From Desulfobacteraceae bacterium Eth-SRB2 (lineage in GTDB: Bacteria; Desulfobacterota; Desulfobacteria; Desulfobacterales; UBA11574), in the NCBI GenBank assembly GCA_004193595.1, contig RPGQ01000010.1:23501-87500 (forward strand): 64,000 nucleotides of DNA, given 5' to 3'. Numbering within the stretch: position 1 is the stretch's first letter; every line of letters begins with the position of its first letter. The notes under the pieces are model-generated. The model had not been told where the DNA came from, did not search any database, and worked only from the letters and a program-made list of their open reading frames with translations. The position numbers and the translations under genes were made by a program. Shown here in pieces: positions 1 to 64,000 of the stretch.

Positions 1-2793
1 TTCCCATGAAATTGGTTCTTTACCATTTGCCTTGGTTACTCTGAAAAATATTCCTATTATGTAATTACTATGTAATATTTGAAGGGTAAATTTTTTGTTG
101 CTTCTTTCAAAGGAATTTCGGAAGCGGCTTAAAAATACCTTGGCATAGTTCTCTAAGAATGGATCTTCTGTTTTTAAAGGCCGGAACAACTCTTTTTCAT
201 ATCCTTTATGCTTCATTATTAAGGGGATCGTAATATTCACCGCATAATCGACAAGAACCCTCTCCTGTTCATCCAGATCAAAACTGTTTAATATTTCATC
301 ATTCAGATTTTTTATGAGTTTTTTCTTTTTATCTTTCAGAGTTTGGGTGGGAGCTAATAGTTTTTGCTTTTCGTTGAACAGCTTTTTGCTGATTGATTCT
401 ATTTTCTCCACATATTGCGCTATGGCAGAGTTGTTTATGTATGGGAAGCTAAATTTTTCTTTGTCGTGAGTTTCTTCTCGTTCAATGCCGGCAGAGGATC
501 CAGTTTGTAATATATTGTAGGAAAATAAATTTGAATTCAACAAACCATTAATTATTTTAAGGTCATTAATCTTTTTTAAATCTAATAGTTTAATTCCGGT
601 CAGTGAGCTTTTAAAAACACAATTTTTATAAGATATTGCCGATTTTGACTCTAGTTTCTTATTTATACCGCCTGTTATTAATAAAGTGGGCGCATTAAAT
701 AAATTTTTATTTCTGGGTCTGTGAACATATTTTTGTGTCCATATATTATTTGGATTTCTATTGATGTAGAATTGTTCTATATCTTTCCTGGTATCTACAT
801 AAATTTGATTTAATAAATAAGAAACATCGTTTTGATCACCACCCCCAACCATAATTCCTTGTCCCACTAAGAATAAATTAGCATTATTTATAACATGCGA
901 AATAGTTTCGTTTTTTTCCTTCAATCTCTTTATTAAATTAAAATCCAGATAGCTCCCATAAACCAATGTTTTCCATAACCAGTCGTATTCTGTCAGCCGG
1001 GATTGAACAACTTGCTTATAGTCATTTCTTTGAAGTATAAAGATTTTAAAGAGGGAAAAGAACCGGTTTGGTTTTAGCGTTATATGGTCAATAATATTTT
1101 TATCGGTAGCCACGCCATGTGCATAACTGAAAAACAAACTGGCGGCAGGAGCAATTGACGGATCATTTGATTTGTCAAATACTTCCCTTCGGACAGGAGC
1201 AAGTTCAAAAACTTTATCAATAAAATAATTATGTAAAAAATATCTTCTGAATTTTTTTGCTTTGAGATTATACAATGTCTTACTGGTAACAATCAGGGCG
1301 CATTTGGTTTGTGCAGTACTGAAATCGCTCGTTCTCAACAAAAAGGCCTGCGCTATTTCATTATTGCTGATATTTATTTGAGGCTTATTATTGAATTTGC
1401 CTGATTCTCGCTTTTCCCTGTCTTCAATATATTGCGGAAATAAAGCGTTTTCATCGCTTCCGCGTTTCCATGGGGGATTACCGAGAATAAAATTGAATTT
1501 GATTTTCTTAATGATGTTATTGAAATCCGCATTAAGATCAAAAAAGTCATTGGTGAAAAAATTCTTGTTTATTAGTTTTGGGAATTTAAAATTTTCTATA
1601 TCCTTGGGGTCTCTAATATAGTCAAGCAAAGCAAGATAAACCGAGAATATGGCAACATTAATCGCATCGTCATCCTGATCGATTCCATAAATATTTTCTT
1701 CTGCTATCTTTTTTAAGACATTGGTCTTTGTGGAAGTTATTTCGTTCATTTCCTGATAACGTTCTATCATTCTCCTTAATGCCTGGACCAGAAAAATACC
1801 TGACCCGCAAGCGGGATCAAGCACCTTGCAGTTGTGGTCGTTTTGATTTGCTTTAAAATATTTCTCTACAGTCTCTTTTATTATGTAATCGACAAGAAAC
1901 ACAGGGGTATAGTATGCTCCTTTTTTAGCCTGATTTTCCTCTCCTATAAAGTGTTCATATACATTGCTGATAAACTCAACCGGAATTATTGAAAAATTAT
2001 AAATATCAAATAAAGACATTTGGCCGCTTGCTATTTTTGTTCCCCGCATAAGCTGGCTTAAAATATCGAATGCTTTTGGGGGAATAGTTTTTAAAAGAAA
2101 ATCTTTTAAAAGAAAAGCTTCTCCGTTAAAGTGGTTTTTTAGGTAATTCAAAAATTGAATGGTTTGATCTCTATTTTCTAAAACCTTACAGAATTCATCA
2201 TTCGTCCATGTCCGCTGTGTGCCGTCAAAATTGATTCTAACATTACGATCTATCAGGTAACGAATAAATATACATTTTCCGATAAGGGCATTAGATAAGG
2301 AACTATCAATATTGTATTCTTTAATGAGTAAATTTCTTGCATCTTTTATATTTTCCAGCAACTTGTAATCAACTCGATTCTGATATTTAAGTTTATTTTC
2401 ATAAGCCTGCCATGTCTTGCCCGTTACCAGTTCAAAATAAGAAAAAGCGTTGAGATTGCTTTCGTCTTCGAGTTTTTCAAGGGTTTTTTCTTTTTTCAGA
2501 TAGGAAAGTCCGTTGAAAATATCTACGGTATTTGGTTCGTTAACAATTACGACAGGAGACTCATTAAAGTTCCAGATATCTTTGAACAGTTTTTCTTTAT
2601 TTTGAGGGGAATTATAAAATAGCACTATTGGTTTTTTATCAATACAGAAAAAAGCCTCCGGTTTTAGTTTATCGTTAAGCAACCATTCTATCCGCGCAGG
2701 AAGCATTCCCTTCCAGGTATTTTCGGCAGTTATATACAGACCATCCCGATCCTTCATGTGAAGATGATCAAATATCTCTTCTAAATTATTCAT
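1..2793 (-). CDS. N6-adenine DNA methyltransferase (Eco57I/type IIG-like), 3' end outside window
   Basis: An open frame runs without a stop from the ATG at 2793 to the left edge, 931 codons. The ORF track misses it because the stop lies outside the window. The predicted role is SAM-dependent N6-adenine methylation of DNA. Visible motifs are GAYYTP before the SAM domain, motif I DPACGSG at about residue 326, and the catalytic NPPW at about residue 439. The long C-terminal half fits a target-recognition region. The roughly 300-residue N-terminal domain is of the kind seen in Eco57I-type or restriction-methylase fusions, but I cannot see a certain nuclease motif. It starts 2 bp after a type III Mod remnant and is probably part of a decayed restriction-modification island. 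PglX-like (BREX) or stand-alone methyltransferase identities remain possible. Confidence 0.85.
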   Translation of the reverse strand, partial: MNNLEEIFDHLHMKDRDGLYITAENTWKGMLPARIEWLLNDKLKPEAFFCIDKKPIVLFYNSPQNKEKLFKDIWNFNESPVVIVNEPNTVDIFNGLSYLKKEKTLEKLEDESNLNAFSYFELVTGKTWQAYENKLKYQNRVDYKLLENIKDARNLLIKEYNIDSSLSNALIGKCIFIRYLIDRNVRINFDGTQRTWTNDEFCKVLENRDQTIQFLNYLKNHFNGEAFLLKDFLLKTIPPKAFDILSQLMRGTKIASGQMSLFDIYNFSIIPVEFISNVYEHFIGEENQAKKGAYYTPVFLVDYIIKETVEKYFKANQNDHNCKVLDPACGSGIFLVQALRRMIERYQEMNEITSTKTNVLKKIAEENIYGIDQDDDAINVAIFSVYLALLDYIRDPKDIENFKFPKLINKNFFTNDFFDLNADFNNIIKKIKFNFILGNPPWKRGSDENALFPQYIEDREKRESGKFNNKPQINISNNEIAQAFLLRTSDFSTAQTKCALIVTSKTLYNLKAKKFRRYFLHNYFIDKVFELAPVRREVFDKSNDPSIAPAASLFFSYAHGVATDKNIIDHITLKPNRFFSLFKIFILQRNDYKQVVQSRLTEYDWLWKTLVYGSYLDFNLIKRLKEKNETISHVINNANLFLVGQGIMVGGGDQNDVSYLLNQIYVDTRKDIEQFYINRNPNNIWTQKYVHRPRNKNLFNAPTLLITGGINKKLESKSAISYKNCVFKSSLTGIKLLDLKKINDLKIINGLLNSNLFSYNILQTGSSAGIEREETHDKEKFSFPYINNSAIAQYVEKIESISKKLFNEKQKLLAPTQTLKDKKKKLIKNLNDEILNSFDLDEQERVLVDYAVNITIPLIMKHKGYEKELFRPLKTEDPFLENYAKVFLSRFRNSFERSNKKFTLQILHSNYIIGIFFRVTKANGKEPISWE

Positions 2794-2795
2794 AT

Positions 2796-3188
2796 TCACA
2801 CCACCTTAAATTCAATGCCGACATCTTTCATTTGCAGCAAAGTATTTGTTTTTAACTGGTCATTGTTTTTAAACAGTCTATCAAGGGTGATACACACCCG
2901 CGGTTTGTCTTCAAGGATAGAATCAACAATCTTTTCATCAATCTTTGAAAGAGCGATAATCATTTCGCCGTCATTTATCCTGTAATAATCATTGGTGTTT
3001 TCAATTGTTGAATTGATGTTGCGGCCTGACTTGAGCAACAGTTCAAATAATATGTTTTCTTCAACAGCATTCTTTTTTATAACGCGTCGGATACGTTCCT
3101 TGCCGATATCGGCAATGGTTTTGTATCCTGCTTTAAATCCAGCGACTTGCCATCCATTATAATTTCCCTTTCGTGCCCTTACGTGGTT
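2796..3188 (-). pseudogene. Type III restriction Mod (methyltransferase) C-terminal remnant
   Basis: The track gives an 80-residue ORF from a TTG, but the frame stays open upstream to a TGA at 3189-3191 without a good start codon. The upstream part reads TIADIGKERIRR and the downstream part reads NDQLKTNTLLQMK. Both are characteristic of the C-terminal region of type III Mod and related site-specific adenine methyltransferases. In intact proteins these segments are further apart and the catalytic domain precedes them. I therefore read this as a 5'-truncated and internally deleted remnant. It ends 2 bp before the start of the large methyltransferase gene. Confidence 0.6.
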
Positions 3189-3214
3189 TCAGCTCTTTCT
3201 CCAACCCCGTTACA

Positions 3215-3586
3215 TTATTTTCTCTTGTTTCCGTAAGTTGCTTCTTTTTCAGCTACTGCCGGCTGCCTTGAACGATTTTCCGGTCGGATCTCGACATGGA
3301 TCTTTGCACCGAGGACTTCTGCGACGCGGCGCAACATGCTTAGGGAATGTCCCTGGTAGGATGGTGATTCAAGGCGGCTGATCTGCTGTTGCGTTGTTCC
3401 CACTTTTCGGGCCAGTTCTTTTTGAGATAAACCTGCCTTTTTGCGCAGAGCAGTTAATTGCAAGGCCACATCCCAGGCTTCACCAGCCTCTGGGTAATAC
3501 TTTACAAAATCCTGATCTTTTATCTGCGTTTCAAGGTATCGATCAAAATAGGTCTTTCTTTTCGTACTTGATTTTTTTCCAGCCAT
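3215..3586 (-). CDS. XRE-family HTH antitoxin (HigA-like)
   Basis: This 123-residue protein has a Lys-rich N terminus and a lambda-repressor-type helix-turn-helix at about residues 45-100, with SQKELARKVGTTQQQISRLES as its core (quoted in part). Proteins of this size downstream of a RelE/HigB toxin neutralise the toxin and autorepress the operon. The start at 3586 lies inside the reading frame of the toxin remnant, in a different frame, which is a common arrangement for these modules. The toxin partner is broken here, so the antitoxin may be an orphan repressor. Confidence 0.8.
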   Translation of the reverse strand: MAGKKSSTKRKTYFDRYLETQIKDQDFVKYYPEAGEAWDVALQLTALRKKAGLSQKELARKVGTTQQQISRLESPSYQGHSLSMLRRVAEVLGAKIHVEIRPENRSRQPAVAEKEATYGNKRK

Positions 3587-3706
3587 TCACGTTTTCTTTC
3601 CAAGGCAACTTTACGATATATCGAGGGAATTTTTGTATCTTTGTTCCAAATTCCATGTAAAATGACGATTCGACGAGCCTTCATAAAATTCTATGGCAAA
3701 TTCCAT
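3520..3706 (-). pseudogene. RelE/HigB-like toxin, internally deleted
   Basis: The ATG at 3706 begins MEFAIEFYE, a typical start of a HigB/Gp49-like toxin. The C-terminal part continues in another frame as RIVILHGIWNKDTKIPS, then a basic helix, ending at 3520 inside the antitoxin gene. Intact family members are about 100-120 residues. Here the central part, which should carry most of the ribonuclease fold, is missing. The ORF track does not list it. The frame offset and the missing middle point to a deletion that killed the toxin while leaving the antitoxin intact. Confidence 0.6.
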
Positions 3707-3778
3707 TTAGTGTCAACATCAATATTAGTGTATAAATGGCAATAGTAAAGGTAACTGCTTTTTTATTAACTTGGCAAA

Positions 3779-3967
3779 TTAAAGTTCGATCAATTCTTTC
3801 GAATAAACCCTTTTGGGCAGTTTTGCCTTAGCCTGTTCAATGGTTTCATCAAGCAATTTTCGAATGTGAATAATTTTTTCTTTAGTATACATGTTATCTC
3901 TATATGCATTGCGCCCCATGGACATTCTAAATTCCAGGTTATCACAAAAGCCAATTAATTGGTCCAT
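3779..3967 (-). pseudogene. Possible Fic-family protein remnant
   Basis: This 62-residue ORF ends with TKEKIIHIRKLLDETIEQAK followed by LPKRVYSKELIEL. That resembles the segment of Fic-domain proteins between the Fic core and the C-terminal winged helix, where family members usually continue with a motif such as FxQPYxRI. Here a TAA follows directly. There is no HPFxxGNG Fic motif upstream. I consider it a fragment, with moderate uncertainty. It could also be an unrelated small protein. Confidence 0.35.
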
Positions 3968-4037
3968 TTATTATATTTTCATGATATTCCGTAACGTTCC
4001 GTGATAACTATACCAATAAATATAAATAAAGATCATA

Positions 4038-5363
4038 TTAAGTTAGGGGAAAACGTGCTGCAAGATAGAGAGGATAATGATGAATGCTGTTTTTATGATC
4101 GATGTTCAAATTCTTAGCGCTCATAACCGTTCGATAGGGTGGGTTATACTTATCCGAAAAAACCTTTAGGCTTTTTGCCTGGGTCACCCAACCGGACTTT
4201 ACCTCCACAGGTAGGACCTTTCCATGTTTTTCCCTTAAAAATTCAACTTCAGCGGTTTTTTCTCTCCATGAATAAATCTGTGGGGTTCCTGCATACCTAA
4301 ACTCCTGGGCAATGAAGTTTTCGGCAAAATATCCTTTATAGGTTCCGTAATCATAATCGAGTATGGTTTTTGGTGGTAATTGGCTCATTGCGCCCAGCAT
4401 TCCCACATCAAAGAAACAGAGTTGAAAGCGGTTTTCCGCAGTGTATGCAGAAAAAGGGAATTCACCGCTGTTTACAATATAAATCTTGATAATAAGTCCT
4501 GCGGTATTCAGCCAATCAATTGGGCCGGCCAGCTTCGAATATGCTTTGATTCCCGGGACCACACCTTTGAATCTGAATTTTGGCGTTGAACCATCCTGCG
4601 CTCTGGCCAACTGGGCCGGAATATTTTTCCATATACGTTCGATATGCATGGCGTTCTGCTTGCCTGAATGCTTTGCAATATCAGCAAGATATGCATTTAT
4701 CAGATTTGTCTGCCGCTTCCTTACGGTCATAAGCGATAGAAATAAATCTACTTTGTAGTCCAAATAAGTCTGAATTATTTCCGGCAATCCCCCCACAACA
4801 AAATATATTTTCAATTGATCCCACAAAAGAGAATGGGCGGTTTCCGGAATAACGGTATCAAGGGCGCAATTCTGCAAAACATCAAGCAAACGAATTTCTC
4901 CTGACGCAGCCAGAAACTCCTCAAAACACATGGGAAACATTTCAATCTGGTCAACTTTGCCTACTGGAAAGGAACTGTTTCCAAGATGTATTCCCAACAA
5001 TGATCCTGCAGCACATATTGACAAACCGGCCAACTGCTCCTGGAAATATTTGAGGCTGGTCAAAGCCCTCGGACACGCCTGAATCTCATCAAAAATAATG
5101 AGATCCTTTTCCGTGTCTATGGACGATTCAACATAAAAGCTAAGATCCTGCAATATGCGCTTGGGTTTTAGGTCGTTGATAAAAATCCGACTCAACGCCT
5201 CGTCTTCTTCGAAATTCACATAATGAAATTTATCAAAAGCCTTTCGGCCAAACCGCTTTAAAATATATGTTTTACCGACCTGACGGGTGCCCTTTAAAAT
5301 AAGCGGCTTTCGATTTTTTCTGTTTTTCCATTCCTCAAGCTTTTGATAAATTTTTCTTTTCAT
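4038..5363 (-). CDS. AAA+ ATPase with DUF4143 domain
   Basis: The product has an N-terminal P-loop ATPase domain with Walker A GTRQVGKT near residue 30 and a Walker B-like LIIFDEIQ, followed by a C-terminal DUF4143 domain with the nuclease-like VEVKSG motif. Such proteins are common in genomic islands, and their substrate is unknown. The ORF track starts at a GTG at 5393, but that codon lies inside repeat A1. The ATG at 5363 (MKRKIYQK) lies outside the repeat and is the better start, giving about 441 residues. Confidence 0.85.
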   Translation of the reverse strand: MKRKIYQKLEEWKNRKNRKPLILKGTRQVGKTYILKRFGRKAFDKFHYVNFEEDEALSRIFINDLKPKRILQDLSFYVESSIDTEKDLIIFDEIQACPRALTSLKYFQEQLAGLSICAAGSLLGIHLGNSSFPVGKVDQIEMFPMCFEEFLAASGEIRLLDVLQNCALDTVIPETAHSLLWDQLKIYFVVGGLPEIIQTYLDYKVDLFLSLMTVRKRQTNLINAYLADIAKHSGKQNAMHIERIWKNIPAQLARAQDGSTPKFRFKGVVPGIKAYSKLAGPIDWLNTAGLIIKIYIVNSGEFPFSAYTAENRFQLCFFDVGMLGAMSQLPPKTILDYDYGTYKGYFAENFIAQEFRYAGTPQIYSWREKTAEVEFLREKHGKVLPVEVKSGWVTQAKSLKVFSDKYNPPYRTVMSAKNLNIDHKNSIHHYPLYLAARFPLT

Positions 5364-5381
5364 GTCCTTGTTTTTTATTCT

Positions 5382-5614
5382 GTAACCGTTCACGGTTCAA
5401 AGTTTCAGGGGTTCAAGGTTTCATTCTTGTCCCCAAACTACATTTGATATGCGTATTTACGAGAAAAGTGTCAGTTTCGTCAGTCCTAATCCAAAATTTG
5501 AAGATAGATTGGCAATTACCTGGGAAAATGAACATTTGTAAAAAGGACTTCATATCTTCAATGCCCTCTTTGTCCTTAACCTTGAACGTTGAACACTGAA
5601 CCGTGAACAGATAC
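5382..5614. repeat. Repeat A1: inverted GTTCAA-type heptamer arrays with TIRs
   Basis: This 233-bp element has outer inverted repeats GTAACCGTTCACGGTTCA and GTATCTGTTCACGGTTCA. Inside are short arrays of GTTCAAG-like heptamers and a core of about 150 bp. It is flanked by TTTATTCT at 5374-5381 and 5615-5622, an apparent 8-bp target duplication. A second copy lies inverted at 29791-30026. The ORF track's 5413-5628 reading frame lies wholly in the element and is not supported as a gene. Confidence 0.75.
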
Positions 5615-5622
5615 TTTATTCT

Positions 5623-6016
5623 TAACAAATTAGTGTATAATTAATAGTGATCACTAAAGTAATAATGGTGATACTTTCTGGTATCACTTTATTTAATTTT
5701 ATGCAACTAATTAATATATACTTTATCATATTTATTTTTCGTTATGAGAAATGTTTGATAATATAGTTTTGTTATTTCGAAAATAACATGTAACGGGCTA
5801 ACTCAAATATTTTAGCCTAATTGTGCATAGAATCCATATGCAAATTGAAATGTACTTTTAAGTTGAGATTCAGACTGAAAATTAAGTGCATGATGAAAAT
5901 AATTATGGTATTAGACATGCGGTTATTCTTGTTCGTCGAATTCGTTGATATATAGATGGGCATCTACACGATCATGATAGCATGTTTTCCGGCACCTGAT
6001 ATTATAAAGTATTCTT
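5623..6016. other. AT-rich gap upstream of the helicase
   Basis: About 390 bp of AT-rich sequence separates repeat A1 from the helicase gene. I see no ORF and no clear RNA gene. It probably carries the helicase promoter, but no single -35/-10 pair stands out. Confidence 0.4.
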
Positions 6017-8350
6017 ATGGCAAAGGTAAAATCAAAAAAAAGACAGGCTAAACGCAAGACCAAACTAAAAAAGCGACGGAGCAAACTAACGGTTAACACC
6101 CAAAAGGAAAGGGCCGATTATTTTTTTCATGAGGCGCTCTGGTATTGGGACCAGATGGATCGTGAAAAAGCGCTGGCGCTTGTAACAAAAGCTCTGAGGT
6201 ATGATCCGGAAAACCCGGAAATGCTCGAATCACTGGTGGATTTGGGCTATGAAATGCAACTGCCGGATATTATGAGAAAGGGCCTTTTAGCGCTTTACAA
6301 AAACGGAAAGATCGAGAATGATCAGCAAATTACATTGTGCGATCTTTTGGCAAGGGACGAACAATATAATCTGGCCATTGATGTTGCCGAGAACTTGCTG
6401 AATCTGCTTCCCCGAATAAAAATCCGTAATAAACGGAAAATACGATCCGACACGATTAAACTCCAGGACTACTGCCGAAGACAGTTGGAATTTTCGCAAA
6501 ATTCGGCTGTAATTCGTAAAAGAACGAGCCCCAAGCCTTCGCGATCGGAAACCGTGGAACCTGCAACACCTCTGCCCAAAAGCAAACCTTTAAAGAAACC
6601 TTCAGCCAAGGCACCGCTTCAGAACATACCGATTTCAATTGAAGTGGATGCTGCCTCTTTCACCAAGCCGCTGTCCCAGGGGCATCTCACGTTTTATGAA
6701 AATTACAGCCTTTCTCTTGAAGCGTATCAAATCCGATTCAAAGAATCTTTTGAAAGCCTCATCTGTTTTACGAACCTGAAGGGTGTTCGCTCTTTATGGT
6801 ATCAGGAAGAAACCGCCCGCAAGGTGTTAAAACGTTTTCGTGGACGCGCCCTGCTGTCGGACGAAGTAGGCCTCGGAAAAACCATTGAAGCATCCATCGT
6901 GCTTAAGGAATATATTCAGCGGGGCATGGTGAAAAGTGCCCTGATTTTAACCCCCACATCCCTTGTGAGCCAGTGGAAAGACGAGTTGCGGACAAAATTC
7001 GGACTCGATTTTTTGTCTACCGATGATCCGAATCACCGGAAAAAAGGAAATCGTTTCTGGAAGGCGCCTTTTATTCTTGCTTCCATTAATTTTGCCAAAT
7101 CAAAGAAAAACTTTTCGCTGGTCACAGAACGGGAGTATGACATCGTTATTGTTGATGAGGCCCATCATCTGAAAAACCGGAACACCTTAAACTGGAAACT
7201 GGTTAATACTTTGAAAAAGCGATTTTTGCTGCTGCTAACAGCTACACCGGTGGAAAACAATCTGCTGGAACTTTACAATCTAATTACATTGCTGAAACCC
7301 GGTCAATTAAAAACCGCTTCTGAATTTCGCAAGGAATTCATGACGCGCGGTGATCCTACCGATCCCCAAAATCGCAGCCGACTCAAAGCACTTCTAGAAG
7401 AGGTTATGATCCGCAACACTCGTGCGCTGGCCAAAATCGGACTGCCGCCCCGTTTCGCCCATACCATACGAGTAGATCCGAGCAGGAGTGAAAAAGAGCT
7501 TTACGAGAGAATTACTGCTCTGGTTCAAGATATCAATACTACTGATGGAGTTGGCCGCAAGCTGTTGCTTAAAAACTTGCTGGCCGAAGCTGGATCATCC
7601 CCTCGTGCGGTGAGCATGACCCTGTCGCGTATGCTGTGTAAAAAAGACCTTCTACTGCACCATCAAAAAGAGATTCGGGCAATAAACAACCTTTGCCGTT
7701 CCATGGATGATACTCGCAAAAACCGGGTGCTGCTGAAGCTGATACGATCGTCTCCCGAAAAAAATATCATCTTTGTCAAATATCTGGACACCCTGGATCA
7801 TCTGTCGGATTTTTTGGCGTGGAATAAAATTTCCCATTCCCTGTTTCACGGTCGACTGAATAACCGCAGCAAGGATGAGCAAATAAGAAAATTCCAGGAG
7901 GAAACGGACATTTTACTGACGACGGAGATCGGCGGGGAAGGTCGAAATCTCCAGTTCTGTCACCAGATGATTAACTATGATCTTCCGTGGAATCCAATGA
8001 AGATCGAGCAGCGTATCGGCCGCATCCACCGGATTGGGCAGGAAAAAGAAGTCACTATCTACAACCTGTGTGCCACGGGCAGCGCCGAAGACTATATTCT
8101 TGAAGTGCTTGATAAAAAGATCAATATGTTTGAGCTGGTCATCGGCGAAATCGACATGATTCTGGGTCGTATCCGGGGCGAGAAGGAATTTTCCGATATG
8201 GTCTATGACATCTGGGTCCAATCGGATTCTGACGCGGAAAGAAAAAAAAGGTTCGATCAACTGGCCGGCCGTTTGAAGCGCAACAAATCCAGTTATGAAA
8301 AGACCAAGGTCCTGGATGAGAAGCTGTTTGGAGAAAACTATGAAATTTGA
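6017..8350 (+). CDS. SNF2-family ATPase/helicase with TPR-like N terminus
   Basis: The 777-residue protein starts with a Lys/Arg-rich stretch, then a TPR-like helical region to about residue 150, a linker, and a SNF2/RapA-type motor. Motor motifs are DEVGLGKT at about residue 283 (Walker A), VDEAHH at about 380 (motif II), TATPVEN (motif III) and QRIGRIHRIGQ at about 665 (motif VI). Such proteins translocate on double-stranded DNA and remodel bound proteins. The last 11 bases overlap the next gene, so the two are probably translated together. Its position beside a decayed defence island hints at a defence role, but recycling of RNA polymerase as in RapA is also possible. Confidence 0.85.
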   Translation: MAKVKSKKRQAKRKTKLKKRRSKLTVNTQKERADYFFHEALWYWDQMDREKALALVTKALRYDPENPEMLESLVDLGYEMQLPDIMRKGLLALYKNGKIENDQQITLCDLLARDEQYNLAIDVAENLLNLLPRIKIRNKRKIRSDTIKLQDYCRRQLEFSQNSAVIRKRTSPKPSRSETVEPATPLPKSKPLKKPSAKAPLQNIPISIEVDAASFTKPLSQGHLTFYENYSLSLEAYQIRFKESFESLICFTNLKGVRSLWYQEETARKVLKRFRGRALLSDEVGLGKTIEASIVLKEYIQRGMVKSALILTPTSLVSQWKDELRTKFGLDFLSTDDPNHRKKGNRFWKAPFILASINFAKSKKNFSLVTEREYDIVIVDEAHHLKNRNTLNWKLVNTLKKRFLLLLTATPVENNLLELYNLITLLKPGQLKTASEFRKEFMTRGDPTDPQNRSRLKALLEEVMIRNTRALAKIGLPPRFAHTIRVDPSRSEKELYERITALVQDINTTDGVGRKLLLKNLLAEAGSSPRAVSMTLSRMLCKKDLLLHHQKEIRAINNLCRSMDDTRKNRVLLKLIRSSPEKNIIFVKYLDTLDHLSDFLAWNKISHSLFHGRLNNRSKDEQIRKFQEETDILLTTEIGGEGRNLQFCHQMINYDLPWNPMKIEQRIGRIHRIGQEKEVTIYNLCATGSAEDYILEVLDKKINMFELVIGEIDMILGRIRGEKEFSDMVYDIWVQSDSDAERKKRFDQLAGRLKRNKSSYEKTKVLDEKLFGENYEI

Positions 8351-9401
8351 TTCGGATCAATCTTTGGAGCGTTTTGTCTGCCGGTTTCTTGAAAATCGTG
8401 GTGCGATGATAGAAAAAAGCTCCCAGGGTTTTGACGTGCTTTTGCCCGATCATTTGTCCAACTTGCTGGAAACCCCTGAATTTATCCAAATCGATACAGA
8501 TCCGGATTCGGGATCAGGCTATTCGGTCAATTTCGGCTCGACTTTATTGGAAAAAATTGTAACTGCGGCTTGCGGAACTGCAGCATTGGTTGAATGTGAT
8601 TTGTGCTTTGATTATATTAAAAGCCAGGGGTTTGACAAGCTGATCAGGAATCAGTTTACCTTTCACGGAGCTGTGGGCAAGGTTGAAAGTTTTGCGGAGG
8701 TTAGGGCCGAATATCTGCTGATGACCTGTAAGTATCTGGCCCAAAGCGATGAGCAAAAGGAAGGTCTTATCAGACTGATATTCAATCTTGAGACCGGTGC
8801 CCGGATTGATGACATGGAGCAGAATATCAGGCTATCTGTCAGCGAGTTTCAAACAAAAGAAAAACCCGTTAGCTGGAGAGAAGGAAAGATCCGGAAAATC
8901 ATAGAATGGGTCGAACTTCATACAAAGGCAGTTTTGAAAGAAGAAATAGCACCATTTGAGAACAGCATGAACCGAAGGTTTCGCCGTGATGTGGCAAGCC
9001 TGGAAGAGTATTATGCCGGTCTGGAACAGGAAATGACAAAAAGCCTTGAAAGACCGGGGCTTTCCGGTCAACTGATCCAGGACCGCCAAAAAAAAATCGG
9101 TCTGCTACCCGATGAACTGGCACGAAAAACCGACGACCTGTTTAAAAAATACAGCATACGAGTCAATATAAAACTTTGTGGCGCCATGCTGATACGGACC
9201 CAGGCGGTCAAGGTTCTGTATCGGTTATCTGTCGGCAGAAAGCAGCATCGTCTTACCCTGATTTACAATCCCGCCAACAAATTTATGGATCCCGTGGTGT
9301 GTAAAGGTTGCGGCGTCAGTACCTTTAGGGTTAATTTTTGCCGTTACCTCCACCCGCTGTGCCCGAATTGCAGCCAGGAATGTCCTGTATGCAAAAAATG
9401 A
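8340..9401 (+). CDS. Helicase-partner protein with C-terminal zinc ribbon (unknown function)
   Basis: I do not recognise a named family. The start is the ATG at 8340 (MKFDSD), which overlaps the helicase stop; the longer track ORF from 8295 lies inside the helicase gene. The 353-residue product has an alpha/beta N-terminal region, a charged and probably coiled-coil middle at about residues 150-290, and a C terminus with CKGCG followed by CPNCSQECPVC, which can bind zinc. The overlap with the SNF2 gene suggests a fixed two-protein unit, with this protein perhaps supplying target recognition to the motor. Confidence 0.75.
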   Translation: MKFDSDQSLERFVCRFLENRGAMIEKSSQGFDVLLPDHLSNLLETPEFIQIDTDPDSGSGYSVNFGSTLLEKIVTAACGTAALVECDLCFDYIKSQGFDKLIRNQFTFHGAVGKVESFAEVRAEYLLMTCKYLAQSDEQKEGLIRLIFNLETGARIDDMEQNIRLSVSEFQTKEKPVSWREGKIRKIIEWVELHTKAVLKEEIAPFENSMNRRFRRDVASLEEYYAGLEQEMTKSLERPGLSGQLIQDRQKKIGLLPDELARKTDDLFKKYSIRVNIKLCGAMLIRTQAVKVLYRLSVGRKQHRLTLIYNPANKFMDPVVCKGCGVSTFRVNFCRYLHPLCPNCSQECPVCKK

Positions 9402-9427
9402 CCAAATTATCTTATGAAAATTTTATT

Positions 9428-9901
9428 TTAATCATCATTTTCAGTGCTTGCTGGTTCATTATCGATTTTTAGAGAATACGTAATATTTTTTATTTCGCTT
9501 TTGTCAACATAATCCGGTACAGGGGAATCATCTTCAATCAGATCATCAATTTCGACAACTTCGTCTTCAATCTTATCTTCAGCCGCCGGGCCTTCCTGTT
9601 CATTTTTCATAAGATCGTGGTCGTCAAAAACCAGCTCAACGGATTGATCATTTCCGGATTCATACATATTTGTAACTGCTACAGCTATTTCTTTTGCGTA
9701 TATCTTGATCGGAAACAGATTTTTAGTCCTCAAGGTCTGGATAAGAAAATCTTCCCCTTTCGCAATTGCTGATGTTACAGACTCATCATCAAATGTCTCC
9801 TCACAGAGAAATGAAAACATTTCTTTATCCAACTCGGCAAATTCTTTAATTATAAGCTTGGTTTTTTCATCGTTTTTTAAAATCAAGTATTTTTGTTTCA
9901 T
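9428..9901 (-). CDS. Small acidic hypothetical protein
   Basis: I choose the ATG at 9901 (MKQKYLILKN), which follows an AAGGGG ribosome-binding site. The 51-residue extension in the track ORF reads through GC-rich non-coding sequence and is rejected. The 157-residue protein has an alpha/beta N-terminal domain of about 100 residues and a very acidic tail (EDKIEDEVVEIDDLIEDD). No signal peptide or membrane segment is visible. It converges on the helicase pair. The function is unknown. Confidence 0.65.
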   Translation of the reverse strand: MKQKYLILKNDEKTKLIIKEFAELDKEMFSFLCEETFDDESVTSAIAKGEDFLIQTLRTKNLFPIKIYAKEIAVAVTNMYESGNDQSVELVFDDHDLMKNEQEGPAAEDKIEDEVVEIDDLIEDDSPVPDYVDKSEIKNITYSLKIDNEPASTENDD

Positions 9902-10434
9902 GGTCGATTTCCCCTTATACAATTCGTCTTTGATCAATTTACAAAAAGTCAAATTCATCAAACAGTTAGTGCATAACCCGGACAAGCCCGCCCTCCTGCC
10001 AGGCGGAGTGAGGCGGACGGGCCGGAACCAAAAATATCTGCCACAAAGACACAAAGGATATATTTATTTTGCCCTGAAAAACCTGGTCCTTTGGGCCAGG
10101 TCAGAGTTCTCTGGCTCTGCCTGAAGAATCGCTGCAAGAGTTTGAAGTGAACTAAAGTTTAAAGTGAGCTAAAGTTGTGGATTCCGCCTTCGGCGAAGCC
10201 AATTTAAAAAAGGATAGAATTCATTAACTTCAGGCACTTTAGATCACTTTAGGCACTTTAAACTTTGAAATTAAATGGATAAACCAGATATTATGCGTAA
10301 TCGTATTTAAGAATACGCGTACCTAGGGAACTAATATTTTGTCGGAAATCATAAAAAACAGGCCATGTCAACTAACAATAACAAAAATATTGACCTGTGA
10401 TTTGCAAAATGATAATTAAAAGTTCAAGTTACTC
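9902..10434. other. Intergenic stretch with hairpins and repeat D1
   Basis: There is no gene here. It holds a GC-rich inverted repeat near 9985-10022, a short hairpin CCTGG..CCAGG near 10081-10100, and repeat D1 from about 10128. It ends at the tRNA-Ser gene. Confidence 0.5.
10128..10333. repeat. Repeat D1: inverted CTAAAGT/ACTTTAG arrays
   Basis: A left array of AAGTGAACTA-like words and a right array of CACTTTAG words flank a short core. They are followed by a segment (GTAATCGTATTTAAGAAT) that is also found in D2 at 12198-12233. Word spacing is irregular at 7-10 bp. The copy appears to lack the left terminal segment seen in D2. Confidence 0.55.
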
Positions 10435-10522
10435 GGAGGGATGGCTGAGTGGTCGAAAGCGGCGGTCTTGAAAACCGTTGAGTGTAACAGCTCCGTGGGT
10501 TCGAATCCTACTCCCTCCGCCA
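10435..10522 (+). tRNA. tRNA-Ser (UGA)
   Basis: An 88-base gene with acceptor stem GGAGGGA pairing with TCCCTCC, discriminator G and an encoded CCA. The anticodon arm CGGTC-TTGAAAA-CCG presents the anticodon TGA. The long variable arm (GAGTGTAACAGCTC) is typical of a serine tRNA, and the T-arm has GGTTCGAATCC. Confidence 0.95.
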
Positions 10523-10529
10523 TTTAATT

Positions 10530-10703
10530 GAGACCTTTGAAAAACGTTCAATTTTGTTCAAGTCCAAGGAAGGCGAAAATTTTAACCACAGGAATACAGT
10601 AAGTATTTTGAGGATTAAAATTTGAGCCTGTCAAAGCGAAGCGTAGATCCCGATTATCGGGGACGCAGGAATTGGGCAAAAGAGGGCGTTTTGCGAAGGT
10701 CTC
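10530..10703. mobile_element. MITE-like element F1
   Basis: This 174-bp element begins GAGACCTTTGAAAAACG and ends with a near-inverse CGTTTTGCGAAGGTCTC. The flanking bases are TAATT and TAACT, an imperfect 5-bp duplication. A shorter homologous copy lies at 24382-24523. There is no coding capacity; the 10622-11293 and 10548-10853 ORFs are shadows over this element and the tRNA. It separates two serine tRNA genes. Confidence 0.75.
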
Positions 10704-10714
10704 TAACTTTAATC

Positions 10715-10807
10715 GGAGAGATGGCCGAGTCGGCTGAAGGCGCTCGCCTGCTAAGCGAGTGTGGGGCGAAAGTTCCACCGAGGGTTCGAATCCCTCTCTC
10801 TCCGCCA
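10715..10807 (+). tRNA. tRNA-Ser (GCU)
   Basis: The acceptor stem GGAGAGA pairs with TCTCTCC, and the gene encodes a CCA end. The anticodon arm CTCGC-CTGCTAA-GCGAG gives anticodon GCT. A long variable arm and the T-arm GGTTCGAATCC support serine identity. A strong terminator follows. Confidence 0.95.
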
Positions 10808-10817
10808 GAAAAACAAA

Positions 10818-10846
10818 AAGCCCGATTAAAAAGTCGGGCTTTTTTA
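10818..10846 (+). terminator. Rho-independent terminator after tRNA-Ser
   Basis: The stem AGCCCGA/TCGGGCT with an 8-base loop is followed by a run of T. On the minus strand an A-run gives a U-tract too, so it may also end transcription of the convergent lytic transglycosylase gene. Confidence 0.85.
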
Positions 10847-10888
10847 TTCTCACACCAAAAACTTAGCATTGTTTATGACAAAAGCAGG

Positions 10889-11581
10889 TTAAGCTCTGTC
10901 CATTTCACCCATCATCTGGTCCTTGTAAATCTGATAATATTTAAAGACCTTTTTGATATAGTGTTGGGTTGCCTTGAACGGTGGTATCCCCTGATAATGC
11001 CTTACGTTTCTGCTCCCGGCATTGTATGCCGCAAGAGCCAGTTCCACGTCCCCGTTGAATTGGGTAACCAGCTTTTTGAAATACCGTACCCCGCCGCTTA
11101 TGTTTTGCTTGGGGTTGAAAACATCCTCCACACCCAGCGCCTGGGCAGTTGCCGGCATGAGCTGCATAAGGCCTTTTGCACCTCTTTTGGAAATTGCTCT
11201 GGCATTATATCCGGACTCCGCCATAATGATCGCCTTTACAAGGGCAGGATCAACCTGGTGGCGACTAGCCGTTTGAATGACAATACGATGTAAGAGACGT
11301 TCGGCGTCCTTTCTGCCAATGGATGATAACCTGTGTCCCATGTTGGCATAATCGTATTCCTCTATCAGAGATCCGGAGTTCGCACCCTTTGAAATTGCCG
11401 ATATTTTATCGAGAATCCAGGCAGGCTTACGGCTATTGTAATTGGAGGCAACAGATACACCTATGATCATTATAGAAATGAATAGAAATTTCACAAGTCC
11501 TATTGATAATAGGTGTATAATTAGTTTTTTATCCATTATAGATCTCATTTTCGTTAGTTGATTACTTAACGATGTTTGCAT
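10889..11581 (-). CDS. Lytic transglycosylase, SLT domain
   Basis: The 230-residue protein has a single hydrophobic segment near residues 20-45, serving as a signal or anchor, and a C-terminal SLT goose-lysozyme-like domain. The catalytic Glu is in IIMAESGYN, followed by GAKGLMQLMPATA and AYNAG, the standard family motifs. It cleaves peptidoglycan glycan strands in the periplasm. The start is uncertain: no strong ribosome-binding site precedes 11581, and ATGs at 11548 or 11536 are equally plausible. It converges on the tRNA terminator. Confidence 0.85.
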   Translation of the reverse strand: MQTSLSNQLTKMRSIMDKKLIIHLLSIGLVKFLFISIMIIGVSVASNYNSRKPAWILDKISAISKGANSGSLIEEYDYANMGHRLSSIGRKDAERLLHRIVIQTASRHQVDPALVKAIIMAESGYNARAISKRGAKGLMQLMPATAQALGVEDVFNPKQNISGGVRYFKKLVTQFNGDVELALAAYNAGSRNVRHYQGIPPFKATQHYIKKVFKYYQIYKDQMMGEMDRA

Positions 11582-11814
11582 AAAAAAAGCAGAACTTTAA
11601 ACTATAATCTTTATTTTTTATATGTCAAGCAAAAAAGACTACAATATATTGTGCTTTAACAAAGGATTATGCATATAAATATAAAAGACTTATAATTTTT
11701 TAAAAGCGGTGTTTATACCCTCCCCGACTTTTTTGCAATAATAATATGTTTGTTGTGAAATCCATTGTTGTACCAAATTGGTCAGATAAGAAGTGTGGGA
11801 AGAAATTGCGGTTA

Positions 11815-11925
11815 CAGCGGGGGAAAGGTTATGAAACCGTCGTTCTGCCTTATGACAAGATCTGCCGTAATAATTCCTAACGAAAACAAGCCGTTCAGGA
11901 TAGTTCGAAACTTGTGTTTGTCAAA
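11815..11925 (-). pseudogene. Fragment of oxidoreductase gamma-subunit gene
   Basis: This segment translates as FDKHKFRTILNGLFSLGI and onward. It aligns with the middle of the gamma-subunit gene 1.1 kb upstream (FKKHKLLTIMKGPFSLGV), with more than half of about 35 residues identical. The flanking sequence does not align. It is a leftover of a duplicated or transferred copy, not a functional gene. The 11812-12003 track ORF includes it by chance. Confidence 0.6.
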
Positions 11926-11947
11926 ATTATTTATTGCGTCTACTAAT

Positions 11948-12233
11948 TGCATTGATTCGTAAATACGGTGACGTATTTTATGACAGTCTACCGCATTCAA
12001 CATAGCGATTGATCATAAAAGTGACTAAAATTTGAAGTGAGCTAAAGTGAACTAAAGTTAAGGAACTCGCCTGGGGCGAGGCCAGTTTAAAAATGATAGG
12101 ATTCATCAACCCCGGAGGAATGGGCTCCACATTCCACAGGGTGAACTTTAGGCACTTTAGATCACTTTTCACTTAACACTTTTAAATAAATTGAATAAAA
12201 CAAATATGATACGTAATCGTATTTAAGAATGCG
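11948..12233. repeat. Repeat D2: inverted CTAAAGT/ACTTTAG arrays with TIRs
   Basis: The outer inverted repeats share TAAATACGRTKACGTAT. Inside are a left array (GTGAGCTAAAGTGAACTAAAG), a short core and a right array (TTTAGGCACTTTAGATCAC). The right half matches D1. A possible target duplication (TCTACTAATT versus TGTACTAAAA) is weak. Confidence 0.55.
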
Positions 12234-12264
12234 TGTACTAAAAGTATTGCTTAACATACTGTTA

Positions 12265-12651
12265 TTACGGCATGGGCTCAATTTCAACATGAATCGGTTC
12301 TATATGTTGATGAATCGGCACACACTCGCCGGCGCATCTGATCTTTGTCAAATTCAATTTGAATAAAAATTCCGCTTTCCATTCGCTCCCGTCAGATAAT
12401 TTTCCGGTGATTACTGTTTTTCTATACCTATCCCCGCTCCATACCCGCTCCGGGTCTCCAGTGCGGATACATTCACATCCGCTGTAACATCCTGTGGCGG
12501 TTCTGATGGTATTTTCTTTAATTATTTGGTCTTTTGCCATTGCTAAAAGCTTGGCATTATCCATACTAACATTTGGAGAGGCAACTTCTTGTACCAAATA
12601 GAGATTTGATGTCTTCCATTCCACAATTTCGCATTTATTGTCACATGTCAT
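12265..12651 (-). CDS. Hypothetical Cys-rich protein
   Basis: I do not recognise this 128-residue protein. A strong ribosome-binding site (GAGGAGGGTGTT) precedes the ATG at 12651. It has about six cysteines, including CDNKC at the N terminus and CYSGCEC in the middle, and a His/Pro-rich C terminus (HQHIEPIHVEIEPMP), so metal binding is possible. There is no signal peptide. It lies downstream of the oxidoreductase operon on the same strand, separated by repeat H1, and might once have been its last gene. Confidence 0.65.
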   Translation of the reverse strand: MTCDNKCEIVEWKTSNLYLVQEVASPNVSMDNAKLLAMAKDQIIKENTIRTATGCYSGCECIRTGDPERVWSGDRYRKTVITGKLSDGSEWKAEFLFKLNLTKIRCAGECVPIHQHIEPIHVEIEPMP

Positions 12652-12738
12652 AACACCCTCCTAATTTTTAAGTGTTGAAAAAGCCAAATAGATTCTTGAT
12701 AAAAGGTGCAGGCCAAGTCGGTTCGCTTAGCCCCGAGC

Positions 12739-12849
12739 TGGAATGTTGGAATATTGGAATATTGGAACACTGGAATATTGGGTTTTGGGAAAATGGAAAA
12801 TTGGGTTATTGAAAAATTCCTCCATTCCAGCACTCCATTCTTCCATTCT
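12739..12849. repeat. Repeat H1: inverted TGGAATAN octamer arrays
   Basis: Five to six octamers of the form TGGAATAT run from 12739, followed by a core of about 40 bp and a reversed array (TCCATTCC, CACTCCATTC, TTCCATTC). Relatives lie at 47676-47797 and 52470-52718. The octamer register is exact in the left array. Confidence 0.65.
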
Positions 12850-12914
12850 GATGAAATAAACAGGTTGCCATTAATAAACCTGTATTTTCAAGAATTTGTA
12901 GAATTCCCGAGACG

Positions 12915-13628
12915 TTAAATTAGGATGATCCTCTCATCCCGTGACCCGGCAAACTGCTTCCTGGCTGCGTATCCGGTTTCAAAAACGTTTTGATTGAGTC
13001 TCCTTATCTTGGCGTTGGTTGCGGGGTCCTTCTTTTGAGGCACGTTGTTGAGTATTCCCTGTATGGCCGCCTTTTTGGGTAAAATTATAAATCGATCGTC
13101 CTTTCTTATCTTAAGATCCGCCGCGATAACTCCCAGTGAGAACGGACCCTTCATAATCGTCAGAAGCTTATGTTTCTTAAAGTCAAAAAACACCAGCCTC
13201 AGGTCATGGCCTTGGTCGATGACTTCCTCAAACCTTTTAAGATACTCATCTCGAGTAAGATATCTCGGGCCTTTTCGGCTGGCGGTAACCAAAATCGGCT
13301 CATCCACATAGAAATCGGCGACAACCGTGAGCCCCCTGGGAAAAGATTTTTCAAAGTCTCCCGCCGTATAGACGGCTCGCCAGGCCTCGGAAAGATCAAA
13401 CCCGTTGACATAGTCCACACAATGGGACACGGAACCTTTGACTTCATGTTCACGGATCATGACATCCACGCAAAGTGGGCCGCCGGCCTGGGCCAGACCC
13501 CGGCACTGGTGAATGGCTGCATGAAAACCTGCTTCAATGGCTGAGTCCGCCTGTATATTCGACAGTGTGAGGTAGCCGGAACCGCCGATGGATGGATTGG
13601 TGATGGTTAGCTGTTTTTCTTTAGCCAT
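12915..13628 (-). CDS. 2-oxoacid:acceptor oxidoreductase, gamma-type subunit
   Basis: The 237-residue protein begins with a segment (NPSIGGSGYLTLSNIQADSA) that matches the GxGGxG-containing start of POR gamma domains, which help carry coenzyme A or accept electrons in pyruvate/indolepyruvate oxidoreductases. The middle and C-terminal parts diverge from typical gamma subunits. A strong ribosome-binding site (TAGGAGGAAGGC) precedes the ATG. It is the third gene of a leftward alpha-beta-gamma operon, 9 bp after the beta gene. The substrate cannot be told from sequence. Confidence 0.7.
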   Translation of the reverse strand: MAKEKQLTITNPSIGGSGYLTLSNIQADSAIEAGFHAAIHQCRGLAQAGGPLCVDVMIREHEVKGSVSHCVDYVNGFDLSEAWRAVYTAGDFEKSFPRGLTVVADFYVDEPILVTASRKGPRYLTRDEYLKRFEEVIDQGHDLRLVFFDFKKHKLLTIMKGPFSLGVIAADLKIRKDDRFIILPKKAAIQGILNNVPQKKDPATNAKIRRLNQNVFETGYAARKQFAGSRDERIILI

Positions 13629-13637
13629 GCCTTCCTC

Positions 13638-14567
13638 CTAAATCTTTTTAAGTTCGGTTATGCTGATTGAAGTCGAAAAGCTTGGACCCTCGAAACTCAG
13701 GGCGCCAACCGGGCAGGGAAACTGGATACACGCCCCACAGCCGAAGCATTTGCCGGGGTCGTTGTCGAGCAGTGCATGGCACCTGAGCCCGATGCCGCAA
13801 AGCCGGCACTTGAACTTGGGTAGATCCTTGAGTTTTTCAGGCTCCTCCCGGGCCACCCGCTCTCTTTCTTTGGCAAACTTAAGATCCAGGCACTCATCGG
13901 ACCTTATAAAATGACCCATCCGGACACCTGAGTCCTTGGCAGTTTTTCCCATGTCCAGTACGCAGACCCCGTCTGCCACCACCATTATTTTTTCTTTTTT
14001 GAGATATCTGCCGTAAAGTTCCTTGAAGAGTTCGGCGTTGTCGTCCACACGGTATGGGTTTATATGGATCACTTCAAAGCCCAAGGCCGGGCCTTCTTTG
14101 TCGAAATCCACCTCCAGGGGAATCTGGCCGCCGGTCATCCGGATGTTAAAGTTATTGTAGATGACGTTAATGGCGCCGAACTTTTTGTTTTTGGCGGCGA
14201 ACTTGATACCGCTGATATTAAAATTATAGGCACCGTCTCCTGATGCGGTTACCACAAGCTGTTTCTCGGAACAGGATTCCTTGATCCCGTCACCCACTAT
14301 GGCACCGCTGCCCATACAAAAGATTGCATCCACTATGCCGTAAGCGTGGTAGCCCTGAAGATTGCCGCATCCTCTGTCCGCCGCATAGATGAGTTCATAT
14401 CTGTCTTTGCCTTTAAGTTTCAGCTGTCGGTTAAACCGTCGCATACCCTCACGCACTGACCAGGAAACCTTGGTGTCTCCACAACCGGAGCAGTTGGAGA
14501 CAGGTCGAAGGTATGTTATCTCGTCTGTTGTGAAACTCTCTGTCGCCTGACTCTTCATGGAAGCCAT
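13638..14567 (-). CDS. 2-oxoacid:ferredoxin oxidoreductase, beta (TPP-binding) subunit with Fe-S tail
   Basis: The 309-residue protein has the TPP-domain motif CSGCGD near residue 22 and the TPP/Mg loop GDGAYNFN near residue 130. The C terminus is Cys-rich (CRLCGIGLRC, then CFGCGACIQFPC), fitting one or two iron-sulfur clusters and making this a beta subunit fused to a ferredoxin-like tail. It catalyses oxidative decarboxylation of a 2-oxoacid together with the alpha subunit. A ribosome-binding site (GGGAGG) precedes the ATG. It lies 14 bp downstream of the alpha gene. Confidence 0.8.
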   Translation of the reverse strand: MASMKSQATESFTTDEITYLRPVSNCSGCGDTKVSWSVREGMRRFNRQLKLKGKDRYELIYAADRGCGNLQGYHAYGIVDAIFCMGSGAIVGDGIKESCSEKQLVVTASGDGAYNFNISGIKFAAKNKKFGAINVIYNNFNIRMTGGQIPLEVDFDKEGPALGFEVIHINPYRVDDNAELFKELYGRYLKKEKIMVVADGVCVLDMGKTAKDSGVRMGHFIRSDECLDLKFAKERERVAREEPEKLKDLPKFKCRLCGIGLRCHALLDNDPGKCFGCGACIQFPCPVGALSFEGPSFSTSISITELKKI

Positions 14568-14581
14568 GTTCGTACCTCCCT

Positions 14582-15844
14582 TTAAATGTACACAATATGG
14601 TCGATATAGGAAAACCGTTCGTATATCCTGGGTTCAAAAGGAATGCCGCAGTCCAAAACTTTTACTTTAAGTTCCCGTCGGTTTACCAGGTCTAAGAGTT
14701 GGAGATATATTACCCGTCCGTAGCCCTCTTCGAACACATAGATCTTTTCGATGGAATGTTTTGAAACCAGATCTTCATAAAGGGCGCCGGGTTGGGGAAA
14801 TACAAGGTCGCTCTCAATTACTACAACATCTCCGTATTTGTTTAAAAGACGGTCCTTAAGAGCCGGGTCGTCATCCACCATGCGAAAATCCTCCCTGAAG
14901 GGGCCGTTCACTACTATCATGACCTTGGGATCGGTGCCGTATTCCGTCACTCGGTTTCCCAAAAACTCGAAGTTTTCTATGATTTTTTGTTTGAACAAAG
15001 GAATCAGTTTTGAATGAAATTTTCTTTCTCTGGGGCGGATGTGGGGGCCGATGGTGACCAAATGTTTGGGGTCCCTGGTGAAGCCCTTGAGCCGATGATT
15101 CACCTCCATGTCCAACTCCACCACCGGATCCACGGAAACCTCCCGGTAGGAGAGATCATAGTTCATGATCACCGCAAACGGAACACCCAATTCCTCGAAG
15201 AGGCGATAGCAGTTCTTGACGGTGGTGTGAGCGGTGCTGGGGGAGTGAAGTTCCAGGGTAGGGATTCTAAAATGAAACCCGAAGAGGACCTTGTTGTCTT
15301 GCATGGTCTGTGAGGATGTGCCCTGACGGTCATCCCCTGAGGCAATACCCAGGCCCCCGGTATACGGAACAACATTAACCGCAACCCGAAGCGCATCCGC
15401 TGCAGTATTTGCGCCCAGGTGCTTAAACGAACACATCACTCGTGACCCTACGGGAATTCGCTTTTCTTCGTCTTTGGCAAATACCGTATCACCATAAACC
15501 AGGTCCCATTCTTCTTCTGTTAGGAATTCCCGCTTTTTAAAATCCCCTTTACAGACTACGGCTCCCAGTGCCAGCGCCGCGGCATTGTCTTCGTTGGTGG
15601 TCGTTCCCCAGTGAGCGGCAAGCTGGTACCCTGTTTGATGCAACATTTCACCCACCCTGATGGTAAAAGGGTTTGTCTTAGGGATATTCCCCGCCAGTTG
15701 CTCGAAGCTCCCCTGGACGTCCGAAATGGGTGCTCCCGGATAACCCGTGGTCACTCGCACGCCCGCCTCTAAGACTCCCCGGGCGATGGCATGGTTGCCC
15801 GAAAGCCTCATCCTGCCTAAATCAAAACTTGCAATATTTTCCAT
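14582..15844 (-). CDS. 2-oxoacid:ferredoxin oxidoreductase, alpha subunit (IorA/PorA-like)
   Basis: This 420-residue protein carries the pyrimidine-binding domain. The motif GVRVTTGYPGAPISD near residues 28-42 corresponds to the conserved GYPxTP-type loop, with NEDNAAALALGA further on replacing the usual NEKVA pattern. The C-terminal half is the transketolase-C-like domain. It is the first gene of the operon, with ribosome-binding site AGAGAGG, and is preceded by a clear sigma-54 promoter. The arrangement resembles indolepyruvate:ferredoxin oxidoreductase, but aryl-pyruvate or other 2-oxoacid specificity is inferred only. Confidence 0.8.
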   Translation of the reverse strand: MENIASFDLGRMRLSGNHAIARGVLEAGVRVTTGYPGAPISDVQGSFEQLAGNIPKTNPFTIRVGEMLHQTGYQLAAHWGTTTNEDNAAALALGAVVCKGDFKKREFLTEEEWDLVYGDTVFAKDEEKRIPVGSRVMCSFKHLGANTAADALRVAVNVVPYTGGLGIASGDDRQGTSSQTMQDNKVLFGFHFRIPTLELHSPSTAHTTVKNCYRLFEELGVPFAVIMNYDLSYREVSVDPVVELDMEVNHRLKGFTRDPKHLVTIGPHIRPRERKFHSKLIPLFKQKIIENFEFLGNRVTEYGTDPKVMIVVNGPFREDFRMVDDDPALKDRLLNKYGDVVVIESDLVFPQPGALYEDLVSKHSIEKIYVFEEGYGRVIYLQLLDLVNRRELKVKVLDCGIPFEPRIYERFSYIDHIVYI

Positions 15845-15946
15845 TGACTTACCTCTCTTGCCATATAATTAATCTTTAAAATCAATTGGTTATAGTAATC
15901 CTAATATCACATGGTCAGGATTTTTTTCGTATTTAAAAATATATTC

Positions 15947-15962
15947 AGCAAAAACTGTGCCA
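15947..15962 (-). promoter_or_regulatory. Sigma-54 promoter of the alpha-beta-gamma operon
   Basis: Read on the minus strand, the sequence is TGGCACAGTTTTTGCT. This matches the -24/-12 consensus TGGCAC-N5-TTGCW exactly. It lies about 103 bp upstream of the alpha-subunit start, and a sigma-54 activator gene lies immediately upstream. Confidence 0.9.
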
Positions 15963-16051
15963 AGAAAAAAAAGATCATGGCTAACTTCTTGAAATAAAAT
16001 GATAAATTAGAATAATAAACACTATTAATATGAGTATGAATTTTTTGGATA

Positions 16052-16067
16052 GAGACAAAAATGTCTC
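16052..16067. promoter_or_regulatory. Upstream activator dyad 1
   Basis: The perfect palindrome GAGACAAAAATGTCTC has 6-bp arms. It lies about 90 bp upstream of the sigma-54 promoter, the usual position for an enhancer-binding protein. The adjacent PAS/AAA+ regulator is the likely ligand. Confidence 0.65.
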
Positions 16068-16120
16068 AATAAAATAAAAACACAGCATTACTTACTGATA
16101 GTGCAGATAATATTGGTTGT

Positions 16121-16136
16121 GGGACAAAAATAGCCC
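16121..16136. promoter_or_regulatory. Upstream activator dyad 2 (imperfect)
   Basis: GGGACAAAAATAGCCC resembles dyad 1, with half-site GGGACA and the same AAAAA spacer. Its centre is about 69 bp from that of dyad 1. Paired sites are usual for sigma-54 activators. Confidence 0.5.
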
Positions 16137-16148
16137 GAATCGGGATTA

Positions 16149-18365
16149 TTAAATCCTGTACGTTTTTATCTTTCTGAACAGTGTCCTGCGGTTGATGCCC
16201 AGAATCGATGCGACCTTGGCTTTGTGCCAATGGTGTTCATGGAGCAATTTTTCGATATATTTTTTCTCGAAACTTTCCTTTGCGTTACGTAACATAAGAT
16301 TATTGAAATTTTCAAGAATTAATTTTTCTGCGATAATTTCCGGTTTGGCCGGTTTTGATTGTGATATATCCAAAAAGTCGATTTCCTTTAAAGTGATATA
16401 GCGGTGTATGGCATTCTGGAGTTCCCGGACGTTACCCGGCCAATCGTAGCTTTGCATGGATTTAATGATATTTTCGGGAATTGAGGGGATATTATCGTCA
16501 TCACAATAGGCATGCAAAAAATGATAGAGCAACAAAGAAATATCCTCTTTACGTTCTCTTAATGGCGGAATGGTGATGGGAATGATATGTATTCGATAGT
16601 AAAAATCCTCACGCACTTCACCTTTTTCTACACAATCCTTTAAAACTTTGTTGGTTGCTGAAATAATACGGATATTCGGTTTTTTGATTTCCCTGCTTCC
16701 TATGGGTGTATATCCGCCACCTTCAATGGCTCGCAACAGTTTTACCTGCATGTTAAGTTCAAGTTCGGCCACTTCATCCATAAACAATGTGCCGCCGTCG
16801 GCAATATCCAAATAACCGGGTTTATCCATATCCGCTCCGGTGAATGCCCCTTTTTTATACCCGAAAAATTCACTTTCAATCAGGTTGTCCGGGATGGCGC
16901 CGCAATTAACGGTCACAAAATTCTTGCTGCCACGATTGCTCAAATCATGAATGGTTTGAGCCACCAACTCCTTGCCGGTACCGGATTCCCCGTAAATAAT
17001 AACATTGGCATTGGATTGGGCGGCTTTTAAAATAGTTTCATAGACCTCATGCATTTTTATGCTTTTTCCAATAATGCTGCCGAACTGGGTAGACCCTCTA
17101 AAAGAAGCTCTCAGTCGCAAGTTTTCCTCACGCAAACGAGCCTCACTGATTCGCAAAGCCTCCTCATTTAGCTTCCGCTCGGTAATATCCACATGGGTTC
17201 CGACAATCCGGGCAGGCGTACCGTTTTCATTCCGATCAACAATCTTACCTCTTGCCATAATCCATCGCCATCCTCCCTGATTTGTTTTTAAGCGGTATTC
17301 AATTTCAAATGAACCGGAATTTTTTTTAGCATATTTATTAATCTTGTCGATTGCTGATTCCCTATCTTCAGGGTGGATCAAGCTTTTCCATGTGTCGAAA
17401 CTCTGTGGCATTTCATAGGGTTTATAACCGAGCATGGTATAGAAGCAGGGATTGAAAAAAGCTTTGTTAGTCACCAGGTCCAAATCCCATAATGCATCGC
17501 TGGTTGCTTCCATGGCAAGGTCAAGTCGCTTTTTGCTCTGTCGAAGGGATTCTTCCGAATTCCGGTAATCGGTTATATCTACCCCTGAACAAACAACGTA
17601 TTCAACATTTCTGTTTTCGTCCAGCTTTGGGGTCTTCGTTGTGGATAATAATCGTTTTTCTCCTTTTCCATTAATAACCCATTCTTCAGTGCAAATCTTT
17701 ATTTTTTGATCAAATACCTTTGTGTTGTTGGCGATAATGGCCTCAGCTTCCTTTTTATTCAGAATATCGTGGAAGGGCTTGTATTCTATGTCTTTTTTTT
17801 CTAAGTTTAAAAATTCCGCATGGGCTTTGTTAACCGCGCCATATGTTTTTGAATTTGCTAAATACCAGATTTGAGTTTGTATGTTATCTAAAAGTAATTC
17901 CTGTTCCTCTATCTTTTGTTTCAAAGATTGTTCCGCGTGCTTTCGGTCAGAAATATCCATAATCATCGCCAGCTTGGAAATAGATCCATCTGAATGGCAT
18001 ATTGGCGTACTGACCACATAATACCAGTTATCCTTTGGGGTTAAGACTTCACACCGAACGGTTTCACCTTTAAATATCCGGTCGTTAAGACACCAGGGGC
18101 AGATAGAATCACGATTTTGTAACGATTTATAACATATTTGCCCGGTAGCGTCATAACCGAGCTGTTTGATATAATGTTCGTTCATAAATTCAACGCAGTA
18201 GTCTTGGGAAGATAAATATATTAGCCCATCAAAAGCTTCCACTATTGCTTCCAGTTGCAAGCCTCTTTCATGTAATACCGTCTGCCGCTCTTTACGCTGT
18301 TTATTTATTGTATCTTTTTGATTAACCTTGGGTGTTATTTTTTTGCAGATTGGTTTTTTTGTCAT
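16149..18365 (-). CDS. Sigma-54-dependent transcriptional activator with PAS domains
   Basis: The 738-residue protein has three PAS modules at about residues 40-150, 160-275 and 285-405, then the AAA+ activator domain. Walker A is GESGTGKE near residue 458 and the sigma-54 contact loop is GAFTGA near 505. The C terminus is a Fis-type HTH (KVASILGINRRTLFRKI). It should bind the upstream dyads and open the TGGCAC-N5-TTGCT promoter in front of the adjacent operon in response to a redox or small-molecule signal sensed by the PAS domains. There is no membrane segment. The signal is unknown. Confidence 0.92.
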   Translation of the reverse strand: MTKKPICKKITPKVNQKDTINKQRKERQTVLHERGLQLEAIVEAFDGLIYLSSQDYCVEFMNEHYIKQLGYDATGQICYKSLQNRDSICPWCLNDRIFKGETVRCEVLTPKDNWYYVVSTPICHSDGSISKLAMIMDISDRKHAEQSLKQKIEEQELLLDNIQTQIWYLANSKTYGAVNKAHAEFLNLEKKDIEYKPFHDILNKKEAEAIIANNTKVFDQKIKICTEEWVINGKGEKRLLSTTKTPKLDENRNVEYVVCSGVDITDYRNSEESLRQSKKRLDLAMEATSDALWDLDLVTNKAFFNPCFYTMLGYKPYEMPQSFDTWKSLIHPEDRESAIDKINKYAKKNSGSFEIEYRLKTNQGGWRWIMARGKIVDRNENGTPARIVGTHVDITERKLNEEALRISEARLREENLRLRASFRGSTQFGSIIGKSIKMHEVYETILKAAQSNANVIIYGESGTGKELVAQTIHDLSNRGSKNFVTVNCGAIPDNLIESEFFGYKKGAFTGADMDKPGYLDIADGGTLFMDEVAELELNMQVKLLRAIEGGGYTPIGSREIKKPNIRIISATNKVLKDCVEKGEVREDFYYRIHIIPITIPPLRERKEDISLLLYHFLHAYCDDDNIPSIPENIIKSMQSYDWPGNVRELQNAIHRYITLKEIDFLDISQSKPAKPEIIAEKLILENFNNLMLRNAKESFEKKYIEKLLHEHHWHKAKVASILGINRRTLFRKIKTYRI

Positions 18366-18552
18366 TAGAACATCCCCCAGTTGTTATTTTAAGTAAGGAT
18401 GCTAAAAAGGATGGTTTTCAGTGAACCGTCGAAGTATATTGTATGATTCCCAATAGGAAGCATTTTTATTATATAAGCATTATCACTATACGATTGTCTT
18501 TTTCAAGAATTTTTACGCAATTACGGTTGAATTTGTCTAAACATCCGACATA

Positions 18553-18721
18553 TGTGTAATTCACTGATGTTGGTTAACAGCGGTCATTTATTACTTTCCA
18601 TCGGAATTCGAAGGTCTGGTTTCAGGTGTCGGGTGTCAGGTGTCAGGAGGACGAACGTAAGAGCTGACACCTGAAACCTGGATTGCTTGAGCTAAATCAC
18701 CAACAATCTTGATTTACACCC
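18553..18721. repeat. Repeat B1: GTGTCAG heptamer element
   Basis: A 169-bp element with forward GGTGTCA heptamers, a core of about 20 bp and reversed TGACACC heptamers. The right end TTGATTTACACCC is shared with families B and C. The flanks ATCCGACATA and ATTCGACATT agree at 8 of 10 bases, a likely decayed target duplication. A near-identical copy, B2, lies at 32871-33053 and is 14 bp longer, that is two heptamers. Confidence 0.8.
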
Positions 18722-19049
18722 ATTCGACATTAGATATTGACATTTTATTTTTATTCCAATATATTAATAACTCAATTAGCTTGATCAAGGCGAATGTCAA
18801 CAGGCCTTCCCACAAGGAAGGCCTTCACGTTTGGCTTGAAAGGAATCCTATCCTTCCTTCGTAGCCTTATTTTCCTAAAATGTTAGTGTTTTACCTGTTA
18901 GAAATCCGGTTAATACCCGTTCTGTTTATACTGGCCATTCTAGTTTCTTTAAATCGAGGCTAAAGATATTCCCGGATATTGTGAGCGTCAAAGCAAGCTT
19001 TTTTTAACATATTATCAATTCTAAAACCGAAGAAATCGATTATATAAGA

Positions 19050-19068
19050 TTTCTGCAATATGCAGAAA
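19050..19068. promoter_or_regulatory. Palindrome upstream of the fused oxidoreductase gene
   Basis: TTTCTGCA-ATA-TGCAGAAA has perfect 8-bp arms and lies about 40 bp before the start codon, within or just upstream of the leader. It could be an operator for a dimeric regulator or a 5' hairpin. Confidence 0.5.
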
Positions 19069-19106
19069 TTGTAACTACATAAATATATTGTAAGGAGTGC
19101 CGAGTT

Positions 19107-22100
19107 ATGAGACCGCAGATAGACATATTTACTCTTTTAGATAAACTTCCCTATCGCAGGAAGAAAGAAAAAGAAAAGATAGTTCAGTTGGACTGGAAGG
19201 CAGAGTGGGAGCGGTTCGATGCCAAAAAACTTTTTGAGTTTGACCTTGCCGCTATTCCTGAAGAAAAATTAAGTGTTATTCGGAAGCGAAAAGAAGTCAT
19301 CATGGACGGCAACTATGCGGCGCTTTCGATTCTCACCAGGGTTGTCGACGGTCTCTGCGGCTATCCCATCACGCCCTCCACTCCCATTGCCGAAAATTTT
19401 GCCAGCGTTGCCTCTCAGGGCCAAAAGAACCTGTTTGGCTCTGAACTCATGTATTTTCAACCCAGCGATGAACTTTCCGCCATTGCTGCGGTGGAGGCCA
19501 TGTCATCCCAGGGAGGACGTTACGTTGACAACTCTTCTTCCCAGGGATTGGTTTTAAAGACCAAAAACCTCTTTTCAGTGGCCGGCAAACGCCTGCCGGT
19601 GGTGATGACGATTATGGCAAGGGAGGTCAACAAAGGATCTTTAAGTATTCATTGTGGTCACACCGATTTTTACGGTGTTCGCAATACCGGTTGGGCTCAA
19701 CTGGTTGCCGGGGACAACCAGGAGCTCCACGATCTTTTGCCGATAGCTTTTAAGACCGCCGAGGTGCGCCAGGTAATGCTTCCGTGCATGGTAATCGGCG
19801 ATGGGTTTATTAAATCCCATGCGTTAGAGAACATAAAGGTGTTTTCAGACGATTTTCTTAAGTATTTTGTCGGGCCTCCGAACAGATTATATCAGCCCGA
19901 TTTTGAGCAAAAGACCTTAACCGGCACCTTTACCGACGTGGATCTTACCATGGAAGGTCAGGTCGCCCAGGATCTTGCTTACCGATTTATAAAAAGGGGA
20001 CTTATTGCCGCCATGAACATGATGAACAAAATCATGGGGACTAATTTAAAGGCGGTGGAATGCTATCGCACCGAAGATGCGGAAATGGTGGTTGTAATTC
20101 TGGGATCCGCAGCCGGTGTTCTCAAGGATATGGTGGATTACTACCGGGATGTGAAGGGGGTGAAAGTGGGGGTGGTTCGCCCGGTACTTTTCAATCCCCC
20201 CTGTTTTCAGGAGCTTGCCTACGGGCTTCGCAATGCAAAGGTGGTCACCGTTCTGGAACGATCCGGCATGTCCCATAACCAGCTTCTTTTAGCGGACATA
20301 CAGTCCGCACTCCAGGTTTCTTTTCGGGCCGGCCGCGAAGGCCGGCCGGAGCATAAAATCTACGGCCGTACCGACATGCCGACCCTTTTGCACGGGGTTT
20401 ACGGATTGGGGAGCAAGGACTTTAACAAATACCACGCTGCGGCTGTTATAGAGAATATGTGGGCATGTTTTCAGGGAAAGACGCGCGATCATTTTCTCCG
20501 TGACTTTTTTGTCGGAATTGAAGGACCTTATACATTAGAACCCAAGCCGCTTTCGGACTACAAGGATCGTGAGCTTGGAATGACATTTATCGGCATTGGT
20601 GCAGAAGGCGTTAAGACGGCTCTGGAGACTGCGGCACTTATTTATGCGGAAGGTAATGACAACGGCAAGAGATACATCCAGTCCGGTGCGCGATACGGTG
20701 CTGCCAGGAAAGGGGCGCCGGTTTTTATGAACCTTAGGATCAGCTCCGGTCCGATTCGCAATTCCTCGGAGCTCACCGAGCACGATGTCCTTGCATTTTT
20801 CAATGATAAATTTCTCTCCGGAGAGATTTTAAGGGATTATGTGGGAGGGCTGAATGAGAACGGTCTTCTTGTTATAAACAGCTCCAGAACAAAAGACGAC
20901 ATCACGGGGTCGTTTTCCTCCGAAATGCGCGAGCTTATTTCAAAGAGAAAGATCAAAATAATTGTTCTGGACGCAACCCGGGCTGCCCTGAAGCATCTCA
21001 AAAGGAACCTGCCCGGTGCAATGATGCTGGGTCTTATAAACGGCGAGACAAAGATACTTTCCGCCGATGAATTCGGAAACAGGTTTCAAAACATACTTGA
21101 GCAAAAACTGGGACCCAAAAAGGGTCGAGAGATTGTTGAATGGAACGTTGCACTTTTAAATGAAGGGACAAAATGGGTCGCCTCAGCACCGGAACAAATG
21201 CCCGGGGCGTTTGCCGGGGTCTCGGATAGTCAGAAGCCGATAACGGTAATTAAGCCCGAAGATTTTGGCAAAGGGTTCGGAACTGCCGGTTTGCGCACCA
21301 AGCTTTCCCAAAAAGATGAGATGGGAACCATCAAGCCGGTCAACCTGATTAAAGATTATCAGAAACAGTTTGGCGAGGATATGGTTAAACCTATCCTGGA
21401 GGGTAAAAATGTTTCCTGGGATCGATTTTTGCCCGTGGTTCCGTCGGCCACCAGCAGGTTTAGGGACATGAGCTATATCGGGACCCAGATACCGGTGTGG
21501 GATGCGAAAAAATGCATTGCCTGCGGCATGTGCGCTGCTTTATGCCCGGATTCAGCGATCTATTCCACCATAACGGATAGGCCCATTCCGGATGATGCGG
21601 CCGCCTATTTCAAGGTTTTCAAGAAACCGCCCAGGGGTATCCCCTGGAAGAGATGCGCCATGAACCTCAACGTAATTGATGCCTCCTGCAAGGGATGCGG
21701 GGTTTGTACCCAGGTCTGTCCGGTGAACGCTTTGACCATGGTGGACAAATCAAAAGTAAAAGATACTGATTTTCTGCCCAAAAAATACCAGGATCTTGAC
21801 AATACTTACGATGCGGCCGGTTATGTGGACCGGATGGCCTTAAACCATCAGGTTCTCTTTGTTTTTTCAAAGCTTTATCCGGGCAAACATACATTGTGTC
21901 CGGGTTGCGGCGAGGGTACGATCAACCTGTTGACCTTTTTTGCATTAGAAAGTTTGCGTAACAGTCCCAAAGGGATCGAGACCTTCTACCAGGGGATCAA
22001 GGTTTTGTCGGATATTAACCGGCATGCCATAGATCATATGATCGACCGAGGGTTCAGCATCTACACGATCAATTCCACAGGCTGCAACCAGGTTTCCGAA

Positions 22101-22988
22101 CTGGTCAATCCGTTCAACACCCGAATTTACCAGTCGGGTCATTACGGTTTCGGTACGGCATCTGCTGCCGCTCTTGGGGCCAAATTCAGTATGGACCAGG
22201 CATATCATAACGGTTTTAATGATGTATTGACCAAGATCATCGTTTTTGCCGGTGACGGCGCCATTTACGATATCGGCAACGGTCCCTTCAATTATGCCCT
22301 GGGCGAAAATTTCGATGTCACCTGGGTGATTTATAACAACGAGGGATACATGAACACCGGGGCCCAAAAATCCGGTGCCACCCGTTTCGGTTGTGACAGA
22401 TCAACATCCCCCATAGGGGTCAAGCATGCCGGCAAGACCACCTTGCACCGTCGGATCGTCAGCCAGGCCACGGCAATTTCACATGTCTATTCGGCTAAGC
22501 TAACCGTGGACAATCCGTTTTACGCCATCAAGATATTAAAGGAAGCCATCGCTTATTGCGGCCCGTCTGTGGTGGAATTTTTCTCATACTGTTCACAGGG
22601 CCACCAGAGTCATGACTGGGCGGGTCCTTTAATATCGAGGATGATGAATGAGGCCAGGAAATGGCAGATACAGGTAAGAAGACCGTTCCATAAGCTTGAC
22701 ATTTCGGCCAATCCCGATCCCGACAAAACATATCCGGTCAAAGGGAAATCGTTTAAAAAGGGTATCAAAAGAGAGCCGGCCACTTTCTATGATGTGGTGA
22801 GTATGCTGGGCCAGTACAATCGTCATATCAAGGCCCAGGAAGGTGACGTGATTCCTGAGCTTGTCTTTGTAAACGAGACCGTATCTCTTTTTAGATGGTT
22901 CAGAAACCAGTACCTGGCCGGCTACCGTGATACCATGCCGGCTGAAGAGGAAGTGGAGCGTATTGTGGCTGAGCGTTACAAGATATAG
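19107..22988 (+). CDS. Single-chain 2-oxoacid (pyruvate-like):ferredoxin oxidoreductase
   Basis: The 1293-residue protein has the domain order of fused pyruvate:ferredoxin oxidoreductase. The pyrimidine domain has GYPITPSTP near residue 84. The gamma domain starts GIGAEG near 497. A two-cluster ferredoxin domain has CIACGMC near 804 and CKGCGVC near 861. The TPP domain has CPGCGEG near 931 and GDGAIYDIGNG near 1050. It is about 100 residues longer than typical NifJ, partly from a 60-residue N-terminal extension. The reaction should be 2-oxoacid + CoA to acyl-CoA + CO2 + reduced ferredoxin. The ribosome-binding site AAGGAG supports the start. The neighbouring three-subunit enzyme suggests a related substrate or a shared pathway. 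Confidence 0.88.
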   Translation: MRPQIDIFTLLDKLPYRRKKEKEKIVQLDWKAEWERFDAKKLFEFDLAAIPEEKLSVIRKRKEVIMDGNYAALSILTRVVDGLCGYPITPSTPIAENFASVASQGQKNLFGSELMYFQPSDELSAIAAVEAMSSQGGRYVDNSSSQGLVLKTKNLFSVAGKRLPVVMTIMAREVNKGSLSIHCGHTDFYGVRNTGWAQLVAGDNQELHDLLPIAFKTAEVRQVMLPCMVIGDGFIKSHALENIKVFSDDFLKYFVGPPNRLYQPDFEQKTLTGTFTDVDLTMEGQVAQDLAYRFIKRGLIAAMNMMNKIMGTNLKAVECYRTEDAEMVVVILGSAAGVLKDMVDYYRDVKGVKVGVVRPVLFNPPCFQELAYGLRNAKVVTVLERSGMSHNQLLLADIQSALQVSFRAGREGRPEHKIYGRTDMPTLLHGVYGLGSKDFNKYHAAAVIENMWACFQGKTRDHFLRDFFVGIEGPYTLEPKPLSDYKDRELGMTFIGIGAEGVKTALETAALIYAEGNDNGKRYIQSGARYGAARKGAPVFMNLRISSGPIRNSSELTEHDVLAFFNDKFLSGEILRDYVGGLNENGLLVINSSRTKDDITGSFSSEMRELISKRKIKIIVLDATRAALKHLKRNLPGAMMLGLINGETKILSADEFGNRFQNILEQKLGPKKGREIVEWNVALLNEGTKWVASAPEQMPGAFAGVSDSQKPITVIKPEDFGKGFGTAGLRTKLSQKDEMGTIKPVNLIKDYQKQFGEDMVKPILEGKNVSWDRFLPVVPSATSRFRDMSYIGTQIPVWDAKKCIACGMCAALCPDSAIYSTITDRPIPDDAAAYFKVFKKPPRGIPWKRCAMNLNVIDASCKGCGVCTQVCPVNALTMVDKSKVKDTDFLPKKYQDLDNTYDAAGYVDRMALNHQVLFVFSKLYPGKHTLCPGCGEGTINLLTFFALESLRNSPKGIETFYQGIKVLSDINRHAIDHMIDRGFSIYTINSTGCNQVSELVNPFNTRIYQSGHYGFGTASAAALGAKFSMDQAYHNGFNDVLTKIIVFAGDGAIYDIGNGPFNYALGENFDVTWVIYNNEGYMNTGAQKSGATRFGCDRSTSPIGVKHAGKTTLHRRIVSQATAISHVYSAKLTVDNPFYAIKILKEAIAYCGPSVVEFFSYCSQGHQSHDWAGPLISRMMNEARKWQIQVRRPFHKLDISANPDPDKTYPVKGKSFKKGIKREPATFYDVVSMLGQYNRHIKAQEGDVIPELVFVNETVSLFRWFRNQYLAGYRDTMPAEEEVERIVAERYKI

Positions 22989-23070
22989 CCAAGCGGAGAT
23001 CCCGCATAGCGGGGCTGCGGGGAGCTTCATTTTTTTCGCGACCCCTTACGAATTTATCAAACTTAAGTCG

Positions 23071-23613
23071 GGTGATCAAGACTGTTGTTTGCTAAGATTG
23101 CTATGGCTATTTGGTTTCAGGTGTCAGGTGTCAGGTGTCAGGAAACATGTTCAGTAGTAATGGGCCAGCCCTGAGGGAACGATTCATTTTTTACGCCATA
23201 CACTGCCGTTTTCTCAGCTAACTGCCAGCGGCGTTCTCGCTCTGGGACTTTCCGTTCCAATGTTTTCTCTAATCCATTCAACATACGAATGCATTCTTTG
23301 TAACGACCCCGAATTTCTAAATACACCTTTTCCGTGATGTACCCTTTGAGTTTCGCCATGAACAGATGGTGAATGGTCTCAGCTGCTTCGCCCCTGGCGC
23401 GATTCACGCCTTCAATTTTGTTACGGATATAGCGGATCATCATTTTTCTCGGCGAGTTGTGCAGGATCGCTGTTTGAGGAGCGCCTGGAATTGGTCACCT
23501 CGTTTCCCCCTTAATCCTTAACCCTGACACCTGAAACCTAAAAAAAAAGCTTTGGAGCCACGGTTTGTCAATAGAAAGGCATCAGCGTTTACCAACGGTC
23601 TTGATTTCCACCC
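23071..23613. mobile_element. Element C1: heptamer-array element carrying a four-helix-bundle gene remnant
   Basis: The 543-bp element has imperfect inverted ends (GGTGATCAAGACTGTTG and GGGTGGAAATCAAGACCG), a left array of GGTGTCA heptamers, a coding remnant and a right array of TGACACC heptamers. It is flanked by ACTTAAGTCG (23061-23070) and AGTTAAGTCG (23614-23623), a 9/10 target duplication that overlaps the stop codon of the neighbouring J-domain gene. C2 is a shorter deletion derivative of the same element. Confidence 0.8.
23138..23495 (-). pseudogene. Four-helix-bundle (23S rRNA intervening-sequence type) protein, frameshifted
   Basis: The 101-residue track ORF (from 23443) carries RARGEAAETIHHLFMAKLKG followed by a helix ending MLNGLEKTL. 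These match the C-terminal two helices of the four-helix-bundle family first known from 23S rRNA intervening sequences. Upstream, in another frame, SRRSSNSDPAQLAEK matches the family's RRSSxSIPANIAEG motif. Intact members are about 115-125 residues in one frame. I read it as a frameshifted, truncated gene. It is the only coding cargo in the heptamer elements of this window. Confidence 0.6.
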
Positions 23614-23615
23614 AG

Positions 23616-24362
23616 TTAAGTCGCTTGGTTTTTTATATAGGGCGCTGGTTGCAACCATTTGTTTTTATTGCTATCGTAAAACCATTTGTCCGGGAATCCC
23701 CGACGTTTGAGATAAGAAGGATTCTCCGCCCAGCTGATAAGCTCTAAATATGCCTGGTGAATTCTTCTGAATGTATCTGTATCTCCCCCAAGGTCCGGAT
23801 GATGTTTTTTAACCTGAAGCCGGAATGCACTTTTTATTGTTTTTTCAAGTTCCGGAGAATTCAAATTCGACTTGTCAAGCTTCAAGTACATCAGCGACGC
23901 CTTTTTAACGGCGGGAATTTTTATTTCCGGCGGCATTACAGAACAGAATGCAGGATCATTGCGTCTTGCCCTTTCGAGCAAGAAACGGGTGGCAATATAG
24001 TTTCGATGCGTTCGTTTTTTTTCGGCCCACCATTTATTTCCAAGAATCTCGGACATAATACAGTAATCCTCGGCGGGTTTTTTTCCGGTAGAACGAGGAT
24101 AGATAAAGCTGAAGATTTCTTTGGAATTATAAGGAAGAACATCCATAACGATCATTATGTCAGTAAAATAAAAGGTCGCATAGCGGGTGTTTAATGTCTT
24201 GAGCAAACCGGTTCTTAAATTAAGCGCATACCTGAGCTTCTGTCGGCAATCAATGGAACAATACCTTCGCCGGCCAAGATTTTCGTCTGTACCGCAGGAG
24301 AGACATTGTCTTTTTATCCTATGATCCGAACAGAATATGTTTTTTTGTAAAGAACTTTTCAT
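23616..24362 (-). CDS. DnaJ-like J-domain protein with N-terminal zinc-binding region
   Basis: I prefer the ATG at 24362 (MKSSLQKN), because the longer track ORF runs into MITE F2. The product is about 248 residues. The N terminus has paired cysteines (CLSCG, then CSIDC), likely a zinc ribbon. The C terminus is a J domain with the HPD tripeptide (KKHHPDLGG), which stimulates the ATPase of a DnaK-type Hsp70. The middle is unassigned. Its stop codon lies inside the target duplication of element C1. Confidence 0.75.
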   Translation of the reverse strand: MKSSLQKNIFCSDHRIKRQCLSCGTDENLGRRRYCSIDCRQKLRYALNLRTGLLKTLNTRYATFYFTDIMIVMDVLPYNSKEIFSFIYPRSTGKKPAEDYCIMSEILGNKWWAEKKRTHRNYIATRFLLERARRNDPAFCSVMPPEIKIPAVKKASLMYLKLDKSNLNSPELEKTIKSAFRLQVKKHHPDLGGDTDTFRRIHQAYLELISWAENPSYLKRRGFPDKWFYDSNKNKWLQPAPYIKNQAT

Positions 24363-24381
24363 GAAAAATGCGCTATATTGC

Positions 24382-24523
24382 GAGACCTTTGAAAAATGCT
24401 CAATTTTGTTCAAGGCCAAGGAAGACGAAAATTTTAACCACAGGAATACATTGAGTATTTCGAGGATTAAAATTTGAGACTGACGCCGGAATTGGGCAAA
24501 AGGGGGCGTTTTTCAAAGGTCTC
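24382..24523. mobile_element. MITE-like element F2
   Basis: This 142-bp element has ends GAGACCTTTGAAAAATG and CGTTTTTCAAAGGTCTC. It is flanked on both sides by ATTGC (24377-24381 and 24524-24528), an exact 5-bp duplication. It is homologous to F1 but lacks about 32 bp of F1's interior. It abuts the stop codon of the M48 peptidase gene. Confidence 0.85.
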
Positions 24524-24527
24524 ATTG

Positions 24528-25868
24528 CTATTTTTTAATGTATCCCCACTCAACCAGACGTTGATAGGCATATTTGGCTTTTTCGCCCTGGTTAACAATT
24601 TGAAGATATCTATTGTACTCGTTAGCCGATTTCTTGATCTGCTGCATCCCATCCAGAGACAATCCTTGAAAAAAAATAATGTTAGGATTACCTGACAGTA
24701 ATTTTTCATAATATTTAAATTCTTCATATGCTGAGTCGTAATCTTTTTGCTTGATTTTGGCAAATCCGGAAAGATAATATGCTTGACCCTCCTGTGGATA
24801 GACGGTTTTTGCTTTTTCTGCAAAGGATTCGGCTTTTGCATAATGTTTCTGGGTCAGTTGGCATGTTGACATCATGACAAGCCCGGCATAATCGTCAGGA
24901 GTTTGACTCAAGGCTTTTGAAAAATGGATTTCAGCTTCAGCATATTTACCTTTGGCCATTAAGCTTTCGCCTTTTTGTAAGGCTTCGATGGCTAATTTAA
25001 TTTTCCGCAGTTTTGCCGTATGGTCCATGTAGCGATCTCGGTATGGGGGAAAGTTCTTCGAAGACCGATATTGTGTATGCACGGCTTCCACAGCCGTATG
25101 GTAACGCTCATCGCTCATAGGATGTGTCGCAAACATCAATTCAATGGCACTGGGCTTATACTTGGAGGTGCGTCTCAGCATATCCATCAGTCCCACAAAT
25201 CCGTTTGCGTTATATCCGGCTTGGACCATATATTCCAAACCCGAGGCATCGGCCTCACGTTCGTTGTCTCTGCTGTAGGATGCAAGGAGCGCTCCGGCAC
25301 CGACCATTCCCAGTTGTGATGCCAGGTTGCCAAGGCCGGAGCTTTTTGTTCCTGCATATGTCGCAATACCACCGATAAAGACGTTTGTTAATACACTTTT
25401 AGACATCTGTTCGGCAGTATGTCGACGGTTAACATGACCGAGCTCATGGCCCAGCAGGGCAGCAAGTTGTGCTTCGTTCTCAAGGGCAAGCAAAATTCCC
25501 CGGGTTGCGGCGATACTTCCCCCCGGAAAGGCATAGGCATTCACATAAGTCGCATTCACGCCTCGGAAGGAATACGGCATATGGGGACGATGGGTTCGGG
25601 CGGCTAAATTTTTGCCGGTTTGATCGATGTAATTATTCAGGGATGTATCCTGCAGAGTGCCGTAGTCCGAAGAAAATTGATGGGGTGAATTTTGTTTGTC
25701 GATCTCAATTTCCTGGGCCTCCGATACCACCATGAATTGAGGCCTGCCGGTAACCGGGTTTGCTGCACACCCGACCATAAAACCGGCTGCGGACATTGAA
25801 GAAATCCATAAGAATTCTCTACGGGTTATGCCACATTCGGTGCTGCTTTGTATGGGTTTAGTTTGCAT
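24528..25868 (-). CDS. M48-family metallopeptidase with TPR tail (BepA/YfgC-like lipoprotein)
   Basis: The start at 25868 (MQTKPIQSS) has ribosome-binding site AAAGGAAA. The N terminus has a twin-arginine-like RREF and a lipobox ending GFMVGC, so export and lipidation are expected. The zinc protease motif HELGH lies near residue 139, with the downstream Glu in EREADASG. The C-terminal third has TPR repeats (about residues 290-440). This matches BepA-like peptidases that act on misassembled outer-membrane proteins. The 28-residue extension in the track ORF is rejected. Confidence 0.85.
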   Translation of the reverse strand: MQTKPIQSSTECGITRREFLWISSMSAAGFMVGCAANPVTGRPQFMVVSEAQEIEIDKQNSPHQFSSDYGTLQDTSLNNYIDQTGKNLAARTHRPHMPYSFRGVNATYVNAYAFPGGSIAATRGILLALENEAQLAALLGHELGHVNRRHTAEQMSKSVLTNVFIGGIATYAGTKSSGLGNLASQLGMVGAGALLASYSRDNEREADASGLEYMVQAGYNANGFVGLMDMLRRTSKYKPSAIELMFATHPMSDERYHTAVEAVHTQYRSSKNFPPYRDRYMDHTAKLRKIKLAIEALQKGESLMAKGKYAEAEIHFSKALSQTPDDYAGLVMMSTCQLTQKHYAKAESFAEKAKTVYPQEGQAYYLSGFAKIKQKDYDSAYEEFKYYEKLLSGNPNIIFFQGLSLDGMQQIKKSANEYNRYLQIVNQGEKAKYAYQRLVEWGYIKK

Positions 25869-25899
25869 GTTTGTTTCCTTTGGATGAATGGACACTACT

Positions 25900-26078
25900 T
25901 GACGGTCTCGTAAAAAGTCCAACTTCTGCGTTGTGCTGCATTTCGCAATCATTCAGCGTACGAAAAGTACGCCTCATGATTACAAAATTTGCGACGCCTT
26001 TTTATCCCGCCTATGTTTGGCGGGGGAATTTGAACTTTTTACGAAACCGTCTAAATCGGACTTTTTACGAGTTCATCA
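25900..26078. mobile_element. MITE-like element E1
   Basis: This 179-bp element has ends TGACGGTCTCGTAAAAAGTC and the inverse of TGATGAACTCGTAAAAAGTC. The flanks CTACT/TTACT match at 4 of 5. An almost identical copy, E2, lies at 30416-30594. It ends exactly at the stop codon of the next gene. The ORFs at 25871 and 25933 are shadows. Confidence 0.8.
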
Positions 26079-26834
26079 TTACTTGATTCCCTTTTCTTTT
26101 TTAATCTCTTCATAGGCGGACTGGATTTCACGGAATTTATCACTGGCAAATTTTCCAAATTCCTCAGGCAACCCCTTTGATGCGATCTTGTCAGGGTGAT
26201 AATCGGACACAAGCTTTCGGTATTGTTTCTTTATGTGCTCATTTGAGTCGTTTCTGTCACATCCAAGGACGGCATAATATTTCTCAACATTCTGGATATA
26301 TTTTGATTTTAGTTTCCTGTATTTTTCATCGTTGAAATTAAATATCCTCACAGCGGACAGGATAAGCTTTTCTTCGTTTGGGTTCAGCCTACCGTCAGCT
26401 ACAGATACTCTGACTAATATATCTATCATAAGGTCGAGCATTTGGTACTGGGATCGAAATTGGTTGTAAAACTGGCCGGCAAAAGCATTAAAGTTATCCG
26501 GAGAATCAATGGCAGTATGAAAAATGTTTGTGGCCAGTCTTTTGCTTTCAGGGTTTAGGTTCAAGTCGTATACCATAAAATTTTCAACGGCATTTATTTC
26601 TTCTTTTGATACCTGTCCGTCTGCCTTGACAAGCTTTGCGAGCATGGAAAACGCTGCAACGAAAAAGGTAAACTGGGCTTCTTCACCGGCCGAAAGACGG
26701 GCCCGTTCGGTTGTGTAGTAAGTTTGACCGCCGGAATCAAACGCATGTCCAAGCGCAGCACCGGCAATTGCACCCAAGGGACCGGCCATAGCAAATCCTA
26801 TTGTACCTCCGATTACCTTTCCCAGAAAACCCAT
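26079..26834 (-). CDS. DjlA-like protein: TerB domain plus C-terminal J domain
   Basis: The 251-residue protein starts with a glycine-rich hydrophobic segment ([20 protein letters not shown]), probably membrane-associated. A TerB-like helical domain follows (about residues 50-150), and a C-terminal J domain has YHPDK near residue 215. This is the architecture of DjlA co-chaperones, which engage DnaK at the inner membrane. The ribosome-binding site lies just upstream (AAGGAGAG). Element E1 sits against its stop codon. Confidence 0.85.
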
Positions 26835-27028
26835 AAATCTCTCCTTTTTATCTCCTTAATATGTAACACCTCAAAAGTGTCTGGTATGTTAATGAACCAA
26901 TTTAACAAAAAAATCCCGTTCTCTCAAGTATTCAAACAAATGGGTACGATGCTTCCTTGGTCCCAATAGCATATTTTTGTAGTGTTTCCAAACTTGAAAT
27001 TATGACATGAAATGAAAACGTTCTTTGG

Positions 27029-28903
27029 TTACTGTTCATGAAATTTCCGTTTGGCAGGCACGGCCAAGCTAAGATAATTGTCGTTTTCTTGGAACATCAG
27101 TTTTTTGTCAACCATCATTTTTAAAAAAGTCTCGATTCTGTCTGAAGCTACAGACGGGAAACGGACAAGGATTTTTTTTAACGACCGGTGCCGTAAGCAA
27201 AAAACATAGATTGCCCGGGACGTCCCCTCCAGGCGGTGGGTCAGGGGTCGGCCGTTGAGCCTTTTCTGGCGTATGATTATAAAATATCTGCCATCGCGAA
27301 AGCTTAAGATGTTCTCATGTCTTGGACCCTTATGGAGTTCGTCATACGATTTTTCCCAGGCGTTCAGCTTTTTTTTGACCGGCCGCCAGAGTTTTTTCTG
27401 AACCCCGAGGTCCCCTCGATAGGACTGAATGGTAAACCGCATGGCTTTAAAAACGTCCGGTGGAAATATATGCGCATAATTACGGTGGTTGAAAACAGAT
27501 TTAAGTCCGAAGGTTTCAGGGTTTTGCCATACGGGGCTCCCCAGCCCGAGCCAGAAATGAACCATCTTTAACGGACGAAAGCACAGAACAAAATCCAGGT
27601 TTCGGAGCGTTTCGTCCACATCCTTCTGGTCGCTACCCGGGAAATAGAGTATTAGATTCGATGAATTTGTAATGCCCGTCATTTCGCAGTGTTTCATGAT
27701 TTCAATATTCTGGATTGTCGTGGTTCCCTTATTGAGTTTCTTAAGGAGTCGTGTGCTCAGTGCCTCTATACCGATCTGGACCTCTTGCATTCCGGCGGCC
27801 CGCATGGCTTTCAATACGGGTCCCGGTGTGATAGCCCTGATTTCTCCGAACAGGCGAAAATCCTTTTCCAGTCTTGCTATGCGATTAAAAATATTCCGGG
27901 AGGTTTTCAAAGGGAGAAGGTTGTCCATAAAGGCTACGGAAAGTGTTCTGTATTTCGTGGTGAGATGATCAATTTCCGAAACCACCTGAGCCGGCTTTTT
28001 TGATCGGTAACCGTCCCACTGGAGGTTGAGATTACAAAAGGCACATCCTGTAGATTTGCCGCTTTCTTGTTTGCGCTGCCACCAGCACCCTCTTGAGATT
28101 TCCATGGGAAGTGTTGGGAAAAAGGTTTTTTCCGGTTCGAATGATTGCAGCAATTCAAAATAGTCGTCGTAATCCGGAGGAACAAGAGCGGATAACTCAT
28201 TCATCTGATGAAAATCAGCCGGTGTTTTTTTCTCAGCGGATTCCGGTGTGATAATTCCCTTAACCGGAGGAATCACTTTACACCGCGGATCTTTGAGATA
28301 AGCAATCAATCGGCTTAGGGGAAGTTCGCCTTCACCGTTGACGGCCACATCAATTTCGGGAAATATTTTAAACAGGTGACCTGTGGTATCACCGGTAAAC
28401 ATGGACCCGCCCACAACAATAAAAAGATTCGGGAATTGCCTTTTGATTTGCCTGATGAAATAGAGTGACGAAGTTAACTGGCAAAGACATATGGAAAAAC
28501 CCGCCAACCCATATGCTTCCCAGTCAATGGTGTGTATAAAAGTCTCTGAAACCTTTTGAATCTGCTGGGTTAAATCTTCAAAAAGAATTCCCCGCAGCAA
28601 AGATTTACCAGTTGCCTGTTTATAAAAGATTTTTTCTATATGCTTTAGACGTTCCGGATATAACAGAGCCGCGTAAATGGTTTCCGCGAGCCATGTCCGC
28701 TCGGAGATTGCTCGATAGCGTCCGTATCCGATGGTCTCGGCGACTTTTAAATAAAAATGATGTGCATCCACCTTCAGATCAGGAAACTTTTTCTTTAGAT
28801 AGGATTTCAGCGTGCCGATTTGAATTGAGGGGCGGCTGTAAAGGGGCCAGGGTGCGGAGATGAGAATTATTTTTTTCAATGGAGCTGTATGTTTAAATTT
28901 CAT
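27029..28903 (-). CDS. B12-binding-type radical SAM protein (RiPP-maturase-like)
   Basis: The 624-residue protein has an N-terminal cobalamin-binding-like domain and a radical SAM core. The cluster region reads SRGCWWQRK...GCAFCNLN, close to the GCWW...CxxCGLN motif of radical SAM C-methyltransferase-like RiPP maturases. The first two cysteines are separated by 13 residues, more than is usual. No precursor peptide gene is evident nearby, so a peptide substrate is only a family inference. WbqC is encoded just upstream on the same strand. Confidence 0.8.
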   Translation of the reverse strand: MKFKHTAPLKKIILISAPWPLYSRPSIQIGTLKSYLKKKFPDLKVDAHHFYLKVAETIGYGRYRAISERTWLAETIYAALLYPERLKHIEKIFYKQATGKSLLRGILFEDLTQQIQKVSETFIHTIDWEAYGLAGFSICLCQLTSSLYFIRQIKRQFPNLFIVVGGSMFTGDTTGHLFKIFPEIDVAVNGEGELPLSRLIAYLKDPRCKVIPPVKGIITPESAEKKTPADFHQMNELSALVPPDYDDYFELLQSFEPEKTFFPTLPMEISRGCWWQRKQESGKSTGCAFCNLNLQWDGYRSKKPAQVVSEIDHLTTKYRTLSVAFMDNLLPLKTSRNIFNRIARLEKDFRLFGEIRAITPGPVLKAMRAAGMQEVQIGIEALSTRLLKKLNKGTTTIQNIEIMKHCEMTGITNSSNLILYFPGSDQKDVDETLRNLDFVLCFRPLKMVHFWLGLGSPVWQNPETFGLKSVFNHRNYAHIFPPDVFKAMRFTIQSYRGDLGVQKKLWRPVKKKLNAWEKSYDELHKGPRHENILSFRDGRYFIIIRQKRLNGRPLTHRLEGTSRAIYVFCLRHRSLKKILVRFPSVASDRIETFLKMMVDKKLMFQENDNYLSLAVPAKRKFHEQ

Positions 28904-29054
28904 GTGAATAAACCCAACCCAGACACCAAGTATAAACTAAATTTCAAATTCCAATATTCAACACGCGGCGCAAGCGCCTGCGCTGCGCGTGACCAAAGCC
29001 TGTTTGGAATTTCGGTTATTGTGATTTGCGATTTGTTATTTGTTTTTTCCCGGT

Positions 29055-29741
29055 TTATCCGGCCATTATGATGTCGTGCGCTTTTGATCCGCAATTTAAA
29101 ACAAGGTCAAATGCGGACAGGTTGGGAATAAAACTTCCCCAGAGTTGAGGATAAACCGGTGATGGGGATTTAACATCCGTTAGTCGAATTCCCGCTGCTT
29201 TGAACCTGTCTGCATCAAGGTACTTTCTGGCAGCTCTCTGGGCCAGAAACTGCGATGCTCCCAATCTCCTGCACATCTCTATGAGAAGCTTATCTCCTTT
29301 TGCCTTTATTTCAAGTTCGGACAATAATATGATTTCTGTTTCAATCTGAAGATGTTTCATCAAATAACGGATGATTTTAAGATTAAAATCGATAAGTTTT
29401 TCAAATTTTGTTGAAAAAAGTTCCTCTAAAAAAGTTTGATGGTCCTTAACATACGGAGCTTTTGCATAAGCATTTCTCAAGCTTTCCAAATGTTTTTTTG
29501 CCCATCCACCCTCGTGGCATATCCTGACCGTGTTGATTTTTTGCAGACCCAAGCCTTTCTTTTTTACAGGCAATGTCATCCATAGGCTTCCCTGGGGATT
29601 TTTAAATCTGTTTCGAGTGGTCCAGGTGGTTCCCCTGGGGAACTGAACGTCATCCAGAATTACAAAAACGTCGGAAAAATAAGTTTTGTAAAAAAAACCG
29701 GGATACGGAAAATAGTAAGGCTGATTTGCAGAGACAATCAT
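29055..29741 (-). CDS. WbqC family protein
   Basis: The 228-residue protein starts MIVSANQPYYFPYPGFF, the hallmark N terminus of WbqC-like proteins (QPxYxPxxGYF), and has the conserved ILDDVQF and RN-KxxxG-WMTLPV blocks. Family members are found in O-antigen and glycopeptide loci; the catalytic role is poorly known. It is encoded upstream of the radical SAM gene on the same strand with a 150-bp gap, so cotranscription is possible. Confidence 0.85.
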   Translation of the reverse strand: MIVSANQPYYFPYPGFFYKTYFSDVFVILDDVQFPRGTTWTTRNRFKNPQGSLWMTLPVKKKGLGLQKINTVRICHEGGWAKKHLESLRNAYAKAPYVKDHQTFLEELFSTKFEKLIDFNLKIIRYLMKHLQIETEIILLSELEIKAKGDKLLIEMCRRLGASQFLAQRAARKYLDADRFKAAGIRLTDVKSPSPVYPQLWGSFIPNLSAFDLVLNCGSKAHDIIMAG

Positions 29742-29790
29742 TTTTTCAGTTGACTTTTTTCAGTATTATGTCCCATATAATCAAAAATTA

Positions 29791-30026
29791 GGAAACAGTT
29801 CACAGGTTCAGGGTTCAACGTTCAGGGTTAAGGACAAAGAAGGCATTTAAGATCCGAAGTCCTCGTTACAAATGTTCATTTTTCCAAGTAATAGCCAATT
29901 TGGCTTCAAATTTTGGATTAGGCCTGACGAAATTGACGCTTTTTTCGTAAATACGCATCCCAAATGCAGTCCGGGGACAAGAATGAAACCTTGAACCCCT
30001 GAACCCTTGAACCCGTGAACGCCTAC
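29791..30026. repeat. Repeat A2: GTTCAA-type heptamer element, inverted relative to A1
   Basis: This 236-bp copy has GTTCAGG/GTTCAAC heptamers at one end and TTGAACC heptamers at the other, around a core homologous to that of A1. The ends are diverged (GTAGGCGTTCACGG on one side) and no clear target duplication remains. The 29847-30053 track ORF lies in it. Confidence 0.7.
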
Positions 30027-30066
30027 AAAATTTGGCACTGTTTTCAGAAACACGAGGAAAATTTTA

Positions 30067-30411
30067 ATGGATATTGAAGATATTTACAATCTAATTCCGG
30101 ACTTTCAATGTGCCCATGGCTGTGATGAATGCTGTAAAAACTTTGGCGTGCCTTCCAGAACTAAAGTTGAGGATGAACGGGTTAAAGCGTTTCTTAAAAA
30201 AAACTCAATGAAACCGGGAGTGGCTCATGGAAACACCTGCCCCTATTTAAATGAAACCGGTTGTTCTATCTATCCTGTCCGGCCGTTGATCTGTCGCCTG
30301 TACGGAACATCCCCAAATTATGGATGTAAAATGAAAGTTGCGCCGGTCAGGCTTTTGCATGAAGATGAAGAAGCGGAAATCTTCCATTTATATCGCACCC
30401 ATTTTTTCTAA
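30067..30411 (+). CDS. YkgJ-family Cys-cluster protein
   Basis: The 114-residue protein has the YkgJ/UPF0153 pattern: CAHGCDECC at the N terminus, then CPYLNETGCSIYPVRPLICR, whose cysteines form an eight-Cys metal-binding cluster (zinc or Fe-S). The molecular role is not established. It starts just after repeat A2, and its stop codon is joined to the target duplication of element E2. Confidence 0.85.
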   Translation: MDIEDIYNLIPDFQCAHGCDECCKNFGVPSRTKVEDERVKAFLKKNSMKPGVAHGNTCPYLNETGCSIYPVRPLICRLYGTSPNYGCKMKVAPVRLLHEDEEAEIFHLYRTHFF

Positions 30412-30415
30412 ATCG

Positions 30416-30594
30416 TGACGGTCTCGTAAAAAGTCCAACTTCTGCGTTGTGCTGCATTTCGCAATCATTCAACGTACGAAAAGTACGCCTCATGATTACA
30501 AAATTTGCGACGCCTTTTTATCCCGCCTATGTTTGGCGGGGGAGTTTGAGCTTTTTACGAAACCGTCTAAATCGGACTTTTTACGAGTTCATCA
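30416..30594. mobile_element. MITE-like element E2
   Basis: This 179-bp element is nearly identical to E1 and is flanked by AATCG on both sides (30411-30415 and 30595-30599), an exact 5-bp duplication. The first A is the last base of the YkgJ stop codon. The internal hairpin CGTACGAAAAGTACG is conserved. The ORFs at 30447 and 30449 are repeat shadows. Confidence 0.85.
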
Positions 30595-30644
30595 AATCGT
30601 GTCCATCCATAAATCTATATTGGACACTAACCCGGTAGTATACC

Positions 30645-30831
30645 GGGGTGATTAAAATTGCCCATAATATGGCTTTAAAAAATATCCCATATTTATTCCT
30701 TCCCGTATGCTTGGTGTCAGGTTTCAGGTGCCAGCGCCTCTGTTCATCATTCCTGACACCTGAAACCTTAAGATATGGAACAAAAATGGGATTAAAATTC
30801 CATCTGTATACACGGCGATTTTCACCACCCC
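30645..30831. repeat. Repeat G1: GTGTCAG heptamer element
   Basis: This 187-bp element begins GGGGTGATTAAAATTGCC and ends with the inverse of GGGGTGGTGAAAATCGCC. Few heptamers flank a core of about 25 bp. It is flanked by GGTAGTATACC and AGTAGTATACC, a 10/11 duplication. The second copy, G2, is 21 bp longer, exactly three heptamers. Confidence 0.85.
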
Positions 30832-30843
30832 AGTAGTATACCA

Positions 30844-31038
30844 TTACTTGAGCCGGTAAAAAGGCCCGTCCCCGCTTTTTCCCACCAGCCTCAATCGACC
30901 CCCACATTGCTCGCATACCAATAGGATGTCCAAAAGCTTGGAATCAGCGTCGGTTGAATCGTCCATGATGACGGAATCTTCGGGAAGATAGATTGTTATG
31001 CCACATTGCATACACATACATTCTATTTCATTGTTCAT
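30844..31038 (-). CDS. Small zinc-ribbon protein (hypothetical)
   Basis: The 64-residue product has two CxxC pairs (CMQCG and CEQCGG) separated by about 35 residues, as in a zinc ribbon. No further family is recognised. The ATG at 31038 has ribosome-binding site AAGGATAT. Repeat G1 lies 2 bp beyond its stop codon. Confidence 0.6.
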   Translation of the reverse strand: MNNEIECMCMQCGITIYLPEDSVIMDDSTDADSKLLDILLVCEQCGGRLRLVGKSGDGPFYRLK

Positions 31039-31374
31039 GTGATATCCTTATGATAAATATCGAGTTATTTAATCCCACTATCCAAAACCGAGAGAAGCCG
31101 GTTGTTTTTGAAATTGAAACCTTGGGGATTTTTTCTTAAAAGCTAAAAATTTTATGGACGTTATAAGTTTTACAATGTAAAGAACTACATATAGCAAATT
31201 TATAAGATTAATTCTACCGAAACAAGTTTATTTAATCTTAAAAACCTGCATCTTTAAAAACTTTCAACGGACTATTGTTTAACATTAATTTAACCGTTCA
31301 GGGTTCAAAGGTTCAGAAATTGTAGGTTTACTTCACAAATCTGAGCCGTGAGCGGTTAAAAAGGATAAATACAT
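31039..31374. other. gltX upstream region with a one-sided GTTCAA array
   Basis: This 336-bp AT-rich gap holds a short one-sided heptamer array (CGTTCAGGGTTCAAAGGTTCAG) near 31293-31314 and no ORF. The gltX promoter must lie here. Confidence 0.4.
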
Positions 31375-32865
31375 ATGAAACAAGAAACAATCGTACGCTT
31401 TGCTCCTAGCCCCACCGGTTACCTTCATATCGGGGGTGCCCGCACAGCGATTTTCAACTGGCTCTTTGCCCAAAAGACCGGCGGCAAATTTATCCTTCGA
31501 ATCGAGGATACGGATGCGGAACGGTCAACTGAAGAATCTATACAAGGAATTATTGAAAGTTTGAAATGGCTGGGGATAACTTGGGATGAGGGCCCCTATT
31601 TTCAGTCGCAGTTTATTAATGAACATCAGGCCGCCGCGCACAAACTGCTGGAATCGGGGCATGCCTACAAGTGTTTTTGTACCAAAGAAGAACTTGACCG
31701 AAAAAGACAGGCGGCATTGAAGCAGAAGAAAGATTTAAAATATGACGGTACCTGTCGCCATTTAACACCGGATCACGTTGCCGAAAAGGAAGCGGCAGGG
31801 ATTCCTTTTACCATTCGCATGAAGGTGCCCCGCGTCCAGGGCTCTGTCCGTTTTGAAGACACGGTCTACGGAACCATTGAATATAAATACGAGGATATTG
31901 AGGACTTTGTCATTGTCCGTTCCAACGGTCAACCTCTGTACCTTCTTTCAAATACGGTGGATGATATCCGTGACCGGATTACCCATGTCATTCGCGGTCA
32001 GGACGGGCTGTCAAATACACACCGGCAGATTTTGATCTACCAGGCGCTGGGAACACCGGTGCCGCAGTTTGCGCATATGTCCCTCACCCTGGATCCTAAA
32101 AAAGCCAAGATCTCCAAGCGCAAGCATGGCGAAATGGTTGCCGTTCACTTTTACAGAGAGCACGGATTTTTACCATGGGCATTTGTAAATTTTTTGGTAC
32201 TACTGGGATGGGCTACGCCTGAATCCAGAGAAATCTTTTCCAGGGAGGAATTAATCCAAGCGTTTTCCCTTCAAAGAATCAATCGCGCCAATTCCATCTT
32301 CGATGTAAGAACGAATGATCCAAAATACTTTACCGATCCCAAGGCGATAAGTATCAACGCCCATTATCTGAGGACCCTGCCGGTTGAGGAGATTGAACCT
32401 TATGTTCGAACCGAACTGGAAAAAGCGGGTCTCTGGAATCCCGAGTATGAGGGCGCAAAGCGCCGCTGGTATCTGGATACCATTGAACTGATTCGCAGCC
32501 GGTTTCATGTGACAACCGATTTTGTTTCCCGTGGTCGGGCCTATTTTTCCGACGATTTTTCCATTGAATCCAAGGCACTGAAAAAAAATATTTTCAAGCA
32601 TCCGGATCTAAAAAAATGGCTCCCCTTGCTGGCAGACCGGTTGCAGGCTTTGGAAAATTTTACGGCTTTGGAAACCGAGGATACCATTCGTGAGATGGCT
32701 GAGGAGCTAAAAATCAAACCCGGGGTATTGATCAATGGCGTTCGAACCGTTGTTACGGGCCAGCTTGCCGGCCCCGGAATATTTGATATTTTGATTACTT
32801 TAGGACAGCGTCGTGTTGTGAATCGCCTGAAAAAGGCGCCGGCACTTTTCGATAAAGATAGCTAA
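31375..32865 (+). CDS. gltX: Glutamate--tRNA ligase
   Basis: The 496-residue class I synthetase charges tRNA-Glu. It has the HIGH-type motif YLHIGGARTA near residue 17 and the KMSKS-type motif KISKRKHG near residue 245. The catalytic, stem-contact and anticodon-binding domains are full length. No zinc-binding motif typical of some GltX is obvious, apart from a CFCTKEELD region. Repeat B2 begins directly after its stop codon and separates it from glnS. Confidence 0.95.
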   Translation: MKQETIVRFAPSPTGYLHIGGARTAIFNWLFAQKTGGKFILRIEDTDAERSTEESIQGIIESLKWLGITWDEGPYFQSQFINEHQAAAHKLLESGHAYKCFCTKEELDRKRQAALKQKKDLKYDGTCRHLTPDHVAEKEAAGIPFTIRMKVPRVQGSVRFEDTVYGTIEYKYEDIEDFVIVRSNGQPLYLLSNTVDDIRDRITHVIRGQDGLSNTHRQILIYQALGTPVPQFAHMSLTLDPKKAKISKRKHGEMVAVHFYREHGFLPWAFVNFLVLLGWATPESREIFSREELIQAFSLQRINRANSIFDVRTNDPKYFTDPKAISINAHYLRTLPVEEIEPYVRTELEKAGLWNPEYEGAKRRWYLDTIELIRSRFHVTTDFVSRGRAYFSDDFSIESKALKKNIFKHPDLKKWLPLLADRLQALENFTALETEDTIREMAEELKIKPGVLINGVRTVVTGQLAGPGIFDILITLGQRRVVNRLKKAPALFDKDS

Positions 32866-32870
32866 AGAAG

Positions 32871-33053
32871 TGTGTAATTCACTGATGTTGGTTAACAGCG
32901 GTCATTTATTACTTTCCATCGGAATTCGAAGGTCTGGTTTCAGGTGTCGGGTGTCAGGTGTCAGAAGGACGAACGTAAGAGCTGACACCTGAACACTGAC
33001 ACCTGAAACCTGGATTGCTTGAGCTAAATCACCAACAATCTTGATTTACACCC
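32871..33053. repeat. Repeat B2: GTGTCAG heptamer element
   Basis: This 183-bp copy matches B1 almost base for base apart from an extra 14 bp (two heptamer units) in the right array. It is flanked by TAAAGAAG (32863-32870) and TAAAGAAT (33054-33061). It lies between gltX and glnS and begins 5 bp after the gltX stop. Confidence 0.8.
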
Positions 33054-33073
33054 TAAAGAATGGAGCTTTGAGT

Positions 33074-34786
33074 ATGACAAAAACCGAATTCACTCCGGCC
33101 CCTAATTTTATCCGGAATATTGTCGCCCAGGACTTAAAAGATAACAAAAACAACGGCCGGGTTGTCACCCGCTTTCCTCCGGAGCCCAACGGATATCTAC
33201 ATATCGGACATGCCAAATCCATTTGTCTTAACTTCGGTATTGCCGCAGAGAATAATGGGGGTATTTGCAATTTGCGATTCGATGATACCAATCCGGGCAA
33301 AGAGGATATTGAATATGTTGAATCCATAATAGAAGACGTCCGATGGCTTGGATTCGATTGGGATGATCGTCTGTTTTATACCTCCGACTACTTTGAGCAA
33401 CTTTATCAATATGCCGTTCAGTTGATCAAAGCCGGTAAGGCTTATGTGTGCAGCTTGCGCGCTGATGAGATCAGGGAGAGCCGCGGAACCCTGACAACGC
33501 CGGGAAAGGAAAGTCCCTATCGCAACCGTTCGGTGACGGAAAACCAGGACCTGTTCGAACGTATGCGAGCCGGAGAATTTGAAGACGGTTCCCACGTGCT
33601 CCGAGCCAAGATTGATATGGCATCGCCAAATGTTCTGATGCGTGATCCCGCGCTTTATCGTATTCGACGGATACCCCATCACAGAACCGGTGATAAGTGG
33701 TGCATTTATCCCATGTACGACTTTGCCCATTGCCTTTCAGATTCCATCGAAGGAATTACCCATTCTCTTTGCACCCTTGAATTTGAAATTAATCGCCAAC
33801 TCTACGACTGGATATTGGACGAACTGAATGTGGATTGCCATCCCCAACAAATCGAATTCGCCCGCCTTAACCTCAGCTATACGGTATTAAGCAAGCGCAA
33901 ACTTGTGGAGTTGGTAGATGGGGGACGTGTTTCAGGATGGGATGATCCTCGAATGCCTACAATAAGCGGTCTGAGGAGACGCGGCTATACACCGGAGTCG
34001 ATCCGCAATTTTTGTGACCGGATCGGAGTGGCCCGGCGGGACAGCATTGTTGATATGGCTTTGCTCGAATACAGCATCAGAGAAGATTTGAATAAACGGG
34101 CACAACGCGTAATGGGTGTGCTGCGCCCGTTCAAGGTCGTCATCGACAATTTTCCCGAAAACAAGGTTGAAGAATTGGATGCCTTGAACAACCCTGAAGA
34201 TCCGGCTATGGGTACACGCAAGATTCCTTTTTCGCGAGTGATTTATATAGAACAGGACGATTTTTTAGAGGATCCGCCGAAAAAGTTTTTCCGTTTGGCG
34301 CCCGGGCGTGAAGTGCGACTGAGATATGCGTATTATATTACCTGCGTGAGAATTGTTAAGGATGAAAAAACCGGACAGGTGGTCGAACTGCATTGCACCT
34401 ATGATCCGGATACCCGCGGCGGATCATCGCCTGATGGACGGAAGGTTAAAGCAACCTTACACTGGATTTCTGCGGCCCACGCGATAAAAGCCGAAACACG
34501 CCTTTACGAACATTTCTTTATAAAAGAAAATCCGGATGAGGAGAAGGATGTTGATTTTAAAACATATTTAAATCCGAATTCTTTGGAAACACTCCCTTTC
34601 TTTGTGGAACCCAGTCTTGCCGGTGCGGCACCGGGTAGCCGATACCAGTTTGAAAGACTCGGTTATTTCTGTGTCGATTCCAAAGATTCTTCCGAACGAG
34701 CCCTAATATTCAACCGCACGGTAACGTTACGGGATACATGGGCCAGAATACAGAAAGCACAGCAGAAAAAACAAAAAAAGAGGTAA
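33074..34786 (+). CDS. glnS: Glutamine--tRNA ligase
   Basis: The 570-residue class I enzyme has [13 protein letters not shown] as its HIGH motif and VLSKRKL as its KMSKS motif, and the [13 protein letters not shown] block typical of GlnS. I start it at the ATG at 33074 ([10 protein letters not shown]), preceded by GGAG; the 11-residue longer ORF begins inside repeat B2. It charges tRNA-Gln directly. Confidence 0.95.
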
Positions 34787-34850
34787 GGTAACCATTTCGT
34801 TCTTTGAAACAAACCGGATCCAAACGAGCGGTCTATAAAATTTTCAAAAA

Positions 34851-34871
34851 GGGGCGTTTTGCAAAGGTCTC
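34851..34871. repeat. Solo F-family end
   Basis: GGGCGTTTTGCAAAGGTCTC matches the right end of F1/F2 without a matching left end nearby. It is a remnant of a lost or recombined element. A similar one lies at 53966-53983 (TTTTTTTCAAAGGTCTC). Confidence 0.5.
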
Positions 34872-34903
34872 GAAGCTAACGTGATATCAAAAGAGGTTAA
34901 ACC

Positions 34904-35398
34904 ATGCCGATCTACGAATTTTATTGCAGGGACTGTAATACTCTTTTTAACTTTTTCTCCAAAACCATTAATACGACCAAAAAGCCCAAGTGCCCGAAAT
35001 GTAAAACAAGGACACTTACCCGACAGATTTCTGTGGTGGCATTTACCGGACGAGCAAAGGAAGACGGCGATCTTGATGATCTGCCCTTTGACAGCAGCAA
35101 AATGGAACAGGCCATGCAGATGTTGGCGGGTGAAGCTGATAAAATGAACGAGGATGATCCCAAGCAGGCTGCCAATCTTATGCGCAAACTTTCTGATATG
35201 ACAGGCCTTAAACTCGGTGACGGCATGGATGAGGCGTTGAGGAGGATGGAAAAAGGTGAAGATCCTGAACAGGTGGAGGCTGAGTTAAGTGATATTCTGG
35301 AAGAGGAAGACCCGTTTTCTTTGCAGGCGAAAGAGTCAAAAAACATCAAACCAAGACGCAAAGAACCGTTACGGGATGAAACCCTTTATGACTTATGA
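34904..35398 (+). CDS. FmdB-type zinc ribbon protein
   Basis: The 164-residue product has the FmdB N terminus MPIYEFYCRDC followed by CPKCKTRTLTRQ, forming a zinc ribbon of the kind found in small regulatory FmdB proteins. The remainder is an acidic helical region with GDGMDEALRRMEKGEDPEQ. The function is unknown. A ribosome-binding site (AAGAGG) precedes the ATG. Confidence 0.8.
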   Translation: MPIYEFYCRDCNTLFNFFSKTINTTKKPKCPKCKTRTLTRQISVVAFTGRAKEDGDLDDLPFDSSKMEQAMQMLAGEADKMNEDDPKQAANLMRKLSDMTGLKLGDGMDEALRRMEKGEDPEQVEAELSDILEEEDPFSLQAKESKNIKPRRKEPLRDETLYDL

Positions 35399-35465
35399 CC
35401 GTTTCATGCAAAAGTGCATCCGGAGGTTTTCGGCGCTTATTTAAACAACATCGGCAATATTTTGT

Positions 35466-35757
35466 AGATATTGAAATCAAGACCGTTGGTAAACGCTGAT
35501 GCCTTTCTATTGACAAACCGTGGCTCCGAAGCTTTTTTTAGGTGTCCGGTGTCCGGTGTCAGGTGTCAGGTGTCAGGTTTCAGGTGCCATCGCCTCTGTT
35601 CATCATTCCTGACACTTGACACCTAAAGATATGGAACAAAAATGGGATTAAAATTTCATCTATATACACGGCGATTTTCACCACCCCACCTGACACCTGA
35701 CACCGGACACCAAATAGCCATAGCAATCTTAGCAAACAACAGTCTTGATTTAAACCC
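35466..35757. repeat. Repeat C3: inverted C-family element with an embedded G half-element
   Basis: Read in reverse, the outer segments match the C family: GTTTGTCAATAGA plus GTTTACCAACGGTCTTGAT on one side and AACAGTCTTGATTTAAACCC on the other. Between them lies only the right half of a G element (GGAACAAAAATGGGATTAAA...CACCACCCC), joined through heptamer arrays. No target duplication is visible. It looks like a recombinant of two families through shared GTGTCAG arrays. Confidence 0.65.
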
Positions 35758-35828
35758 ATGCTTCGCAGAAGCCACATTTATAAGCTCTAATAAATCCTTA
35801 TCTTCAGAGACTGTTCGGAGGCAGAACC

Positions 35829-36356
35829 ATGGAAAAGGAGGCGCTTGAGCGCATAGAAATTTTACGGGGAGATATAACCCGTCTTCAACTGGATGCAGTT
35901 GTTAATGCAGCGAATACGTCGCTTTTGGGAGGAGGCGGTGTGGATGGAGCAATCCATAGAGCAGCGGGTCCGAGGCTTTTAAATGAATGCCGAAAAATCG
36001 GGGGATGCCCTACCGGTGAGGCCAGAATAACCAGAGGCTATAATATGCCTGCCGGATATGTAATACATACGGTAGGGCCTATCTACAGTGGAAGGGCTCA
36101 AGACCGAAAACTTCTTTCCTCTTGTTACTTGAACAGTCTGAAACTTGCCGTAAAAAATTCTATTACTTCTATTGCCTTTCCAGCTATAAGTTGTGGCGTG
36201 TATGGTTACCCCGTAGAAGATGCCTGTAAAATCGCAGTTGATACGACCTGCGATTTTTTAAAGGAAAACAGAACCATAAAAAAGGTCGTCTTTATCCTTT
36301 TTTCTGAAAAGAATCATGCGGTCTACCAGGAATACTTAAAAAGTTTGGCAAAATAA
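35829..36356 (+). CDS. Macrodomain O-acetyl-ADP-ribose deacetylase-like protein
   Basis: The 175-residue protein is a single macrodomain of the YmdB type, with [20 protein letters not shown] near residues 25-44 and [10 protein letters not shown] near residue 120. It binds and hydrolyses ADP-ribose derivatives such as O-acetyl-ADP-ribose. It stands alone between repeat C3 and the selenoprotein gene, followed by a small inverted repeat. Confidence 0.9.
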
Positions 36357-36360
36357 AACG

Positions 36361-36406
36361 TGATGAATTCGCAAAAGGTTTTTTTTGACTTTTTACGAGA
36401 CCATCA
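36361..36406. repeat. Mini E-like inverted repeat
   Basis: TGATGAATTCGCAAAAGG and the inverse of TGATGGTCTCGTAAAAAGTC face each other with almost no core, so only E-family ends remain. It begins 5 bp after the macrodomain stop. A similar one is at 41631-41656. Confidence 0.55.
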
Positions 36407-36479
36407 TAACTATCGGATTCGAAAAAATAAAATTCATCTTATCTTAGGTTTTAATTTATGGTTTTTTTAACCTCTTACA

Positions 36480-36508
36480 TTGACAAATCCATATGTCGAG
36501 ATTATGTT
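36480..36508 (+). promoter_or_regulatory. Sigma-70-type promoter of the selenoprotein gene
   Basis: TTGACA at 36480-36485 and TATGTT at 36503-36508 are separated by 17 bp, 60 bp upstream of the ATG. Confidence 0.65.
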
Positions 36509-36567
36509 AAAATTTAATTTAGACCTATTTAACAGGCGGTTATATTTTTTACAAAAAGGAGAATATT

Positions 36568-36882
36568 ATGATTGAAGTTAGCAAATTAGCTACAGAACAG
36601 ATTGCCGAATATTTCAAAGAAAAAGAGGTTTCACCCATACGGATCTTTTTAAATTCGGGAGGATGAGGCGGCCCATCACTCGCCATGGCTCTGGATGAGT
36701 CTAAAGATACAGATCACGTTTTTGAAATTGACGGTTTCAAATATATCGTCGACAAAGAGTTTATGGAAAAAGCAAAGCCGATAAAGATAGATTTTTCCGA
36801 AATGGGTTTTAAACTCAACTGCGGCATAGATTTCGGATCAGGATGTTCAGGCTGCGGATCACAAACAACTTCCTGTTGTTAA
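36568..36882 (+). CDS. IscA/HesB-like selenoprotein (in-frame UGA as Sec)
   Basis: The ORF track starts only at an internal ATG at 36685. The same frame is open from the ATG at 36568, which has AAGGAG before it, except for one TGA at codon 33. Read through, it gives a 104-residue protein with LNSGG-U-GGPSLAMALDE, in which Sec replaces the first Cys of the HesB motif GGCSGLS. The C terminus (GCSGCGSQTTSCC) keeps the other cluster ligands. HesB-like selenoproteins are known in deltaproteobacteria. A compact hairpin can form just after the UGA (GGCG/CGCC). A promoter and terminator frame it as a single gene. Confidence 0.88.
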
Positions 36883-36907
36883 TTATACAGATTCCGTTAT
36901 TAACCAA

Positions 36908-36938
36908 GGGCAACACCGTTAAGGTGTTGCCCTTTTTA
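36908..36938 (+). terminator. Terminator after the selenoprotein gene
   Basis: The 10-bp stem GGGCAACACC/GGTGTTGCCC with a 5-base loop is followed by TTTTT. Confidence 0.9.
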
Positions 36939-37109
36939 TATTTTTCTGGAGAAATGGCTTCATCAAGCCGGCTGAATTCTTCTCTGAATTCATCGCCATA
37001 TCGATAATATTTATTGCGAGAAAACCGGAAGGCCCTTTTGCGTGAGCGGTTAAGGATTGTATATGCGTTTTTCCCATAATCTTTGAAAATATGGGATCAG
37101 TCCATAGAG

Positions 37110-37409
37110 TTATTCGGTTGGAAATTCCAAGCTATCGCTTTCAGATAGATAGGGTTCGGATATATGACTCCCGGCAACGTGAAAATCCAATGGCCTTTGG
37201 GTTTCAGACGGTTCTTTAAGGGCTTTTTCACGAAAATGTATTTTGATGATCTCAATACGTTGTCGAGCCAATTTTTCACCCCCAAGTTTTAAGTAAGTTA
37301 AAATAATTTGCTGGGTGTGGTCGTCACCTTTAAGTGGGTCGGGAAGCAGATTAATCAAGCGCTTAAAAGCCAATTCCAATTCGTCCAGAATTTTCATTTG
37401 ATTCGTCAT
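37110..37409 (-). CDS. Hypothetical 99-residue protein
   Basis: I do not recognise this protein. A good ribosome-binding site (AGGAGATATA) precedes the ATG at 37409. The first 75 residues are predicted helical (DELELAFKRLINLLPDPL); the tail is acidic and probably disordered. There is no signal peptide or Cys motif. Confidence 0.6.
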   Translation of the reverse strand: MTNQMKILDELELAFKRLINLLPDPLKGDDHTQQIILTYLKLGGEKLARQRIEIIKIHFREKALKEPSETQRPLDFHVAGSHISEPYLSESDSLEFPTE

Positions 37410-37709
37410 TATATCTCCTGAATACGGATTTTTAATATGGCAAATAGTGACAATAAATCATGAATGAAAAATGTAAAGTGTTTTTATCAGAAATTTATTA
37501 AATAAATTTAAAAAAGGGTATCAGACAAGTGATTCACTTAAAAACCGGATCGCCTGAATGCTTGTTTGTTTCCTTTGTTTTGTGAAGATAGAATGATACA
37601 AAAGTAAAGAACCACGGTGGCTTAAGCTATACCGGTTGAAAAATTGATATAACTTTGATAGGATTAACCTAAATCATAAATCCAAAGATCACAGAAAAGA
37701 TAAATTCTT
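37410..37709. other. Gap before the methyltransferase gene
   Basis: 300 bp of AT-rich sequence with no ORF or repeat that I recognise. Confidence 0.4.
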
Positions 37710-38705
37710 ATGACTGCAGAAGAATTGAATCCGGAAAAAATACTTAAATTATCAGGAAGTTATTGGGAGACTTGTACGCTTCATGCGGGAGTTAAACTCG
37801 ATGTTTTTACAATCATCGGCAAAGATTATCTTAAGGGGGAAGATGTGGCCGACAAACTTAACGGCGACAAAAGAGGGGTTAAAACACTTCTCAATGCCCT
37901 TTCTGCCATGGATCTTCTGGTGAAAAAAGAAGATACCTATGCCAACACCCCTTTGAGTTACGCTTTTCTTTCCAAGGACGCTTCCCGATATATGGGGCAC
38001 ATCATCATGCACCATCACAATTTGATAGAGTCTTGGGGCCGGCTGGATGTAGCGGTTCAATCCGGCCGTTCGGTAAGGCATAGAGCAACGCATACGGACG
38101 AAGACGCACGAAAAAATTTTCTTATGGGTATGTTCAATTTGGCGATGAATCTCGCCCCGGTGCTGGTGCCGAAAGTAGATCTTTCCGGTCGACGGCATTT
38201 ACTCGACCTGGGGGGCGGCCCCGGAACTTATGCCATTCATTTTTGTATGAAAAATCCCCAGCTCAAAGCAACGGTTTATGACCTGCCCACCACGCGCCCC
38301 TTTGCTGAAAAAACCATTGCTAAATTTAATTTGCAGGACCGGATCGATTTTAAAGACGTGGATTATCTTGAAGAAAAGATTGAAGGAATCTATGACGTGG
38401 TATGGCTGTCTCAAATTCTCCACGGAGAAGGACCCGAGGACTGTCGCAAAATTATCGGCAAGGCCGCTTCTGTCCTGGAACCCGGAGGTATGATCCTGAT
38501 CCACGATTTTATTTTAAACAACAGTATGGACGGCCCGCTTTTTCCGGCTTTGTTTTCCCTGAATATGCTTTTGGGAACGCCGTCAGGACAATCCTATTCT
38601 GAAAAACAGATCGGAGACATGCTTTTCGATGCCGGGGTCAGGGAAATCCGGCGCATTTTTTTCGAATCACCCAATGATTCTGGAATAATAACCGGTATTG
38701 TTTGA
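37710..38705 (+). CDS. SAM-dependent O-methyltransferase, class I (dimerising, ASMT-like)
   Basis: The 331-residue protein has an N-terminal winged-helix dimerisation domain (about residues 10-90) and a C-terminal Rossmann domain with motif I DLGGGPGTYA near residue 170 and WLSQILHG later. This is the plant/fungal O-methyltransferase (acetylserotonin methyltransferase) fold, used in bacteria on small phenolic or polyketide substrates and in some isoprenoid pathways. It lies 13 bp upstream of the DUF362 gene on the same strand. The substrate is unknown. Confidence 0.8.
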   Translation: MTAEELNPEKILKLSGSYWETCTLHAGVKLDVFTIIGKDYLKGEDVADKLNGDKRGVKTLLNALSAMDLLVKKEDTYANTPLSYAFLSKDASRYMGHIIMHHHNLIESWGRLDVAVQSGRSVRHRATHTDEDARKNFLMGMFNLAMNLAPVLVPKVDLSGRRHLLDLGGGPGTYAIHFCMKNPQLKATVYDLPTTRPFAEKTIAKFNLQDRIDFKDVDYLEEKIEGIYDVVWLSQILHGEGPEDCRKIIGKAASVLEPGGMILIHDFILNNSMDGPLFPALFSLNMLLGTPSGQSYSEKQIGDMLFDAGVREIRRIFFESPNDSGIITGIV

Positions 38706-38718
38706 TGAGGAAGAGATC

Positions 38719-39663
38719 ATGAATTGTCATCCCATTACCCGTAGAGAATCGATAAAAAAGCTTTTTAAAATAACCGGAAGCCTTGCGCTGACCGGCGTAA
38801 TGACATGCCCTTTTCAAAAAACGATTTCGGCCTGGGCCGGATCAACCAATAAAAAATTTATTGTTGAGGGGATCGGACAGAATCCTGAATATTCTGTTAA
38901 GGCCTTAGTCGAAAAGGTTTTTGAGGCGGCCGGCGGAATACAAAAATTTGTTTCAAGGCAGGATGTGGTGGTGATCAAACCGAATATCTCTTGGGCAAGG
39001 CACCCCGACCTGGCGGCAACCACCCATCCGGAAGTTTTGAAAGCGGTTGTTGAGCTCTGTCAGGAGGCCGGAGCTAAAAAAGTCAGAATCGCCGATCATA
39101 CCATCCATGATGCCAGACGCTGTTTTGCCATCACAGGTGCCGGGATGGTTGCAAAAAAAACCGGAGCGGATCTGGTATATCCACGGTCGTCATTGATGCG
39201 TAACATGAAATTACAGGGACACCGTCTGGATGTCTGGCCGGTTTTTTTGCCTCTGGTTGAGGCCGACAAAATCATCAATCTGCCGGTTGCCAAGGTCCAT
39301 AGCCTTAGCGGTCTAACGCTTGGCATGAAAAACTGGATTGGAGCTGTGGGCGGCAGGAGAAGTGCCCTGCACCAGGATATACACCTGACCATTGTGGATC
39401 TGGCTCAATTTTTCAATCCCACGGTCACTCTCATAGATGCCACCCGGATCATGGTCGCTAACGGTCCATCGGGCGGAAGCCGTTCGGATGTGGCGGTTTC
39501 AAATCGCCTTATATTAAGTGACGATCCTGTTGCCGCAGATGCCAAAGCAGCAGGTCTCTTTAATTTACGTCCCCAGGACATCGGTTTCATTCGCCTCGGG
39601 GAAAAATGGGGACTTGGCACCACTGAATTTCAAAAACTCCGTCAGACCCAGGTGATCATTTGA
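38719..39663 (+). CDS. DUF362 domain protein with Tat-like signal
   Basis: I start at the ATG at 38719 (MNCHPITRRESIKK), preceded by GAGGAAGAG; the 7-residue longer ORF overlaps the upstream gene. The N terminus resembles a Tat signal (TRRESIKKLFKITGSLALTG). The rest is DUF362 (VVIKPNISWARHPD, NLPVAKVHSLSGLTLGMKN). DUF362 proteins are often paired with ferredoxin modules in anaerobes. It overlaps the start of the polyferredoxin gene. Confidence 0.85.
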   Translation: MNCHPITRRESIKKLFKITGSLALTGVMTCPFQKTISAWAGSTNKKFIVEGIGQNPEYSVKALVEKVFEAAGGIQKFVSRQDVVVIKPNISWARHPDLAATTHPEVLKAVVELCQEAGAKKVRIADHTIHDARRCFAITGAGMVAKKTGADLVYPRSSLMRNMKLQGHRLDVWPVFLPLVEADKIINLPVAKVHSLSGLTLGMKNWIGAVGGRRSALHQDIHLTIVDLAQFFNPTVTLIDATRIMVANGPSGGSRSDVAVSNRLILSDDPVAADAKAAGLFNLRPQDIGFIRLGEKWGLGTTEFQKLRQTQVII

Positions 39664-41288
39664 AAGCAACACATCTGGTCTGGATACGACGCATGAGCCA
39701 GGCCTTTTTTTTAATTCTTTTTATTTTTCTCCTGGTTGAAAGCCGCCTGCCCCAAGACATTTATCTGGATTATTCCGTAGCACTGAACGCTGAGCAGGAC
39801 ATCGATCTGGATTATCCTGTAAAATTTTTTTTTCAGCTTGATCCCCTCATATGGATTACATCTTTCATATCAGGACACCAGTGGACCACAGGCTTTGGGT
39901 GGGCTTTGGGGATTATTATCCTGACGTTTTTCTTTGGCAGGATTTTCTGTGGCTTTATCTGTCCGTTGGGTACCCTTCATCACATGGCAAGTTATATAAG
40001 ACCGGCCCTGAAAAAACAACGGATGATTTCTGCCAACCAAAAACACGCCAGTCAGAAATTCAAATATTTTTTGCTGATTCTATTTCTTATGGCTGCGTTG
40101 CTGGGTCTCAATCTCACCGGATTGTTAGACCCCATTGCTTTTTTATTTCGCTCTTTGGCTCTTGCTGTTTTCCCGGGGATCGGAACAGGGATCAAAGAAT
40201 TATTGGATCTGACTGCGCAAAGCGATATAAAAATCTTGAATTATATAAGCTACGGCGGGGAGGTTCTGGTATCACCGGTTTTCGGATATGGATATAAAGC
40301 CTTTACATCTGCATGGTTCATCGGCATTCTGTTTCTATTTATTTTGTTTCTCAACCGTATCCGGCCGCGTTTCTGGTGCCGGACACTCTGCCCTCTGGGC
40401 GCTCTATTAGGCCTTTTTGCACGGTTCAGTATCTTAAGACTGGAAAAAAATCCTGAGAAATGCACGAATTGTAATTTGTGTGTTCTATCATGTCAGGGGG
40501 CAGCCTCTCCGGTTCCGGGACAGGAATGGGACGCCTCGGAATGTATGTTCTGCTTTAACTGTTTTAACTCCTGCCCTGAAAAGGCCGTTGTCTTTAAATT
40601 GGGATGGCCGCCGCACGTCAGTAAAAAGCCGGATATGGGTCGCCGGGCCGTATTGGGTGGTTTGTTGGCCGGCCTATCTTTTCCTTTATTAGGAAGGTTG
40701 GATGGCAGGTTGCACCATGTATCTGATGCACGTTTGATCAGACCTCCGGGTTCATTGCCCGAAAAGGATTTTTTAAAGCTCTGCCAGCGATGCGGGCTCT
40801 GCATGAAGGCTTGTCCGACAAATGTTATCAACCCTACACTCACAGAAGCGGGAATGGCCGGGTTCTGGACACCGAATCTCATTATGACCCAAGGGTATTG
40901 TGAATATACCTGCACACTTTGCGGCGGTGTTTGTCCTACAGGTGCTATCCGTAAATTATCAGGCAAAGAGAAAATCGAAACTCCTATCCGGATAGGGTCT
41001 GCCTATGTAGACCGGGGACGATGCCTCCCATGGTCGGGAAACGGACCCTGCATCGTCTGTGAAGAACACTGCCCCACTTCTCCCAAAGCCATACGCCTTA
41101 TCCAAGGGACGTCTTTGTCACCGGCAGGGAAAAAGGTGAATGTAAAATTGCCTTATGTGGATCTCAAAAGCTGTGTGGGGTGCGGAATTTGTGAATATAA
41201 ATGTCCTGTAAAAGGCAAACCCGCCATCCGGGTGATAGCAGCCGGAGAATCCAGGTCTGTGGCAAATCAGATTTTACTAGAGTTATAA
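39660..41288 (+). CDS. NapH-like membrane polyferredoxin
   Basis: The TTG start at 39660 overlaps the upstream stop in a TTGA. The 542-residue protein has four to five membrane segments in its first half, with the NapH-like CGFICPLGTLHH and CRTLCPLGALLG motifs. A C-terminal half carries about six ferredoxin-type Cys clusters, for example CTNCNLCVLSC, CQRCGLCMKACP and CVGCGICEYKCP. It is likely an inner-membrane electron-transfer protein linking quinol to periplasmic or cytoplasmic Fe-S partners, and is paired here with the Tat-exported DUF362 protein. Confidence 0.88.
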   Translation: MKATHLVWIRRMSQAFFLILFIFLLVESRLPQDIYLDYSVALNAEQDIDLDYPVKFFFQLDPLIWITSFISGHQWTTGFGWALGIIILTFFFGRIFCGFICPLGTLHHMASYIRPALKKQRMISANQKHASQKFKYFLLILFLMAALLGLNLTGLLDPIAFLFRSLALAVFPGIGTGIKELLDLTAQSDIKILNYISYGGEVLVSPVFGYGYKAFTSAWFIGILFLFILFLNRIRPRFWCRTLCPLGALLGLFARFSILRLEKNPEKCTNCNLCVLSCQGAASPVPGQEWDASECMFCFNCFNSCPEKAVVFKLGWPPHVSKKPDMGRRAVLGGLLAGLSFPLLGRLDGRLHHVSDARLIRPPGSLPEKDFLKLCQRCGLCMKACPTNVINPTLTEAGMAGFWTPNLIMTQGYCEYTCTLCGGVCPTGAIRKLSGKEKIETPIRIGSAYVDRGRCLPWSGNGPCIVCEEHCPTSPKAIRLIQGTSLSPAGKKVNVKLPYVDLKSCVGCGICEYKCPVKGKPAIRVIAAGESRSVANQILLEL

Positions 41289-41295
41289 CGGATTT

Positions 41296-41601
41296 TTAAT
41301 GCGCACTTTTCTTTTTGCTCCGTGCAATTTTTTCTTTACCGACTATCCATTTTCCGTTTTCTTTGATTAATTGGATTTGTTCTTCATAATTAATTGTACC
41401 GGAAACTTTTATTGTTGCGTTATTACCTTCTGGGTCTTCGGTAACCGTATATTTTAATTTGGACGTGTTAAGCTTACCGGCCTTATCAAGCGTAAACTGC
41501 TTTTTAACATAATCCTTGGCCACGTCTTCCGGGCTATCTTTACCGCATCCAAAAACCATGAAAATAGACAAGATAATAACAAGATAGATGATTTTTCTCA
41601 T
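41296..41601 (-). CDS. DUF4878-like lipoprotein
   Basis: The 101-residue protein has a lipoprotein signal (IIYLVIILSIFMVFGCGKD, lipobox VFGC). The mature part resembles the NTF2-like DUF4878 domain (SPEDVAKDYVKKQF, INYEEQIQLIKENGKWIVGK). It converges on the polyferredoxin gene with an 8-bp gap. Role unknown. Confidence 0.8.
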   Translation of the reverse strand: MRKIIYLVIILSIFMVFGCGKDSPEDVAKDYVKKQFTLDKAGKLNTSKLKYTVTEDPEGNNATIKVSGTINYEEQIQLIKENGKWIVGKEKIARSKKKSAH

Positions 41602-41630
41602 GTAGCACCTCTTTAGTTCTTGATAAATTC

Positions 41631-41656
41631 GTAAGCGATGTTTTACGAAACCATCA
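41631..41656. repeat. Tiny E-like end pair
   Basis: TGATAAATTCGTAAG and TTTTACGAAACCATCA are the inverted E-family ends with no core. They resemble the mini element at 36361-36406. Confidence 0.45.
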
Positions 41657-41751
41657 GTTTTTTTGTTGAAAATAAAAGTCTATTTTTTTAAAATAATTTT
41701 ATATCAATATAGGAACGGATAGCACTTTTTCCCAAAATGATCAAGGCGAAT

Positions 41752-41866
41752 TAGCGTAACTACCAGGGTAAACGCTTTTGATTTCGGTGCAGCGTAACGA
41801 CGGCGTGTTTCTCTTTATATTAGGAATCAAATGCGTTTTTCCTGGCGTAACCACGACAACACTCCC
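41752..41866. repeat. Long imperfect inverted repeat upstream of the LUD gene
   Basis: GCGTAACTACCAGGG and TAAACGCTTTTGATTTC on the left are matched on the right by GGAATCAAATGCGTTT and CCTGGCGTAACCACG. The arms are about 33 bp with a loop of about 45 bp. Confidence 0.55.
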
Positions 41867-41868
41867 CA

Positions 41869-42030
41869 TTAATGACTCTGTTGATTTACTATACTTAAAA
41901 AAAATTGCTTAAAAATCGACTCCCTCAGAGGCTCATATCTTGACGATCTTACGCAAAGGAATGATAAATGCTGCGTGTTTTTTTGTAATTTTTTAAAAAA
42001 TTGGACTAAATCAACAGACTCATTAATAGA
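41869..42030. repeat. Inverted-repeat element J before the LUD gene
   Basis: ATTAATGACTCTGTTGATTTA on the left is inverted as TAAATCAACAGACTCATTAAT on the right, with one mismatch in 21 bp, around a core of about 120 bp. It is palindromic like a MITE, but no second copy or target duplication is seen in this window. Confidence 0.55.
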
Positions 42031-42042
42031 AAGGAGGATATT

Positions 42043-42696
42043 ATGGATAAACCTATTGATAAGTTTTGGAGAACAAGACTGACCGATCTTAAGAAAGTTT
42101 TGGATTCAAATAACTTTGAAACCTTTGTGGCGGAAAATATCGATGAAGCCAAAAACATTGTACTGGAAAAAATTATACCCGAGACTTCACCTACAAGCGT
42201 TTCATGGGGAGGGTCGCTCACATTCACTGCTACGGGGCTATATGATACGTTAAAGAAAAGAGGTGATTTAAAAGTGCTGGACACTTTTGAAAAAAATCTG
42301 ACTCCTGAAGAAAGTCTGGAGCGTCGCAGGCGGTCGCTTTTGGTGGATCTTTTTATCACCGGAAGCAACGCGGTGACCGAGGCCGGTCAGCTTGTTAATC
42401 TTGATATGATCGGAAACCGTATTTGCGGGATCACTTTCGGCCCGAAACATGTTATTATCCTTGCAGGACGAAATAAAATTGTTCCTGACCTGGATGCGGC
42501 CATGTTTCGTATTAAAAATTATGCCGCTCCGGTCAACACCATGCGGCTGGACAAAAAAACACCTTGCGCCAAAACTTCATATTGCGAAGAGTGCAAAAGC
42601 TCTGATCGTATTTGCAATACTTGGACGATTACCGAAAAATCGTTTCCCAAAGGAAGGGTGAAAGTTATTTTGATTAATGATGACCTGGGATTTTAA
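42043..42696 (+). CDS. LUD-domain protein (LutC-like)
   Basis: The 217-residue protein matches the LUD domain (GGSLTFTATGLYDTLKKRG, ITGSNAVTEAGQLVNLD, HVIILAGRNKIV). Members such as LutC take part in lactate oxidation, while others are of unknown function. There is a C-terminal Cys pattern, CAKTSYCEEC, that may bind a metal. An AGGAGGAT ribosome-binding site precedes the ATG. No lutA/lutB is nearby. Confidence 0.85.
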   Translation: MDKPIDKFWRTRLTDLKKVLDSNNFETFVAENIDEAKNIVLEKIIPETSPTSVSWGGSLTFTATGLYDTLKKRGDLKVLDTFEKNLTPEESLERRRRSLLVDLFITGSNAVTEAGQLVNLDMIGNRICGITFGPKHVIILAGRNKIVPDLDAAMFRIKNYAAPVNTMRLDKKTPCAKTSYCEECKSSDRICNTWTITEKSFPKGRVKVILINDDLGF

Positions 42697-42722
42697 ATCC
42701 CATTCGGATGCAGAAACGACAT

Positions 42723-42930
42723 GGGGTGATTAAAATTGCCCATAATATGGCTTTAAAAAATATCCCATATTTATTCCTTCCCGTATGCCTGGTGTCAGGT
42801 TTCAGGTTTCAGGTGCCAGCGCCTCTGTTCATCATTCCTGACACCTGACACCTGACACCTGAAACCTTAAGATATGGAACAAAAATGGGATTAAAATTCC
42901 ATCTGTATACACGGCGATTTTCACCACCCC
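42723..42930. repeat. Repeat G2: GTGTCAG heptamer element with exact TSD
   Basis: The 208-bp element is flanked by AGAAACGACAT on both sides (42712-42722 and 42931-42941), an exact 11-bp duplication. It matches G1 with three extra heptamers, one in the left and two in the right array. The ends are GGGGTGATTAAAATTGCC and the inverse GGGGTGGTGAAAATCGCC. Confidence 0.92.
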
Positions 42931-43104
42931 AGAAACGACATAAGCATAGAAGATATATTCCATATAACAATTCCATAGCGTGGATGGACACTATCTAGTG
43001 AGGAAAGAATCGGGAATCAGGTCGTCAGAACAAAAAGTGTTATGCAGTGGAAGTCAAATCAATGTAAAGCACTGACTTTAATAGGGGGTCATCAAAAATC
43101 TAAT

Positions 43105-43365
43105 TTACACAAACGGATGGACATGAAGGTGTTTTGGTTTATAATAATTTTCTATCTTTGGGCGAATCTTATAACAATCAGAACACTTAATGAAATACCC
43201 GCCAGATGAACACTTAAATAAAGCGCCGCCCTGTAATCCAAATCCTCCTGAGGTGGATGTGATATTAATTTTTACATTCTCGCCGCAGTCTGAACATTTA
43301 CCATTTAATTCGATTGTCGTTTTCCCAGGGTTAGCTTCAAATAGTTTTCTTAGCATTTCTTCCAT
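43105..43365 (-). CDS. Small Cys-rich zinc-ribbon-like protein
   Basis: The 86-residue protein has CSDCGENVKINIT, a glycine-rich GGFGLQGGALFKC and CSDCY. The cysteine pairs suggest a zinc ribbon. Similar small proteins are sometimes annotated as anaerobic ribonucleotide reductase related, but I cannot confirm this. A ribosome-binding site (AGGGAGG) precedes the ATG. Confidence 0.65.
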   Translation of the reverse strand: MEEMLRKLFEANPGKTTIELNGKCSDCGENVKINITSTSGGFGLQGGALFKCSSGGYFIKCSDCYKIRPKIENYYKPKHLHVHPFV

Positions 43366-43963
43366 TAGTAGCTACCTCCCTCAGTTTTTGACCCTGTTCG
43401 TTTAAATAATTTTTTTGTATATTGATATTCTTGGTTTTAATCTTCTATCATGCCCGCTTCTGCGTTCTTTTCCGGATCTGCGTTCAGGAATATGTAAATT
43501 ATAGGAGAATTGACGTCGATCAATCCCTAAACGCCGGTCACCATTGTTCTTGGTAAATAACGCCATAACTTCAAAAATTTTATTAATGCGTTTTATCGAT
43601 TTAAAGACCTAAAGAGAAAATGAGGGATATGTTTGACTTGCTCATCATAGAAGATTCCATAAACTTGTAATTTGTTGGTGTCAAGTAAAATTATGTATAA
43701 TTTATATATAATTTTAGTGAATTAGAATATGTTGTATTTTATTAAAATAAATTACTATATATTGTGCATCTAAGAATCAAGAAGTTAGTAAAATCGGACT
43801 GTTCTATTACCATACCTCCTTAAGTACCTCTGAACAATAAACTCGTAAGATTTACAAAATATTTCCAAATCCCATAGATTTTGGGCGCAGTTCTCTTACG
43901 AACTCCATTTGGATTTATTGGAAATAGGCTTCAACAGGACAATCCGGATAGATGTCCAAGTAT
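43366..43963. other. Intergenic gap, AT-rich
   Basis: About 600 bp without an ORF I can support. The ORF from 43881 is a shadow of the adjacent minus-strand gene. No repeat family or RNA is recognised. Confidence 0.4.
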
Positions 43964-44314
43964 TTATACTTTTACATACACCCCAATCCCCGCGCTTTTA
44001 ATCTTTCCCTGCTTCTTCAAAATCTTAACATTATCGTATATTTTTCTTTTATTGAAGTCCGTCTTTTTCATTAACGTAGCGACATCAGCGCCCTTTTTGT
44101 ATCTTTTAATAATTCCAAAAAGACTATCGGCCGCTGTTAATTTGGCAGTTTTTTTAGCAATGCCCTTTTTCACGGGTTTTGTTTTGTCCACGGTTTTCTT
44201 CGTTGATTTTGGGTTCTCAAGTTTCCCGACCTCGACAATCATTTTATCAACTTTTTTTGATAGTGCCTTTAGATCCTTGTTCACAGCTTTCAGATCCTTC
44301 ACTAGATTCTTCAT
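43964..44314 (-). CDS. Basic winged-helix-like protein (hypothetical)
   Basis: The 116-residue protein has a coiled-coil N terminus, a Lys-rich linker (STKKTVDKTKPVKKGIAKKT) and a C-terminal domain of about 50 residues (ADVATLMKKTDFNKRKIYDN) that resembles a winged helix. DNA binding is likely but unproven. It is preceded by an AGGAGGAGC ribosome-binding site. Confidence 0.65.
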   Translation of the reverse strand: MKNLVKDLKAVNKDLKALSKKVDKMIVEVGKLENPKSTKKTVDKTKPVKKGIAKKTAKLTAADSLFGIIKRYKKGADVATLMKKTDFNKRKIYDNVKILKKQGKIKSAGIGVYVKV

Positions 44315-44746
44315 TTCCGGGCTCCTCCTTTGCTTTTAAGTTTAACCTAAATCGAGCTATTTTTTACTCCATTTGCACCGATCTCCCCGCTGACGGGGGA
44401 TCTTGGACTTGCGCATCAAGGATCCGCGAAAAATCTCGACATATCCATCCCGATGTTTTTTCGGGACGTTTTCGTAAACCCTTATGCATCAAGATCTCAG
44501 CACATCTCTTCCCAAAAAATTCCTCAACGCAGATTTAATAATCAACCCTCTCTTTCAACTCTTTTCCACATTTATAAAACGAAAGTTTCTTCGAGTTGCT
44601 TTGTAGCTTCTGAAATTTGAATTAATTCAGTTAAATACATCAAAAAAAAAGAACTGTCAAGAATTCTGTAGGGTTGAAGGATTATGGCATTAAAGGAATG
44701 GAGTCAGACCGTTTGGAGGTCATTCCAAACTGTTCATACTTCCTTG
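44315..44746. other. Intergenic gap upstream of C2
   Basis: About 430 bp with no gene I can support. The ORFs at 44179 and 44674 are shadows. I see nothing else in it. Confidence 0.35.
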
Positions 44747-45039
44747 GATGTAAATCAAAACTGTTGTTTGCTAAGATTGCCATGGCTATTTGGTTTCAGG
44801 TGTCAGGTGTCAGGTGTCAGGAGGCATGGAGCCCTGAGGGAACGATTCATCTCCATTTAACAAATGTGTAACCGACACAACTTTTTATAGACCTCAAGAT
44901 CCTCCACGTCCATATAATTGCTATTGGTCACCTGGTTTCCCCCTTAACCCTGACACCTGACACCTAAAAAAAGGGCTTCGGAGCCACGGTTTGTCAATAG
45001 ACAAGGATCAGCGTTTACCAACGGCTTTGATTTACACCC
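44747..45039. mobile_element. Element C2: deletion derivative of C1 with exact 10-bp TSD
   Basis: The 293-bp element shares both ends with C1, the array GGTTTCAGGTGTCAGGTG and the right array, but lacks most of the coding part. It still has GCCCTGAGGGAACGATTCAT and a TTGGTCACC stretch in common with C1. The flanks TACTTCCTTG at 44737-44746 and 45040-45049 are identical. Confidence 0.9.
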
Positions 45040-45117
45040 TACTTCCTTGTGCATTCCATTTTAAGTTGGCTTTAGCGGGCGTTGCTCAACTATTACCGGC
45101 ACAACAATGGCAGGCAA

Positions 45118-45157
45118 TATAAAAAAAGAGCGGGAAAGCCTGATTGCCAACCCGCTC
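45118..45157 (-). terminator. Terminator of tRNA-Pro
   Basis: On the minus strand, GAGCGGG pairs with CCCGCTC across a 16-base loop and is followed by seven T. Confidence 0.85.
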
Positions 45158-45174
45158 GATTTACTTTTCATTTC

Positions 45175-45251
<77 letters not shown>

Positions 45252-45598
45252 ACGATAAATAAACAACTAACACTTCAGAAATGCCATGTCAAGATATGAT
45301 ACGATGATGAATTCGTAAAAAGTCAAATTCATCACGTTTCAGGTGTTGAGTTTTAGGTAACGATCATTTATGTATTTAGCAAACACTTAAAACAGTTGTA
45401 GGAAATCATTTTTTTTATTTTTTGTGAAGGAAATGGAGTTTTTCCTAAACCTCATATGATAATGGTTTTAATTTTTTATTGACGATTGGACAAAAAGGAT
45501 GTTTTATTTAAACAACATGAATCTATTCAAAACTCGATTTTGGCATTATCCGTTATTTTAAAACTTAATTTAATAACCACGCAGATCCATTCAAATCC
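45252..45598. other. Gap between tRNA-Pro and ldcA
   Basis: Holds a short E-related fragment (TGATGAATTCGTAAAAAGTC) near 45308 and AT-rich sequence. No ORF is seen. The tRNA-Pro promoter must lie at the left. Confidence 0.35.
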
Positions 45599-46519
45599 AT
45601 GAAAAAAAAAGCTGTTAAGCCTTACTGCCTGATGCCGGGCGATACCGTCGGCATTGTTGCGCCTGCCGGCCCATTTGATCCCAAAAAATTCATGAAAGGA
45701 AAGGCGGTTCTGGAGTCAATGGGGTTTCGAACCTTTTTTGATGAGGGTATTTTCCAAAAGTATGGATTTCTTGCCGGAACCGACATACAGCGGGCGGATC
45801 AAGTGAATCGTCTGTTCGCCGATTCCGCCGTCAAAGCGGTTGTTTGTGCCCGGGGCGGGTATGGCAGCATGCGGATACTTCCGTTTCTCGATTATAAAAC
45901 CATTAAAAAGAATCCCAAGATCTTTGTGGGATTCAGTGATATTTCGGTGCTGCTGTCTGTATTACATGACCGGTGCCGTCTGGTCACCTTTCACGGGCCT
46001 GTGCTAACCACCCTGGCAAATACCGATGAACAGACCGTTGCGGCAATGCGTGTGGCCCTGACATCCAATATCATACTTGAACTGAAACCCGAAAAAGGCA
46101 TTGTCATTAAGCCGGGGGTGTCCTCAGGATTAGTGGTCGGCGGCAATCTGACGACATTGTGTCATCTTGTTGGGACTCCTTATGTGCCGAATTTCAAAGG
46201 GAAGATCCTATTCCTTGAGGATCGGGCAGAGTCGCCATACCGAATAGACCGGATGCTGACCCAGATGAGGCTTGCCGGATGTTTTGAGGGGATTAAGGGC
46301 CTTTTCCTGGGTTCCTTTGAAGCGTGTGGAGAGCTCGACGAAATATTCCGGATCGTTCTGGAAATATTCGGAGATGTCAACATTCCTATTCTTTCCGGTT
46401 TTGAAATCGGCCATGGCAGGATTAATATTACGATTCCAATTGGACTCGGAGCAACCCTTGATGCAGACCGGCAAATTTTGACTTTTCATGAACGGGCAAA
46501 CGTGACAATTAACGAATGA
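45599..46519 (+). CDS. ldcA: LD-carboxypeptidase (S66 family)
   Basis: The 306-residue protein matches S66 muramoyltetrapeptide carboxypeptidases, which remove the terminal D-Ala from cytoplasmic peptidoglycan tetrapeptides during recycling. The nucleophile is in GFSDIS near residue 112, after CARGGYGSMRILP. The catalytic Glu is in FLEDRAESPYRID, and the final His in GHGRINITIPIG. No strong ribosome-binding site precedes 45599. It is 5 bp upstream of a serine hydrolase gene. Confidence 0.88.
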   Translation: MKKKAVKPYCLMPGDTVGIVAPAGPFDPKKFMKGKAVLESMGFRTFFDEGIFQKYGFLAGTDIQRADQVNRLFADSAVKAVVCARGGYGSMRILPFLDYKTIKKNPKIFVGFSDISVLLSVLHDRCRLVTFHGPVLTTLANTDEQTVAAMRVALTSNIILELKPEKGIVIKPGVSSGLVVGGNLTTLCHLVGTPYVPNFKGKILFLEDRAESPYRIDRMLTQMRLAGCFEGIKGLFLGSFEACGELDEIFRIVLEIFGDVNIPILSGFEIGHGRINITIPIGLGATLDADRQILTFHERANVTINE

Positions 46520-46523
46520 TAAC

Positions 46524-47606
46524 ATGGAATCGGTAAACAACTTGATGAAACAAGCGGTTATTAATAATGTTTTTCCGGGAGGGGTGCTCCTGGTCTCAAC
46601 CGCGGGTTCCGAAATTTTTTTCCAAGCCTACGGATATGCGAATAAATTCTCCGGCCGTCAAATGACAAGAGATACAATTTTTGACCTGGCATCTTTAACA
46701 AAACCGCTGGCAACCACACTGGCGATCATAAAGCTCATTTCGCAAAACAAGCTGGAGCTGGATCAACCTCTCGGATCGATTTTGTTCCAATTTAACCCTA
46801 CGGACAAGGGGGGGATAAGTATAGAAAACCTGCTTTATCATACTGCGGGCCTTCCGGATTATCGCCCCTATTACAAGGTATTGTCCAAGCTTGAGCCCAA
46901 TCAAAGAAAAGATGCGTTAAGAGGGCTTCTGGTGGAAGAACCGCTTATAAATCCCCCCGGCAAACAGGTGATGTATAGCGATATAGGATTCATGATTCTG
47001 TGCTGGGTGATAGAACAGGTGTCCGGAAATCAATTGGACCGTTTTGTTACGGATGAGATCTACAATCCATTGGGTCTTGAAAACTTGTTTTTTGTAAATC
47101 TTGATTCAAAGGCCCGTCAGGTAGAGTTTGCCGCTACCGAACTCTGTTCGTGGCGGAATATCCTTTTGGAGGGCGTAGTCCATGATGATAACGCCTATGT
47201 GGTAGGGGGTATCGAGGGACATGCCGGGCTTTTCGGGACGGCCCAAGATGTTCTTTCTCTTTTGTCCGAGCTTATGGCCGCATATTTAGGGTTCCCTTGC
47301 ACGGCTGTATTTGAAAGTGATTTAATCCAAATGTTTTTCAAACGGCAGGAACATACGGGTCGGGCTCTGGGATTTGACACCCCTTCTCCGGTCGGCCCGA
47401 GTTGCGGCCAATATTTTTCTAAGGAAACAGTGGGGCATCTTGGCTTCACCGGAACATCTTTCTGGATGGATCTTGACCGCAGAGTTATCATTATTCTATT
47501 AACCAATCGTGTACATCCATCGCGTAATAATAACAAAATAAAAGCCTTCAGACCGAAATTACATGATAGGGTCATGAAAAAGATCTTCAATGACGGCTTG
47601 GTTTAA
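46524..47606 (+). CDS. Beta-lactamase-type serine hydrolase
   Basis: The 360-residue protein has the class C/PBP-like motifs SLTK in LASLTKPLATT (SxxK nucleophile) near residue 57, YSDIG (in the YxN position) near 150, and a C-terminal HLGFTGTSFW for the KTG-like box. There is no signal peptide, so it is cytoplasmic. It may act on cell-wall peptides or esters, in line with the upstream LdcA. Confidence 0.85.
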   Translation: MESVNNLMKQAVINNVFPGGVLLVSTAGSEIFFQAYGYANKFSGRQMTRDTIFDLASLTKPLATTLAIIKLISQNKLELDQPLGSILFQFNPTDKGGISIENLLYHTAGLPDYRPYYKVLSKLEPNQRKDALRGLLVEEPLINPPGKQVMYSDIGFMILCWVIEQVSGNQLDRFVTDEIYNPLGLENLFFVNLDSKARQVEFAATELCSWRNILLEGVVHDDNAYVVGGIEGHAGLFGTAQDVLSLLSELMAAYLGFPCTAVFESDLIQMFFKRQEHTGRALGFDTPSPVGPSCGQYFSKETVGHLGFTGTSFWMDLDRRVIIILLTNRVHPSRNNNKIKAFRPKLHDRVMKKIFNDGLV

Positions 47607-49146
<1,540 letters not shown>

Positions 49147-49150
49147 TTTC

Positions 49151-49984
49151 ATGTTCTCCAAAAAAATGGTGATGATTATTGGCGTGATCGTTTTGATTGC
49201 TGTCAACATCATACTCCTTTCTGTTTCCAATCGCTACTATCAATCTTATGGTCCGGGGCGGATAGCTATCTCTTTAATGGCCCCTTTTCAGGAGGCTGTT
49301 TCCCGTTCAATTCGTTTTGTAAAAGATATCTGGGTACACTATTTCTTTCTTGTTGAAACAGCAAAAGAGAATGATATTTATAAAAAAGCCTTAAGTTATG
49401 AAGTTGAAAAAGATAATCTGCATAAGGAACTAAAGCTTTCCAACAATCGTCTCCGCAGTTTACTTAATTTTCAGAAAACCATTACCGATAAAGTAATTTC
49501 TGCCGAGGTTATCGGCAAAGATTCCTCTCCCTGGTTTAATACCATAATGATAGATAAAGGGAAAGATGATGGTGTGAAAAAAGGTGCGGCTGTTGTGATT
49601 CCTGAAGGAATTGTGGGACAGGTTGCAGAAGTTTCGACTAATTATTCAAAGGTGTTACTGATTATTGATCATAACAGCGCCGTTGATGCTCTGGTGCAGA
49701 GGACCCGGGCGCGCGGGATTATTAAAGGCTCATCCTCGGACCGATGCCTTTTTAAATATGTTCTGCGTAAGAAAGGTGTTTCCGTTGGCGATACCGTTGT
49801 TTCGTCTGGATTGGACGGTGTTTTTCTAAAAGGACTCCCGGTGGGCCACGTATCCGGCGTTATCAAACCTTTTTCAGGAATCTTTCAGGAAGTGTCAGTT
49901 ACACCATACGTTGATTTTGAAAAACTTGAAGAGGTTCTGGTTGTATTAAACCCCAGAAAAGATAAGTTTCAGAGCGAGCAATGA
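49151..49984 (+). CDS. mreC: Rod-shape determining protein MreC
   Basis: The 277-residue protein has one N-terminal membrane segment (MMIIGVIVLIAVNIILLSV), a coiled coil around residues 70-110, and the periplasmic beta-barrel domain (VIGKDSSPWFNTIMIDKGKDDGV). It links MreB to the elongasome in the periplasm. It overlaps mreD by 4 bp. Confidence 0.95.
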   Translation: MFSKKMVMIIGVIVLIAVNIILLSVSNRYYQSYGPGRIAISLMAPFQEAVSRSIRFVKDIWVHYFFLVETAKENDIYKKALSYEVEKDNLHKELKLSNNRLRSLLNFQKTITDKVISAEVIGKDSSPWFNTIMIDKGKDDGVKKGAAVVIPEGIVGQVAEVSTNYSKVLLIIDHNSAVDALVQRTRARGIIKGSSSDRCLFKYVLRKKGVSVGDTVVSSGLDGVFLKGLPVGHVSGVIKPFSGIFQEVSVTPYVDFEKLEEVLVVLNPRKDKFQSEQ

Positions 49985-50496
49985 CCTATTGTTTTCATGT
50001 CGGCATTTGTATTTGTCTGGTGCTTTTTCAGACAACGGTTATGCCCTATTTTAACATTTTTGACGACTTTTATGATCTGCTTTCCCCCTTTGTTATTTAT
50101 TTAAGTCTTTCTCATTCTCTTCGTCAAAGCATACCTGTTATACTCTTTTTTGGATTCGTAATGGATAGCCTTTCCGGCGGTCCTTTTGGGCTGTATTTAA
50201 CAACCTATGTCTGGCTCTTTATAGGGGTTCGGTGGATTGTTACCTTTTTACATGTAGGAGACAGTTTTCTTTTACCCTTTGTTGTTGCTGCGGGCGTGTT
50301 GTTACAAAATTGCATATTTATAGGAACCATTGCCATGTTCAAGCCGGGCGCACAATTTTTATCAGCGGCCATAAGCACCGTGACGGTGCAGCTTTTGTGG
50401 GCAATATTTACCGGGCCGATTTTCCTGATGTTTTTTAATTATTCTCATAAGAGATTGAATAGATGGCGTAAAAAAGTGTTTGCCAAAGAAAGTTGA
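49981..50496 (+). CDS. mreD: Rod-shape determining protein MreD
   Basis: The 171-residue membrane protein has about five hydrophobic segments and the family motif SGGPFGLYLTTYVWLF. It starts within the mreC stop (GCAATGACC). It completes mreBCD, upstream of PBP2. Confidence 0.92.
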   Translation: MTYCFHVGICICLVLFQTTVMPYFNIFDDFYDLLSPFVIYLSLSHSLRQSIPVILFFGFVMDSLSGGPFGLYLTTYVWLFIGVRWIVTFLHVGDSFLLPFVVAAGVLLQNCIFIGTIAMFKPGAQFLSAAISTVTVQLLWAIFTGPIFLMFFNYSHKRLNRWRKKVFAKES

Positions 50497-50595
50497 TTGT
50501 ACCCCTTGCATTTTTCCGCTATTAGCGGGAGAAACAAAGATATTTATTGGATTGTTTTTAAAGGGTGAAGCGAACTCACTAATAAAAGAAATTCA

Positions 50596-52467
50596 TTGAG
50601 GTCCCCTTTGGGTAAATATTTAAAAACCGCAGACACGGATTGGTACAAACAACGGTTAACCCGGGTGATGCTATGCGTTGCAGGAGCCTTTTTTATTCTT
50701 TTATTACGTTTATTTTATCTTCAGGTGATTGAGGGGCAGGAGTTAAGGCGACTTTCAGAAAACAACTGTATTCGGCTGCAAAGTACAGATGCTTCCAGGG
50801 GGATGATTTTTGATCGTAATGGAATACTCCTGGTTGATAATCGGCCGGCCTTTGATCTTAGTATTATATTAAAAGATGCCAAACCGGTTGATCGTACTAT
50901 TGAAAAGCTGGCTAAGCTCATTGACGTTCCTGTGTCGGAGCTTATGAAAAAAATTGGGAATAATAAAGGTATTTCATTCTATAAACCGATTCTTTTGAAA
51001 CAGGATATCGGGCGAGATTGCCTTGCGGCTGTCGAGGTCGGAAAGTTCGATCTTCCCGGTATTGTCCTAAATGTCAAGCCGCAAAGACACTACATCAAAA
51101 CACAGAGCGCCGCCCATCTCATCGGATATTTGAGTGAAATCAATTCTGATGAACTCAAATCAGGGAAGTATCCGGATTGTAAAGGTGGAGATTTTATTGG
51201 AAAGTTTGGTGTGGAAAAGGTGTTTGAGCGGTTTTTGAAGGGAGAACGAGGGGGACGACAGGTCGAAGTAAATGTCATGGGACAGGTTGTTAAAGTCTTA
51301 AAAACGGTTGATGCCCTGCCCGGGCAAAATATTTATCTGACCATTGACTATATTTTGCAGAAAAAGGCGGAAGCGCTTTTAAAAGGCTCAGCCGGTGCTG
51401 TGGTCGCCATGGATCCGAAAACAGGCGATATACTTGTAATGGCAAGCTCCCCTTCATTTGACCAGAATGCTTTTGTTGACGGTATGTCACACAAACAATG
51501 GGAGTCTCTTATTTCCAATCCGTTAAGACCAATGGAAAACAAGGCTATCCAAGGTGAGTATCCTCCGGCATCTACTTTTAAGATTGTAACCGCAATTGCA
51601 GGGCTGGAGGAAGGTGTTATCGATGAAAACACAACTATGAACTGTCCGGGGCATTATAAATACGGGAATCGTGTATATAGATGCTGGAAACATGGAGGGC
51701 ACGGCAGTGTAAATATTTTTAAAGCATTGGCTGAATCCTGTGACGTCTTTTTTTACCAGGTGGGTCAAAAGCTGGGCATAGATCGACTCGCGTTTAACGC
51801 CAAGGCGTGTGGTTTAGGTTTCGCAACCGGGATAAATCTGGACGATGAGGCAGCAGGGCTGGTTCCCTCCGCGGCCTGGAAAAAGCGGCGAACCGGCATT
51901 GCCTGGCAGGGGGGAGAGACCCTTTCGGTTGCCATCGGACAGGGGTATAATCTATCAACGCCGCTGCAGATGGTGGTTTTGACTTCGGCATTGGCAAATG
52001 GCGGAACAAGATATAAGCCACTGATACTCAAGTCGGTTAAAACAGTGGATGGTGATATTGTTATTCAGAGCAAAAAACAGGTTATCGGCAGGCTGCCCGC
52101 CGGCAAAAAAACATTGGCCATCGTCAAGAAAGGCCTTTGGGAAGTCGTCAACAGTCCCAAAGGCACTGCACGAATTGCACATATTAAGGGTATTGATATC
52201 AGTGGAAAAACCGGAACCGCACAGGTGGTTGGACGTCATAATAAACCCAATCTATCTGAAAAAGATATGCCGGACCAGTTCAAATCTCATGCGTGGTTCG
52301 TGGCTTATGCACCACCGGTGGATCCACAAATAACTGTTGCCGTATTTATAGAACATGGAGGACACGGATCAACTGCAGCGGCGCCCATAGCAAGGGAAAT
52401 AATCAGGACATATTTGGAAAAGGATGAATATGGCAGGCAGCTGAAAGCTGAAATCTTAAAGCAATAA
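50596..52467 (+). CDS. mrdA: Penicillin-binding protein 2 (transpeptidase)
   Basis: The 623-residue protein has an N-terminal membrane anchor, a dimerisation/pedestal domain, and a transpeptidase domain with STFK at PPASTFKIVTAIAG near residue 327, an SCD motif in AESCDVFFY, and KTG in SGKTGTAQ near 536. It crosslinks peptidoglycan in the elongasome. The track start is a TTG at 50596 with no strong ribosome-binding site, so the true start is uncertain. Confidence 0.93.
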   Translation: MRSPLGKYLKTADTDWYKQRLTRVMLCVAGAFFILLLRLFYLQVIEGQELRRLSENNCIRLQSTDASRGMIFDRNGILLVDNRPAFDLSIILKDAKPVDRTIEKLAKLIDVPVSELMKKIGNNKGISFYKPILLKQDIGRDCLAAVEVGKFDLPGIVLNVKPQRHYIKTQSAAHLIGYLSEINSDELKSGKYPDCKGGDFIGKFGVEKVFERFLKGERGGRQVEVNVMGQVVKVLKTVDALPGQNIYLTIDYILQKKAEALLKGSAGAVVAMDPKTGDILVMASSPSFDQNAFVDGMSHKQWESLISNPLRPMENKAIQGEYPPASTFKIVTAIAGLEEGVIDENTTMNCPGHYKYGNRVYRCWKHGGHGSVNIFKALAESCDVFFYQVGQKLGIDRLAFNAKACGLGFATGINLDDEAAGLVPSAAWKKRRTGIAWQGGETLSVAIGQGYNLSTPLQMVVLTSALANGGTRYKPLILKSVKTVDGDIVIQSKKQVIGRLPAGKKTLAIVKKGLWEVVNSPKGTARIAHIKGIDISGKTGTAQVVGRHNKPNLSEKDMPDQFKSHAWFVAYAPPVDPQITVAVFIEHGGHGSTAAAPIAREIIRTYLEKDEYGRQLKAEILKQ

Positions 52468-52469
52468 TA

Positions 52470-52718
52470 ATGCCCCAATTGGAATAATGGAATAATGGAA
52501 TGATGGATAGTAGAGTGATGGAGTGATGACTCAGGCTAATTAGAAAAAAAGTCACACTCCGGTAAGATCCACCGGACTTGCGGGACAGGCTGGAAAAAAT
52601 GATGGATGAGCTTGTCCTGAACGAAGTTGAAGGAAAGGAGTTTTTTTACAATGAAAATGGTTTATTTCCGTCCTTATCCCCAATATGCCAGTATTCCATC
52701 ATTCCATTCGGATGGCAT
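52470..52718. repeat. Repeat H3: TGGAATAN octamer arrays in the rod operon
   Basis: The outer ends share ATGCC...TGGAAT. A left array (TGGAATAATGGAATAATGG) and a right array (ATTCCATCATTCCATTCG) flank a core with homology, inverted, to H2 (ATGAAAATGGTTTATTTCC). It separates mrdA from rodA. Confidence 0.7.
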
Positions 52719-52800
52719 AAATACGTTGAAATTAATAGACTGTTAATTTCAATGAGTTGTAAAATTTTCAACACCTCTATCTATATGGAGTGTAGCGGTT

Positions 52801-53904
52801 ATGTTTGATCGGCGGTTTATAAAATACTTTGATTGGGGCTTATTAGGGCTTACTTTTTTAATCGGACTATTCGGTCTTGTTACCCTATACAGTGCGGTAA
52901 CATCAGCGACTCCCACGCCGCAAAAAACACTCTATTTTAAACAGATCATCTGGTATTGTATCGGGATGACCGGCATGGTTTTATGTTTTCTGATTAATTA
53001 TAAGTCATTGTATCGATGGTCTCCCGCAATCTATGCGGTATGCATATTGCTTTTGATATATGTATTAATGATGGGGAAATATGTAGGAGGCGCAAGGCGC
53101 TGGCTCGTATTGGGACCTATTTCAATTCAGCCGTCAGAGCTTGTCAAGATTGCCGTGATAATCAGTCTGGCAAGATACTATTCCAAATTTGCATACACCA
53201 GAGGTTTTTCCTTGCGAGAACTTCTTACCCCTTTGATATTGACGGCAATTCCTTTTATTTTAATCGTTAAACAACCGGATTTAGGGACAGCCATGGTGGT
53301 GGTCTTGATTGCCGGTTTCATGACTGTATTTGTAAAAATTGAAAGGCGGTCACTTTTATATATTATTACTGCGTGTACGATAACCGGTCCTTTGGTCTGG
53401 TTTTTACTGAAAGGTTACCAGAAGGAACGGATATTAACATTTATAAATCCAGACCGTGATCCACTGGGTGCGGGTTATCATATTATACAATCAAAAATTG
53501 CCATAGGTTCCGGAATGATCTTCGGTAAAGGATTTTTGAAAGGAACTCAGAACGCACTCTCCTTTTTGCCTGAGCAGCATACCGATTTCATATTTTCAGT
53601 TTTGGCCGAGGAATGGGGATTTGTGGGATCGGTGGTTATTCTTTTTCTTTTTCTTATGCTTATAATTTGGGGATTAAATATTGCTTATAGATGCAGAGAT
53701 CCTTTTGGAACTATTCTGGCTGTAGGCATCACGGCAATGATGTTCTGGCAGGTTTTTATTAATATTGGAATGGCTATGGGCCTGATGCCCATCGTCGGTG
53801 TGACGCTGCCATTTACCAGTTATGGAGGTTCATCGGTCGTTAGCATAATGATTTGCGTCGGCCTTTTAATGAGTATCAGCATGAGGCGCTTTCTGATTGA
53901 ATGA
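52801..53904 (+). CDS. rodA: Peptidoglycan polymerase RodA
   Basis: The 367-residue SEDS membrane glycosyltransferase has about ten membrane segments. Motifs include GGARRWLVLGPISIQPSELVK near residue 98 and LPFTSYGGSSVVS near 340. It works with PBP2. It is separated from mrdA by repeat H3, which may break or lengthen the operon. Confidence 0.95.
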   Translation: MFDRRFIKYFDWGLLGLTFLIGLFGLVTLYSAVTSATPTPQKTLYFKQIIWYCIGMTGMVLCFLINYKSLYRWSPAIYAVCILLLIYVLMMGKYVGGARRWLVLGPISIQPSELVKIAVIISLARYYSKFAYTRGFSLRELLTPLILTAIPFILIVKQPDLGTAMVVVLIAGFMTVFVKIERRSLLYIITACTITGPLVWFLLKGYQKERILTFINPDRDPLGAGYHIIQSKIAIGSGMIFGKGFLKGTQNALSFLPEQHTDFIFSVLAEEWGFVGSVVILFLFLMLIIWGLNIAYRCRDPFGTILAVGITAMMFWQVFINIGMAMGLMPIVGVTLPFTSYGGSSVVSIMICVGLLMSISMRRFLIE

Positions 53905-54033
53905 TCGAGAAACATGATGCTTGAATTGACCGGACAATGTGTTTTCAGCTATTTTCTGTAGATTCATTTTTTTCAAAGGTCTCTTATTCTAAAGGGGTGA
54001 TTTGCACCGGCTTGTCCGGGTTATGGAGAATGT

Positions 54034-54375
54034 ATGAGAAAGAAAAAAGAGCCGGAAAAGATAAACACTTTTTTTGGAGCCGGCACCAGTATTGAAGGTA
54101 CAATCGAGTTTAGTAATACCGTCAGGCTGGACGGAAATGTTAAAGGAAAAATTCATGGTAATAAAGGTACGGTGATTATAGGGGAAAAAGCTGTTGTGAA
54201 CGCAGAGATAATTGTTGATGTCGCGATAATCATGGGTGAGGTAAATGGTACCATCCATGCAAAGGAAAAAATTGAAGTTTATCCGCCGGGCCGTGTTGTG
54301 GGTGATATTGAGGCTCCGGTTGTATTGATTGAATCCGGGGTCATTTTCAATGGAAATTGCTCTATGAAAGCCTGA
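54034..54375 (+). CDS. Bactofilin
   Basis: The 113-residue protein has the DUF583/bactofilin beta-helix repeats (GTSIEGTIEFSNTVRLDGNV, ALVEVDGKIHGN-like turns). Bactofilins form filaments without nucleotide and help position cell-wall enzymes. It is placed after rodA, upstream of the atp operon, as in related genomes. Confidence 0.88.
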   Translation: MRKKKEPEKINTFFGAGTSIEGTIEFSNTVRLDGNVKGKIHGNKGTVIIGEKAVVNAEIIVDVAIIMGEVNGTIHAKEKIEVYPPGRVVGDIEAPVVLIESGVIFNGNCSMKA

Positions 54376-54450
54376 ACTCTTTGTTGAAGCAATACAACCG
54401 ATTTAATTTTAAGGGGAAATAAGACATAAAAGAAAAATTAAAAAAAACCT

Positions 54451-54479
54451 TTGACAACCTTTATCACTGATGCTATGAA
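54451..54479 (+). promoter_or_regulatory. Sigma-70-type promoter of the atp operon
   Basis: TTGACA at 54451-54456 and TATGAA at 54474-54479 with 17-bp spacing, about 75 bp before the first atp gene. Confidence 0.75.
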
Positions 54480-54555
54480 CCGCCGAGTTAAAAACATGAG
54501 TTTTTATAAATTGCGTTTACAGCGTTTACTAGTTTCACGGATGGAGGATCTATAG

Positions 54556-55080
54556 ATGAGAATAGTTGGTTTAAACCGGAAAGGTTGGATTATCTTCTAT
54601 TTTATATTAGCCTCTCTATGGTTTGCGGGAGTTGCTTTTGGCGCAGGTGGAATAACGGTTATTCCTGATTGGACGCTTTTCGTTCAAATGGCCAATTTTC
54701 TCCTTATTGTATGGGCGTTAAATATTATTTTATTCAGGCCGATTCGCAACATTCTGATCCAAAGAAAGGAAAAAATTGTAACCCTTGAGCAGAATATCGA
54801 AACTTCAGACAAGGGAGCAAAGGAAAAAAACGAGGCCTTTGATTCGGGGATTAGAGAGGCAAGGACTAAAGGATTAAATGAAAAGAATGCCCTGTTAAGT
54901 GAGGCTGCTGGCCAAGAAAGAGAGATCATCGATAAAATTAATCAAAAGGCTCAGGCAGATCTTGTCGAAGTGCGTGAAAAGATTGCAAAGGATGCCGAGG
55001 CGATAAGGGCATCTTTACAAAAGGAGATTGATACCTTTGCGAGTGCTATTGGTGAAAAAATTCTGGGGAGGGCTGTTTAA
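54556..55080 (+). CDS. F0 ATP synthase subunit b (first copy)
   Basis: The 174-residue protein has a signal-like hydrophobic start, a membrane helix near residues 42-60 (FVQMANFLLIVWALNIILF), and a long charged coiled coil. It is the peripheral-stalk b-type subunit. Its stop overlaps the ATG of the second b gene (TAATG). A paired b/b' arrangement is usual in deltaproteobacteria. Confidence 0.88.
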   Translation: MRIVGLNRKGWIIFYFILASLWFAGVAFGAGGITVIPDWTLFVQMANFLLIVWALNIILFRPIRNILIQRKEKIVTLEQNIETSDKGAKEKNEAFDSGIREARTKGLNEKNALLSEAAGQEREIIDKINQKAQADLVEVREKIAKDAEAIRASLQKEIDTFASAIGEKILGRAV

Positions 55081-55712
55081 TGAACCTGATTACTAAAAGA
55101 CGGTCCGGTGTTGGTCGCAAGAATCTGATTATAGCAAAAGGTTCTGCCATGATGGTTATATTGGCCGTGTTTTTATTCTGTTTTGTCGGAGCGGTTGCAG
55201 CGTCGTCAGAAGGCGAGGGCGGCCATGAAGGAGTTAAAGGATGGGTAGCGACGGATACTTACCGGGTTATGAATTTTGCTGTTTTGGCAATCGGCCTTTT
55301 TTTTCTGTTACGCAAGCCGGTATCTCAAGCACTTAATTCCAGAATTAAGGGTATAAAAGATCAGCTCAGCGAACTGGAAGCTAAGAAAAAGGATGCCGAA
55401 AAAGAGTTGGCAAAATACAATGAAAGGCTTTCGCATTTGGAACAGGAGGCCGAGAAGCTTATCCAAGAGTATATAAGGCAGGGAAACGAGGCCAAGGCGA
55501 GAATCATTGATGAGGCGAAAAAGACCGTTGAGAAACTGGAAGAACAGGCCCGGCGCAGTATTGAGCATGAGTTCAAACAGGCCAAAACAAAGCTGACACA
55601 AGATATACTCGAAAAAGCGCTTGTTAATGCTGAAACATTGATAAAGGACAGTATTACAACCCAGGATCAGGACAAATTGGTAGATGAATACTTAGAGAAG
55701 GTGGTGGCATAA
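55080..55712 (+). CDS. atpF: F0 ATP synthase subunit b (second copy)
   Basis: The 210-residue protein has an N-terminal extension with a hydrophobic segment (MMVILAVFLFCFVGAVAAS), a membrane helix near residue 65-80, then a long coiled coil (LNSRIKGIKDQLSELEAKKKD). It forms the peripheral stalk with the first b subunit. It runs directly into atpH by overlap. Confidence 0.88.
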   Translation: MNLITKRRSGVGRKNLIIAKGSAMMVILAVFLFCFVGAVAASSEGEGGHEGVKGWVATDTYRVMNFAVLAIGLFFLLRKPVSQALNSRIKGIKDQLSELEAKKKDAEKELAKYNERLSHLEQEAEKLIQEYIRQGNEAKARIIDEAKKTVEKLEEQARRSIEHEFKQAKTKLTQDILEKALVNAETLIKDSITTQDQDKLVDEYLEKVVA

Positions 55713-56263
55713 TGAAGAATCTAAAAGTAGCCCGGCGTTATGCCAAGGCACTTCTGATTATCGGCAAAGAGGATGATAAGGCTGAGACTTATAAAGAAGA
55801 GCTTGATCAATTTTCAGATTTAATTGCAAGGGAAAAAGAGCTTGAGCAGGCAATTGCAAACCCCCTTTATGACGCGGGAGGTCGTAAAAAGGTTTTGCAG
55901 GCAGTCATTGATAAAGTAAATATTTCCAAAGTGATGTCATCTTTCCTGCTTTTGCTGTTTGACAAAGGACGGTTTGGGTTTTTAAATGATATCAATGAGT
56001 TTTATAATAAACTGGCCGATGAATTAAAAGGCGTTGTGCGTGCCAGTCTGGTTTCAGCCACTGAGTTGTCATCCGAAACCGTTGAAAAAATCCGTACCAC
56101 CCTGTCGAAAAAGACAGGTAAAGATATTATTCTGGAGGTTGAACAAGACCCCAGCCTTATAGGGGGAATTGTCTCCCGAATAGGTGATCTCGTTTTGGAC
56201 GGTAGCATCAAAACACAATTACTCAATATGAGAGAATCTTTAAAAAGGGGTGAGAGTGTATAA
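55712..56263 (+). CDS. atpH: F1 ATP synthase subunit delta
   Basis: The 183-residue protein starts [10 protein letters not shown] and ends with the OSCP C-terminal [19 protein letters not shown] pattern. It connects the b stalk to F1. Overlaps in both directions show translational coupling. Confidence 0.95.
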
Positions 56264-57780
56264 TGGAACTAAAAGCTGAAGAAATAAGTCAGATCATTAA
56301 GCAACAGATTACGGATTACGACAAGAAAGTTGAATTGAGTGAAACAGGAGTTGTCTTGTCGGTGGGTGATGGTATTGCCAGGGTGTATGGTCTGGACAAG
56401 GTTATGGCTATGGAGCTGGTTGAATTCCCGGGCAGCGTTTATGGTCTTGTGCTGAACCTCGAGGAAGACAACGTAGGCATTGCAATCATGGGTGACGACT
56501 TCGGTATCAAAGAAGGTGACATGGTCAAGCGTACCGGCCGAATTGCTGAGGTCCCTGTGGGAGAAGCTCTCTTGGGACGGGTGGTTTCAGCAGTGGGTGA
56601 GCCTATCGATGGCAAGGGACCGATAGATGCCAAGGAAACCCGAAGGGTCGAGATGGTTGCGCCGGGTGTTATTGCCAGAAAGGGTGTGCATGAACCCATG
56701 TACACCGGAGCAAAAGCTGTTGATGCCATGACACCGGTGGGCCGCGGTCAGCGGGAGCTGGTCATAGGTGACCGCCAGATCGGCAAAACAGCTCTTGTCA
56801 TAGATGCCATCATTAACCAGAAAAATACGGATGTTTACTGCATTTACGTGGCCTCCGGCCAGAAGAAATCCACGGTTGCTCAGGTCGTAGCCGCCCTTGA
56901 AAAACACGGGGCCATGGAATATACCACGGTTGTTGCCGCCTGTGCCAGCGACCCGGCGACATTGCAGTATATCGCTCCTTATGCGGGATGCGCCATGGGA
57001 GAATATTTCCGGGACAATAAAAAGCATGCGCTCATCATTTATGATGACCTTTCAAAACAGGCGGCGTCATATCGCCAGGTTTCGCTTCTTTTAAGACGTC
57101 CGCCAGGTCGTGAAGCCTACCCCGGCGATATCTTTTACAATCACTCCCGCCTGCTGGAGCGAGCCTCCAAGCTCAACGACGAACTGGGCGCCGGTTCTCT
57201 GACAGCGCTTCCGATTATCGAGACCCAGGCCGGTGATGTTTCGGCATATATTCCGACAAATGTTATTTCCATTACCGACGGCCAGATCTTTCTTGAGCCC
57301 AATCTGTTTTTTGCGGGTGTTCGGCCTGCAATCAATGTCGGACTTTCGGTGTCGCGCGTGGGGGGTGCGGCTCAGGTCAAAGCAATGAAACAGGTGGCCG
57401 GTACTCTGCGGCTTGATCTGGCCCAATACCGTGAACTTGAAGCGTTTGCCGCTTTTGGAAGCGACCTGGACAAGTCGACTCAGGCACAGCTTTCCCGTGG
57501 AGAAAGACTCGTTGAGATTTTGAAGCAGCCGCAGTTTCAACCGCTCACGGTTGAAAAACAGGTGACCATACTCTATGCGGGAACAAAAGGTTTTCTCGAC
57601 AAGTATCCGGTTAACGTTTTAGAGAAATATGAGGCAGGCCTGTACCCTTTTATTGAAGACAGGTATGCTCAGATTTTTACTGAAATTGCGGAGAAACAAG
57701 AGATATCAGATGAACTTGACAAAGTCATGACTGAAGCTTTGAACGCTTATGACGAGGAGTTCAAGGATACAATCAAATAG
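56263..57780 (+). CDS. atpA: F1 ATP synthase subunit alpha
   Basis: The 505-residue protein has the Walker A-like [15 protein letters not shown] near residue 169, and the alpha-signature [17 protein letters not shown] near 360. It is a non-catalytic nucleotide-binding subunit. A short AACAAAT heptamer patch follows before atpG. Confidence 0.98.
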
Positions 57781-57841
57781 TTGTTTGTTGTTTATTGATT
57801 TGTATAAATTAAGGTAATTGAAACAAAATAACAAATAACTT
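57781..57841. repeat. Patch K1: TTGTTTG/AACAAAT heptamers in the atp operon
   Basis: TTGTTTGTTGTTTATTGATT is followed about 25 bp later by the reversed words AACAAAATAACAAATAAC. It sits between atpA and atpG. A similar patch, K2, lies at 58771-58810. Confidence 0.5.
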
Positions 57842-57862
57842 TAATCATAAAGGCTGAATTGT

Positions 57863-58753
57863 ATGGCGACGTTAAAAGAGGTCCAAACAAAAATAGGTGC
57901 GGTAAAGAAGACAAAGCAAATCACAAAAGCCATGAACATGGTGGCTGCTTCCAGATTGCGCGGCTCTCAGACCAATATGGATGGCTTTCGACCCTATGCT
58001 GAAAAATTCGCCGAAGTTCTTGGAAGTGTTTCAGGAAGAGCAGGAGAGGAAACCAGCCCTCTTCTTTTGCCGCATGAGGAAGTCATAAAAAAACACATAA
58101 TTTTGTGCACTTCCGATCGGGGCTTATGCGGTGGTTTCAATGCACATCTTATTTCCAAAGTCAATTCATTTATAAAAGAAGCCGGAGAGGATATAGAGAT
58201 TTCCCTTACAAACTTTGGCAAAAAGGGACGTGATTGGTGCCGTAAAAATCAAATTCCTATCAAAAGTGAGCATATTGATGTCATTGGGACTGTCATCAAG
58301 TTCAATATTGCTTCCACAGTCGGCAAAGGCTTGATTGACGGATTTCTTAATGGAGAATATGATGAAGTCTATGTTGTTTATTCAGAGTTCATCAGTATGG
58401 GACGGCAGATCGCGACAATAAAACAGTTGCTTCCCATACCACCACTTGAATCTGGTGAAGATGAGACCGAAGACCAGGACAAGCCGTATCTGGCGGAGCA
58501 TATTTGTGAACCGTCTCCTGATGAACTTCTGGGCGAGTTGCTGCCAAGGAGCGTATTTGTCCAATTGTACAGCGCGTTACTCGAAACATCAACCAGTGAA
58601 CATGCCGCACGGATGATGGCCATGGACAATGCGTCAAAGGCTTGTGACGATATGGTAGACAATCTTACTTTGGTATACAACAAGGCTCGGCAGGCAACCA
58701 TTACCGCTGAGTTGATGGATATCGTCGGCGGTGCCGAGGCCCTTAAAGGGTAA
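57863..58753 (+). CDS. atpG: F1 ATP synthase subunit gamma
   Basis: The 296-residue central-shaft subunit starts ATLKEVQTKIGAVKKTKQIT and ends with the conserved helix ASKACDDMVDNLTLVYNKAR. It has two long helices flanking a Rossmann domain. It is flanked by the K1 and K2 patches. Confidence 0.97.
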   Translation: MATLKEVQTKIGAVKKTKQITKAMNMVAASRLRGSQTNMDGFRPYAEKFAEVLGSVSGRAGEETSPLLLPHEEVIKKHIILCTSDRGLCGGFNAHLISKVNSFIKEAGEDIEISLTNFGKKGRDWCRKNQIPIKSEHIDVIGTVIKFNIASTVGKGLIDGFLNGEYDEVYVVYSEFISMGRQIATIKQLLPIPPLESGEDETEDQDKPYLAEHICEPSPDELLGELLPRSVFVQLYSALLETSTSEHAARMMAMDNASKACDDMVDNLTLVYNKARQATITAELMDIVGGAEALKG

Positions 58754-58770
58754 ACCTGGGGAATAGTCAC

Positions 58771-58810
58771 TCGTTGTTTGTTGATCGATTAACAAATAAC
58801 AAATAACAGA
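58771..58810. repeat. Patch K2: TTGTTTG/AACAAAT heptamers
   Basis: TTGTTTGTTGATCGATTAAC is followed by AACAAATAACAAATAACA. It lies between atpG and atpD, in the same position relative to its neighbours as K1. Confidence 0.5.
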
Positions 58811-58825
58811 TTCGGAGGTCTATAG

Positions 58826-60238
<1,413 letters not shown>

Positions 60239-60260
60239 ATCTAGTTATGAGGGGAAATGG

Positions 60261-60671
60261 ATGGCTGGAAATATTACATTAGAAGTGGTTACCCCTGAAA
60301 AAGTGGTTGTTAGCGAAGAAGTTCAAATTGCGGTGGCTCCCGGCAGTCTCGGTGAGTTTGGCGTACTTGTCGGCCATACCACTTTTTTGACGACCCTGAA
60401 AACAGGTACGATCCACTATACGGGTGCAGACGGGGGGCAAAAATATATTTTTGCCAGCGGTGGATTTGCTGAGGCGCTTCCGGATAAGCTTACGGTGCTG
60501 GCGGAATCGGCTGAAAGGCGGCGTGATATTGATACCGAACGTGCACAGGCTGCAATGGATCGAGCCCAGAAACGTTTGGAAAAAGAAACTGATGATATCG
60601 ACTTCGCAAGAGCCAAGGCAGCTCTGGAAAGAGCCATAAACCGAATAAGACTTTCTGAAACAAGGCAATAG
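60261..60671 (+). CDS. atpC: F1 ATP synthase subunit epsilon
   Basis: The 136-residue protein starts ITLEVVTPEKVV and has PGSLGEFGVLVGHTTFLT, with a C-terminal helical hairpin. It regulates and couples F1. It is the last atp gene, and a terminator follows. Confidence 0.97.
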   Translation: MAGNITLEVVTPEKVVVSEEVQIAVAPGSLGEFGVLVGHTTFLTTLKTGTIHYTGADGGQKYIFASGGFAEALPDKLTVLAESAERRRDIDTERAQAAMDRAQKRLEKETDDIDFARAKAALERAINRIRLSETRQ

Positions 60672-60745
60672 TAAAAATCACCGTTGGTTTTTGAGTTTAT
60701 ATTTATCCCTGATATATGGGAATTGATTGTTGGATTTATATAATG

Positions 60746-60778
60746 AGGGCAGACCGATAATTTGGTTTGCCCTTTTTC
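60746..60778 (+). terminator. Terminator of the atp operon
   Basis: AGGGCAGACC and GGTTTGCCCT pair (one G-T), with a 7-base loop, followed by TTTTTC. Confidence 0.8.
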
Positions 60779-60848
60779 TTTCAAAGCCAAGGATTCAGGG
60801 TTCCTTGTTTAAAAAAATAAAAGAAAGACAATTTCGAGATGGGTGTAA

Positions 60849-61112
60849 AATGGAAAAAATTATGGGAAAACAATTATTATAGTATTTGTTGCCGGAATGG
60901 GCAAAGGTATGAAATTCGGAAAAGCAAAAGGATTATACGAGATTTTTTGCATGCCCACGATTTAAAAAAACAGTACTGTACACAGCGAGTTTTATATAAC
61001 GGATATTTTCGAATTAGGGTATAAGGATGGAAAGGTTGTAGGGGGTCTTATTGGTGGCCATAGCAAGAAGACGGTTGGGGCCAACACCATACAAAACCTT
61101 ATGACGCTTTGA
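60849..61112 (+). pseudogene. Possible decayed reading frame between atpC and zapB
   Basis: One frame reads IIIVFVAGMGKGMKFGKAKG, a TAA at 60963-60965, then HSEFYITDIFELGYKDGKVV and GGLIGGHSKKTVGANTIQ to a TGA at 61110. The glycine-rich, protein-like composition on both sides of the single stop suggests a former gene, but I cannot name a family. Chance is not excluded. The 60839-61024 ORF in the track is in another frame. Confidence 0.25.
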
Positions 61113-61146
61113 ACACATTTTGCATAACAGATTAAGGAATAAAACC

Positions 61147-61176
61147 TTGACTTTCGGTTATATAAAAGATTATATT
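61147..61176 (+). promoter_or_regulatory. Sigma-70-type promoter of zapB-zapA
   Basis: TTGACT at 61147-61152 and TATATT at 61171-61176 with 18-bp spacing, about 27 bp before the zapB start. Confidence 0.6.
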
Positions 61177-61202
61177 AAATAAACAGATTATGAGGTGTAA
61201 GG

Positions 61203-61445
61203 TTGGATAACGAACTTATTTTAAGACAATTTGAAGAAATTGAAAAAAAAGTTGAGAAATTAATCGACATTAATAAATCACTTGAGGCGACAAACCTAGA
61301 ATCTATAAATAAAATTAAGAGATTAGAAGAAGAGCTTCAAGGTAAGGTTGATGCTGAAACCAATTACACACAAGAGAAGGCTTTGATCCGGTCAAAGATT
61401 GATAGTCTTTTGGTAAGACTAGAGGATATTACTGAGATTGAATAG
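61203..61445 (+). CDS. zapB: Cell division coiled-coil protein ZapB
   Basis: The 80-residue protein, with a TTG start preceded by GAGGTG, is almost entirely a coiled coil (LRQFEEIEKKVEKLIDINKS, then INKIKRLEEELQ). It is followed by zapA, and this pairing supports identification as a ZapB-like factor that organises the FtsZ ring. By sequence alone it could be another small coiled-coil protein. Confidence 0.7.
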   Translation: MDNELILRQFEEIEKKVEKLIDINKSLEATNLESINKIKRLEEELQGKVDAETNYTQEKALIRSKIDSLLVRLEDITEIE

Positions 61446-61488
61446 TGGCCAAAAGGGATGATCTTAGAAAGGTAGAAGAACTTATTCA

Positions 61489-61782
61489 TTGGAACAACTT
61501 GTAACAATAGAACTGTTTGGGCAGCCCTATACATTTAAAACAGAATCTGACATAACCAATGCTAAAGAGGTTGCTGATTACCTTGTCAAAGAAGTGGCTA
61601 AGGTTGAAACTCAACATTCGAGCAAATCATCTGTTACTAAATTTGCGACTTTGATTTTAGCTGCACTTAACATTGCTAATGAAAATATTGAGAGAAAAAG
61701 ATTTTATTCAGACTTGTTGGCAAATATATCTAAACAATCAGCCAACCTGATCCGTGCATTGGATGCTGCAGTAAATGATTAA
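61489..61782 (+). CDS. zapA: Cell division protein ZapA
   Basis: The 97-residue protein has the ZapA N-terminal beta-strand pattern TIELFGQPYTFKTESD and a C-terminal coiled coil. ZapA bundles FtsZ filaments. The start is a TTG at 61489. It is followed by the 6S RNA gene, a frequent zapA-ssrS order. Confidence 0.85.
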   Translation: MEQLVTIELFGQPYTFKTESDITNAKEVADYLVKEVAKVETQHSSKSSVTKFATLILAALNIANENIERKRFYSDLLANISKQSANLIRALDAAVND

Positions 61783-61934
61783 TGGTTTTTAACAAGTTGA
61801 TACCACTAATATATGATAAGTTGTTCTTTCATGTTCCTCCCTTAATCTTTGTATTTATCAAGGACAAATTTAGGCAGTTTTTGTTATCCTCCCGGGATAA
61901 AATGTGATCTTGATGTTTTTTAAACCAGGTGTTT

Positions 61935-62115
61935 CACCCCTGCCGTGTTTGTGATTGGAAGATGTCCCTTGACCCAACATCTATTTAAAGGGAGCCTTCC
62001 CTGATTTTGGTGCGCATGTTCTGCTCGTACAGAAAAGCCTAAAGAAATTAAAAGGTGCCCACTTTATTTTTTTGGTTCAAAGACCTCCCAACACGGCATT
62101 GTGGCAGGGGTCCTG
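61935..62115 (+). ncRNA. ssrS: 6S RNA
   Basis: The ends pair as CCCCTGCC with GGCAGGGG and GTGTT with AACAC, closing a stem over about 180 nt. The interior has the 6S-like GGTGCGCATGTTCTGCTCG, then ACAGAAAAGCCTAAAG, and GGTTCAAAGACC, in the order found in E. coli 6S RNA. 6S RNA binds the housekeeping RNA polymerase in stationary phase. The position after zapA fits. The exact ends are uncertain by about 10 nt. Confidence 0.85.
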
Positions 62116-62409
62116 CTTAATTCAGATCAAAGAATAGCAAACAATCTGATACGGCGGGAAGTGCCGATACAAAACTATTGAAACATTAAGTGCACACAGA
62201 TATAAGCGTTTTTTTAAATACCTTACCTTTTTTTCCTAAATTTCTCATTCATAATCTGCATCATTATAACATTCTTCATAAGTCGCATCGTAAAGCGGAC
62301 AGTTTAGTTTTATCTGATATCAAATTTAACCTATTGAACTTTCAGGTAAAACGTAAAGTTTAAATCTTGATGAGAATGTTACATATAAATATTTTCAGGG
62401 AGTAGGCTA
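62116..62409. other. Gap between 6S RNA and rny
   Basis: Has a hairpin CAGAT...ATCTG and CGGCGGGAAGTGCCG right after the 6S RNA, which may be part of its 3' processing. The rest is AT-rich and probably holds the rny promoter. Confidence 0.4.
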
Positions 62410-63972
62410 ATGAATGAATATAATTTATTAATAGGGATGATTGCATTCGTTCTAGGCTTTGCAATTGCCTATTGGGTTAAAGGGATAATTGTAGCTCAGA
62501 AAGTTAAGGCAGCTGAAAGGGAGACTTCGCGAACATTAGAGGATGCCAAGAGAAGATCAGAGACTCTAATAAAAGAAGCGCAACTGGAGGTTAAAGACAA
62601 ACTTTTCAAGATGAAAAGTGACTTTGATGCTGATACCAAAGAAACTATAAATGAATTGAAAAAAAGAGATCAACGGTTGATGCAAAAAGAAGAGAATATC
62701 GACCGGAAGATAGATCAATTTGAACGTAGGGAACGGGATATTTCGCGAAAAGAGAAAAAGCTTGGGATAAAAGAGGAAGAAATAGGGCGGACTAAAATTA
62801 AATATAATGAGCTTATTGAAGAACAGAAGAGACAGCTCGAAAAGATTTCTGGTTTAACGGCGGAACAGGCCAAGGAACTTCTTGTTAGAGCCATGGAAAA
62901 CGAGGCGCGATATGAAGGTGCCAAAATTATCAAAAGGATAGAGAATGAAACAAAAGAACAGGCAGATAAAAAAGCCACAAAGATCATGGCTACTGCCATT
63001 CAAAGGTACGCCGGAGATTTTGTCGCTGAACATACTGTTTCAGTGGTTCAACTCCCAAACGATGAGATGAAAGGTCGAATAATCGGCAGGGAAGGTCGAA
63101 ATATTCGTGCACTTGAGGCGGCAACCGGTATTGATCTTATCATAGATGATACGCCTGAGGCGGTTATTTTGTCCGGTTTTAATCCGGTTCGACGTGAGGT
63201 TGCCAGGCTTTCATTGATGCGGTTAATAGCGGACGGTCGGATTCATCCGGCCCGCATTGAGGATGTTGTTAAAAAAGTTGGGAAGGAAGTTGATTTAACC
63301 ATAAAAGAAGCTGGAGAACAGGCGGCGTTTGATTTGGGTGTTCACGGTATTCATAGCGAACTTATTAACTATATCGGCCGATTGAAGTTTCGTACCAGTT
63401 ATGCTCAGAATGTTTTGCAGCATTCGGTTGAGGTGGGTGTTATAAGTGGTATTATGGCGTCTGAATTGGGGCTTAACTCGAAACTGGCGAGACGAATGGG
63501 ATTGCTGCATGATATCGGAAAGGCGATTGATCGCGAGGTTGAAGGCCAACATGCTATAATCGGTTCTAAGCTTGCAAAAAAATACGGTGAAATACCTGAG
63601 GTCGTGCATGCCATCGCTGCTCATCATGAAGATGTGCCGCCGAGCTCGGTGTATGACTTGTTGATACAAGCTGCAGATGCTTTATCAGGGGCAAGACCCG
63701 GAGCTCGTAAGGAACTGCTTGAAAATTATATCAAAAGGTTGGAAGACCTTGAAAACATAGCAAAATCATTTAATGGGGTTGCCAACACTTATGCTATTCA
63801 GGCGGGAAGGGAGCTTAGAGTTATCGTGGAAAGTGGTATTATTTCTGATGAAGATTCGACGCTTCTCAGTAGAGATATTGCCAAAAAAATTGAGGAGTCT
63901 CTAACCTTCCCCGGTCAGATCAAGGTTACGGTCATACGTGAAACCCGGGCGGTAGAGTATGCAAATAAATAA
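62410..63972 (+). CDS. rny: Ribonuclease Y
   Basis: The 520-residue endoribonuclease has an N-terminal membrane segment ([17 protein letters not shown]), a long coiled coil to about residue 200, a KH domain ([20 protein letters not shown]) and an HD domain with [17 protein letters not shown]. It initiates mRNA decay at the membrane. A CAGGGAG ribosome-binding site precedes the ATG. The sequence continues 28 bp to the window edge. Confidence 0.97.
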
Positions 63973-64000
63973 GTTGAAAATTATAAATGAGGTAAAAATA

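Follow-up and report, generated by a model that had tools for sequence, protein, structure and literature searches.

A multi-copy MITE with fixed ends and 9-bp target duplications in Desulfobacteraceae bacterium Eth-SRB2

Background

The MITE Chunjie of Geobacter uraniireducens, as outlined in a review (PMC10969869), is 178–235 bp long and is present in 38 full-length and 57 partial copies. BrickBuilt of Porphyromonas gingivalis (PMC4596501) is a MITE whose minisatellite interior is built of 23-bp units, and MITEAba12 (with ISAba12; PMC6382973) is one with 9-bp target duplications, for which a DDE transposase working in trans has been held responsible. Tn5/IS50 (IS4 family) also makes 9-bp duplications, with a published target preference of A-GNTYWRANC-T (PMC8224930, PMC11481867).

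We have analyzed a 64,000-nucleotide stretch of contig RPGQ01000010.1 of Desulfobacteraceae bacterium Eth-SRB2 (called the window below), which carries copies of an element that is of an ordinary kind, a MITE, and belongs to a new family. Within what the review outlines, it resembles Chunjie in its size and copy number, and both vary in length, lie between genes and have terminal inverted repeats, direct repeats and many partial copies; this is a likeness by description that carries no claim of sequence relation. Its interior is a minisatellite, BrickBuilt-like in kind, but the units are 7 bp rather than 23 bp and the host phylum differs. Its 9-bp target duplications are like those of MITEAba12, but its ends (TGGGGTG-T-AAAAT-GCC) differ from the GGCTTTGTTGCACAAA-like ends of the ISAba12 group. 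The likeness to Tn5/IS50 extends to target choice only; no Tn5-type transposase turned up in the host, nor in any other genome in which we saw the element. The design of the ends is common to several taxonomic families of one order. These results replace a guess made from two copies (an 11-bp duplication) with a measured signature of fixed ends, a 9-bp duplication, a target consensus and empty sites; a search for the parent transposase requires such a signature.

Anatomy and dispersal of the element

Copies G1 and G2 and the right half-copy G3 lie in the window (Table 1), which also contains a 6S RNA (RF00013, 61934–62114 on the + strand, 99.9 bits). The terminal repeats carry two conserved blocks, TGGGGTG-T-AAAAT (outer) and ATCCCATTTTTGTTCC (inner), that are common to several element families; the two ends of G2 are inverted repeats alike at 16 of 19 outer bases. 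The element has a strong hairpin (DNA fold z = -5.1). The element is short and has no transposase gene, its longest open reading frame being 42 codons. Most copies are 176–210 bp long, with a shortest of 140 bp and long forms of up to about 435 bp, and full copies differ mainly in 7-bp steps (187, 194, 201 and 208 bp, terminal T and A excluded); the 7-bp repeats of the apex are probably the cause of these steps and of the many half-copies. The long forms (about 396–435 bp) are found in the window's own genome (G000) and in G006 and G013, and three of the four have an extra interior in common; CTCTGT repeats at the edges of this interior suggest that the short form arose from the long one by deletion.

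Table 1. Positions of the element copies, their parts and their flanking duplications in the window
Feature	Position	Strand	Basis
G2, 210-bp MITE copy, T-GGGGTGATTAAAATTG...CGATTTTCACCACCCC-A	42722..42931	+	boundaries from 36 copies; same sequence elsewhere in G000
G2 left ~60-bp imperfect terminal inverted repeat; outer TGGGGTGATTAAAATTGCC, inner ATCCCATATTTATTCC	42722..42787	+	
G2 apex, inverted arrays of 7-bp units (TGTCAGG/TTTCAGG ... CCTGACA/CCTGAAA)	42790..42866	+	
G2 right terminal inverted repeat; outer block TGGGGTGGTGAAAATCGCC, inner block ATCCCATTTTTGTTCC	42866..42931	-	
Left 9-bp target-site duplication of G2, GAAACGACA	42713..42721	+	copy comparison
Right 9-bp target-site duplication of G2, GAAACGACA	42932..42940	+	copy comparison
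G1, 189-bp copy; left terminal T is C	30644..30832	+	
Left 9-bp duplication of G1, GTAGTATAC	30635..30643	+	copy comparison
Right 9-bp duplication of G1, GTAGTATAC	30833..30841	+	copy comparison
G3, right half-copy inside heptad array, left end lost	35569..35688	+	

The 5.26-Mb genome G000 contains about 35–40 dispersed copies, and a search of it for the ends gave 79 matches against 6 for a control pattern. The congener G006 has many copies, and G013 and G019, which belong to other genera of the family, have single or few. The copies are mainly intergenic; long open frames running across the joined sites are rare. Full copies in G000 have a mean identity of 97% to their consensus, from which we take the amplification to be fairly recent. 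The right end of the same MITE is also present at positions 4053–4176 of L194, a short contig assigned to the bin Candidatus Fermentibacteria B22_G4, and this is either contamination or transfer.

Target duplications and the putative transposase

Left and right flanks were compared in 36 distinct copies that have both ends, taken from G000 and its relatives (L228 belongs to a related family in G116), with the element ends set at T-GGGG and CCCC-A. The 9-bp flanks are identical in 19 copies and differ at one position in 7; two mismatches were found in 4 (and three in one), and in the 6 copies with at least three the duplication is lost, decayed or never present. At most one mismatch is thus seen in 26 of the 36 true pairs, as against 6 of 2000 pairs drawn from different copies. 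The first-pass annotation had proposed from G2 and G1 a transposition-like mechanism with a duplication common to independent copies, and had allowed that many further copies might lack one; it is instead a duplication of constant length that most of them keep. We consider it very likely that G2 is one of about 40 copies of a protein-less MITE that has spread by transposition with a 9-bp target duplication.

In the mechanism that we propose, a DDE-type transposase given in trans would recognize the two-block terminal repeats of ~60 bp and insert the element, bounded by T and A, at a staggered cut of 9 bp in a roughly palindromic target; gap repair would then leave the 9-bp direct repeat, and recombination among the apex heptads would account for both the half-copies and the length steps of 7 bp. 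The target, pooled over both strands of 30 copies, is (A/G)-GNTNNNANC-(T/C), written out as (A/G)-G N T N N N A N C-(T/C); two bases beyond it, W is preferred. Both this consensus and the 9-bp length match those of Tn5, and the mobilizing enzyme might be a close relative of the Tn5/IS50 transposase (IS4 family). The target likeness is one of behaviour only, and we regard such an enzyme as somewhat unlikely: other IS such as the ISAba12 group also make 9-bp duplications (PMC6382973), and the Tn5-type domain PF14706 has no match in G000 or in any of the listed relatives that carry the element. PF14706 is found in 10 of 389 genomes of the order, at loci that do not have TGGGGTG ends. Such ends are also absent from the PF01609 (DDE_Tnp_1) transposases looked at, of which there are 12 matches in G000 and another 18 in relatives (five of the six searched), and from the single UPF0236 gene (PF06782). 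A Tn5/IS4-like parent is accordingly offered as a lead and not as a finding.

Within the window Pfam matches were listed for 44 open reading frames out of the longest 47 that do not overlap, and no transposase is present among the matches listed (two of the lists giving the best 25 of 57 and the best 25 of 40 families), in agreement with the first-pass annotation. That annotation had also pointed to a transposase family with GGGGTG ends that gives 10–11 bp duplications; none of the G000 transposases looked at has matching ends, and since the duplication is 9 bp a hunt for such a family is misdirected. A GTDB-wide scan for the ends, in which near relatives of the window genome may be missing, yielded no autonomous element but only MITE copies, contig L211 with its related MITE, and what appear to be chance matches; the end pattern gave no match in viral contigs, and a plasmid collection yielded no meaningful match. 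The transposase search comprised PF01609, PF14706, PF06782 and the GTDB scan, in draft genomes, whose assemblies often collapse or lose IS copies.

Empty sites, half-copies and heptad arrays

Two kinds of empty site bear on the first-pass suggestion that a relative might retain the uninterrupted target. The copy in L003 is inserted in a dispersed repeat, and uninterrupted members of that repeat, three of which are in the window (near 23069–23198, 35696–35757 and 44746–44850), carry one AGCAAACAAC; by sequence comparison this constitutes clear evidence for a paralogous empty site. The gene upstream of G2 encodes a LUD-domain protein, is conserved in the genus and is about 90% identical in the congener G003, where the intergenic sequence runs past the G2 insertion point without the element and has one diverged target copy, AGAATCGAGA. 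The downstream sequence is recognizable there, with an alignment score attained by 12 of 2000 shuffles, and we take G003 as moderate evidence for an orthologous empty site of G2.

Heptad arrays adjoin 7 of the 10 half-copies, G3 among them, as against 4 of 45 full-copy ends (Fisher p = 0.00015), which is consistent with half-copies having arisen by deletion from a heptad in the flanking DNA to one within the element. This apparent recombination of apex heptads, the strong hairpin and the intergenic position of most copies would also fit a hairpin repeat (REP-, sRNA- or terminator-like) that was spread by recombination or gene conversion and whose flanking repeats are incidental. On the other hand, recombination does not make exact 9-bp target duplications (here in 26 of 36 copies), fixed ends and a target consensus, nor does it explain a paralogous empty site with a single target copy, and we judge such an origin very improbable in comparison with transposition of a MITE.

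Tandem TGTCAGG/TTTCAGG units (reverse complement CCTGACA/CCTGAAA) are present in the window at 23075–23613, 35473–35758 and 44745–45039. Heptads occur across the order, where 65 of 291 genomes match a heptad-containing query, chiefly at the 7-bp units; they border several unrelated dispersed repeats and also lie within two MITE families.

Element boundaries and related MITEs in the order

The sequence AGAAACGACAT is present at 42712–42722 and again at 42931–42941, identical on both sides of G2, and is absent from the rest of the window even when one mismatch is allowed; the flanks of G1 (GGTAGTATACC and AGTAGTATACC) are alike at 10 of 11 positions. Both of these first-pass observations hold, but the duplication length of 11 bp read from them does not, as the bordering T and A belong to the element. 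Left and right flanks agree at each position of the 9-bp core in 26–30 of 30 copies, and at the next position outward on each side the agreement falls to 18 and 19 of 30. The base that borders the element is A on the right in 29 of 30 copies and T on the left in 27 of 30, even where the target had neither; at outer positions that differ between the two sides, the base adjoining the element is without exception A on the right, and on the left it is T with two exceptions, so the T and A are element bases. The element is T-GGGGTG…CACCCC-A, and in G2 it is flanked by GAAACGACA. The apparent 11 bp of G2 come from a target that by chance was A-GAAACGACA-T; an apparent 11-bp repeat is seen in only 6 of the 26 well-preserved copies (G2 included), and such coincidences are common since the target preference has this shape. 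An 11-bp (or variable 10–11 bp) duplication, due to a transposase from a different class, might be argued from the exact matches in G2 and five further well-preserved copies, but is hardly credible in view of this outer disagreement, where the differing cases are nearly all A/T, and of families with other cores in other genomes that have identical T..A ends and 9-bp repeats.

These families are found in G116, G151 and G175, which belong to other taxonomic families of the same order; their elements end in the same way and have exact duplications of 9 bp (CATGTCACC, CCCGTATTC, CCCCGCATC, GGTATGCGC, GCTCCAAAC, GTCCCAATC and GGTTGCAGG), an independent confirmation of both the ends and the 9-bp length. 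The smallest related MITE, of 124 bp, amounts to about two ~60-bp terminal repeats placed back to back. The apex of the G151 copies L264, L267 and L270 is a GGGTGCCACGGGC..GCCCGTGGCACCC hairpin in place of heptads, which suggests that the MITE apex is prone to take up other short palindromic repeats. A broader scheme, which we put forward as speculative and rather doubtful, would have a MITE superfamily extending across several families of one order and mobilized by an unrecognized transposase with Tn5-like target choice; the apex would time and again gain short repeats, either palindromic or in tandem (GGGTGCCACGGGC hairpins, TGTCAGG heptads), and heptads would be both cargo and insertion target and would yield truncated copies by recombination.

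Contig L211 (Desulfobacteraceae CSSed162cmB_348) has at 1493–3834 a related MITE end pair that lies between inverted target copies (gactatggg / cccatagcc), which might be an outcome of intramolecular adjacent inversion. The 2338-bp end spacing found in L211 and in C283 of G116, apparently one contig, was rejected as an IS because only ordinary genes lie inside, as were the single ends in L300 and L301, which have no partner end and adjoin ordinary genes. The look-alike TGGGGTGGTTAAAATTTTC is a different repeat in which the string is not terminal. A separate family-wide repeat, ...CCGTAGGTCCGGCAGATCGTACTGGGGTGGTTAAAATTTTCGCC..TTGGTCTTGAACAAAATTGAACGTTTTTCAAAGGTCTC, which is not the MITE, is present in L114 (at 5781), L115, L116, L122, L143, L154, L159 and L160; about 13 matches to the middle of this repeat are present in G014.
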